A model generated the notes under the pieces. It made no database searches. It was not told the DNA's origin and saw nothing but the letters and a program-made list of their open reading frames with translations. Both the position numbers and the translations under genes were made by a program. A stretch of DNA of 40,031 bases from Candidatus Poribacteria bacterium. Its GTDB lineage: Bacteria; Poribacteria; WGA-4E; WGA-3G. This document shows, piece by piece, positions 1-40,031 of the stretch. Positions within the stretch are counted from its first letter, which is position 1, and each line of letters starts with the position of its first letter. The stretch is from positions 1-40,031 of the forward strand of contig VXMD01000019.1 of assembly GCA_009841255.1 (NCBI GenBank), in the 5' to 3' direction.

Positions 1-40
1 GGTGTTTCATCCCAAACCTAAAGGATTGGGCTTTCACACC
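1..40. repeat. Nested foldback at the window edge
   Basis: Nested inverted repeat: outer arms GGTGT (1-5) and ACACC (36-40), inner arms CCCAA (11-15) and TTGGG (26-30). The core contains CCTAAAGG, the complement of the CCTTTAGG seen in intergenic hairpins near 24475, 24513 and 26791. There is no T-run after it, so it is not a classical terminator. It may be one end of a longer element cut by the window edge. Confidence 0.45.
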
Positions 41-129
41 GCAACTTTAGGTAAAAAACTCGCTAAATTCGCGTCAATCCGCGATTCAGAAAGACAACCC
101 ACAAAAACTTTAAAGACCCGTCATTTTGC

Positions 130-158
130 TTGACACGAATTTATTTGTCGTCTATTTT
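130..158 (+). promoter_or_regulatory. Sigma-70-type promoter for the first PhyH gene
   Basis: TTGACA (130-135), a 17-base spacer, then TATTTT (153-158). It lies about 75 bases upstream of the ATG at 234, which has a good GGAGG ribosome binding site near 219-223. The leader includes a decayed cagttatc-type repeat (about 171-198). Confidence 0.6.
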
Positions 159-233
159 GTTACGTAGTTCTCAGTTATCGGTTTTCAGTTTCAGTTAGAA
201 GTCGTGAAATTGGATGACGGAGGTTAGAGATAC

Positions 234-1034
234 ATGGGGATTTTGACGCAAACGCAGCGTAAACAGTGGAAGACAGAGGGGTACCTCGTTTTGAAAGGGG
301 TGCTCGCTCCTGAAGAAGTCCAAGCCTTGAAAACAACTGTAGATGAAATGGATGCAGAGTTTCGGAAAGGCGAAAATGTCACTGCCGATTCTGCTTTCGA
401 CAAGCGAAATGTGATGGAAGACAACGACATTTTCGTAGATCTGATGGATCATCCGGCGACATTTCCGATCGTGCGTGAGTTGATGGGGGATTATATCCAA
501 CTGAGTATGTCGGAGGCGATCGTGCGTCCCCCGAATCCGAAAGACCAAGGGTATCTACACACGGACGGCGGGCAGGCGATGCGAACCATTCGGGTTAGCA
601 GATCGAGTTCACCCCTGCAAGTCAAAATCCATTATTTTTTGACGGATCTTGAGGAGCCGGACAGTGGTAACTTCACGGTTGTGCCGGGGAGCCATAACCG
701 GACGTTTCCAGAAACGGGTGTCAAGGACGGTCCCTATATTCCTGAAGCGGTGCAGCTATGTGTGAAAGCAGGAGATGCCGCTGTCTTTCCGCACGCGTTG
801 TGGCACGGGGTTGTCGCAAACCGCTCGGAACACGCTCGGAAAACACTAATTTATTGCTACAGCCATCACTGTTTCCGTCCGTTCGATTACGAAAAGGTGT
901 CTCCTGAACTTATGGAGCGATGCACGCCGCGTCAACGTCGGTTAATCGGAGATATCGGGGATTGGAGACCGGGATCTTATTTCTATTCGCCGGGTGATCA
1001 GGAAAAATTAATCAGCGGGCTGGAGGAAGGTTAG
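234..1034 (+). CDS. Phytanoyl-CoA dioxygenase (PhyH) family protein
   Basis: 266 residues, typical for a single-domain PhyH protein. The family are Fe(II)/2-oxoglutarate-dependent oxygenases of the double-stranded beta-helix fold that hydroxylate small organic substrates in the cytoplasm. Visible ligands are the HxD motif H109-T-D111, the distal histidine H191 in an LWHG context, and R202 as candidate 2-oxoglutarate anchor. The stretch PGSH at 151-154 is also typical. The start is set by GGAGG 10 bases upstream of ATG. It is monocistronic and converges with the Rieske gene; a small palindrome lies between them. The substrate cannot be read from the sequence. A second, divergent PhyH gene lies at 26830-27954. 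Confidence 0.85.
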   Translation: MGILTQTQRKQWKTEGYLVLKGVLAPEEVQALKTTVDEMDAEFRKGENVTADSAFDKRNVMEDNDIFVDLMDHPATFPIVRELMGDYIQLSMSEAIVRPPNPKDQGYLHTDGGQAMRTIRVSRSSSPLQVKIHYFLTDLEEPDSGNFTVVPGSHNRTFPETGVKDGPYIPEAVQLCVKAGDAAVFPHALWHGVVANRSEHARKTLIYCYSHHCFRPFDYEKVSPELMERCTPRQRRLIGDIGDWRPGSYFYSPGDQEKLISGLEEG

Positions 1035-1102
1035 TTGTAATGTGGGGAGCGGCAGTCAGGATGGTGTCCATTAAATGAGGTTTAAATTGGCAATTTCTAA
1101 AC

Positions 1103-1118
1103 GTGCGATAAATCGCAC
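1103..1118. repeat. Perfect small palindrome between convergent genes
   Basis: Arms GTGCGAT and ATCGCAC around a two-base centre, between the 3' ends of the PhyH and Rieske genes. There is no T-tract. It resembles the other short palindromes here (1753, 2897, 38887) in position, just behind stop codons. Confidence 0.6.
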
Positions 1119-1157
1119 TACTACGAACTTGCCGTAAAACTCAACATTGAAGGACTA

Positions 1158-1595
1158 CTAATCGATTTCGATGACAACGTACTGTTGTTCAACGGTGACG
1201 GGGAAGGTATCGGCGACGTAAGGACCTTTTTCGGGTCCAGAATTGGACGCTTCGATGTCCTCACCGCTCTCGACCTGGACTTCGTACTTTCTGACACGCC
1301 GTTGGGCGGGACTCCACCAAGACTGTCCTGTTTTGATGTCGAATTCCCAACTGTGCCATGGGCATCGGAGAATTTCACCTTGTCGGGTATAGTGATAACT
1401 GCCCGGTGCGGAGGATTCTAAAAAGCCAGTGACGAGTCCACTGCATAGGGGACCGCCTTGATGTGGGCAACTATTACGGATAGCGAAATATTCGCCATCG
1501 ATATTAAAAACGCCGATGGAACGACCGCCGATATCGACGATCTTACGTTCACCGGGAGGAATCTCATCTGGGGTTGCTACTACGTATTTAGGCAT
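1158..1595 (-). CDS. Rieske [2Fe-2S] ferredoxin-like protein
   Basis: 145 residues. Both cluster-binding boxes are present: C43-P-H45 followed by a QGGP segment, and C78-P-W-H81 in a CPWHSWEFD context. This gives the two Cys and two His that bind a Rieske cluster. No catalytic iron domain follows, so it is an electron-transfer component or stand-alone ferredoxin rather than a full ring-hydroxylating oxygenase. About 22 residues between the boxes (from SSAPGSY) are longer than the minimum. It is the third gene of a minus-strand run behind two amidohydrolases, separated from them by 193 bases of repeats. No Shine-Dalgarno sequence is visible; repeat sequence runs up to the ATG. The partner oxygenase is unknown. 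Confidence 0.88.
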   Translation of the reverse strand: MPKYVVATPDEIPPGERKIVDIGGRSIGVFNIDGEYFAIRNSCPHQGGPLCSGLVTGFLESSAPGSYHYTRQGEILRCPWHSWEFDIKTGQSWWSPAQRRVRKYEVQVESGEDIEASNSGPEKGPYVADTFPVTVEQQYVVIEID

Positions 1596-1604
1596 GTGGT
1601 TATT

Positions 1605-1773
1605 GGTTATTAGTTGTCAGGAACCCCAACCCCCTAAATCCCCGTTATCAGGGGGACAGGAAGTCAGAAGGAAGTCAGTTAAGAGTCGGGATTCGGAGAT
1701 CCCTCCTACCGTTAGGAGTTATTTATCAGTTATCAACAGTCAGTGATGGATTGGCGCGCTTACAAAGCGCGCC
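1605..1773. repeat. Composite intergenic repeat cluster
   Basis: Several short repeats lie back to back. There is a 'ttattagttgtcag' unit (about 1608-1621), and a CCCCCT...TTATCAGGGGG foldback near 1630-1656. A GTCGGGATTCGGAGATCCC unit (1685-1703) recurs in variant form at 37956. Next come 'ttatcagttatcaacagtcag' sequences near 1722-1744. Last is a perfect palindrome GGCGCGCTT-ACA-AAGCGCGCC (1753-1773) that begins 16 bases past the stop of the amidohydrolase. No gene is visible in it. Confidence 0.6.
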
Positions 1774-1788
1774 TACCTATTTTAATCA

Positions 1789-2865
1789 CTACAGTTTATC
1801 AAATGCGTAAAGCTCGCGGGCGTTGTCCGCTAAGATCTTGCGACGCAGTTCCGGCTTCAGGAAACTGGGTAAAGCACGGTCAGGTGAATCGAAATCCCAA
1901 TGCGGGTAATCGCTGGCGAACATGAGTTTGTCATTCATGTCCATCTGCTCAAGCATCTGCTCGAAATACTCGCGTTTCGGTGGCTCTTCCATCGGTTGTG
2001 TGCTGAGCCAGAAGTGATCTCGGATGTATTCCGAGGGTTTCCGTTTAAGGTCGGGCACCTCTATGCGTAGCCGCTCCCATGTGGCGTCAAGTCGCCACAT
2101 CAGCGGTGGAAGCCATGCGAATCCACCTTCAATGAGGACAATTTTGAGTGTCGGAAAACGCTCAAATACACCTTCCATGACGAAACTGATGACTTGGGTA
2201 TGGAAGGCTTGTGGCATACCGCCATGATCTTCAATGTAATAGGAGGGCCACCCGGCACCTGTAATGATACCCTGATTGCCTCCAAAGTGGATAGCGATGG
2301 GTAAGTCATACTCACAAGCGGCTTCGTACATTTTCCAGTATCTTCGGTTTCCAAGGGGATCCCTTGTCCGTGCGAGGAGCAAGAGCTGAACAAACGCTGG
2401 GTTGGGACCGCAGCGATGGACCTCCGCAGCCGCAAGATCTCCATCCTCATAGGGGGGAACAATAGAGGCGCGTAGGCGTGGGTCAACTTCCACCCAATCG
2501 GCGACCTGCCAATCGTTGACTGCCCGTGCGAGTGCATCACCAAATTCAAGATTCAACTGTTCACCAACAGGCATAAGCGGGGTAAGCACGCCGTACTCAA
2601 TATCGAATGCGTCCAACAATTGCGCCTGCATGAACCCCAAATCTGCACCCGGAGAGAGTCCTGAGGGGGGCCATGCGTCCCGCCGTGCGGCATTGAGGAG
2701 TGCACGCGGATAGTAGCCACCGATGCGGCCACGGAGCCCGAAAGTCTTGTAATGTTCCTGCCATCGTTCGGATAGGTAAGGAGACAACCCGCCGGGTGGA
2801 ACGGAATTGTGGACGTCGCAATCAATCACCGAGAATTTAGAACGTTTCGTCGCTGTGTTTTCCAT
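1789..2865 (-). CDS. Amidohydrolase family protein (COG2159/amidohydro_2), copy 2
   Basis: 358 residues from the ATG at 2865, chosen because GGAG lies just upstream and because the core then aligns with its neighbour; an in-frame extension to 3000 is not conserved. TIM-barrel metal-dependent hydrolase or decarboxylase of the ACMSD-like class. Metal-site motifs are D17-x-H19 near the N-terminus, a central AIHFGG histidine, and a C-terminal ASDYPHWDFD aspartate. In this class substrates are often aromatic or cyclic acids, but the substrate here is unknown. It is clearly paralogous to the gene at 2918-3988, 52 bases upstream in the same orientation, so a tandem duplication is likely. A 9-bp-arm palindrome follows its stop. 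Confidence 0.85.
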   Translation of the reverse strand: MENTATKRSKFSVIDCDVHNSVPPGGLSPYLSERWQEHYKTFGLRGRIGGYYPRALLNAARRDAWPPSGLSPGADLGFMQAQLLDAFDIEYGVLTPLMPVGEQLNLEFGDALARAVNDWQVADWVEVDPRLRASIVPPYEDGDLAAAEVHRCGPNPAFVQLLLLARTRDPLGNRRYWKMYEAACEYDLPIAIHFGGNQGIITGAGWPSYYIEDHGGMPQAFHTQVISFVMEGVFERFPTLKIVLIEGGFAWLPPLMWRLDATWERLRIEVPDLKRKPSEYIRDHFWLSTQPMEEPPKREYFEQMLEQMDMNDKLMFASDYPHWDFDSPDRALPSFLKPELRRKILADNARELYAFDKL

Positions 2866-2896
2866 TGCGTTTTTCTCCAAAAGACTTAGCGATACG

Positions 2897-2913
2897 GGCG
2901 AGGGGACCTCGCC
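2897..2913. repeat. GGCGAGG/CCTCGCC palindrome between paralogues
   Basis: Arms GGCGAGG (2897-2903) and CCTCGCC (2907-2913) with a 3-base centre. It lies between the stop of the first amidohydrolase (2918) and the start of the second (2865). It shares its arms with the palindrome at 38887-38908 and nearly with that at 21772-21793. Confidence 0.6.
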
Positions 2914-2917
2914 TCTA

Positions 2918-3988
2918 CTAGAGTTGATAGAAGGCACGGGCGTTCTCGTGTAGAATTTTACGAGCGAGTGTGCCCGGTAGTTCTGTCGGGAAAGCATCAT
3001 TAGGCGTATTGAACTGCCAATGCGGATAATCCGTTGAAAACATTAGCATTTCATCAGATTCCAATTGCCCGATAATCTGAAGAAGTTGTGTCGGTGTCGG
3101 TGGTGCATCAATCGGTTGTAAGGTAAACCGTATGTGCTTACGCATGTATTCGGAGGGCGGACGTTTCACCCACGGTGTGTTGCTTCGGAGGCCCCGCCAC
3201 TCTTTATCAATCCGCCACATAACAGCGGGAAGCCACGTAAAACCACTTTCAATCAGAACGACCCGTAGTTCAGGGAACTGGTCGAAAACGCCTTCCGCAA
3301 CGAGGCTAATCACCTGGGCTTGGAAGACCTGTGTCATCCCGCTATATTCCTCTACAAATGTGGAGGGCCAACCCGTCGCTGAGGGCTGAGTACCCGGAGC
3401 ACCGCCGTAATGGATGCCGATAGCGAGGTTATTTCGGACGGCGGCTTCGTAAATCGGATGATGAATGCGGTTACCATAAGGGATACGTGAACGGACAGGG
3501 AGTATCGCTTGGACAAACCCCGGATGACCGCCCACTCTCTCAATTTCCTTAGCAGCGAGATCTGGAAGTTGACTCGGAATCACAAGGGAAGCACGGAGTC
3601 GGGGTTCGGGATCGAGCCAATGTTCCATCTGCCAATCGTTTACCGCCTGCGCGATAGCTTCAGCGAGGTCCGGGTTGTGGACGCTTTGCACGCGATAGGC
3701 ACAATTGAGAATACCGTATTCGAGATTCCAAGCATCAAGTAGGTGTTCACGGACCTGTTCGAGGTCCACATCCCACGGAGACGGTGCGTCGGGATGTGTC
3801 GTTAGCGGTGCCTGACGCGGATAATCATTTGCATCGGGACCTCTAAAGCCGGAGGTACTACAATAGTCGCACCAAAAATCAGACATGTAAGGGAAAAGGG
3901 TCTGTAAGGTTGGAACTTCGTTATGGATATCGCAGTCAATCGCCTTAACCCCTGCTTGGACAAAATTCGGGGTATCCTTACTTTCCAT
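2918..3988 (-). CDS. Amidohydrolase family protein (COG2159/amidohydro_2), copy 1
   Basis: 356 residues, with a strong ribosome binding site (GAGGAGAGG) upstream of the ATG at 3988. Same fold and motif order as its downstream paralogue: D20-x-H22, a GIHYGG histidine in mid-protein, and STDYPHWQFN near residue 320. The two proteins share the full length, including the 'PSEY.R.H' and 'F..LR.VLIE.GF.WLP..MWR.D' blocks. It begins only 26 bases after the tRNA-Val 3' end, so its message probably starts at the tRNA promoter and is released by tRNA processing. The retained divergence suggests two related substrates or steps. Cytoplasmic, no signal peptide. Confidence 0.85.
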   Translation of the reverse strand: MESKDTPNFVQAGVKAIDCDIHNEVPTLQTLFPYMSDFWCDYCSTSGFRGPDANDYPRQAPLTTHPDAPSPWDVDLEQVREHLLDAWNLEYGILNCAYRVQSVHNPDLAEAIAQAVNDWQMEHWLDPEPRLRASLVIPSQLPDLAAKEIERVGGHPGFVQAILPVRSRIPYGNRIHHPIYEAAVRNNLAIGIHYGGAPGTQPSATGWPSTFVEEYSGMTQVFQAQVISLVAEGVFDQFPELRVVLIESGFTWLPAVMWRIDKEWRGLRSNTPWVKRPPSEYMRKHIRFTLQPIDAPPTPTQLLQIIGQLESDEMLMFSTDYPHWQFNTPNDAFPTELPGTLARKILHENARAFYQL

Positions 3989-4014
3989 CTACCTCTCCTC
4001 GCTTTGACAGACAA

Positions 4015-4087
4015 TGGGGCGTACTGGATTTGAACCAGTGACTTCTACCGTGTGAAGGTAGCGCTCGTACCCCTGAGCTAACGCCCC
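4015..4087 (-). tRNA. tRNA-Val (CAC)
   Basis: 73-base cloverleaf on the minus strand. Acceptor arms GGGGCGT/ACGCCCC, D-stem GCTC/GAGC, anticodon stem CTACC/GGTAG with loop TTCACAC (anticodon CAC), and T-stem ACTGG/CCAGT with loop TTCAAAT. CCA is not encoded. It is the second of two tRNAs served by the promoter at 4196-4224. Confidence 0.95.
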
Positions 4088-4098
4088 ACGTAAGGGTA

Positions 4099-4171
4099 TG
4101 GGCCCACTAGGACTCGAACCTAGGACCAGCCGGTTATGAGCCGGCGGCTCTGACCACTGAGCTATGGGCCC
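4099..4171 (-). tRNA. tRNA with CAU anticodon (Met elongator or Ile2)
   Basis: 73-base cloverleaf. Acceptor GGGCCCA/TGGGCCC, anticodon stem GCCGG/CCGGC, loop CTCATAA (anticodon CAT), T-stem CTAGG/CCTAG. It does not pair like an initiator. Whether the C34 is lysidine-modified (Ile2, AUA) or unmodified (elongator Met) cannot be decided by eye; the TGGTC variable loop recalls bacterial Ile2 tRNAs. Confidence 0.92.
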
Positions 4172-4195
4172 CTTTAGAATAGCTTTTGTGTGGAA

Positions 4196-4224
4196 ATTAT
4201 ATCATATTTTGCAAAAAATATCAA
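4196..4224 (-). promoter_or_regulatory. Promoter of the tRNA pair
   Basis: On the minus strand: TTGATA (4224-4219), 17 bases, TATAAT (4201-4196). The -10 is 25 bases ahead of the first tRNA base. It sits directly behind the rpoD stop codon, so the tRNAs have their own start even if rpoD transcripts read through. Confidence 0.8.
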
Positions 4225-4227
4225 ATT

Positions 4228-5769
4228 TTAATGAACAAAATCTCGGAGTTTACGGCTTCGTCTTGGGTGTCTTAACTTCCGAAGTGCTTTCGCTTCAATT
4301 TGCCGGATCCGTTCCCGTGTTACTTCAAAGATATTGCCAACCTCTTCAAGCGTCCTTGGATAGCCATCCTCAATCCCAAAACGGAGAGAAATCACCTTTC
4401 TTTCGCGTTCATTTAGTTCAGAAAGGACTTCTTGAATCTGCTCTTTGAGTATATTCAATTCCGCTTCTTGGACAGGGGAAGGAGAGTCAACATCCATAAT
4501 GAAAGCCCCAAGAGGATTCTCATCTTCTTCACCGATGGGAGTGTCTAAAGAGGCTGTTTCAGGAGCGACCGCCAAAGCCTCATTGACCTTACTGGTGGAA
4601 ATCCTGAGATCGGCGGCGATCTGTTCAGCCGAGGGTTCAGTGCCTAACTCCTGTAAGAGTGAGCGTTGCACACGTCTTATTTTGTTAATTCGTTCGTGCA
4701 TGTGAACGGGGATGCGGATCGTGCGTCCTTGGTCAGCGATGGCCCGTGTGATACCTTGTCGGATCCACCATGTGGCGTAGGTGCTAAATTTATATCCGCG
4801 CTGATAATCAAATTTGTCGACTGCTCGCATCAAACCGATATTTCCCTCCTGGATTAAGTCGAGAAATTCGAGTCCCGATGCGCGGTGCCTATGCTTCTTT
4901 GCAATACTGACAACAAGTCGGAGGTTCGCTTCAACAATCGCCATCTTTGCGTCCTGTGCTTCGGATTCACCCTTATCAATCTGCTGTGTGAGGGTCTTGA
5001 GCTGTTCTCGTGAAACACCAATTTCGGTCATGTGCTGGCGGATACTGCGTTGTAACCGAACAATGTTTACATAGGCAACTTTTGCAGCGTCGGTTTCAAA
5101 TTGACGCTCCGTTCCGTTCCTTCCGTTGAGCCATTCATCAGGGATATTATGTGTCTGCTGAAGGTATTGGATTTCACTTTCCCAAGTGCTAATCTGATAT
5201 TCAGCTTGCTTGACGCGGTCAGAAATTTTGCTAATCTCCTCCCGGTCAATCTTAAGTTCTTCAAGCGTCTTAATGAGATTGGTACGGGTTTTCGATTTTC
5301 CAGCGGTTTTCCCTCCATTCTTAGCAGTAGGAAGTGGCATAGCGGCGAGACGTTCCATCTCCAAGTTTTCAAGTACATCCAATGCTTTTTTAACCTGTTC
5401 TCGTAATTTGCGCTCCTTATTCTGGGTCGAGGTGCTGGAAACCGGCATATCGATAATATCAGAGGCACGTTTTTTAGCCGTGACGATTTTATAGAGAAGT
5501 TTCCGGACTTCGGTAAGAGCGAGTGCTGTGCCAAAGGTTGCTTCATGAGCCCTGCGATGTCCTGCCTCAATCTGCTTAGCGAGTTCAACCTCTTGCTCCT
5601 TATCAAGCAGTTGAAATTTTCCCATCTCGCGCATGTATACCTTCACAGAATCGTCCGTGTAACTTGTACCCGCGGCGACTATTTCTGCCATTTCATCTTC
5701 GTATCCGAGTTCATCATTACCGTCAGTATCCAGATAATCAAGAGTAGGATGATCCTTTAAATCCATCAT
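4228..5769 (-). CDS. rpoD: RNA polymerase primary sigma factor
   Basis: About 513 residues. Region 1.2 at about 41-75, a variable linker to about 270, region 2 at about 275-360 (with [17 protein letters not shown] and the -10-reading YATWWIRQG segment), region 3 to about 435, and region 4 at about 450-513 including the helix-turn-helix [20 protein letters not shown]. These are hallmarks of the essential housekeeping sigma. Only about 40 acidic residues precede region 1.2, so a full region 1.1 is missing. The start ATG overlaps the dnaG stop (TGATG), with AAGGAGGGAG just upstream. A TTG at 5772 and an ATG at 5766 are alternatives. Last gene of the mutS2-dnaG-rpoD operon. Confidence 0.96.
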
Positions 5770-7622
5770 CAACTCCCTCCTTCATTTGGGTTTTCACCAC
5801 GAATGTCCGCAATATCATGATCGCGCAAGGCACGTCTTTGGTTCGAGAGTTCCACCAATTCTTTAAGGGTTTCCATTTTGTCTGCTCCCTTAGCACGTGC
5901 GTGCGAGCGCGCACGCTGTTCAAGATCTTGCGAGAGGAAATGCCGTAGTTTTTTAAGGCACCCCTCCACTCGCGCCTGTATTAGATTCGGTGGAAGCGCT
6001 CTCTGTAGAATTACACCTGAAATGAAAGCACTGAGTTTTTCATCGGGACATTCATTAATTAGGGTTTGAATATCTATCGTCTCATCATCCGTACAAGCTT
6101 CCCACAGCAACTGTGCGATTCTAACAAAGTGAGGTTCCGTGAAACTCTGATAGTCAAATTGAGATTTGACATAAGAAATTAACGCTGGACTTCGGATTAA
6201 TGCTTCAATCAATTGGCGTTCAATTTGTGCGCGGGATGTCAACTTTTGGTTATTGGTCTTGATTCGCCTCTGCTGATTGGAGGTAGGGGTTTCCTTGAAC
6301 CCTGCATCTCGTAATTCCTGCCAAAGCATGGATTCCTCTACATGAAGTTCCTTTGCGGCGTATTTGATGTATTCGTTCCGCTCTACCCGGTTCTTGAGGT
6401 TCAAGAGCGTCTCGACCACCTCTTTAACAACCTCTGCTTTCACATCAACCCGATGAATGTCCTGCTGTCGGATGGCGGCTTGAATCTGAAATTCGATGAG
6501 ATTTATCGCTTTGTCTGTGAGTTCTGTGAACGCATCAGCCCCATGTTGTCGCGTAAATGAATCTGGATCTTCGCCTGTAGGTAGCAGAGCAATGCGCACC
6601 CGCATCCCTTCTGTGAGTAGCCGGTGCAACCCACGTTGTGCGGCTTGGAAACCGGAGGCATCTCCATCATAGACAATAATAACTTCAGGAGCAAACCGCT
6701 TCAATAAGTTCGCATGATTTTCGCTCAACGCGGTTCCGGAGGAGGCGACTACATTCTCAATCCCAGACTGAAAAAGCATCAAAACGTCCATATAGCCCTC
6801 TACGAGGAGGACACGCTGCTTCTTGTAGATAGATTGGCGTGCTTTATCGAGGTTGTACAGGATATTGCTTTTATCATACAGAACTGTCGCCGGAGAATTC
6901 AGATACTTCGGTTGATGTTCTTCAGAAAGCGAGCGTCCACCAAAACCGACGGGTATACCGCGTTCATTGTAAATCGGAAAAAGGACCCTGTTCCAAAATC
7001 GATCCTGTGGACCCCGATCTTCATCCCGAATCAGTCCGGCATCAATGAGTTGCTGTATCGTAAAGCCTTTATCCATCGCGACTCTAATAAACTCACGTCG
7101 CCCAGACTTGGCGTAGCCCAACTGGAAGGAACGGAGCGTTTTCAGTTGGACACCCCGGTGCTTGAGATACTGCCTCGCCGACGTACCCGCTCTATCACTC
7201 AGAAGTTGGTTATGGTAGTATTCCACAGCAAACTTATTGAGATCTTCCAAGGTCGTGAACCGTCTTCGGTTTGCACTTTCGCGACCCTCTCGATTCGGGA
7301 GGTCAATATTCAGTCTTCCGGCTAACCACTCCAGTGTCTCCATGAAGTTCTTGCCTTCATGATTTTGCACAAAAGAAATGACATTGCCCCCCGTTTGACA
7401 TCCAAAACAGTAAAACATCTGTTTTTGCGGTGAGACCGTGAAGGAGGGTGTTTTTTCGTCGTGAAATGGGCAGAGTCCCTTGTAATCTCGACCTGCAGGA
7501 CGCAGCACGACCCCACACTCGGAGATGACTTCAACAATATCACTCCGGCTCTGAATCTCATCAATTGTTTCGCGTGGCACAGTGCCTCTGGTCTGTGGGC
7601 TGTTCACGGTGATCTGTCTCAC
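5769..7622 (-). CDS. dnaG: DNA primase
   Basis: 617 residues, normal length. The CHC2 zinc finger has ligands C51, H54, C72 and C75. The Toprim catalytic core has E275 (LLVEGYMDV) and the D319-G-D321 motif. The C-terminal helicase-binding part starts near residue 460. It makes RNA primers at the replication fork with the DnaB helicase. The GTG start overlaps the mutS2 stop by four bases (GTGA), and the stop overlaps the rpoD ATG, so the three genes are translationally coupled. A GTG 14 codons further in, just before PRETIDEI, matches the usual DnaG N-terminus and is an alternative start. Confidence 0.96.
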
Positions 7623-10036
7623 TCTTTGAATGTAACAACGGTTACGCCCTCACCGCCTTGGCTGAGTGGGGCAAGCTGGTAGTTGGTTACACGTGGATTC
7701 TCACGCAACTCATCATGAACGGCTTTTCGCAATGCGCCGGTCCCTTTGCCGTGAAGAATACGAACTGTCGGAAGACCCGCGAGATACGCATCATCAAGAT
7801 ACTTATCGGTTAAGTCTAATGCCTCTTTTACAAGCAATCCTCGGATATTCAACTCACTACTGATTGTATTGGATTTACTATATTGGATATCGAGTACAGA
7901 CGTTGAAAGGTGTGATGTTTCCTGTTTTGGGTGTACGGCATCTATTTCGTGGTAGGCGGCTTGCATCTGCATATTCCCGACCAGAATCTGAAGTGGTGTT
8001 TTACCGCGCGGTTTAATAGCGGTGACCTCTCCAAATCGGTTGAGTTTCTTGACCCTGACCTTATCACCAACGTTAACTTTAAATTTCGGTGGGTTGGACT
8101 GTTTTTTCGGGGGTTCTTTCTTCAGCGATTTTTTGGCAACCTCTATCTTTGAGAAAGCGTTTCGGATACTAGCTTTAGAGGCTTGTTGTTTACGGATATC
8201 AGCGACAAGTTTCTCTACGGTTTTGCGTGCGTTGTTAACAATGTCGCGCGCCTCACGCTCAGCCTGCTGTTTTAAGGTATCTCGCTCTGCTTCAAGGGTT
8301 TGAAGGAGTTGTGTATGTTTCTGGGATGCGACCTCAGTTTCTTGAATCTTATCGTGCAGGAGTGCTCGTTCTGTTTCCAATTTATCTTGTGTTTGCTGCA
8401 ACCGCACGAGAAGATCTTCGACAGCCACGTTATTATTCCCTAAATGCGTCTGCGCTTCATCAAGAATTTCAGAGGGGATTCCGAGTTGCGAGGCAATTTT
8501 TATGGCATTGCTACTTCCGGGTATACCTATCTGTAGTCGATAGGTCGGACGCAGGGTTGTCCAGTCAAACTCCATTGAAGCGTTTTCCATGCTTTGTTGT
8601 GTATGTGCATACGCTTTGAGTGCGCCATAATGCGTCGTGACAATGGTATTAACTTGTCTTTCGCCGAGCCAATCAAGGAGTGCCATACCGAGTGCCGTCC
8701 CCTCGCTGGGATCTGTTCCAGCCCCAATCTCGTCCAGCAACACAAGCGCATGTTCGGAATGCTCAATTTTCCTAAGCATTTCCGCAATTTTCGTGATGTG
8801 TGAAGAGAAGGTACTCAGACTCTGCTCTATGCCTTGATCATCGCCAATGTCAGCGAATACATGGTCGAAGATAGCGATCTGACTCCCGTGTTCTGCTGGA
8901 ATATGTAAGCCAGACTGCGCCATGAGCGTCAATAGCCCAACGGTTTTAAGCACAACCGTTTTTCCACCCGTATTTGGACCCGTGATGATGAGTGTATTGA
9001 ACGTTTTGCCGATATGAATGTTTGTCGGAATAACACACGCTGGTAGATCCACGCTTCTATCCGAATCGAGACTTGACTTATCCGCATTCTGAAGATGAAA
9101 CTCCAATAACGGATGCCGCGCTTCAATCAATTTAACAATACCGCGGGTATTCAGTTTCGGTTCAACAGCGTCTAATGCGAGACTAAAACGCGCCTTCGCG
9201 TTCAAAAAGTCAAACTCGGCTAACAGATCAAGAGATAGTTCCAATTCGTGTAAGTGGTCGCGCACGCGATCAGTGAGTTCGAGGAGGATACGTCGAATTT
9301 CACGTTGTTCGGCTTCAGCGGCTTCATGGAGTGCATTGTTCATCTGCACGATGTCCAAGGGTTCTACAAAAAAGGTGGCACCGCTTGTGGATTGTCCCTG
9401 AACGACGCCACGGAAAGAGGATCGCGCTTCCTGCTTTATTGGAATGACATACCGATTGTTTCGGGAGGTGATGACCTGCTCCTGAATTGCTTTTTGGTAT
9501 TCCGGTGAGCGCAGTGTCGCTTCCAGTTTTTGGTGTATATTTTCACGAAGACGCGACAATTGGCGACGGATGGTGCGTAACTCAGGGCTTGCGCGATCCA
9601 GCAAGACACCGTCAGCATCGATACAATGGCTAATTGCTTCAACTAATTCTGGAAACACCGGCAGCGCGTCAACAATAGCAAAGAGGTTGGGAAACTCTTC
9701 TCGCTCGCGTTTCTTGAAGGCGCGATAGATGTCTTCGGGAATCTGTGCCACTTTTCGGATATCGAGAAGTTCTTCAGCATCTAAAAGTGCCCCTATCTTC
9801 GCAGCATGGGTTAGCGATTTTCGGATATCCTTTAAACCATTTAGCGGGATTCCGCCGTAAATTTGATGAAAGAATTTCGTTTCACTGCACACTGTGAGCA
9901 GATAGCGAACTTTATCGACATCACAAGACGGCGCAAGGGTATCAACACGCGCTGTCCCGAGTTGAGAAGCGGTGTACTTTTTCAGAAGTGCGCGAATTTT
10001 GTCGTATTCTAATGCTTTTTCAACACTATCTAACAC
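7619..10036 (-). CDS. mutS2: Endonuclease MutS2 (RqcU)
   Basis: 805 residues. MutS-type core and clamp region, Walker A GPNTGGKT at 353-360, Walker B LLDEIGAGTDP around 433-442, a long coiled coil at about 520-610, and a C-terminal Smr domain from about 729 with LNIRG and HGKGTG (762-767). MutS2 proteins lack the mismatch-recognition domain and have been linked to suppression of recombination and to rescue of collided ribosomes. The Smr motif reads LNIRG instead of the common LDLRG/LDVRG. GTG start with only a weak AGGTAA upstream. First gene of the coupled operon with dnaG and rpoD. Confidence 0.93.
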   Translation of the reverse strand: MLDSVEKALEYDKIRALLKKYTASQLGTARVDTLAPSCDVDKVRYLLTVCSETKFFHQIYGGIPLNGLKDIRKSLTHAAKIGALLDAEELLDIRKVAQIPEDIYRAFKKREREEFPNLFAIVDALPVFPELVEAISHCIDADGVLLDRASPELRTIRRQLSRLRENIHQKLEATLRSPEYQKAIQEQVITSRNNRYVIPIKQEARSSFRGVVQGQSTSGATFFVEPLDIVQMNNALHEAAEAEQREIRRILLELTDRVRDHLHELELSLDLLAEFDFLNAKARFSLALDAVEPKLNTRGIVKLIEARHPLLEFHLQNADKSSLDSDRSVDLPACVIPTNIHIGKTFNTLIITGPNTGGKTVVLKTVGLLTLMAQSGLHIPAEHGSQIAIFDHVFADIGDDQGIEQSLSTFSSHITKIAEMLRKIEHSEHALVLLDEIGAGTDPSEGTALGMALLDWLGERQVNTIVTTHYGALKAYAHTQQSMENASMEFDWTTLRPTYRLQIGIPGSSNAIKIASQLGIPSEILDEAQTHLGNNNVAVEDLLVRLQQTQDKLETERALLHDKIQETEVASQKHTQLLQTLEAERDTLKQQAEREARDIVNNARKTVEKLVADIRKQQASKASIRNAFSKIEVAKKSLKKEPPKKQSNPPKFKVNVGDKVRVKKLNRFGEVTAIKPRGKTPLQILVGNMQMQAAYHEIDAVHPKQETSHLSTSVLDIQYSKSNTISSELNIRGLLVKEALDLTDKYLDDAYLAGLPTVRILHGKGTGALRKAVHDELRENPRVTNYQLAPLSQGGEGVTVVTFKE

Positions 10037-10090
10037 TTTTTAAGTTACCTTGCGGGTCGGTCAGGTGGGTTTAACAGATAAAGTGCCTCT

Positions 10091-10150
10091 CCGTAGACCT
10101 AAGGGGAAACGCCCAAGCAAAAACCCCTCCGCTACGCTTACGGGCTACGG
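10091..10150. repeat. Imperfect 60-base palindromic element upstream of mutS2
   Basis: Outer arms CCGTAG (10091-10096) and CTACGG (10145-10150), with an inner AAGGGG and CCCCT pair around a loop containing GCAAAAACC. It lies in the 217-base gap between the stop of the propeller gene and mutS2. No clear promoter for mutS2 was found in this gap. Confidence 0.4.
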
Positions 10151-10253
10151 TTTTTCATTCTATCCAAAACAGCAACCTACAACACCGGCGCAGGCGGATA
10201 TAATAGAAAAACGAAAAACCCACAGAAGACTTCATTTAACGCCTTGCGAACAA

Positions 10254-11276
10254 TTAAAAATTCTTGCGCTTCAGGTTGCCCCAAGTCGTGACCAACTTCT
10301 CTTGTGGTTCGACTGGCAATATACTCCCATCACGCAACCAAGCAACAACAAAGACACTTCCATCGACCTCGACTATCACTTCAGTCTCACCGGTGGCGAA
10401 TTCATAAAGATAGATGGAACCCCAACGGGAATAGGCTATATAGTCCCCTTCAGGCGACCAGTCTGCCCAATAACCGGTGGCTTTGTCCACATCAAACAGT
10501 GTCTCAATTATTTTGGTGTCGACGTCGATTGTGCAGAACGTATCGAACTCTCTGTTCCATCTAAGGAAGAGGATGCGTTGCCCATCGGGTGCCCACACAG
10601 GATAAAAATCTTTATGGAGTTCGGTCAAGAGTTCTATCTCTTTGGTCTCAACGTCTAACATGTAGAGGTGTTCCAACCAACCGGGTCTGGAGAGCGAAAA
10701 GGCGATCCGTTTACTATTTGGCGACCAAGACATCCCCCAAAATGAATAGGGCCATCCCTGATGGGGGACTTGCGTCATGACTTCCATCTCACCGCTCTCA
10801 ATATCCAGCACCCAAATCTGGTTGTCTTGAGGCAGCTGGTTGATTGTCCACCCGTTGAAAGCAAGTTTTTTGCCATTCGGAGAAACGGAAAGAAACCGAT
10901 ACGTGCCAGCGGAGGGCGTAATGAGTTTCTTATTCTTCGGATTTTCGGGATTAATAGAATAAACATTAGAGTGCCCAGCATCCCGTTGGATGAAATAGAG
11001 GAGATCTCCGTTCGGACCCCACGAGGGATACATTCCTTTGAGGTTCAAAGGGACCGCTCTTAAATCCTTAGTGCCTTTGATTGTCGTTGTATAGAGATTC
11101 CAATCGAAACGCCCGAGGTTTTCATCGAATCCGTTGACTGCATACGCGAGATTTCCTGTCAGAGCAGCTTCACCTAACGATGCAAATGGGATAAGGGTTA
11201 AAAAAAACACCGCCCCGAGAGCGAATGCAACGATTTTGGAAGCGGAAAAAAGCGGACGATTATATTTATAAAGCAT
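10254..11276 (-). CDS. Secreted TolB-like beta-propeller protein with shared C-terminal tail
   Basis: 340 residues with a good AAGGAG ribosome binding site. An N-terminal membrane or signal segment (about 14-36) is followed by six PD40/WD40-like blades, recognisable by 'SPNGKKLAF', 'SPNSKRIAF', 'APDGQRILF' and 'SPEGDYIAY' repeats. Such propellers bind proteins or ligands in the periplasm or outside the cell; no enzymatic residues are visible. The last 20 residues contain EKLVTTWGNLKRK, a tail found again on three unrelated secreted proteins here. It follows the TPR gene by 59 bases and is probably in the same transcript, starting at the tRNA-Gly promoter. Confidence 0.8.
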   Translation of the reverse strand: MLYKYNRPLFSASKIVAFALGAVFFLTLIPFASLGEAALTGNLAYAVNGFDENLGRFDWNLYTTTIKGTKDLRAVPLNLKGMYPSWGPNGDLLYFIQRDAGHSNVYSINPENPKNKKLITPSAGTYRFLSVSPNGKKLAFNGWTINQLPQDNQIWVLDIESGEMEVMTQVPHQGWPYSFWGMSWSPNSKRIAFSLSRPGWLEHLYMLDVETKEIELLTELHKDFYPVWAPDGQRILFLRWNREFDTFCTIDVDTKIIETLFDVDKATGYWADWSPEGDYIAYSRWGSIYLYEFATGETEVIVEVDGSVFVVAWLRDGSILPVEPQEKLVTTWGNLKRKNF

Positions 11277-11335
11277 TATTGCCGCTCCTTAATATCTTAG
11301 ATATAAGGTAAAAGAATTATTGATAAAACCCAAAA

Positions 11336-12439
11336 TTACTGGACAGATCCAAGACGCTTGTAATGGAGCAGTGCATTCTCATAAAGGCGGCGGCTCAACC
11401 CGAGTTTTTCAAGATCAACAACCAGATCGTAACTGTAGAGTGCTGAGCTTTCTCTGCCTTCCTCGTCAGCGCGACGAGCACTTTGAACGTTATTGATGAT
11501 CGTCATCGCCTCTTTTTCAAAAGTTCCGATCTGCTTTCGGAGCTCCGTAGACAATCCGCCCTGAATGTCTTTGTTGACCTTATAGGTACGAATCGCGTCG
11601 GCATACGCGACATAAGCGTCATAGTAACGCTTTTCGTTTTCCAGTTTTTCCGCATTTGAGAGATCCAATATTTCACCGATGGCAGCAATAACTACTTTTG
11701 CGTCCTCAATGACCTCAACGCTTTTTTGGACAAGCCCTGCTTCAAGTGTCGTCCGGAACCCATCTACGATCTCTTTATATGCGGCACGCGCTGCCTCGGT
11801 ATCACCTGACTTTTCATAAACAATCGCCTGATTAAATTTGGCTTCGGTCAGTACGAACTTCCGAATCTCTGGCGAAAGTTCTGGTGTAGGCGGGAATGCT
11901 TTTGCTTGATAGGCATTAATGGCTTCCTGGTAATTGCCTTCCTGTTCGTAGGTATTGCCTATCGCCTTTTGTGCGTACAGGCTGTATATCTGATTTCTGG
12001 GTTGATGGCTTTCAATGACCTGTTGGAATTGTGAGCGTGCTTCGGCGTACGTGCCCTGATAATAGAGTGAACTCGCATATTGATACCGTGCCTTGTCAGC
12101 AAAAGCGGTATTCGGATAATTCTCAAAGACTTGTTGAAGTTGTGTCTGTGCGGTTGCGAGAGATTCTTCACTTTCTGCTAATTTATCTGCATCGAAAAGG
12201 CTCTGTTCCGCGGTTCGATAGGCTTCGGTGGCTTCACGCAGTGCGATCGTTGCCTCGGCACGGCGACTCTCTTGATTCTGATAATATGCCGCATAGCCGG
12301 CGACAGCAATAAGGACGATTCCTACGACAATGATAATGGTTCGCAAATTCTCTTTAAGGAACTGGTAGGTTTTCAGAAGTCCTTCAATAAATTTATCTTC
12401 TTGGATCTCTTCTTTCGTCAATCGTTGGTCTCGTGCCAT
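11336..12439 (-). CDS. Membrane-anchored TPR protein
   Basis: 367 residues from the ATG at 12439, chosen for the GAGGAAATT ribosome binding site; the in-frame upstream extension overlaps no good start signal. A charged cytoplasmic N-terminus (1-33) is followed by one membrane helix (about 34-52) and then a long soluble part with tetratricopeptide-like helical repeats ('AFADKARYQYASSLYYQGTYAEARSQFQQ' class, about 100-230). The topology resembles YfgM-like envelope chaperone partners, but identity is not established. It starts 41 bases after tRNA-Gly and probably shares its promoter. The second half (about 240-367) is helical without recognised repeats. Confidence 0.75.
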   Translation of the reverse strand: MARDQRLTKEEIQEDKFIEGLLKTYQFLKENLRTIIIVVGIVLIAVAGYAAYYQNQESRRAEATIALREATEAYRTAEQSLFDADKLAESEESLATAQTQLQQVFENYPNTAFADKARYQYASSLYYQGTYAEARSQFQQVIESHQPRNQIYSLYAQKAIGNTYEQEGNYQEAINAYQAKAFPPTPELSPEIRKFVLTEAKFNQAIVYEKSGDTEAARAAYKEIVDGFRTTLEAGLVQKSVEVIEDAKVVIAAIGEILDLSNAEKLENEKRYYDAYVAYADAIRTYKVNKDIQGGLSTELRKQIGTFEKEAMTIINNVQSARRADEEGRESSALYSYDLVVDLEKLGLSRRLYENALLHYKRLGSVQ

Positions 12440-12480
12440 GAATTTCCTCAATTTTAGGGGATTTTCAGTCAAAATATTCA

Positions 12481-12552
12481 AGCGGGTGACGGGAATTGAA
12501 CCCGCGACCCTCAGCTTGGGAAGCTGACGCTCTACCGCTGAGCTACACCCGC
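12481..12552 (-). tRNA. tRNA-Gly (CCC)
   Basis: 72-base cloverleaf. Acceptor GCGGGTG/CACCCGC with discriminator T, D-stem GCTC/GAGC, anticodon stem TCAGC/GCTGA with loop TTCCCAA (anticodon CCC), T-stem GCGGG/CCCGT. CCA is not encoded. It has its own consensus promoter. Confidence 0.95.
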
Positions 12553-12561
12553 ATTAATGGT

Positions 12562-12590
12562 ATTATACCATATCCGTTTGGCGTTGTCAA
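12562..12590 (-). promoter_or_regulatory. Full-consensus promoter of tRNA-Gly
   Basis: On the minus strand TTGACA (12590-12585), exactly 17 bases, TATAAT (12567-12562). Both hexamers match the sigma-70 consensus. The start point would be a few bases upstream of the tRNA. The downstream TPR and propeller genes have no other visible promoter. Confidence 0.9.
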
Positions 12591-12620
12591 TGTGATTAGT
12601 CTTCAGTTATCAGTTAAATG

Positions 12621-12677
12621 AAAAACGGGCGTTGGCAGGGTATACAATTACGGTTTGCAAGCTTCGCCAGATGCCCG
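12621..12677 (-). terminator. Possible intrinsic terminator of the peroxiredoxin gene
   Basis: Read on the minus strand, arms GCCCG/CGGGC reinforced by an inner TGGC/GCCA pair are followed immediately by five Ts. The loop of about 29 bases is long. It lies 60 bases past the peroxiredoxin stop. Confidence 0.4.
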
Positions 12678-12735
12678 CTTTTGCGTTTCGTCGATGTGCG
12701 CGGACTATGCGTAGGTCTCGGTTACTCTGGAGTCC

Positions 12736-13203
12736 CTATTGCAATTTGTCCAACTCGCCGAGGACTTGCTCAGCAGACAGTGTATTGTCGGGTGGCGCCG
12801 CTTCGACGTGTTTGAAGGCGATATTTCCCGACTTATCGATGATAATGACACCGCGTGTGGTAATACCGACCTCTTCGAGTGCCATACCGAACTGCTTAGA
12901 AACGGCAAGGTTCATATCGGCGAGGAGCGGGAAATCGACACCCCCGAGCACCTCACTCCATGCCTTATGGGCAAACGTTGAATCGCGATTGATTGCGATG
13001 ACTTCAGCACCTTTGGCTTGAATTGCTGACAAACTTTCGTTGAAATCTGGCACCTGTTCAGCACAGACCGGCGAAAAAGCGAGTGGATAGAAAAGGACTA
13101 CTAAATTTTTGTCTGCGTAGTCGCTTAATGAAACTTCAACATCTTCTTGGTTAACTGCACCTGTAAGTGTGAAATCCGGTGCAGCATTCCCTACATCTGC
13201 CAT
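12736..13203 (-). CDS. AhpE/BCP-like one-cysteine peroxiredoxin
   Basis: 155 residues. The peroxidatic site is P40-x3-S44-x2-C47 (PLAFSPVC), with the conserved arginine in ITTRGVIIID. C47 is the only cysteine in the protein, so it must be reduced by an outside thiol rather than by an internal resolving cysteine. The context resembles mycobacterial AhpE more than typical BCP. It reduces hydrogen peroxide or organic peroxides in the cytoplasm. Strong GGAGG ribosome binding site. A perfect 20-base palindrome 62 bases upstream is a candidate operator. Confidence 0.88.
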   Translation of the reverse strand: MADVGNAAPDFTLTGAVNQEDVEVSLSDYADKNLVVLFYPLAFSPVCAEQVPDFNESLSAIQAKGAEVIAINRDSTFAHKAWSEVLGGVDFPLLADMNLAVSKQFGMALEEVGITTRGVIIIDKSGNIAFKHVEAAPPDNTLSAEQVLGELDKLQ

Positions 13204-13264
13204 GAAAATTCCTCCTCTGTGCGTCTGAAAAACGCGTTTAGATAATGAGAGTTTTCTTTAAAAA

Positions 13265-13284
13265 ATGTTACACCAGTGTAACAT
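13265..13284. promoter_or_regulatory. Operator-like perfect palindrome upstream of the peroxiredoxin
   Basis: Arms ATGTTACAC and GTGTAACAT around a 2-base centre. A further half-site-like GTGTAAC occurs at about 13385-13391. The position between the peroxiredoxin start and the preceding gene fits a transcription-factor site. The regulator is unknown. Confidence 0.5.
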
Positions 13285-13461
13285 TTGGGTTGTATAGATT
13301 ATCGGCACAAAACCCAATAACTGTAAGGGTTTGTAGACATTTTCTATCTGGTCTTCCACGTTAAAAAAATAAAATAGTGAAAAGTGTAACGTTTTGTTAA
13401 GGGTTAAATTTTATGTTATATTCACGTTCGGGACGTTTATTTGGTTTCGGTAGGTGTAAGT

Positions 13462-14136
13462 TTATTTTCTTTTTAACGCTGCCCACGACACCGCGAGTTT
13501 CCCTCTGGGTTCAATTGCCGTCAATGAAGCAGTCGTGGAGCCGTTCACAGTGACATCATCGAAACTGGCTTGGGTATCCCACGTCCAGACGCCGACTTTC
13601 CCAACCGGATACGTATCATCAAAAAAGACGCCCTGTTCTATATCATTAATGGCGACTGCGATGCGACCGCCCTCAATCGTGACGCGGAGTGTGAACCATT
13701 CGTTGCGCGTAATCGTAAGCCCAATAGGTTCAATGTCGTGTTCGATTTCATCGCGTGCTTCGAACCCGTCCTTAAAGGCGGTGCTGCGCTTATGCCGCCA
13801 CAACTCAGACTTGTTCTCTTTCGGGCAGATGAGGTACACATAGTACTCAAATTCATTTTGAGCACGGAAGACGATACCGCCCCAGTGCCCATCATCCACA
13901 CGGACCTTTGCTTCCAGCGTGTGGTCGGTCCATTCTACCCCGTTAACCAACGCCTTTTGTGCTTCACCATAGCGCATCGTTTGTTTGTATACACCTTCTT
14001 CGACTTCCCAACTGCCATTCGCCGGGGTCCAATCGGAAGCATCGTTGTCAAAGGTCCAAACGTGTTCTTCAGCCGTCGCAAAAGGAACGATATAGAGACT
14101 GAGGCACATCAAAAAAAGTGCGAATCGGCTTTTCAT
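13462..14136 (-). CDS. Secreted concanavalin-A-like (DUF1080/LamG-type) protein with shared tail
   Basis: 224 residues from the ATG at 14136 (an ATG three codons earlier is possible). Signal peptide about 1-22 ending ATAEE, then a jelly-roll domain of the 3-keto-disaccharide hydrolase/LamG kind. Typical strands are 'GSWEVEEGVYKQ', 'GGIVFRAQNEFEYYVYL', 'WFTLRVTIEGGRIAVAIND' and 'GKVGVWTWDTQASFDDVTV'. Such domains usually bind or cut extracellular carbohydrate; no catalytic acid can be assigned. It ends with PRGKLAVSWAALKRK, the shared tail. It lies 83 bases downstream of another lectin-fold gene (14219) and is separated from it by a good terminator, so it is probably expressed separately. Confidence 0.78.
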   Translation of the reverse strand: MKSRFALFLMCLSLYIVPFATAEEHVWTFDNDASDWTPANGSWEVEEGVYKQTMRYGEAQKALVNGVEWTDHTLEAKVRVDDGHWGGIVFRAQNEFEYYVYLICPKENKSELWRHKRSTAFKDGFEARDEIEHDIEPIGLTITRNEWFTLRVTIEGGRIAVAINDIEQGVFFDDTYPVGKVGVWTWDTQASFDDVTVNGSTTASLTAIEPRGKLAVSWAALKRK

Positions 14137-14174
14137 AAGGTCCATCTCGGTCAGCAGCCTTCGTAAATCAACCT

Positions 14175-14207
14175 AAAATAGGGCGAATCCATTGAGGTTT
14201 CGCCCTA
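14175..14207 (-). terminator. Intrinsic terminator after the LamG gene
   Basis: On the minus strand a perfect 9-bp stem TAGGGCGAA/TTCGCCCTA with an 11-base loop is followed at once by TTTT. It starts 12 bases past the stop of the gene at 14219. Confidence 0.75.
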
Positions 14208-14218
14208 TAATCAAGAAC

Positions 14219-14989
14219 CTATTTCCTTTTAAGCTTTGCCCATTGCGTCGCGAGTTTCCCTTGCGGTACAACATCGAGACTCTCGGGTTCCATTCCGTTA
14301 ACTTCAGCTTCAGTCAACGCGACGGCGTAGATTCGGGATTCTTCAATGTGTGCGTTGAGATCTCCAGGACCCCCCAGTCCGTTTGTATGCCGTTTTCCCC
14401 AAATTATTTCAGCATCACCTGTGGGCCAGGTTTTGATCTCACCCTTTTCATAACTTCCAAGGCTCTTGCCGTTGCGGTATCCGGTAATCTTGTAAGTTCC
14501 ACCCTTATCTTCGTAAGTGAAGGCTAAGTAGACCATTTCGCCTTCTTTCTTTTCATTGTGCGCTTTTGGGAAGTCCTCCGTGCGATGGAACCAACTGCTT
14601 CCAGACATCCATTGATTCGGTTGACGCTCGGCATAGACGACGGCATTGAACTGGTCTTCTGTCGCTTTATCTAACGTGAGTGCTGAGCCTTTCGTTGCGG
14701 CGAGGCTGTCCAGAGCAACCCATGTCATCAAAGTCTTCTCTTCGATATCGGGTCCGCTGTATTCGAGTGCGTGTGCCCATTTCCCAGTCTCAACAATTAA
14801 CTGACCGCCTTTGAGTTCGGCACCGTGGAGATCCATATCGTCCCAGTTACCAATCTCGTCTTTTTCGCTCTCAAATAACCACCACCCAAGTAGCTCATCT
14901 GCTTGGGCACCTGGATCTGCGAAAACTGCGGGCGCTGAGAGGCTCAACATCAGCAGGACGGCACAGATGTAATAGACTTTTACTCTCAT
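14219..14989 (-). CDS. Secreted LamG-like lectin-fold protein with shared tail
   Basis: 256 residues from the ATG at 14989, fixed by the AAGGAGCG site and by the signal peptide (about 1-24, ending AVFADP). A LamG/concanavalin-like domain follows, opening with 'LLGWWLFESEKDEIGNWDD' and containing 'EKTLMTWVALDS' and 'HIEESRIYAVALTEAEV', the usual first and last strands of LamG_3 proteins. The function is probably extracellular binding or adhesion. The C-terminus is PQGKLATQWAKLKRK, the clearest copy of the shared tail. It has its own promoter (15098-15126) and terminator (14175-14207). Confidence 0.8.
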   Translation of the reverse strand: MRVKVYYICAVLLMLSLSAPAVFADPGAQADELLGWWLFESEKDEIGNWDDMDLHGAELKGGQLIVETGKWAHALEYSGPDIEEKTLMTWVALDSLAATKGSALTLDKATEDQFNAVVYAERQPNQWMSGSSWFHRTEDFPKAHNEKKEGEMVYLAFTYEDKGGTYKITGYRNGKSLGSYEKGEIKTWPTGDAEIIWGKRHTNGLGGPGDLNAHIEESRIYAVALTEAEVNGMEPESLDVVPQGKLATQWAKLKRK

Positions 14990-15097
14990 TGTCAATCGCT
15001 CCTTTTTCGGTTCAAATTGGAGTTCAACGCGGGTAGATTCTCTTGAGTACAGCACACGGGTCGTATTGCCACCCGCATAGGTGAATAAATCAAATAT

Positions 15098-15126
15098 ATT
15101 ATAACACATCATCGGCGCAAAAGCAA
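15098..15126 (-). promoter_or_regulatory. Promoter of the LamG gene at 14219
   Basis: On the minus strand TTGCTT (15126-15121), 17 bases, TATAAT (15103-15098). This gives a leader of about 100 bases before the ATG at 14989. Confidence 0.65.
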
Positions 15127-15449
15127 ATGCATTTTGGTTGCAAGAATAACCAGCAGCAGTCAGTAATCTGAAAACGCCAGGAATCGGAAACCCTCAACTG
15201 TCTGTGATTGATGGCGATAAATCACCCTCCTGCTTATCAACTTTTAAATTACGGGTACCTGTTTTGGTTTGTAGTGGAGCAATTCATCGCCCGTTGTTAA
15301 GAAATATCCGCTACTTGCAAATTATATCGGCATGTGTTACCATATAATCATCTAAGTTGTCCGTTGCCTGAATCAGGATGGACAGAATTTCCGGGATGAC
15401 AGACCTCTTTTTTATTTAACACATAAGAGTCGGAGAAAAGAAATACAAA
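15127..15449. other. Intergenic region with decayed repeats
   Basis: No gene is seen. There is a 'cagcagtcagtaatctg' repeat (about 15151-15170) followed by a GGAATCGGAAACCC unit, a weaker relative of those at 1685 and 37956. A palindromic CCTGAATCAGG (about 15369-15379) is followed by ATGGACAGAATTTCCGGGAT, resembling the unit at 38797. A TATAAT at 15343-15348 may serve the gene at 15450, but no -35 box is spaced correctly. Confidence 0.45.
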
Positions 15450-18104
15450 ATGAAACGATGGATGCCATTAGGACTTATCATCAGCATTGCGATTATCGGT
15501 GCGGTTTTCTGCGAGGAAATTTTTGCCCAAGAAAACGCCGCTACCCGAAGGATGACAGCTACTCTATCCGGAAGTGTTATCTGGGAGGGACATGACCTAT
15601 CCCACACGAGCGTGTCAGTCTACCGAGATAAGGAGCTCAAAGAGTTGTATACCAGCGGGATACCGCAACTCGGCGATGGACAATTCACGATCCGCGTTGA
15701 ACCGGGTCGCTACTATATCGTTGCCTACGTTGATGTCGATAAATCGGGAAACTTCGATGCAGGCGACGGCTTTGGTGTTCTCGGTATCACCGATTGGAAC
15801 GACCAAGGGCAAGGGTATCAGTTACTTGAGGTAGATAAGAGACAAAAAATTCGGGGTTTAGAGGTTCCGATAACCGCGCGCGCGACCTTCATTGATGGAA
15901 AACTCAAGATCGTTCCAACTTCTCAATATGAACCGAGTCAATTCCAACAATTCCAGACGGCTCTGCGCACTGCGACCTCCGGTTGCCGCGGCATACTCAG
16001 GTTGGGGCAAGGGCCTGTGAACCCTCAAGCTTCGCTTGGAAACCGAAAGGCATTAATTCTCGCGTATACGGATTTATCTTGGAAATATCGCGCCGGTATC
16101 GCTCCAGTGGCGGATACAGGCGGATGGACATTGAACCTGCTGCCGGGGAAGTACTACCTAATGGCAATTGTGGACAACAACAACACGAACAAATTGGATA
16201 CAGGTGATGACTTCGGGTTCTACGGTGTCGAAGATATGCGAAAGCGCGGCGAATTCCCTGAGCCTGTGCTCATCTCGCCCAATAAGTTCACTGCGGATAT
16301 TGAGATAGCGATTACGGCGACCTATCAGACACGTAAAAGGACAGCGACGGAAAATACGAGTATACTGACGGGACATGTATCACTTCCTGAAGATGCAACG
16401 GCACGCGTTGAGGTATACGCTGAAGCGGCTTTAGTTACGCCGATTGCGAGCGGAGAAACCGCGGTGGGCGGCATATTCCGTATCGCACTTCCGCCGGGGG
16501 AATACTATGTTATCGTTAATTTCGATGCAGATAAGGACGGCAGATACAGTGACGGCGACGGCTTGGGCGGTTATGGGACAGTGGACATCACGACCGAACC
16601 GCCAGCTCCGATCGTACTCACGGAGGGTGAGAATCTTGACATCGAACTTGTAATAAGTGCGCGTTACGACGCGAATGGACTTCTTCACGCCGCACCGCCC
16701 GGTATTGAAGCACACATCGAACAGGGCAGGATCGCAGGACGAATCACGTGGGATGGACATTCCGTTCAACAAGGAATTTTGAGTCTCTCTTATAGCCCTG
16801 ATTTTAGTGCCCCGATCGCCATACCAATTTCTCTGGCAGGAGATGGTAATTATCAGGTTAGCGTCCTGCCGGGTATCTACTACGTCATGGCGGTGATGGA
16901 CGCCAATAACGACGGAACAACGGGAATCACCGATGGGGTCGGCATATATGGTACGCGGCGTCCGGCGCGCGGTGAACCCACTGCGATCAATGTGTTCTCA
17001 GGACAAACAACAGCACATATTGACATCAACATCCTCGCCAGCTACATCGATGAAAAGGGGAATATGGCGGAGATTGAGGACGGTGGTCGTTGGGAAATCA
17101 AAAAACAGTACGGCGAACCTGAGGATATTTTTAGGCTCACCCGCAACGGACGCATGAACGAGGAGTGGAAATATTGGACAAAAGGCATCGGTTTCCTCTG
17201 GCGAGCCAACGGTGCGGGTTGGGAATTCGGCGATGAAGAGCGTTTTACGCCGAAAGCGGGCATCACTTCAGAAGATCCACCTACCGCGCAACAATTACCA
17301 GCACATATCTACTTTACCCATGACGACATAATCTGGGGACTTGCCCCGGATGGAACCAATGTCCCATTGGGTGCCGGGCATAATCCAACCGTCGCTAACG
17401 ATGGTACACTTCTCTTTCAGGATCGGGAAGGAAACGTTATCGTCCGGCATCGTGAGCAACCCAACGGTGCTCTGTTACTTAGCAGCCGACAAATAGCGAG
17501 AGATGTGGCAATATCGCCCGACGCGGAATATGTTGCTTATACACGTCCTGATTATGGGAATCGGAGTCGCGTTATCATCCGGCATATTTTGACCGAATCC
17601 GAGTTTGTTGTGCCGTCAACGGCGTTACAGAGTTTCACACCTGCGTGGAACAGCGACGGGTCAGTGCTTGCCTACGTCACAGCCGGAACAATCGAGAATC
17701 CCGATGATACGGGAGACAATCGAAACATTTACGCTTTTGACCAAGTGACGACAAGTGTGGAACCGATTGTGGTGTCCGCTGCTGATGATACCGAACCGAC
17801 ATGGTCACCTGCGAATCCGAATCAATTGGCATTCACGCGAACAGAAGGCACCTATCAACAGATTTGGCTCACTACTTACTCAGATGAAGGCGTCCCGACG
17901 GAGCGGCAGTTAACACAAAAAGGCGGCTCGCACCCGGTATGGATACCGCCAGAGGGACGCTGGATCCTCTATGAGAATAACGGACAACTCTGGCAGATTG
18001 ATACACAGAATCCAGAAACAACGGAGGCACCGTTGATGTCTAATGGACAGGTCGTGTTTGGGCACGAACCCACAATTAGCAATCAGCAATCAGCAACAGA
18101 TTAA
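15450..18104 (+). CDS. Large secreted protein: four repeated beta-modules plus PD40 propeller
   Basis: 884 residues. Signal peptide about 1-26 (ending IFAQE). Four tandem modules at about 35-147, 170-292, 300-405 and 425-535 each read 'PGxYYxxAxxD' followed by a Ca-binding-like loop and a DGxGxYG block. The loops are DVDKSGNFDAGD (95-106), DNNNTNKLDTGD (242-253), DADKDGRYSDGD (359-370) and DANNDGT (484-490). A linker (535-610) leads to a PD40/TolB-like propeller (about 618-870) with blades such as SPDAEYVAYTRPD and NSDGSVLAYVTAG. No enzymatic motif is visible; a calcium-stabilised extracellular scaffold is a reasonable guess. The last residues (ISNQQSATD) are encoded by a short intergenic-type repeat. 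The stop overlaps the next ATG (TAATG). The ribosome binding site is weak (GGAG 15 bases upstream). Confidence 0.8.
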   Translation: MKRWMPLGLIISIAIIGAVFCEEIFAQENAATRRMTATLSGSVIWEGHDLSHTSVSVYRDKELKELYTSGIPQLGDGQFTIRVEPGRYYIVAYVDVDKSGNFDAGDGFGVLGITDWNDQGQGYQLLEVDKRQKIRGLEVPITARATFIDGKLKIVPTSQYEPSQFQQFQTALRTATSGCRGILRLGQGPVNPQASLGNRKALILAYTDLSWKYRAGIAPVADTGGWTLNLLPGKYYLMAIVDNNNTNKLDTGDDFGFYGVEDMRKRGEFPEPVLISPNKFTADIEIAITATYQTRKRTATENTSILTGHVSLPEDATARVEVYAEAALVTPIASGETAVGGIFRIALPPGEYYVIVNFDADKDGRYSDGDGLGGYGTVDITTEPPAPIVLTEGENLDIELVISARYDANGLLHAAPPGIEAHIEQGRIAGRITWDGHSVQQGILSLSYSPDFSAPIAIPISLAGDGNYQVSVLPGIYYVMAVMDANNDGTTGITDGVGIYGTRRPARGEPTAINVFSGQTTAHIDINILASYIDEKGNMAEIEDGGRWEIKKQYGEPEDIFRLTRNGRMNEEWKYWTKGIGFLWRANGAGWEFGDEERFTPKAGITSEDPPTAQQLPAHIYFTHDDIIWGLAPDGTNVPLGAGHNPTVANDGTLLFQDREGNVIVRHREQPNGALLLSSRQIARDVAISPDAEYVAYTRPDYGNRSRVIIRHILTESEFVVPSTALQSFTPAWNSDGSVLAYVTAGTIENPDDTGDNRNIYAFDQVTTSVEPIVVSAADDTEPTWSPANPNQLAFTRTEGTYQQIWLTTYSDEGVPTERQLTQKGGSHPVWIPPEGRWILYENNGQLWQIDTQNPETTEAPLMSNGQVVFGHEPTISNQQSATD

Positions 18105-19423
18105 TGAAGACGTTTTACCAGCGACTCCTCTGCATTGTCTTATTATCAATATTGCCTGTTATCACAGTCAACATGGCTGCGGCAGAATGGCTTCTGATAC
18201 CGATGGAGATCGGGAGACAAACCAACCATCTGAAGGCTTACGGTTTGACCTACTGGGCATTAGAGGTGCCGCGTGAGTACCGATGCTACTGGTGGCTAAA
18301 CTATCGGGGTGGCGCGTTCGTTCTGCCGGATTCGCAAGACGTGCGGATGCGTGCGACGTTGATGGGTGTGCGTTTTGAACCGATGAACCATGCTGATTAT
18401 CTCAGTATCAAGGAATCTGTCCTCGATGGTAGCAACATGGACGAGATTCTATTGGAAAAAGCCCCCAAGATCGCCGTGTATGCGCCATCAGAGGCGTCGC
18501 CCTATCGAGATCCTTGGGACGACGCAGTCAAAATCGCCTTGGATTACGCACAGATCCCCTATGACGAGATCTGGGACAAAGAGGTGCAAAGCGGCATATT
18601 AGAGATAGGAGAGTACGACTGGCTACATCTCCACCACGAGGATTTTACGGGTCAACACGGTAAGTTCCACGCCGCATTTTCCGCGCAGGTCTGGTATCAA
18701 CAACGGATGCTGATGTTTGAAAAAGCCGCCACAGCCGCAGGATTTCGGCGGGTCGCGCAGCATAAAGGTCAGACTGTACAGATGATCGCAGACTATATCG
18801 TCAATGGTGGGTTTATCTTCGCCATGTGTTCTGCCCCAGAAACGCTCGACATTGCTCTGGCGACACGTGGTGGGGCAATCGATATCGTTGCTCCGGAATT
18901 GGATGGGACACCGATTGATGCGGATGCGGAGACGCGACTCGACTTTCAGCGCACCTTGGCATTTGAAAATTTCAGCCTTTACACGAACCCATATCGATAC
19001 GAATTCTCGGACATAGATAACCCGAATCCTGATCGGGATGCACAGAGCGGCGTTGAGGATTTCAAACTCTTTGAATTCGCCGCAAAGCACGATCCGATCC
19101 CAACGATGCTCACGCAGAATCACGTCAGCGTTGTGCCGGGGTATCTCGGACAGACGACATCGTTTAATATGGACAAGATTCGTGGTTCTGTCACCATTTT
19201 GGGACAGGTAGAAGGTAGCAACTACGCAAAATACATCCACGGCAAGTTGGGGAAGGGGACGTTTACGTTCCTCGGCGGACACGATCCGGAGGATTACCGT
19301 CATCTTGTCGGTGAGGGAAAAATACCGACGAATCTTGATTTGCACAAACATTCACCGGGATATCGACTTATCTTGAATAACATTTTGTTTCCCGCGGCGC
19401 GAAAGAAACCACAAAAGACGTGA
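18104..19423 (+). CDS. Secreted GATase1-like-fold protein of unknown function
   Basis: 439 residues. Signal peptide about 1-27 (ending MAAAEW). Next is a region with 'QTNHLKAYGLTYWALE' and 'WWLNYRGGAF' blocks. From about 121 comes a class-I glutamine-amidotransferase/ThuA-like core with IAVYAPSEASPYRDPWDD, the aspartate-rich YDWLHLHHEDF, and a possible nucleophile C242 in 'VNGGFIFAMCSAPETL'. From memory, such proteins are sometimes labelled asparagine synthetase B; no synthetase motif is present, so I do not use that name. There is no Shine-Dalgarno site, and the ATG overlaps the preceding stop, pointing to translational coupling with the modular protein and a joint envelope role. Confidence 0.7.
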   Translation: MKTFYQRLLCIVLLSILPVITVNMAAAEWLLIPMEIGRQTNHLKAYGLTYWALEVPREYRCYWWLNYRGGAFVLPDSQDVRMRATLMGVRFEPMNHADYLSIKESVLDGSNMDEILLEKAPKIAVYAPSEASPYRDPWDDAVKIALDYAQIPYDEIWDKEVQSGILEIGEYDWLHLHHEDFTGQHGKFHAAFSAQVWYQQRMLMFEKAATAAGFRRVAQHKGQTVQMIADYIVNGGFIFAMCSAPETLDIALATRGGAIDIVAPELDGTPIDADAETRLDFQRTLAFENFSLYTNPYRYEFSDIDNPNPDRDAQSGVEDFKLFEFAAKHDPIPTMLTQNHVSVVPGYLGQTTSFNMDKIRGSVTILGQVEGSNYAKYIHGKLGKGTFTFLGGHDPEDYRHLVGEGKIPTNLDLHKHSPGYRLILNNILFPAARKKPQKT

Positions 19424-19473
19424 GAATGGTTATCGGTTCGCTCACTGCGTTCGCTTTTGGTTATAGTTTTTAG

Positions 19474-19508
19474 GTTAAGAGGTTTTCGTTTCGCGAGAAA
19501 CTCTTAAC
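19474..19508. repeat. Stem-loop within the nadE leader
   Basis: Arms GTTAAGAG (19474-19481) and CTCTTAAC (19501-19508) around a loop that itself holds GTTTTCG/CGAGAAAC. It is followed by tandem 'cttataa' units up to the nadE ATG. No Shine-Dalgarno sequence lies between. Confidence 0.5.
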
Positions 19509-19546
19509 TTATAACTTATAACTGTTAACTTATAACCCTAAAAAAA

Positions 19547-21652
19547 ATGAAAGCAATCCTCGCAACGTGCAACTTGAATCAGTGGAGTCTCGATTTTGAA
19601 GGGAACACCGAGCGTATTATTGAATCAATAGAGATTGCGAAAGAACACGGTGCCCGGTATCGGTTGGGACCGGAACTGGAGATTACGGGGTATTCCTGCG
19701 AAGACCATTTTCTGGAATTGGACACACTCCTGCACAGTTGGGAATCGCTGGCATCTATCCTCAAAGGTGGATATACAGACGGCATTCTGTGTGACATTGG
19801 GATGCCCGTTATGCATAAAAACGTTCGGTATAACTGCCGGGTTTTCGTATTGGATGGCAAGCTCCTGTTAATTCGTCCGAAGATGATCCTGGCAAGCGAT
19901 GGTAATTATCGGGAGCATCGCTGGTTCACAGCCTGGGAACGGGGCTGGAGAACCGAACTGTATACGCTTCCTCGTGAGATTGCCGAACTCACTGAACAGC
20001 GGACGGTGCCTATCGGTATAGCGGCGATTGCGACTGCGGACACACTCTTGGCTTCGGAGACCTGCGAGGAACTCTTTGTGCCGATGAGTCCACATATTCA
20101 CTTCGGCAATGCGGGTGTTGAAATTATAGCGAACGGATCGGGCTCTCACCACGAGTTACGGAAATTAGACACACGCATCGCACTCATCAGGAACGCAAGT
20201 GCCAAAAACGGTGGCGTCTATCTCTATGCCAACCAGCAAGGCTGTGATGGCGGTCGACTCTATTTCGACGGCTGTGCGCTGATCGCCCAAAACGGTGAGA
20301 TTTTAGCGCAAGGCTCCCAATTCTCACTCAAAGATGTAGAGGTCGTCACGGCGACAGTAGACCTTCACGATGTGCGTGCGTATCGCGGTGCGAAGGCGAG
20401 TCGGGCTGTACAGGCGAGCAAAACGGAGCCGTTGCCCCAAGTAGATATTGACTTTGATGTGGGAATGGAAGGATGGAAGGATGGAACGGAGGATCGCCAA
20501 TCTTCCAATCTTCCAATCGAGCCGCATACGCACGAACCGGAAGAAGAGATCGCCCTGGGTCCGGCCTGTTGGCTCTGGGATTATCTACGCAGATCCGGTG
20601 CGGCGGGGTATTTCATTCCGCTTTCCGGAGGTGCTGACAGCGGTGCCGTTGCGACGCTTGTCGGTTCCATGTGTCAATTGGTGGCAAAAGCGATATACGA
20701 CAAAGATGCCGCTGTTCTTCGCGATGTAGAGCGGTGGCTGGAGGACGGTGAAACTCCCGACGTTTTCACGGATCCACGTGTGCTTGCGAATCGTCTCCTG
20801 TATACGTGCTACATCGGGACGGAGAATAGTTCGCACGACACCCAAAAACGCGCGAAACGGCTCGCGGAACAGATCGGGGCGGACCATCTCAACATCAATA
20901 TGGATGGACTTGTCAAAGCGCTGCAGACGCTTTTTACCCGTATCACACGGAAGACCCCTCGCTTTAAGGTCGAAGGGGGTACCTATAGAGAGAATCAAGC
21001 ACTTCAAAACATACAGGCACGGTTACGCATGGTCCTCAGTTATCTGTTCGCGCAGATGATGCCGTGGGTGCGGAATCAGGACGGCACGCTCCTTGTATTA
21101 GGCACGGGTAATGTTGATGAGGCATTACGGGGCTATCTGACAAAATATGATTGTAGTAGCGGAGACATCAACCCGATCGGCGGGATTAGCAAACACGACT
21201 TACGTCGATTCCTGAATTGGGCTAAAGACAACCTCGGTTATACGGCTCTCTCGGAAATTGTTGATGCGCCACCGACAGCGGAACTGGAACCGATCACCGA
21301 AACCTATACGCAGACCGATGAGGACGATATGGGAATGACTTACGCCGAATTGAGTCGTTTCGGGCAACTCCGAAAAATGGAGCAGTGCGGTCCTGTCAGT
21401 ATGTTCGACAAATTGGTGCAGGAGTGGAACCATCTGCCCCCATCTGAGATTGCCGAAAAGGTAAAACGGTTCTTTAGGTACTACGCCATCAATCGACACA
21501 AAATGACGACGCTAACGCCTTCCTATCATGCTGAATCTTATTCACCAGATGACAATCGCTTCGACCTACGGCAGTTCCTCTACAACGTACGATGGACATG
21601 GCAGTTCCGACGCATCGATGCTTATGTTAAGAAATTGGAGGCGGAGCCATAG
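19547..21652 (+). CDS. nadE: Glutamine-dependent NAD+ synthetase, eukaryote-like long form
   Basis: 701 residues. An N-terminal nitrilase-type glutaminase domain (1-280) has the triad E45, K112 and C173 (SETCEEL). A C-terminal NAD synthetase domain starts near 335, with the ATP pyrophosphatase loop SGGADS at 360-365 and [28 protein letters not shown] near 525. It makes NAD+ from nicotinate adenine dinucleotide, ATP and glutamine-derived ammonia. From memory, long blocks ([50 protein letters not shown]) match animal and fungal enzymes nearly word for word. The linker at about 305-325 is encoded by an inverted repeat of 'ggaaggat' units. It starts after a repeat-rich leader with no ribosome binding site. 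Confidence 0.95.
20467..20514 (+). repeat. In-frame foldback repeat inside nadE
   Basis: The arm GGAAGGATGGAAGGATGG (20467-20484) is imperfectly complementary to CCAATCTTCCAATCTTCC (20497-20514). It encodes the variable linker GMEGWKDG...QSSNLPI between the glutaminase and synthetase domains, where other enzymes have unrelated sequence. Confidence 0.7.
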
Positions 21653-21738
21653 TTAATTTTCCCGTCCATTCAAACGTAGAAAGAATTGCTGGTGCTTACA
21701 TTCCTCTTTTTCAGGACTGAAAATCTTACACACTAATA

Positions 21739-23316
21739 GTGAAATATACAATTAACGATACAGCATGGACAGGCGCGGTTAGGAAACCTCGCCAACAGTT
21801 GAATATCTTATATATCCTCCTCGCCTCTACGCTTCTTATGAGCACGGCGTTCAGTGCGCCCGATGTTCCATTGAATTTCGATGGTTGGGTTATGGAGGCA
21901 CTCGCGAAGTTGGAAACCGATGGTATCACAGGCGGATTCCATCGGCATACAGCGCCGCTTTCAAGGGCGGATGTGTCAGAAGCGATCCAGCAGGCTGAGT
22001 TGCGTATGCGCACAGGTGTTGTTGTTCCATCGGTGATAGATAGGAAACTCTTAGAAAAATTGAAGCGAGCGTTCGCGAAAGAGCTCAGGCTCCACGATGG
22101 ACGGCGGATGCGATTCTTGCCACAACTTCGGGCGACGGATGAAAAAGCGGCTCCGGCGTTTGAATGGGGACTTCACTACACACGTGGCAAACTCGAACAA
22201 CGAAATGCCCCACGCCTCACGCTGTATTCTGAATTCGTGGCACATAATTTTAAAAGCCCACCACTGGATGGGAAAACAGCAGGACAACGCCTTGAACGCT
22301 GGCGTGGAGACTACACGGGCGACTTCAAGAGAGGTTACTTGCAACTCAATAGTGTACACCTCGATCTGCTTGTCGGCAGAGATTGGCTCTCCTGGGGTGC
22401 GAGTCCATACAAAGCGGTCGGTATCTCTGATAACTCACCTCCCTTTGATCAGGTTCGACTTACCAGTAGGCTCGGAAAACGACTCAAGGCGACGGCTTTT
22501 ACGGCACAACTGGATTCAACGTGGTACGATGACGGTGAAAAACGCTATCTCGCGAAGCGTTACATCAGTGGACACCGACTCGATTACCAATTCAACGATC
22601 ATGTAGAAATCGGTATCGCGGAATGGGTGCTTTACGGTGGCGATGCCCAAACGCTTGAATGGAAGTACGCAAACCCAATCACTCTCTATTACGCGTTACA
22701 ATACAACGCCAAAGCCGACGATAATGTCATGTTCGCCTTTGACGCGGCGATCCGCCCGATTGACGGTGTGCGGCTATATGGTGAATGGGTCATTGACGAT
22801 ATCCAATACGTTCCGGGTGCGAATGATCCACATGCAGTGGCGTGGCTCTTAGGGGCGACATGGTATCCACGACACCTCGGCCGACATCTCGGACTTCATA
22901 GCGAATACGCACGCGTCAACCGATGGGCTTACACGCATCTGGTGCCTGATAATCAGTTCACACACTTTGGCTACGCGATCGGACATCCCATCAGTACGGA
23001 TTCGGATACAGTTCGATTTTCAGCGACCTATCAATTGACTGTCTCCGCAGCAGCAGAGATTCGCGGCACTCTCACCCGGCAGGGGGAAGGGACAATTGCA
23101 GATCGGTTTTACGGGGAAGACTTCAGGACGCTCCCATTTCCGACGGGTGTCGTTGCACGGACAACAGAACTCGGCGGGCAGTTCTCCTACCGTCCATTGA
23201 ACGGATGGAATGCCTCGTTCTTATATGTGTGGCACTACACGCAAAATGCTGTACATCGTAAAGGGAAAACCAGCCAAGCACACCGACTCGCAATTCAGAT
23301 CGGCTATCTTTGGTAA
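21739..23316 (+). CDS. Wzi-like capsule-assembly/outer-membrane barrel protein
   Basis: 525 residues from GTG 21739. A signal-like hydrophobic stretch at about 25-41 ends TAFSA. An SLH-like helix pair follows (WVMEALAKLETDGITGGF...LSRADVSEAI, about 51-85). Then comes a long beta-rich barrel with 'LDLLVGRDWLSWGASPYKAVGISDNSPPFDQVRL', which is characteristic of the Wzi capsule-anchoring family. It probably sits in the outer membrane and holds surface polysaccharide. The start is uncertain: the region before the signal peptide contains a 22-base palindromic repeat that would supply the n-region (VRKPR), and a TTG at 21799 is possible. No strong ribosome binding site. It ends 6 bases before the lytic transglycosylase start. 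Confidence 0.72.
   Translation: MKYTINDTAWTGAVRKPRQQLNILYILLASTLLMSTAFSAPDVPLNFDGWVMEALAKLETDGITGGFHRHTAPLSRADVSEAIQQAELRMRTGVVVPSVIDRKLLEKLKRAFAKELRLHDGRRMRFLPQLRATDEKAAPAFEWGLHYTRGKLEQRNAPRLTLYSEFVAHNFKSPPLDGKTAGQRLERWRGDYTGDFKRGYLQLNSVHLDLLVGRDWLSWGASPYKAVGISDNSPPFDQVRLTSRLGKRLKATAFTAQLDSTWYDDGEKRYLAKRYISGHRLDYQFNDHVEIGIAEWVLYGGDAQTLEWKYANPITLYYALQYNAKADDNVMFAFDAAIRPIDGVRLYGEWVIDDIQYVPGANDPHAVAWLLGATWYPRHLGRHLGLHSEYARVNRWAYTHLVPDNQFTHFGYAIGHPISTDSDTVRFSATYQLTVSAAAEIRGTLTRQGEGTIADRFYGEDFRTLPFPTGVVARTTELGGQFSYRPLNGWNASFLYVWHYTQNAVHRKGKTSQAHRLAIQIGYLW
21772..21793 (+). repeat. Palindrome forming the N-terminal codons of the Wzi-like gene
   Basis: GGCGCGGTT-AGGA-AACCTCGCC, differing at one base from the intergenic copy at 38887-38908. 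Read in the gene frame it encodes GAVRKPR. Confidence 0.75.
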
Positions 23317-23322
23317 ACAGAA

Positions 23323-23994
23323 ATGCGGCGCAAACGGACACTCATTATTTTTTTTGCGACACTCGCTTTAATCTTCGTCCTAAGTTTGGTGATCAACGAC
23401 CCGTTAGATCTGCGGTTGCTTGTGCTGACCCCGAAGATTCTCAAGTATAGAGGGTTGATTCAGGAACACGCCGCGAGGGAAGCGTTGGACGCTCGACTGG
23501 TTTGCGCGTTGATTGTGCAGGAGTCTGGGTTTGACGAAGAGGCAAAAAGTGCCGTCGGTGCACTGGGATTGACCCAATTGATGCCGACGACAGCAAAGGA
23601 ACTTGGCGTGCAAGATCCGTTTAATGCGAATCAGAACATCGCTGGTGCGACGCGTTATCTGCGTACGTTGTACAATGTTTTCTCGGAAAGCCCACACGAA
23701 CATCGGCATCGGTTAGTGTTAGCGAGTTACAACGGCGGTCTCGGACGGGTTCGCGATGCGCAAGCACTCGTCCGTCACCATAAAACGGGAGATCCACTTC
23801 TTTGGGAACCGGTGAGTCTTACCCTCAGGCAGTTAACGAAGCAACATGCCTCTATGCATCACGGGGTCTGGGAAGCCGGCAAACCGCCGCACGGTTATTT
23901 TGAAGGGGCTAACCAGACGTTGGCACACGTAGAACGTGTGATGCGCTACTACGCACGCATCCGTTTCTATGAGGGGTTGCTGTTTTTTCTTTGA
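23323..23994 (+). CDS. Lytic transglycosylase (SLT domain)
   Basis: 223 residues. An N-terminal membrane segment (about 6-24) is followed by a Slt/MltE-type lysozyme-like domain. The catalytic glutamate is E67 in 'VQESGFDEEAKS', followed by GALGLTQLMPTTA and later LASYNGGLGRV, the three standard SLT motifs. It cleaves peptidoglycan to anhydromuropeptides in the periplasm. Close spacing behind the Wzi-like gene (6 bases) suggests co-transcription and a link between wall opening and capsule or outer-membrane assembly. It lacks the long superhelical domain of Slt70. Confidence 0.9.
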   Translation: MRRKRTLIIFFATLALIFVLSLVINDPLDLRLLVLTPKILKYRGLIQEHAAREALDARLVCALIVQESGFDEEAKSAVGALGLTQLMPTTAKELGVQDPFNANQNIAGATRYLRTLYNVFSESPHEHRHRLVLASYNGGLGRVRDAQALVRHHKTGDPLLWEPVSLTLRQLTKQHASMHHGVWEAGKPPHGYFEGANQTLAHVERVMRYYARIRFYEGLLFFL

Positions 23995-23998
23995 GGGC

Positions 23999-24448
23999 TT
24001 AAATCGGATGAAAAATCTCATCTAACTGTTCGGTGCGATAAGCAAAGATTTTTTCTATATCCGGACGCACGAAAAATTTATTAACGAGTCCATCTCCCCA
24101 AACCGCATATTCGACCACGTCCCCCACAACAACACCGTCCTTCGTTTCATCAAAGATATGTGTATGCTGCCAGAGCCGATACGGACCCCGACGCTGTTCA
24201 TCTGCAAAAGTATATGGAGGATTCCACTCCGTAATCTCACTCTGCCAACGGATCGGGATCCCACGTAGTTTCAGCCGATAGTCGATACGTGTCCCGATGA
24301 CCATTTCAATCGGCGCGGGGGTTAGCACTTCAAAATGGAGCCACGGCGGCGTAATCATAGCGAGGTTATGGGCATCAGAAAAAAAATCGAAAACTTCTGT
24401 CAGCGGCTTCTTAATTGTTTGTTGTGATTTAAAGAGGAAGGTTTTCAT
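23999..24448 (-). CDS. SRPBCC (START-like) ligand-binding protein
   Basis: 149 residues from the ATG at 24448; an upstream in-frame ATG at 24472 lies inside a foldback and is less likely. START-like helix-grip fold with the 'I.KPLTEVFDFFSDAHNLAMITPPWLHFEV' opening and 'VVGDVVEYAVWGDGLVNKFFVRPDIEKIFAYRTEQL' end, typical of polyketide cyclase/dehydrase-like proteins. The ligand is unknown. It converges tail-to-tail with the lytic transglycosylase (4 bases between stops). Confidence 0.75.
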   Translation of the reverse strand: MKTFLFKSQQTIKKPLTEVFDFFSDAHNLAMITPPWLHFEVLTPAPIEMVIGTRIDYRLKLRGIPIRWQSEITEWNPPYTFADEQRRGPYRLWQHTHIFDETKDGVVVGDVVEYAVWGDGLVNKFFVRPDIEKIFAYRTEQLDEIFHPI

Positions 24449-24455
24449 CAATCTT

Positions 24456-24560
24456 CGGGCAGGAGACCCCATCCTTTAGGTCGGAGAGGTGTGGGGAGAG
24501 GTATCTCGGCAACCTTTAGGTCGCAGAGGACTACCTTCTACCCCACACTCCGAATGCCCG
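24456..24560. repeat. Large nested foldback upstream of the SRPBCC gene
   Basis: Outer arms CGGGCA (24456-24461) and TGCCCG (24555-24560). Inner arms TCGGAG...TGTGGGG (24481-24496, 3-base bulge) pair with CCCCACACTCCGA (24541-24553). Within it 'CCTTTAGGTCG.AGAGG' occurs twice, 40 bases apart (24473-24489 and 24513-24529). Confidence 0.6.
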
Positions 24561-24800
24561 CTCCTATAGTTAAAGTTAAGACGTCTGAGAACTTTGAAAC
24601 TGTTCTGCTTTGCCCCTTATGTTGCCCCATCCAGATCACAGTATCCGAGAAGAATCAGACTTGGGGAGCATCTGAAACGTTTGAATAGCTACCACACCAA
24701 GATACCGCGATATTTTACTGTAGAAAACCGTTTAACTTGTGGAGTGAACCTGTGGCATAGGCTTCGCACAAGCCCCATGCTTTAGCTTGGAGTAGTTGAC
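24561..24800 (+). mobile_element. IS200/IS605-like remnant with right-end hairpin
   Basis: The end sequence 'agccccatgctttagcttggagtagttgac' class (24771-24800) has the form of an IS200/IS605 right end: hairpin CCCCATGC-TTTA-GCTTGGAG (24773-24792) followed by TAGTTGAC. Just upstream a short frame reads NLWHRLRTSPML and stops, as TnpB 3' tails often do. No transposase core remains. With the foldback at 24456 it fills the 353 bases between the SRPBCC and membrane-protein genes. I recognise the pattern from memory only. Confidence 0.5.
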
Positions 24801-24801
24801 T

Positions 24802-26763
24802 TTAACTAAGCAAGATTCGATAACCCGTGCTGACGCCCGTCGCCATTCCAACAAGTGCCCAGATTCCAGCGCAGGTCATCTCGCCAAGCACAAGCCCAAG
24901 GAATATCGGCCTCGCAACTCGATACATTCTCAATCCCCCGTACCTGACGAGAGTATACTTCATCATCCAGCCCAGAAAGATTGAGGGCCATAGCTTTAAT
25001 GAAGCCCAAGAACTCAGCATTGTATACCCGATTGGATGAAGCGGCCACCACACGAAAACCCTTCTCAGCCACATCAATAGTCCCATGAAAAGGCTGCCGC
25101 CGACCATAAAACCTGTGTTCGTCCAGTCCGTCCCGGTCTCGGCGTTAACGAGTACAGAAGTCAGCCACCGCATGTCGCCCGCCCCACCTGTGTACGGCGC
25201 ACGATGTGCATAGCTGACGTTGAGGACGGAATAATATGAGACAAGGGTTCCGATAACCATCGCCGCGCCCATAGCTATTAACAGCCCCCTCCGTCTGACC
25301 TTGACTTCATCCGCCGCCTTGAGACCGTTTGCCACATACGGCATCATAATCTCCCGCAAGTCGCGCGTTAGAGAGACCGGATGCATAAACAGCGATGTCA
25401 TGGTTGAAGGATTGATTCGCGCCGAACCCAGCGTGGTAAAGAGAACGTAATGCGCTGAATACGAAGGATTGACAAAAGGAATTCCGCCGTGGATGACTTG
25501 CCATGTCAAGACTATGTAAATTCCGAGAAGCACCAGCACAAAAAGCAGTGCGAATCCCAACGACATTCCCATTAGATGATTTGCAAACGCCAGCAGCAAT
25601 ATCCCGCCGACGAGACCGATAATTGTCAAACCAGCGGGCAGCGCCTCGTTTGCGTCATCGCTTTTGCGAAAGGCACTGACAAGCATACTTCTGATGTGAT
25701 GCCGTGCTTTGAAAAGGGTGTAGATGACAAAGACGAGGCACGCACCGATTTCCTGAGAAGCGCTGAATGAATACGCGTTCCACTGCACGCCTGGACCTTT
25801 GGTGATTTGGAAACCGAGCATCGAGCCGATCAGACATTGGAGTTTGAAGAATAGAAAGAAAAACCACAGGCTAAACGACACCTCAAGCGGCAGTAAATAG
25901 CTGAACCCTACTATCGAACAATACAAGTTGAGTTGCAAAGGTCTCAGTGCACTCCAAGGCCTTTCAGTTAAGTAGGGATGGGGATTGAATCGGACGGGAA
26001 ATTCCGGCACGCTAGGGAAGAACGCATGAAGGCCGTTCAACATGTGAATGCATACGGGAACGGCAAATCCGACCCATAATGCTTTGTTCCTGAAGAGTGA
26101 ATTTCTCGCTCCCGGCGGATTTTTTGCCATCTCCACAGGCAACACAACCAGCGGAAAGCTACACCGCTCAATCTCGACCCATTGTCTGCGCAGCAGCACC
26201 GAGAGGCATATCACAACAAAGTAGAGGACAAACACGTAAAGTGTCCACGCGAATAGAGGTATCAGCCATGCCCCCCAGGGGATGGATTCACCCACAGAGA
26301 TGCCTTCATAAAAGGATTTGATAGCATTCTCATCACGAACAACGCGCCAGTCGGGAATATAGTGATGGAAAAGTGCTTCCCAATCATTTTCGGGTGTTGC
26401 AAAATATTGGTAGGCGACAAGCGGGCGAAACGCATATCTCATCATGCCTGTCGAAGGAATGCCGGCGGCAGCTGCCATGATACACCAGATCGTCACCAAT
26501 TCACCCGCCGACAGTGCAAGTTTGGGAGAAACTGCGCTCAAGATGCGGTTGCCAATCAGCACCAGGAGGGTCAGGACAAAAAATGGACCGACAGGAAAAT
26601 GACCGCCAGCGAGAAAGACATTGCGGATCACGTAATCATTGTAAGGCGCAATCATACATTCCCCGGCGGCACAGATGAGCCCAATGAGAACTGCCCGCGA
26701 TGATATGCCAACAGATTTGCTCGTGGGGTTTAAATGAGTATCGAACCGTGTTGACTTGTTCAT
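24802..26763 (-). CDS. Polytopic membrane protein, DUF6785-like
   Basis: 653 residues from the ATG at 26763. It has roughly a dozen hydrophobic segments. Examples are about 24-40, FFVLTLLVLIGNRIL, LIPLFAWTLYVFVLYFVVICLSVLL, GLTIIGLVGGILLLAF and FALLFVLVLLGIYIVL, plus a C-terminal group after residue 480. Conserved-looking polar blocks are ERCSFPLVVLPVEMAK, FNPHPYLTERP and 'HPIGYTMLSSW'. The architecture recalls DUF6785 proteins, possibly distant relatives of oligopeptide-type transporters; transport is inferred, not shown. Last gene of the propeller/PhyH operon. No clear ribosome binding site. An IS605-type end abuts its stop codon, but the C-terminus looks complete. Confidence 0.7.
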   Translation of the reverse strand: MNKSTRFDTHLNPTSKSVGISSRAVLIGLICAAGECMIAPYNDYVIRNVFLAGGHFPVGPFFVLTLLVLIGNRILSAVSPKLALSAGELVTIWCIMAAAAGIPSTGMMRYAFRPLVAYQYFATPENDWEALFHHYIPDWRVVRDENAIKSFYEGISVGESIPWGAWLIPLFAWTLYVFVLYFVVICLSVLLRRQWVEIERCSFPLVVLPVEMAKNPPGARNSLFRNKALWVGFAVPVCIHMLNGLHAFFPSVPEFPVRFNPHPYLTERPWSALRPLQLNLYCSIVGFSYLLPLEVSFSLWFFFLFFKLQCLIGSMLGFQITKGPGVQWNAYSFSASQEIGACLVFVIYTLFKARHHIRSMLVSAFRKSDDANEALPAGLTIIGLVGGILLLAFANHLMGMSLGFALLFVLVLLGIYIVLTWQVIHGGIPFVNPSYSAHYVLFTTLGSARINPSTMTSLFMHPVSLTRDLREIMMPYVANGLKAADEVKVRRRGLLIAMGAAMVIGTLVSYYSVLNVSYAHRAPYTGGAGDMRWLTSVLVNAETGTDWTNTGFMVGGSLFMGLLMWLRRVFVWWPLHPIGYTMLSSWASLKLWPSIFLGWMMKYTLVRYGGLRMYRVARPIFLGLVLGEMTCAGIWALVGMATGVSTGYRILLS

Positions 26764-26783
26764 CAAAATTCACGGATTGGAAA

Positions 26784-26804
26784 CCCCCTGCCTTTAGGCG
26801 GGGG
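26784..26804. repeat. GC-rich CCTTTAGG hairpin inside the operon
   Basis: CCCCC-T-GCC-TTTA-GGC-GGGGG followed by AGGAAA, lying in the 66 bases between the PhyH stop and the membrane-protein start. It resembles an IS200/IS605 end hairpin. It could also limit read-through into the last gene. Confidence 0.55.
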
Positions 26805-26829
26805 AGGAAAATCCGCCCTCAATGTCCAA

Positions 26830-27954
26830 TCAGTCGAGGGGATTGTCCGCCTCAAGCACTCGGCGTGCCGCAGAGGAGAGCCTTCCTTCCGCCGCAGCCC
26901 GTTCCACCCAATGGGCAGGTATGCCATTTGTCCACTTGGCCGGGCTTGCGTCGGGGTCTGGTGTCCGATACGCTATCAGCAAGCCCCATCGGGTCGGGGT
27001 TCCCGGCTTGCGATGGCCGACATGATGCGGCATATGATGGGGAAATGAGACCATGCTCCCGGGCGGTAGCGAGAAGCGTACCATTTCCAACGGCTTGCCG
27101 GTGAAGGCGTGGATCTTTCCCTTCAGCCAGCCCGCTTTCATGGCGGCGTCATCATCGGGTCGCTCGGTGTTCCATTTGTACGGGATGCGGTAGAGATGAG
27201 CACCCGGGATGACCCCAAGTTCCCCACCCTCCTCGATGGTTGCCCCTTCTGGGTAGCAGAGCGTCCGAATACACTGCCGTTGCAGAAACTCGGTGGTAAG
27301 GGCGTGTCCGGTACCGATAGGATCTTCGACCTCGTACTGCCCCTGCCGATACTGGTGAGCATGCCACCGCCGCCCTATTGAGCCCGGCGTCCGGTTGAGC
27401 ATGTTGCAGTGGTCGAGTATGAAGCGGTCCCCGAAAAGTTTGGTGAATAGCTCCATCATCTGAGGGTGGGCGGTGGCGACATCCCTGATGAAGTCGTCGT
27501 ATCCAATCGAGAAATGTTCCGGCATGACTCCCTGTGACTCGTACCCGCGTGTCACCAACGTAGGACCAGGACCGAACAACCCGTGTTCGCGCATGTATTG
27601 ATTCAGTCCTCGTGGCATGAAGCGCATCTGCTCTGAGCCCCCGCAACAGGTTGCCAAAAACTTCGGGGTGATTTGCTCCGGCAACGGCGGCTGTAGCCCG
27701 CGGCCCGCGAAGTCAATGGCAGCCCAGTCGGTGTTCATGACGATCTCATCGTTCATCTGCTGTAGCTTCTGCAAGCTCTCCGTCCACCGCTTGCGACCAG
27801 CGTCGGTCAGTATACCCTCCCACACCCAATATCCTTCGCGCTCGAAGAATGTGCGGTCAAATGCCTGAAGCACTTCCGGGCGCAGCAGGTCATGCACGCG
27901 GCTTGCTGGGGCGACGTTGTCGGTTTGACTCGAATGTATAGATGATGTGTCCAT
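26830..27954 (-). CDS. Phytanoyl-CoA dioxygenase-like protein, long form
   Basis: 374 residues with a strong AAAGGAG ribosome binding site. PhyH-like fold: a 'FFEREGYWVWEGILTDAGRKRW' opening, the predicted metal motif W-H198-A-H200 instead of the usual HxD, 'GGELGVIPGAHLYRIPY' (about 243-259), and a distal cluster FPHHMPHHVGH (304-314). It may be an Fe/2-oxoglutarate oxygenase with an altered ligand set, or a relative that has changed chemistry. It lies between two propeller genes upstream and a membrane protein downstream, so it probably acts on the same substrate. The DNA looks more GC-rich than its neighbours, with several long overlapping frames on the opposite strand. Confidence 0.78.
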   Translation of the reverse strand: MDTSSIHSSQTDNVAPASRVHDLLRPEVLQAFDRTFFEREGYWVWEGILTDAGRKRWTESLQKLQQMNDEIVMNTDWAAIDFAGRGLQPPLPEQITPKFLATCCGGSEQMRFMPRGLNQYMREHGLFGPGPTLVTRGYESQGVMPEHFSIGYDDFIRDVATAHPQMMELFTKLFGDRFILDHCNMLNRTPGSIGRRWHAHQYRQGQYEVEDPIGTGHALTTEFLQRQCIRTLCYPEGATIEEGGELGVIPGAHLYRIPYKWNTERPDDDAAMKAGWLKGKIHAFTGKPLEMVRFSLPPGSMVSFPHHMPHHVGHRKPGTPTRWGLLIAYRTPDPDASPAKWTNGIPAHWVERAAAEGRLSSAARRVLEADNPLD

Positions 27955-27976
27955 TCGCTACTCCTTTGATAGAAGT

Positions 27977-29581
27977 TCAACAGTTAGTGGAAGAGCCAAC
28001 GGTATCAATGGCAGTGGTAAATCCTGGACCTCCAGCCGCCACATAGCCATCGCTGGCACCTGTTAAATCGGGACTGACCCAGAAGGAATATAACTGTCCA
28101 TTTGTTAAATGAAACCTAAATTTCACCGACTTACCCGCCAGAGAAGATAAATCTTCTCCGTTTTTCCACCTTACTAATTGACAGGTAGTATCCTTGCTTA
28201 TGGGAACGCAGTTTATCTGGGAATACGGCTCAATCTTATTGCCTTGATTGTCTAAACTTTCAACTTGGAGCATACCCTTTTTTGTATTCGTATTCACAAA
28301 AAGATGCTGGTTTCTCTTATTAAACATCACGGGTCTGGTTGTTAAAGATTCAGTAGAGAAACCGGCATTCATGGAAGCAAAACCGTCTCGGCGAAGTATT
28401 GCGAGTCCAGTCGTACCTCCTGCATACATATGTCTACCGAGTGTAGGTGACTCTCCGGACCAGGCGCCAAAATAAAAGTAAATCTTATCCTTCACTACCA
28501 AACATCCACCACCTGCCGCATGAATATAAGCCCTATTCCATGTGCCTTCCTTTCGCGATGCGGCTATAAAAGGACTGCGAACCGGTCTATGCCAGTGGAA
28601 ACCATCGCGGCTATACCCTAACACCAGTTCATTCGTCTTAGGGAATCCGCCTATGGCACATAGCTCATTGGGTGGACCTTTAAAAATTGCAAACAAGCCG
28701 AGAAGCAAGCTCTCATAGGCAACTGCGTTAACGTCATATAGCTGAGGTGCGTATCCGAGGTCAGGGTCAGCTTGGTCCAGTTCATCAGCTCTCGCCCAGA
28801 ATACGACATCTTCCTTCTTCCATGAAGCGCCTTTGATAAAATCTTCGTGTTCGCGATAACTTCGGGTGCGTCCAAGCGTACGATTAGAGGTCCGAATACT
28901 ATAAACCCACTTTTTCCTGAAGGCATTATAGAAGAAAGTCGTATTATCGCCACAAGGACCCGTTCTGACTGGCTTTCCCCAGTGGATACCATCAAATGAG
29001 GTATAAACTTCCCCGCCTGACCAGTCAGGAGAACGGAAGTATGCAAACATTTTAAACCTTTGATTCGGGTCGTTTGTTTCGGGGTCTAACCAGACGGCGG
29101 CTCCATCTCGCCGATATCCTTCCCTTACCGGAAGTACCCTGTTCGTCGCTGGCACTACATCTAACATGGGTCTATCCCAATGTAAGCCATCTTCACTTAT
29201 TGCATAACCAAGACCATCGAACCATCCAGCATGATACCATATTTTAAATAACTGTTCTTCGGCATCATAAAAAACGCCGTCATTAAACGGAGAGGCAACC
29301 GGATATTTCCCATTATTGATCTCAAGTTGCGTTTCAGGCTTTAAAACCGGATTCTCTTCATATAAGCGTGGGTTGTGAAAATCCCTTTTTAGATTGGTAT
29401 TTTCAATGAGAAAGTCATCAACAAACAGTTGTCTTCCCGTATCTATACAAATAACTGTCGGGGGATTTTCTAAGTATGGTACTGAGATGGGTGAAAGGGT
29501 TGTGTCACACAAATTGCGTGGGGGCCACTCTTCGGGCAGACGAATTCCATTATATAGAATTTCTTTCTCATTATTTTCCAT
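27977..29581 (-). CDS. Glycosidase-like five-bladed propeller protein B
   Basis: 534 residues from the ATG at 29581, chosen because GAGGT precedes it and because it then starts 16 bases after the previous stop. An ATG at 29608 would overlap that gene without a ribosome binding site. Repeated blade motifs YAISEDGLHWDRP, YTSFDGIHWGKP and YSRDGFHWHRP are those of GH32/GH43-like propellers. A C-terminal beta domain (about 440-520) contains KFRFHLTNGQLYSFWV. No signal peptide is visible, so the substrate is probably imported. Catalytic acids cannot be assigned safely; D62/D63 (FVDDF, about residue 55-60) is a candidate nucleophile region. Second gene of the operon. Confidence 0.72.
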   Translation of the reverse strand: MENNEKEILYNGIRLPEEWPPRNLCDTTLSPISVPYLENPPTVICIDTGRQLFVDDFLIENTNLKRDFHNPRLYEENPVLKPETQLEINNGKYPVASPFNDGVFYDAEEQLFKIWYHAGWFDGLGYAISEDGLHWDRPMLDVVPATNRVLPVREGYRRDGAAVWLDPETNDPNQRFKMFAYFRSPDWSGGEVYTSFDGIHWGKPVRTGPCGDNTTFFYNAFRKKWVYSIRTSNRTLGRTRSYREHEDFIKGASWKKEDVVFWARADELDQADPDLGYAPQLYDVNAVAYESLLLGLFAIFKGPPNELCAIGGFPKTNELVLGYSRDGFHWHRPVRSPFIAASRKEGTWNRAYIHAAGGGCLVVKDKIYFYFGAWSGESPTLGRHMYAGGTTGLAILRRDGFASMNAGFSTESLTTRPVMFNKRNQHLFVNTNTKKGMLQVESLDNQGNKIEPYSQINCVPISKDTTCQLVRWKNGEDLSSLAGKSVKFRFHLTNGQLYSFWVSPDLTGASDGYVAAGGPGFTTAIDTVGSSTNC

Positions 29582-29597
29582 TAGATGATACCTCATT

Positions 29598-31037
29598 TTA
29601 ATACTCATAAGTTGGATTTGGGGGTATGCCCTGATCTTTGAATCGCCGGTAATCTCCGCTCCGAATGGGGATAAAATTACCGCGGATGCTGTAGATCCTG
29701 CCGTTGAAGAGTTTTACCTCGAGCCTCACCACCTTCTCCCTAAATTCTGAGACGGATGGATGATTCTTCCACTTTGGTTTCCAAAAAAGATCATCACCCC
29801 TAAACGGTATGCAATCTTCAAAGGTATAACCTGGGTGAGGTTTCCCATCTGGATCTGTTATCTGAACCCGGACCTCCCCCTGAGGGACCTGGACGTTGAG
29901 GGTGAGTTCTTCATCGTGGAAGAAGAACAGCCGCGTCGTAAAAGATCCTGGACCGCCCTGCGGTTCAAAATAGGAAAACCCATCGAGCCTTAACTCGTGG
30001 GTTAATATTGCCCCTTCACTTAGATCCGGACGTGCGTGGATCTGGGCATGTTCTCCCTTTGAGGCGCTGGAATAGATCCTGATCTTTTTGTCTTCAGTAA
30101 TGACCATACTCGATGGGTAGATACAACCGTACCCGAATTCACCGGGCTCGGCGTTCGGTAAAAACGGCTCTCTGAGGGCTCGCTGGAAGTGCAACCCATT
30201 ATAACTGTAAGTTAGTTGGCACTGCACCTTCCCATGTATGTACTTACCCGGGCTGTCAACAATAGGGGAGACTTGATATATCCACAGGAATCCGACAAAT
30301 ATGCTCTCATAGGGGAAAACGGGCATACCATAGACCTCAGCGGCTGGCGTATCCTGGGCATCGGTCCGGATAGCCACCTCGGGTTGGGAAAAGGTACGCC
30401 AATCCTTGGTTTGATAAACCGAGATCCGGCGATCTCCGCCTTTAGGTCTTGCTGCAATAACGTAACTACCCCGGATAGGGTTCCAAAAACCCGATACTGC
30501 CGGGTCTATTCCAAATGGGTGCCACTTAGCATCTTCAATGAGTTTCCAGGATAAACCATCGGGTGAAACATACAAAGGAGAGTGTCCTTGGGAGCCACTG
30601 GAACTGACAAAAGCCTTAATCCGCTCAGCGGCGTTATCCGTATGGGCATCAAAGAAACAGGGCCCCCATTCGCCGAACCCTTCAAGAGGAAGGACCTGGT
30701 GAGAACAAGCGCGATCTGGGATTTGTATTTTATCCGATAAGTCCTCAATCTCCCATCTGACGCCGTCATCGCTTTCGATTGCTACCGCGACGTGCTGCAT
30801 CCGACGGCCTGGCCTTGCGTATTGAATAGCGAGTTGCCCCTGATACAGACAACGCCAGCGACCGGTATTGGCGTCTACAAAGACAGTTGGATAGCCCCAG
30901 GAAGGATCGAGATGAGGATCTATAAATATCCCCTCAGTTACTAATTTAGGACGTCCGACATGACGGACGAGGTTTTCCCGGCGATGCAGGTACCAATCGT
31001 CAAAAAATAGTAGGGTTGAACTACCGTTAGTGTCCAT
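29598..31037 (-). CDS. Glycosidase-like five-bladed propeller protein A
   Basis: 479 residues, AAGGAGAAAA ribosome binding site. It is distantly related to protein B: a LLFFDDWYLHRREN opening parallels FVDDFLIENTNLKR of B, and blade motifs (YVSPDGLSWKLI, YQTKDWRTFSQP, YSYNGLHFQRA) and a C-terminal REKVVRLEVKLFNGRIYSIRGNF domain follow. The shared 'F.DDW/F' start suggests a common active-site aspartate pair as in GH32/GH43 clans. No signal peptide. First gene of a four-gene minus-strand operon (31037 to 24802). No convincing promoter was found upstream, although a TATAAT occurs at 31192-31197. Confidence 0.7.
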   Translation of the reverse strand: MDTNGSSTLLFFDDWYLHRRENLVRHVGRPKLVTEGIFIDPHLDPSWGYPTVFVDANTGRWRCLYQGQLAIQYARPGRRMQHVAVAIESDDGVRWEIEDLSDKIQIPDRACSHQVLPLEGFGEWGPCFFDAHTDNAAERIKAFVSSSGSQGHSPLYVSPDGLSWKLIEDAKWHPFGIDPAVSGFWNPIRGSYVIAARPKGGDRRISVYQTKDWRTFSQPEVAIRTDAQDTPAAEVYGMPVFPYESIFVGFLWIYQVSPIVDSPGKYIHGKVQCQLTYSYNGLHFQRALREPFLPNAEPGEFGYGCIYPSSMVITEDKKIRIYSSASKGEHAQIHARPDLSEGAILTHELRLDGFSYFEPQGGPGSFTTRLFFFHDEELTLNVQVPQGEVRVQITDPDGKPHPGYTFEDCIPFRGDDLFWKPKWKNHPSVSEFREKVVRLEVKLFNGRIYSIRGNFIPIRSGDYRRFKDQGIPPNPTYEY

Positions 31038-31451
31038 GAAATTTTCTCCTTAATGGAAAAGGATGCCAACCAGAAAAGGAAATGCAGTGCGGGATTACAT
31101 CAAAACACTAAAATTCAGAGGCGAAGAGGGGAGAATGTAAAGTTAAACCGAGTGGAAGGGAATGCGTTTTGTGTATAATACCGAAGTCTTGATTATACCC
31201 AGCACGACACGAAATTGCGCTTTTATGGGAGATGGAATATGTGAGTGGAGAAAAGTCAGAGGAATATATAAGGGACGAGGGACGAGGAACGAGCAAGAAT
31301 CTGCTTTTTCATAACATGTTTGCTGCCAAAGAACCTAGGGAAGTGAGAAAGCGGTGAAACCTCCGCTTTCTCACTTCCAAAAACTCGGCTTATGCGCTTC
31401 GCGGAGCATCTCATCTGTCGTTTGCGCCATAAGTTGTATGAAAGGGAGTGT
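31038..31451. other. Intergenic region upstream of the propeller operon
   Basis: No gene is seen. It contains three 7-base tandem units (GGGACGA, GGGACGA, GGAACGA; 31272-31292), a minus-strand TATAAT (31197-31192) without a matching -35, a plus-strand TATAAT (about 31174-31179) with no gene behind it, and the long hairpin at 31339-31378. Confidence 0.5.
31339..31378. repeat. Perfect 16-bp stem-loop downstream of the LamG gene
   Basis: Arms GGAAGTGAGAAAGCGG (31339-31354) and CCGCTTTCTCACTTCC (31363-31378) with an 8-base loop. It lies 73 bases past the stop of the interrupted LamG gene on the minus strand. No T-run follows on either strand, so it is not a standard intrinsic terminator. Confidence 0.7.
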
Positions 31452-32264
31452 CTATTGGGAAGCCTGTTTAACCTTACCCCATGTGGTAGTGAGGTGCCCC
31501 AATGGAGAAACTGGGAGAAATTCCTCCATATTATTCATGACCGTCTCGATATCGTCTTTATCCAACTCGCCTTTGAAAAGGGCGACCTGATCAATGACGC
31601 CGTTGAAAAATGAACCGCCTCTGTGATCGCCCATGCTGACGCCGATTGCAAAGCCGTTCTCGTGATCAATGCTACCTTTGACCGAGCTATGGTCAATAGG
31701 ATTTCCCTGCTGTTCTCCATCGACGTAGACATATCGCTCACCCTTTGTTCTGCTAAAAACCACCGCAACATGATGCCATTTCCCGTCGTCAAGACCCGCG
31801 CCTCTGTTGTCACAAACTGTGACCGGTTCAGTCTGCAGTCAGGTCCTGATTTGTCCGCCGCCACTGAACTTGACTTCAAACCCAGTCCAGTCTCCAGCCA
31901 GCCTTGTTTTACTCATTATGAAACCCGTGCCCGCATCCGTTTTAAACCAAGCGGTAACAGTAAAGTCGGTCTTATCGCCGAGTTCAAACTCATTCAGTTT
32001 GTCAGCACTTTCCGTCTCGACCGAGGTCCCGCTGCCATCAAATTCCAGAGCACCGCCGAACTTACCTTCAACCCATTTGGGTCCGGCTATGAGTTCGCCG
32101 TCATTGCCATTCGGTGAGGAATCTTTAGCGACATTTCCTCTACCTTCGTCAAAGAGCCATATCCCGATTGCGTCATCTACGCTAACTTCAGCTGCGCTTA
32201 GTAAAGGGAACACAGAAGCTAGACAGGCGCAAGCTATGACCTTTATCAGCAATATCCGTATCAT
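31452..32264 (-). pseudogene. Secreted LamG protein interrupted by one in-frame TGA
   Basis: 270 codons with a single TGA at 31841-31839 (codon 142); both halves are in the same frame. The first 141 residues give a signal peptide (about 1-24, ending LLSAAEV) and a LamG start (AIGIWLFDEGRGNVAKDSSPNGNDG). After the TGA the frame continues LQTEPVTVCDNRGAG and KWHHVAVVFSRTKGERYVYVDG, exactly the expected next LamG strands. It ends PLGHLTTTWGKVKQ, a variant of the shared tail. The ribosome binding site (AAGGAG) is intact. A C-to-T change of CGA or a G-to-A change of TGG are simple origins. Sequencing error or read-through are alternatives. Confidence 0.8.
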
Positions 32265-32334
32265 CGATGTTTCTCCTTATTTTCTGAGATAGAAGCGTCA
32301 AATCATCAAAACCAAATTCGTCATCTTCGTCCTC

Positions 32335-32363
32335 TTGACAACCGCGTCGGTATGCGGTCTAAT
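32335..32363 (+). promoter_or_regulatory. Orphan promoter-like sequence
   Basis: TTGACA (32335-32340), 17 bases, TCTAAT (32358-32363). No plus-strand gene follows for more than 5 kb, so if active it would make a non-coding RNA antisense to the ccm direction. Confidence 0.4.
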
Positions 32364-32383
32364 TAAAACAGACCTTCGCGGTT
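32340..32383 (+). repeat. Nested stem-loop
   Basis: Outer arms AACCGCG (32340-32346) and CGCGGTT (32377-32383), inner arms GGTCT (32356-32360) and AGACC (32370-32374). Confidence 0.55.
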
Positions 32384-32610
32384 GCCTGATAAATCTGCCC
32401 GCGTTTGCTTTTGTATGTGGGGCAGGTGGCCCGTCTAACGCGTTGTGCCGCTTGGACGAGGCTTTCAAGGTTAATCGTTGATACATTGCGGGAGGTGAAC
32501 TTTGCGGGTTGCCCTCCGCTTTCCGTTATACATCTCTTTACATATGAGACCACATTTCCAAGCAAATGTCAAATTAAAATGCCACTGTTTTGCGTTAAAA
32601 TGACGAATTT

Positions 32611-32790
32611 TCACCGATTTTTCTGAAAAAAAGTGCAGTTTTTCAGTTTTTCCCGTGTGTAGTTTTCCAAATTACGCGCCAAAACGTCGGAAGACCGGGA
32701 GCGAAGGAGTTTAGATTCCTCGCTTATGAGGGCGGTCTCCCGATCAGATGCCTGGGCAAGTTGTGCCTTGAGGTCTGCGATCTGGTTCTA
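32611..32790 (-). pseudogene. Possible 3' gene remnant (coiled coil)
   Basis: An open minus-strand frame without a start codon reads NQIADLKAQLAQASDRETAL and continues with charged helical sequence to a TGA at 32611. The heptad-like LKAQLAQ pattern resembles the coiled-coil tails of Uma2 proteins such as the one at 36229. A TAG precedes the frame. It may be chance. Confidence 0.25.
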
Positions 32791-32804
32791 AGATATAGGG
32801 GAGC

Positions 32805-33164
32805 CTATTCTCTGTCAGGTTCTAAGGAAGGATTGTCAGATTCCTGTTCCAGTTGTGCCAAGCGTTTGTCGAGTTCTTGCTGCTTCCGCTCCAAGTATAG
32901 GACATAAAAAATAAAGACTAACCAGATGACCAAATAGGCGGAGGCGAGATATTTGAGGCGCGTGCTTTGCGCCTTTTCCAGTTTTGCGACGGACAGTTGC
33001 ACCGCCTGTGCCAAAAGATCTTCATCCACAGCAAGCTCGGCTTCCGAATTTACTTCTGTAACAACCTTGGCGACTTCATCTCCTGTTAAGGTGATCGGGA
33101 CTTGGGTTGCAAAGAGGAATACCCCCAAGACCACCAAAAAACTCACAAGAACCGCTATTTTCAT
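32805..33164 (-). CDS. CcmD-like small membrane protein
   Basis: 119 residues. A hydrophobic N-terminus (1-20, signal or membrane) is followed by a periplasmic stretch, then a membrane helix (about 72-91, YLASAYLVIWLVFIFYVLYL) and a charged coiled coil (LERKQQELDKRLAQLE). The helix plus basic coiled coil is the CcmD signature; CcmD helps release haem-loaded CcmE from the CcmABC complex. The N-terminal half is longer than in classical CcmD (about 60-70 residues). The ATG follows the ccmC stop directly, with GGGGAGG inside the end of ccmC. Confidence 0.72.
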   Translation of the reverse strand: MKIAVLVSFLVVLGVFLFATQVPITLTGDEVAKVVTEVNSEAELAVDEDLLAQAVQLSVAKLEKAQSTRLKYLASAYLVIWLVFIFYVLYLERKQQELDKRLAQLEQESDNPSLEPDRE

Positions 33165-33827
33165 CTAAGATGCCTCCCCTAAGTATTTCTGTCGGACGAT
33201 TTCATAACGCGCTTGGGTCTTTTTCATACGATACCGGACGATCAGAATCAGTGTAAATAGCATAATACATGCGCCCAACACAACCAGAAATGTGTATAGC
33301 ATTGAAGGGGCTATATCAAATTTTGCTCCTCGCTCTGGATGTGCTTCGCTCTTCCAGAATTTCGTAGCGAAATGGACAATAGGTACATCTAAAAAAGCAA
33401 TAACTCCGAGGACTGCTGAATAGAGTCTACGTTTATCCGCTTCTAAAGCGGAGCGGAGAATAAAATAACCGACGTACATAAGCCACAAGATGAGGGTACT
33501 TGTGAGGCGTGGTTCCCAATTCCACCATGTGTTCCACGCGTATCTTGCCCAGATAGGACCGGAGAGAAGTACAACAGTACAAAAAATAAGGCCTAATTCT
33601 GCAGCTGCAGACGCTAACAGATCATCGTTAGGTTTTCGTTGGATGAGATACTTAACACTAAAGGCACAGTTGACACCGAACGCCAGATAAACAGTTAGTG
33701 CTGCAGAGACGTGATAGTAGAAGATTTTTTGGACTTCAAGCATTGTGCCTTCAATGCGGGCATACCCGAAGATGAGATAGAGTGAGATAAAGACGAGGAT
33801 TGCAGTGATGATGGCTATAATTTTCAT
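33165..33827 (-). CDS. ccmC: Haem exporter/handling protein CcmC
   Basis: 220 residues, six membrane helices. The tryptophan-rich haem-binding WWD-type motif is WNTWWNWEPRLTS (98-110), with the family's usual WD replaced by WE. The flanking haem-ligand histidines are H39 (FYYHV) and H152 (VHF). CcmC presents haem to CcmE for cytochrome c maturation. It is followed by the CcmD-like gene, but no ccmA, B, E or F lies in the window. There is no Shine-Dalgarno site before the ATG. The flanking genes (map upstream, a non-coding region downstream) are unrelated. Confidence 0.9.
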   Translation of the reverse strand: MKIIAIITAILVFISLYLIFGYARIEGTMLEVQKIFYYHVSAALTVYLAFGVNCAFSVKYLIQRKPNDDLLASAAAELGLIFCTVVLLSGPIWARYAWNTWWNWEPRLTSTLILWLMYVGYFILRSALEADKRRLYSAVLGVIAFLDVPIVHFATKFWKSEAHPERGAKFDIAPSMLYTFLVVLGACIMLFTLILIVRYRMKKTQARYEIVRQKYLGEAS

Positions 33828-33974
33828 TTTTTAAACTATTAGACTCTTGGACTGCCCTCTGTTATATTACGGGCAGGTTTCTGGTTAGTTTTAAGGATCT
33901 GTCGCTAAAACGCTATTTGAAGATATCAGAAACCCCTGCGTAATGTAATGGAGCAGTGCTCAGATGTTAATTAT

Positions 33975-34760
33975 TTAAACATCCCACAATTCGCTGCCGG
34001 TTAGAATTTCGGGTCCGTCCGAGAGGACCGCCACCGTATGCTCAAAGAGCGCGGATAAGGTGCCGTCAAGTGTTGCGACGCTCCAACCATCTTCGAGTAT
34101 TTCAACATCAGGGAGTCCAACGTTCACCATCGTTTCAATGGCGAGGACCATCCCCGGTCTCAGACGTAGACCGCGTCCAGCAACCCCCATACACGGGATC
34201 TCCGGTGCCTCATGGAGATTCCGACCGATACCGTGTCCGGCAAAATTTTGGAGAACAGAGAACCCTTCGGACTCTGCCCCATCTTGTAACTTAGCAGAGA
34301 TGTCACCGATACGGTTTCCCGGTTTTGCTTCGGCGATCGCATCGTAAAGCGAACGCCGCGTTACGTTAAGTAACCGTGCGGCCGTTGGTGAGACCTCTCC
34401 AACAGGGAAAGTGTATGCGTTATCCCCATGATAGCCGTCAATGCTGACAGCGGTATCAATCCCGATGATGTCGCCCGCTTGCAACACTTCACTTTCATCG
34501 GGAATTCCGTGGATAACGATGTCATTCATTGAAGTACATATCGTGGCGGGATACGGCTCATGCTCCGGGAGCTGGTAGCCTAAGAAGGAAGATGTGGCGT
34601 TGACTTCAGCAATTGTATCGCGCGAGATGCACTCCAATTCGGCAGTCGATACGCCAGGGGCAATTGCTTCTCCGATGCGTTTCAGCACTGTCGCTGCTGC
34701 CTTGCCACTCCGCTTCATTTTCTCAATTTCGATCCTGTTTTTGATCCTAACTTTGTCCAT
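33975..34760 (-). CDS. map: Methionine aminopeptidase, type I
   Basis: 261 residues, standard length. All metal ligands are present: D102, D113, H176, E209 and E240, with H84 as the substrate-side histidine. It removes the initiator methionine from nascent proteins. The ATG overlaps the miaB stop (TGATG), so translation is coupled. There is no zinc-finger extension. The last gene of a Uma2-miaB-map run. Confidence 0.96.
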   Translation of the reverse strand: MDKVRIKNRIEIEKMKRSGKAAATVLKRIGEAIAPGVSTAELECISRDTIAEVNATSSFLGYQLPEHEPYPATICTSMNDIVIHGIPDESEVLQAGDIIGIDTAVSIDGYHGDNAYTFPVGEVSPTAARLLNVTRRSLYDAIAEAKPGNRIGDISAKLQDGAESEGFSVLQNFAGHGIGRNLHEAPEIPCMGVAGRGLRLRPGMVLAIETMVNVGLPDVEILEDGWSVATLDGTLSALFEHTVAVLSDGPEILTGSELWDV

Positions 34761-36205
34761 CAGACTTTCTGCCCTATTAAGGTATGTGCTGTTGTGCTGT
34801 GAACGCGAACGTTGACAATTTCGCCGATGTGGCTGTCCGCTTTGGGAAATACAGTCGTCTTGAAACCATCGGTTTTTCCGTGGTATCTATCCACATCACG
34901 ACGGGATTCACCTTCCACAAGCACAGCGACTGTATCACCGACTGCAGCAGTGTTGATGTCCGCGGAGATGCTCTCTTGAAGTTCAATAATCCGTTCGAGA
35001 CGTTCTCCCTTTACTGCTTCAGGTACGTCATCGGGTAAGGCTTTATGTGCGAGCGTACCCTCACGCTCGGAATACTTGAACATGAATGCAGAATCGTATC
35101 GGATATCTGCCATCATCTGATACGTTTCCATGAATTCGGTGTCGGTTTCACCACAGAAGCCGACGATAATATCGGTTGTGAGGGTAATATCGGGAACGCG
35201 TTCGCGGAGTTTCGAGACAAGTATGCGGTACTCCGCCGCCGTATAGGTACGGCGCATCCGTTCAAGGACTTCAGTTGAACCCGACTGCAGTGGGAGATGC
35301 AGATGCTTACAAACGGCAGGTGAATTCGCCATTGCGTCAATCATACTGTCCGTCGCGTCTGCGGGGTGTGGCGAGGTAAATCGCACGCGTTCGAGTCCGT
35401 TTACCTCGCCGACAGCGTAGAGGAGATCTCCAAAATCGGCACCGTCATCGTGATAGGAGTTAACAGTCTGTCCGAGAAGCACGACCTCTTTGAATCCCTG
35501 ATCAACGAGTTTTTCGACATCTTCAACGAGAAGTTTTAGCGGGAGGCTGCGTTCTCTGCCGCGAACGAAAGGGACGATACAGAAGGTGCACATCTTATCG
35601 CACCCGCGCTGAATGGTGAGCCACGCTCGGATTCCCTCTTTTCGGATAGGAGCGATGTCGGCGTAATCCTCGTTTTTGTCCAGCCGTAACCCAACAAACG
35701 GGTCGCGCTCCGTCAAGGAGACATGTGATTCGACATCACGTGCCAAAGCGTCCAAAGCGATAGGCAGATCCCGATACGCGTCGGGTCCCATGACGAGATC
35801 AACATAAGGGGCGGCATCCAAGAGCCGGTCGCGGAGGTGTTGCGCCATACAACCGCAGACCCCGATAATGAGTTCTGGGTGGCGGCGTTTCCGGTGGTTC
35901 AGATGCTTTAGCCGATTAATCACTTTCGTTTCGGCATTTTCCCGTATCGCGCAGGTATTGACAAGGACGACATCCGCATCGTCGAGGTGTGGAACGGTTT
36001 GGTGTCCACTTTGCGTCAAGATGCCTGCCATCAGTTCGCTGTCGCTGACGTTCATCTGGCACCCGTAGGTCTCAATATAGACACGACGGGCGTGTGTTGG
36101 TGCTACACGCGAAGTTCTTCCATCCTGCGATACTTGCGGCGGTGGATGCGGTGCGTCTGCGCCTTCACTTTTATTATAGAGTGGGAAAAGCGTATCGTTT
36201 TTCAT
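34760..36205 (-). CDS. miaB: tRNA-2-methylthio-N6-dimethylallyladenosine synthase
   Basis: 481 residues. The N-terminal UPF0004 domain has cluster cysteines C49, C85 and C119; the radical SAM motif CxxxCxxC is C202, C206 and C209; a TRAM domain covers about 415-478. It adds the methylthio group to i6A37 of tRNAs reading U-starting codons. A 38-residue, low-conservation N-terminus rich in proline precedes the first strand (RVYIETYGCQMN). No ribosome binding site is seen at the ATG, so a later start or coupling with the Uma2 gene (23 bases upstream) is possible. Confidence 0.95.
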   Translation of the reverse strand: MKNDTLFPLYNKSEGADAPHPPPQVSQDGRTSRVAPTHARRVYIETYGCQMNVSDSELMAGILTQSGHQTVPHLDDADVVLVNTCAIRENAETKVINRLKHLNHRKRRHPELIIGVCGCMAQHLRDRLLDAAPYVDLVMGPDAYRDLPIALDALARDVESHVSLTERDPFVGLRLDKNEDYADIAPIRKEGIRAWLTIQRGCDKMCTFCIVPFVRGRERSLPLKLLVEDVEKLVDQGFKEVVLLGQTVNSYHDDGADFGDLLYAVGEVNGLERVRFTSPHPADATDSMIDAMANSPAVCKHLHLPLQSGSTEVLERMRRTYTAAEYRILVSKLRERVPDITLTTDIIVGFCGETDTEFMETYQMMADIRYDSAFMFKYSEREGTLAHKALPDDVPEAVKGERLERIIELQESISADINTAAVGDTVAVLVEGESRRDVDRYHGKTDGFKTTVFPKADSHIGEIVNVRVHSTTAHTLIGQKV

Positions 36206-36228
36206 AAATCGTTATATACTCGTTTATT

Positions 36229-36963
36229 CTATTCCTCTCCAGAAGTTTGTAAACTTTTGAGTGCTGCGAGTGCTTTTGCGAGTTCAGCTTCCGCTTCTTG
36301 TCGAGCGCGGGCTTCTACTGTCGCACGTGTTTCCGCTTCCTGTCGGGCGCGGGCTTCTGCCGTCGCACGCGCTTCCGCCTTATCTACGCGATCCCAAGAG
36401 GGTTCCAACAACGCCCCCAGCACAGGATTATATAACCGCAGCAGACCATCACGCGCCTCCAACGCTAAACGCAATGTCTCACTCAAGAGCCTTCCCTCGA
36501 CAAACTCCATCTCTTCATAGACATCATCAACTAACCGAAACCCTATGAAATCGGGATCAATCTCACCATAGGGATCATAGATAAAGTACTCTTTAACACG
36601 TAAGATATTCTGATAAAGTTCCTTCTTCTCGGTAAAATCCCGACGAAAAGTGCTTGGACTCGCAAGTTCCAATACAAAATCAAGGGTCGGCGGCTGTTCC
36701 CATGTTTTATAGACCCGGAGTTCTTTTTTAGACAAACCCCGGACCATGAACACATCCGGAGACACACTTTTTCGAGGATTGCCTTCTTCATAATAGAGCA
36801 GTAAATTTCCGGACACGTGGACATCCGGGACGTGCTGGAAATGCTGGTCCAAGATATCTATAACGTCTATCATAACCTTTCGATGTTTTTCAGTTTCTGC
36901 CATCGGTTCACCGTCTGATTCGGGATAGACGAGTGTAGGGGCAAAGCCTATTTTTTCTTTCAT
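36229..36963 (-). CDS. Uma2 family (DUF820) putative endonuclease with coiled-coil tail
   Basis: 244 residues, GGGAG ribosome binding site. PD-(D/E)xK-type nuclease fold: D70 in SPDVFMVRG, E99 in DFVLELASPST, and a later basic residue around EKKELYQ; then VKEYFIYDP. From about 193 a charged coiled coil follows, built from two near-identical 14-residue units (ARATAEARARQEAE and TRATVEARARQEAE). Uma2 proteins are abundant in repeat-rich bacteria and are of uncertain function. It starts the Uma2-miaB-map run, an odd partner for tRNA modification and N-terminal methionine removal. Confidence 0.88.
   Translation of the reverse strand: MKEKIGFAPTLVYPESDGEPMAETEKHRKVMIDVIDILDQHFQHVPDVHVSGNLLLYYEEGNPRKSVSPDVFMVRGLSKKELRVYKTWEQPPTLDFVLELASPSTFRRDFTEKKELYQNILRVKEYFIYDPYGEIDPDFIGFRLVDDVYEEMEFVEGRLLSETLRLALEARDGLLRLYNPVLGALLEPSWDRVDKAEARATAEARARQEAETRATVEARARQEAEAELAKALAALKSLQTSGEE
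36289..36372 (-). repeat. 42-base tandem repeat encoding the Uma2 coiled coil
   Basis: Two 42-base units (36289-36330 and 36331-36372) differ at only a few positions and keep the reading frame (14 residues each). A partial third unit follows. Confidence 0.85.
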
Positions 36964-37112
36964 CGCGCTATCTCCCTGAAAGGCACCTCTGTAAACTCCG
37001 TGAGGACGGAGGCGATCGCCGGCTTAATCTACGTCGCGTAAATGTATGGATTCGCAAAATGCGCCGAGTTTCTACCCTCTTTATTCTACCGGATTCACTC
37101 CATTATACCCAC

Positions 37113-37877
37113 TCACCCAATGTAATCTTGATGGTATTTCCAGACATCGACTGTAAAGAGATCGCCTATATACGCCAAGACACGGTATCTTAGCGTGCGC
37201 GTCACTCCGATATTTACTTTGAACGGAACCGCCTGTGCGAAGAGGAATCCGAACGACGCGTCCTCTGCGAGAAACGTCGTTTCACCGTTTGTTGGATGCG
37301 GAAAGATACCGACCCCAACGACACTCTGTTCAGTAGCCGTGACGCCGGAGAGCGTTCCCCACACAGACCGCTTCCCATTCACTGCCAATTCGCCGATCCG
37401 TCCGTTTGCATCCGCGGCTTTGCGGTACTCCATCTCAACCGTCTGACATCCAAGTCCGATGTTACCGGCAAATTCAAGCGAAGTCGTAGGTGCGTACAAC
37501 GAGATCGTGATGTCCAGCACTTGGACTTCGGTTTGCGGCGGATGAACATCCGTGGTGCAAGTTTCTATGAGCAGCGGTTCCGATGCGTTCCACGTCGTGA
37601 CGATTGTGAACCCTTCGGGAGTCTCCTTCTTTGAGGGTACTCTTTCTCGGGTCAGTGTGTTCGGGTCGAGTTGCTCACCGTTGATGGTTCCCAATGTGAA
37701 ACAGATCCCTGGTGGATACTGTCCTTGGGTGTATTCTCCGTCGGTTACCACCTGTCCATCCGGTGCGTAAAGCGGATGAAAATAGGGTGGACTTCCCGAA
37801 TCGCCATAACAGTAAGTCAGTATCGGGGTGCTGTCTTTCGTAATGGATAATTCGTTTTTGTTAATTTCGTGTATCAT
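37113..37877 (-). CDS. DUF6807 (PmoA-like) family protein
   Basis: 254 residues, all-beta. The YFHPLYAPDGQVVTDGEYTQG segment (about 32-52) is the hallmark of DUF6807 proteins, which often accompany oxidoreductase and sugar-catabolism genes in Planctomycetes and Poribacteria-like bacteria; 'PmoA' is a database name and does not imply methane oxidation. It lacks the usual DHPHHRG histidine cluster, having GQYPPGICFT instead. No signal peptide. The promoter at 37893-37921 leaves a leader of only about 10 bases, so initiation may be nearly leaderless. Confidence 0.7.
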   Translation of the reverse strand: MIHEINKNELSITKDSTPILTYCYGDSGSPPYFHPLYAPDGQVVTDGEYTQGQYPPGICFTLGTINGEQLDPNTLTRERVPSKKETPEGFTIVTTWNASEPLLIETCTTDVHPPQTEVQVLDITISLYAPTTSLEFAGNIGLGCQTVEMEYRKAADANGRIGELAVNGKRSVWGTLSGVTATEQSVVGVGIFPHPTNGETTFLAEDASFGFLFAQAVPFKVNIGVTRTLRYRVLAYIGDLFTVDVWKYHQDYIG

Positions 37878-37892
37878 AATTTCTTTTATGGA

Positions 37893-37921
37893 ATTATACC
37901 ACGCGTTTTTAGATAATGCAA
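37893..37921 (-). promoter_or_regulatory. Promoter of the DUF6807-like gene
   Basis: On the minus strand TTGCAT (37921-37916), 17 bases ending TGG, TATAAT (37898-37893). An extended -10 (TGGTATAAT). The ATG is 16 bases past the -10. Confidence 0.75.
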
Positions 37922-37929
37922 GTGTGATT

Positions 37930-37980
37930 TAGCAGTCGGCAATCAGTTGTCAGGTGTCGGGAATCGGAGTCCCCCCTACA
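37930..37980. repeat. Composite intergenic repeat
   Basis: A 'cagtcggcaatcagttgtcagg' type unit is followed by GTCGGGAATCGGAGTCCCCC (37956-37975), the counterpart of the unit at 1685-1703. It lies between two divergent promoters. Confidence 0.55.
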
Positions 37981-37995
37981 AGGAGTAAAGTTGGT

Positions 37996-38025
37996 TTGTT
38001 ATTTGGCTTTAAAATAGGGTATGAT
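37996..38025 (+). promoter_or_regulatory. Promoter of the C26-type hydrolase gene
   Basis: TTGTTA (37996-38001), 18 bases, TATGAT (38020-38025). The AAAGGAG ribosome binding site (38047-38053) lies across a small GAAAG-GAGA-CTTTC hairpin (38046-38059). Confidence 0.5.
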
Positions 38026-38063
38026 TTAATATAGAAAAATGATTCGAAAGGAGACTTTCCTAT

Positions 38064-38759
38064 ATGCGACCTGTTATCGGAATCACGTTTGTTGAAAATA
38101 TTGAGGACGACCCTTCTAACAATTATATTAAAGCCGTTAAAGAGTTCGGTGGCATACCTCGTACACTGTACCCTGGTATATCAGAAGATGCTTACGCTGA
38201 CATCGATGGTCTTTTGCTAACAGGGGGTGGCGATATTCATCCAGACAATTTTGATGCCGAATGGCACCCAACTTTATATAATGTTGACGAAGATCGTGAT
38301 GCTTTGGAAATACCGATCTGTCAAGAGACAATAGCCGCCGACCTTCCGGTTTTTGGTATCTGTCGCGGTATTCAAATTATGAGTGTGGCAATGGGTGGGA
38401 GTCTATACCAAGATATCCCCTCAGAATTTCCAAAAGAGGCTTCATGCCAATCACAAATAAAGGGTGTGGATTCTCGGCACACGATTGAGATTGAACCGAA
38501 CAGTCGGCTCAACCGAATCACCGGTAAACGCACAGATGAAGTCAATTCCGCCCATCATCAAGCCGTGAGAGAGAAAGGTGAAGGATTTGAGGTGACAGCA
38601 CGGACGAAGGAAGGGATCATCGAGGCAATGGAGAATCGATCAAAACGGTTTGTGCTGGGTGTGCAGTACCACCCAGAGCGGATGCTCGAAACCACCGATT
38701 TTCTGGAACACAGGCGCAAATTATTTGAAGCGTTTATTGAGGCGGCTTCGAAACAGTAA
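38064..38759 (+). CDS. Class-I glutamine amidotransferase-type hydrolase (peptidase C26, PuuD-like)
   Basis: 231 residues. The catalytic triad is C100 (FGICRGIQ), H203 and E205 (VQYHPER). The LLLTGGGDIHP block (51-60) is typical of gamma-glutamyl-gamma-aminobutyrate hydrolases, which release glutamate from gamma-glutamyl amines during putrescine breakdown. No other puu genes are near, so the substrate is uncertain. The start is fixed by AAAGGAG 10 bases upstream. Convergent with the PorV-like gene across a repeat-filled gap. Confidence 0.85.
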   Translation: MRPVIGITFVENIEDDPSNNYIKAVKEFGGIPRTLYPGISEDAYADIDGLLLTGGGDIHPDNFDAEWHPTLYNVDEDRDALEIPICQETIAADLPVFGICRGIQIMSVAMGGSLYQDIPSEFPKEASCQSQIKGVDSRHTIEIEPNSRLNRITGKRTDEVNSAHHQAVREKGEGFEVTARTKEGIIEAMENRSKRFVLGVQYHPERMLETTDFLEHRRKLFEAFIEAASKQ

Positions 38760-38908
38760 TCAGTTTTCAGTTGTCGGTAGACGAGGTTTTGTCTGTCTGA
38801 ATCAGGATAACCCGCGATATCCCCCTTATCAAGAGGGCAGGATTAGAGGATTCACAGGCTGTGTTGGGGTCAGCAATCATCAGAAGGGCGAGGTTAGGAA
38901 ACCTCGCC
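38757..38908. repeat. Repeat-filled gap between convergent genes
   Basis: In order: a 'taatcagttttcagttgtcgg' unit; 'gtctgaatcaggat' (about 38797-38810); a CCCCCTTATCAAGAGGG foldback; 'caggattagaggattcacagg' (about 38838-38858); and the perfect palindrome GGCGAGGTT-AGGA-AACCTCGCC (38887-38908), which begins 22 bases past the PorV-like stop. Confidence 0.6.
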
Positions 38909-38930
38909 AGCGATGGGCGTGAGGTGTCTT

Positions 38931-39902
38931 CTAAAAATTGGCGACTAAGGAGACGCGGTGGGTTAATCCGAGAACGCCGAACGGGATGAGGGCATAGTCG
39001 ATTTGGAAGCGGAGGAACGTCAACCCAAAACCACCCGTGAGTCCTGAAATCGCGCCTAAATCGTTACCACCGATTTTGTATTTATAGCCGGTGCGAAGTT
39101 GTAAGATATTGCCAATCGTGTAGCCTGCCCCAATACCAATAGCGATATCGTTGTCGGAGGGACGAATGATGTCTGTCGTCAAGATGAGAGCGTCGTTCCA
39201 GAGTCTGTAAGCCGCACCGAGTCTAAGCGTAAAGGGTAACCCGAAAGCTTCCTCTATGAATTTCACCCGCGGACCGACGTGCTGTGCATTAAATCCCAAT
39301 GCGAGCGGTGTCTCAGGAAAGTTGTAAAGTCCACCGAGATCGAAAGCGACACCCGTCCCGCTTTCGTCAGCGATCTGCTCGCGCAGGAATTTTGCATTCG
39401 CGCCGAAAGCGAGCGAACTGCCGAAGCCGCGAGCATACGAGAGAATCAGTGCCAAATCGTAAGGACGGAAAATCGTCGTTTCATTCCCCTCCCGATCGCG
39501 TCCTTGCAATTCCCCGAAAGATAAGAAACTCGCGCTGACTCCGAGCGTGCCTGCACCTTTAAGTGGGAGCGCGAACCCAACGAATTCGTGATTGATTCCA
39601 GCGAACCATTCGTTATGCATGAGGGCAAGTTGCGGCTGTTGGAGTTTTGCGAGCCCGGCGGGATTCCAGTAGGATGCGTAAAGGTCATCGGTCGCCGCGA
39701 CTTGGGATTCCCCCATACTCATCGCCTCTGCACCGACACCGATTTTGAGAAAGGTCATGGCACGGGTGCCAGCGTTTTCGTGGATGTCTGTATTATCCGC
39801 GACTACTGGTAGGCACGCGAGGATGAAAACTATGATGATGGGATATATGAGAGTACGATAGTTCGCCATCCACAAACGGTTCTGGCTTTTAAACTGTTTC
39901 AT
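38931..39902 (-). CDS. PorV/PorQ-like outer-membrane beta-barrel protein
   Basis: 323 residues. Signal peptide about 17-35 (ending VVADN) after a longer-than-usual N-terminus. The family signature follows: AGTRAMTFLKIGVGAEAMSMG and ATDDLYASYWNPAGLA (about 45-83). Alternating beta strands continue to a C-terminal phenylalanine. PorV-like proteins relate to FadL-type barrels and in Bacteroidetes act with the type IX secretion system; no other secretion genes are in the window. AGGA precedes the ATG and a strong promoter lies at 39931-39959. Confidence 0.85.
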   Translation of the reverse strand: MKQFKSQNRLWMANYRTLIYPIIIVFILACLPVVADNTDIHENAGTRAMTFLKIGVGAEAMSMGESQVAATDDLYASYWNPAGLAKLQQPQLALMHNEWFAGINHEFVGFALPLKGAGTLGVSASFLSFGELQGRDREGNETTIFRPYDLALILSYARGFGSSLAFGANAKFLREQIADESGTGVAFDLGGLYNFPETPLALGFNAQHVGPRVKFIEEAFGLPFTLRLGAAYRLWNDALILTTDIIRPSDNDIAIGIGAGYTIGNILQLRTGYKYKIGGNDLGAISGLTGGFGLTFLRFQIDYALIPFGVLGLTHRVSLVANF

Positions 39903-39930
39903 TTTTTTTCCTATCGATAAAGTTCAATTT

Positions 39931-39959
39931 AGTATATCATATCACTGTGTGGAAGTCAA
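39931..39959 (-). promoter_or_regulatory. Promoter of the PorV-like gene
   Basis: On the minus strand TTGACT (39959-39954), 17 bases, TATACT (39936-39931). The leader is about 22 bases. Confidence 0.75.
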
Positions 39960-40031
39960 GATGTGTTGACTGAACCATAGGGTCATTTAGTTTTAAGTTT
40001 TTTGGATGAGTTATTTTTTTTATCTATGCAT

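Follow-up and report, generated by a model that had tools for sequence, protein, structure and literature searches.

An undescribed C-terminal tag of exported proteins across Poribacteria

The tail that ends four genes of the window (the whole stretch of DNA analysed here, 40,031 nucleotides) is a real, phylum-wide and undescribed C-terminal tag of exported proteins in Poribacteria. It is about 17 residues long, with the consensus AVEPxGKLATTWGxLK. It stands at the end of the protein, is conserved, goes with N-terminal signal peptides, is independent of the body that precedes it and is restricted to the phylum. Judged from sequence, it probably serves genome-wide as a sorting or anchoring tag for exported proteins. 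The study of C-terminal sorting tags has more than once uncovered new secretion or anchoring machines (exosortase, rhombosortase, myxosortase). The present one marks more than 100 proteins in one genome of an uncultured, sponge-associated phylum, corresponds to no named model, has neither the membrane helix nor the folded domain seen in known tags, and offers a catalogue of proteins that probably make up the surface proteome of Poribacteria.

The window is contig 19 of the source genome, a Candidatus Poribacteria MAG (5.73 Mb, 87 contigs). A preliminary description had reported that four of its proteins end alike, and all four tails were recovered (Table 1); one correction concerns the propeller protein, whose true final residues are ...KRKNF. 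The Pro, Gly-Lys-Leu, Trp and basic end that had been noted are present, but conservation extends further than had been described. The claim that unlike folds precede the tail holds genome-wide, but only two fold classes are seen in the window, because the "jelly-roll" protein and the LamG protein both belong to the concanavalin-A/lectin-like class. Signal peptides had been attributed to all four proteins. The propeller protein groups among the signal-peptide-positive tailed proteins. For the LamG protein, translation probably starts at an internal Met (14989), the point from which the signal peptide runs; an alignment of six homologues of this protein includes the tail. In the interrupted LamG gene, the signal peptide sits on the upstream piece (31839-32264). 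The latter is one gene with a single in-frame TGA (31839-31841) and the same reading frame on either side; it may have become a pseudogene recently, or the TGA may be an error of assembly.

Table 1. Tailed genes of the window, type IX-like components and body families found with either C-terminal ending
Feature	Location	Strand	Tail	Evidence
PD40/TolB-like beta-propeller protein, exported, tailed	10254..11276	-	EKLVTTWGNLKRKNF	Pfam PD40 E 3.7e-15; tail block 10266-10319, profile E 1.6e-8
CBM66-like / 3-keto-disaccharide-hydrolase-like jelly-roll protein, exported, tailed	13462..14145	-	PRGKLAVSWAALKRK	Pfam PF06439 E 3.7e-9; tail block 13468-13518, profile E 6.5e-6
LamG_3 protein, exported, tailed	14219..15112	-	PQGKLATQWAKLKRK	Pfam Laminin_G_3 E 7.2e-9; tail block 14225-14275, profile E 7.3e-6
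Interrupted LamG gene, tailed	31452..32264	-	PLGHLTTTWGKVKQASQ	Laminin_G_3 on both pieces; tail 31464-31517, profile E 7.1e-5
PorV-family outer-membrane barrel	38931..39902	-		NCBIfam NF033709 E 4.3e-60; PDB PorV 6h3i_F E 6e-9
SprA/Sov-like translocon gene, divergent	G021:C109 (L243:11254-17718); G013:C27 (L244:10536-17090)
Giant gingipain/PorU-family proteases	G000:C13:116480, C32:95930, C82:192841
"ITGPWLW" domain family, either ending	L052/L091 vs L040, L305, L306			46-50% identity
Propeller-like family, either ending	L041 vs L303, L297
Family including LTD proteins, either ending	L266 vs L292

The information profile of the tail from position -8 to +8 reads hydrophobic, A/P, V, E/D, P, x, G, K, L, A/T, T, T, W, G/A, x, L/I, K. 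Valine occupies position -6 in 103 of 121 tails, with P at -4 and K at -1, followed by L, T, T, W, G/A, x, L/I and K; the element V-x-P-x-G-K-L-A/T-T-T-W-G/A-x-L/I-K usually has 1-4 residues after it. Variants such as GKATTTWGDLK and DKFTTTWAAIK indicate that the Trp and the Lys are the firm points. Searches of the genome and its relatives, a check proposed in the preliminary description, established that the tail is real and far more abundant than first reported. A strict degenerate DNA pattern encoding K-L-x-x-x-W-[GA]-x-[LIVMF]-K has 101 matches in the source genome and, when reversed, 0; the protein profile gave at least 150 matches (150 of 290 candidates scored). Counts at the ORF level come from about 1.55 Mb of the source genome, taken mostly around matches to the strict pattern. 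In this sample the motif closes 121 ORFs, and the regular expression that defines it has just one other match. Likewise, 141 of the 146 occurrences of W[GA]x[LIVM]K in the sampled ORFs fall within the last 22 residues, compared to 10 expected under a uniform distribution. Away from protein ends W[GA]x[LIVM]K seemed depleted (4 observed, 11.6 expected), but this was discounted, since W[GA]x[LIVM]E is equally depleted. No NCBIfam model describes the tail, and a literature search for its commonest strings returned no match.

The bodies of the tailed proteins are diverse. They form 22 BLAST sequence clusters in the source genome and 34 over all loci, the largest homology cluster of the source genome gathering 73 of its 123 tailed proteins. 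The tail is thus not confined to close paralogues sharing the preceding domain, an outcome that the preliminary description had considered. Pfam domains on 121 tailed proteins are LamG_3 (58 proteins), 3-keto-disaccharide hydrolase (3keto-disac_hyd, 14) and PD40 propellers (13), with Kelch, LTD and F5/8 C domains in addition; ten representatives of the smaller clusters had no Pfam match. The best Foldseek match of the jelly-roll protein of the window is CBM66 (E 1.6e-12), which makes sugar binding the commonest theme of the bodies. Mean pairwise identity is 54% between tails and 26% between bodies. Identity between tails at codon positions 1, 2 and 3 is 0.60, 0.71 and 0.36 respectively, and 64% of the residues shared between tails are encoded by different codons. 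The tail is under selection at the protein level, and is neither a DNA repeat nor an artefact of paralogy.

The association with export was analysed with a crude home-made rule for calling signal peptides. That the motif might belong mostly to cytoplasmic proteins, another outcome previously considered, is not what we found: by this rule signal peptides were called in 130 of 140 tailed ORFs of the source genome and in 289 of 1035 untailed ones (Fisher p 4e-52). The same rule called them in 164 of 172 tailed ORFs of relatives. Tailed ORFs lacking a call are mostly fragments, ORFs with long alternative starts and near misses of the rule. A lipoprotein reading was rejected; a lipobox regular expression matches 3 of 121 proteins, each time within the hydrophobic core of an ordinary signal peptide.

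The shape of the tail was considered next to that of known tags. For the jelly-roll protein with 12 homologues, AlphaFold gives a body with pLDDT of about 90; the tail is detached from it, has pLDDT below 50 and is drawn as a helix with low confidence. No Ig domain is present at the tail. The model of the LamG protein is of low confidence (pLDDT 38). A weak PDB profile match to the adhesin 8dj2 (i-E 0.03) was attributed to chance. Neither a hydrophobic membrane helix nor a conserved Cys was found in the last 35 residues of tailed proteins, in agreement with the initial statement that the tail has no membrane helix. For this reason it is not a PEP-CTERM, LPXTG or MYXO-CTERM signal. PEP-CTERM/exosortase (PMC1569441) and GlyGly-CTERM/rhombosortase (PMC3237569) resemble the tail in being many-to-one systems on proteins with signal peptides, but both are processed in the membrane. 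The tails, read directly, do not qualify as PEP-CTERM, and exosortase (PF09721) was found in 0 of 13 genomes, the control in M. jannaschii being positive. MYXO-CTERM/myxosortase is also a phylum-wide C-terminal tag for cell-surface sorting on dozens of proteins per genome, but its invariant Cys, membrane helix and Arg-rich end are all absent from the tail (PMC11980579). A sortase substrate was dismissed on the tails themselves, which contain neither LPXTG nor helix.

The closest comparison concerns the type A C-terminal domain (CTD; TIGR04183 / PF18962) of type IX secretion. Like the tail it is C-terminal and many-to-one, is borne by Sec-exported proteins with repeat and sugar-binding folds, occurs in the same genomes and has basic last residues. 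It folds, however, into an Ig-like domain that has motifs A-E and is at least about 70 residues long, whereas the tail is a detached stretch of about 17 residues with an invariant Trp, and no motif or fold is common to both. TIGR04183, a CTD model of about 72 residues, matches 1 of 121 tailed members (E 1.3e-4), and a local CTD profile has no match at the tail. Type IX signals can be shortened, as shown by the short CTDs of Prevotella intermedia, but these keep 40-51 residues and motifs B, D and E, and have no Trp-Gly-x-Leu-Lys (PMC11969387).

Type IX sorting domains have been described in Poribacteria by Kamke et al. (2014) while Por structural genes were reported missing (PMC3909097), and TXSScan (2016) found type IX systems solely in Bacteroidetes (PMC4793230). 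The homologues of SprA, PorU and PorV identified here bear on the puzzle stated in the former work, that of type IX domains without secretion genes. A divergent gene for a SprA-like protein of 2,150-2,310 residues is present in 21 of 21 Poribacteria genomes searched. In nearly all of these genomes its product matches TIGR04189 as several collinear pieces, below the curated cut-off, while Pfam SprA_N is above cut-off in both proteins tested; no PDB match was obtained by sequence. The gene of the source genome is split between the end of contig C82 and the end of C30. PorU-family C25 proteins (1,720-2,190 residues, 2-3 per genome in 13 of 13 genomes) match PorU (PDB 6za2, E 2.8e-21) and gingipains in PDB, and one His and one Cys, in a context like that of gingipains, are invariant across 13 sequences. 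The copy on C32 carries its own type A-like CTD at its end.

The source genome and its relatives contain 15-21 PorV-family barrels each (17 matches in the source genome). Bacteroidota have one or two PorV, which is far fewer. The barrel of the window is a candidate shuttle of a type IX-like system on the basis of its matches in Table 1. Several PorV-family genes have a PorU-family gene nearby, at a distance of up to about 5 kb. Inspection by eye of PorV genes beside tailed genes gave two close cases among 17, and no clear enrichment. Type A CTDs number 38-82 per Poribacteria genome. A search for GldM gave no match, yet its control was equally silent. The PorU (C25) proteases and PorV-family barrels, which are candidate readers of the tail, are present in every genome searched; since every genome of the phylum has the tail, and all those searched have type IX parts as well, co-occurrence is uninformative, also as regards a single processing enzyme.

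Other observations argue for, but do not prove, a link between the tail and type IX secretion. Three body families are found with either the tail or a CTD (Table 1). Large LTD proteins have an FN3-like "LPVELSHF..." segment followed by the tail; in Bacteroidota, this segment commonly stands before a type A CTD. Among 71 proteins with a CTD and 332 with the tail, 0 have both, a result which is partly trivial because each must be C-terminal. A short signal is not implausible, given that the final 22 residues of the HBP35 CTD are enough for secretion of GFP in P. gingivalis (review PMC10202324). Different CTD classes use different shuttle barrels in F. johnsoniae (PMC12618676), which would give the expansion of PorV a role.

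The following mechanism would account for these features; the reading of the tag, its cleavage, its partner and the surface location of the proteins are what we infer. Tailed proteins would be exported by Sec via their N-terminal signal peptide and would fold in the periplasm, leaving a flexible peptide of about 17 residues exposed. A common receptor would read this peptide, and the protein would be directed to, or held on, the outer surface. The likeliest machinery would be a type IX-like system made of the SprA-like translocon, PorU-family proteases and the PorV-family barrels in their expanded number; the tail would then replace the folded type A domain in a more compact form. As a whole, we find this explanation somewhat probable from the sequence comparisons. 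The type IX route taken separately, with the tail as a compact alternative signal, is plausible but falls short of probable. More tentatively, the tail may be a new class of type IX signal outside Bacteroidota, short, unfolded and read by dedicated PorV-like shuttles, so that two parallel signals would serve one translocon, the type A domain for large proteins and the tail for small ones; we regard this as rather doubtful.

The main rival explanation, which we judge unlikely, is that the tail is an uncleaved docking peptide, which would bind a pocket on a scaffold common to these proteins, at the surface or in the periplasm, and display many lectin-like proteins with no role for type IX secretion; dockerins bind cohesins in a comparable way. 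A short, unstructured, many-to-one tail with invariant Trp and Lys is what such docking would use, and many of the tailed bodies are lectin or propeller modules. Encapsulin cargo-loading peptides offer a parallel, being short C-terminal docking peptides with Leu and Lys positions, but their cargo is cytoplasmic whereas the tailed proteins carry signal peptides. No scaffold was identified, and the body families that occur with either the tail or a type IX CTD point instead to secretion or sorting. The tail could also be cleaved by a transpeptidase or protease outside type IX secretion, as its strictly C-terminal position, usually 1-4 residues from the end, would allow; lack of a membrane helix to hold the substrate and absence of exosortase from the 13 genomes searched make this improbable.

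Sticking of the protein to the outer membrane by the tail alone, as an amphipathic helix, agrees with the low-confidence helix drawn over one tail. It is nevertheless very improbable: the helical moment of the tail (0.307) is not higher than that of shuffled tails (0.263, sd 0.133), and the invariant Trp and Lys suggest specific recognition. The least probable reading, to which we give almost no weight, is a functionless relic: a single LamG family would have been duplicated, and recombination would have spread its 3' end. The size of the largest homology cluster is in its favour, but it is contradicted by the codon pattern, third positions varying freely while residues hold, as well as by a tail more conserved than the body, by the 22 body clusters and by the presence of the tail in every Poribacteria genome examined.

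This presence extends to 85 of 85 genomes, with 11-127 strict matches each. In a scan of about 85,000 species, 114 of the 119 loci listed are labelled Poribacteria. Among the five others, an Elusimicrobia locus (an internal site in a transporter-like ORF) and an Archangium locus (a site in a GC-rich, spurious-looking frame) were attributed to chance. Three further loci, L140, L164 and L197, have genuine-looking tails on contigs binned as Pseudomonadota, Planctomycetota and Deltaproteobacteria, respectively. They are probably mis-binned Poribacterial contigs, which is the simplest reading since their MAGs hold just 1-3 strict matches each. Horizontal spread beyond the phylum was rejected, the five loci being chance sites or likely mis-binned contigs. 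The tail could be used as a contamination marker for such mis-binned Poribacterial contigs.
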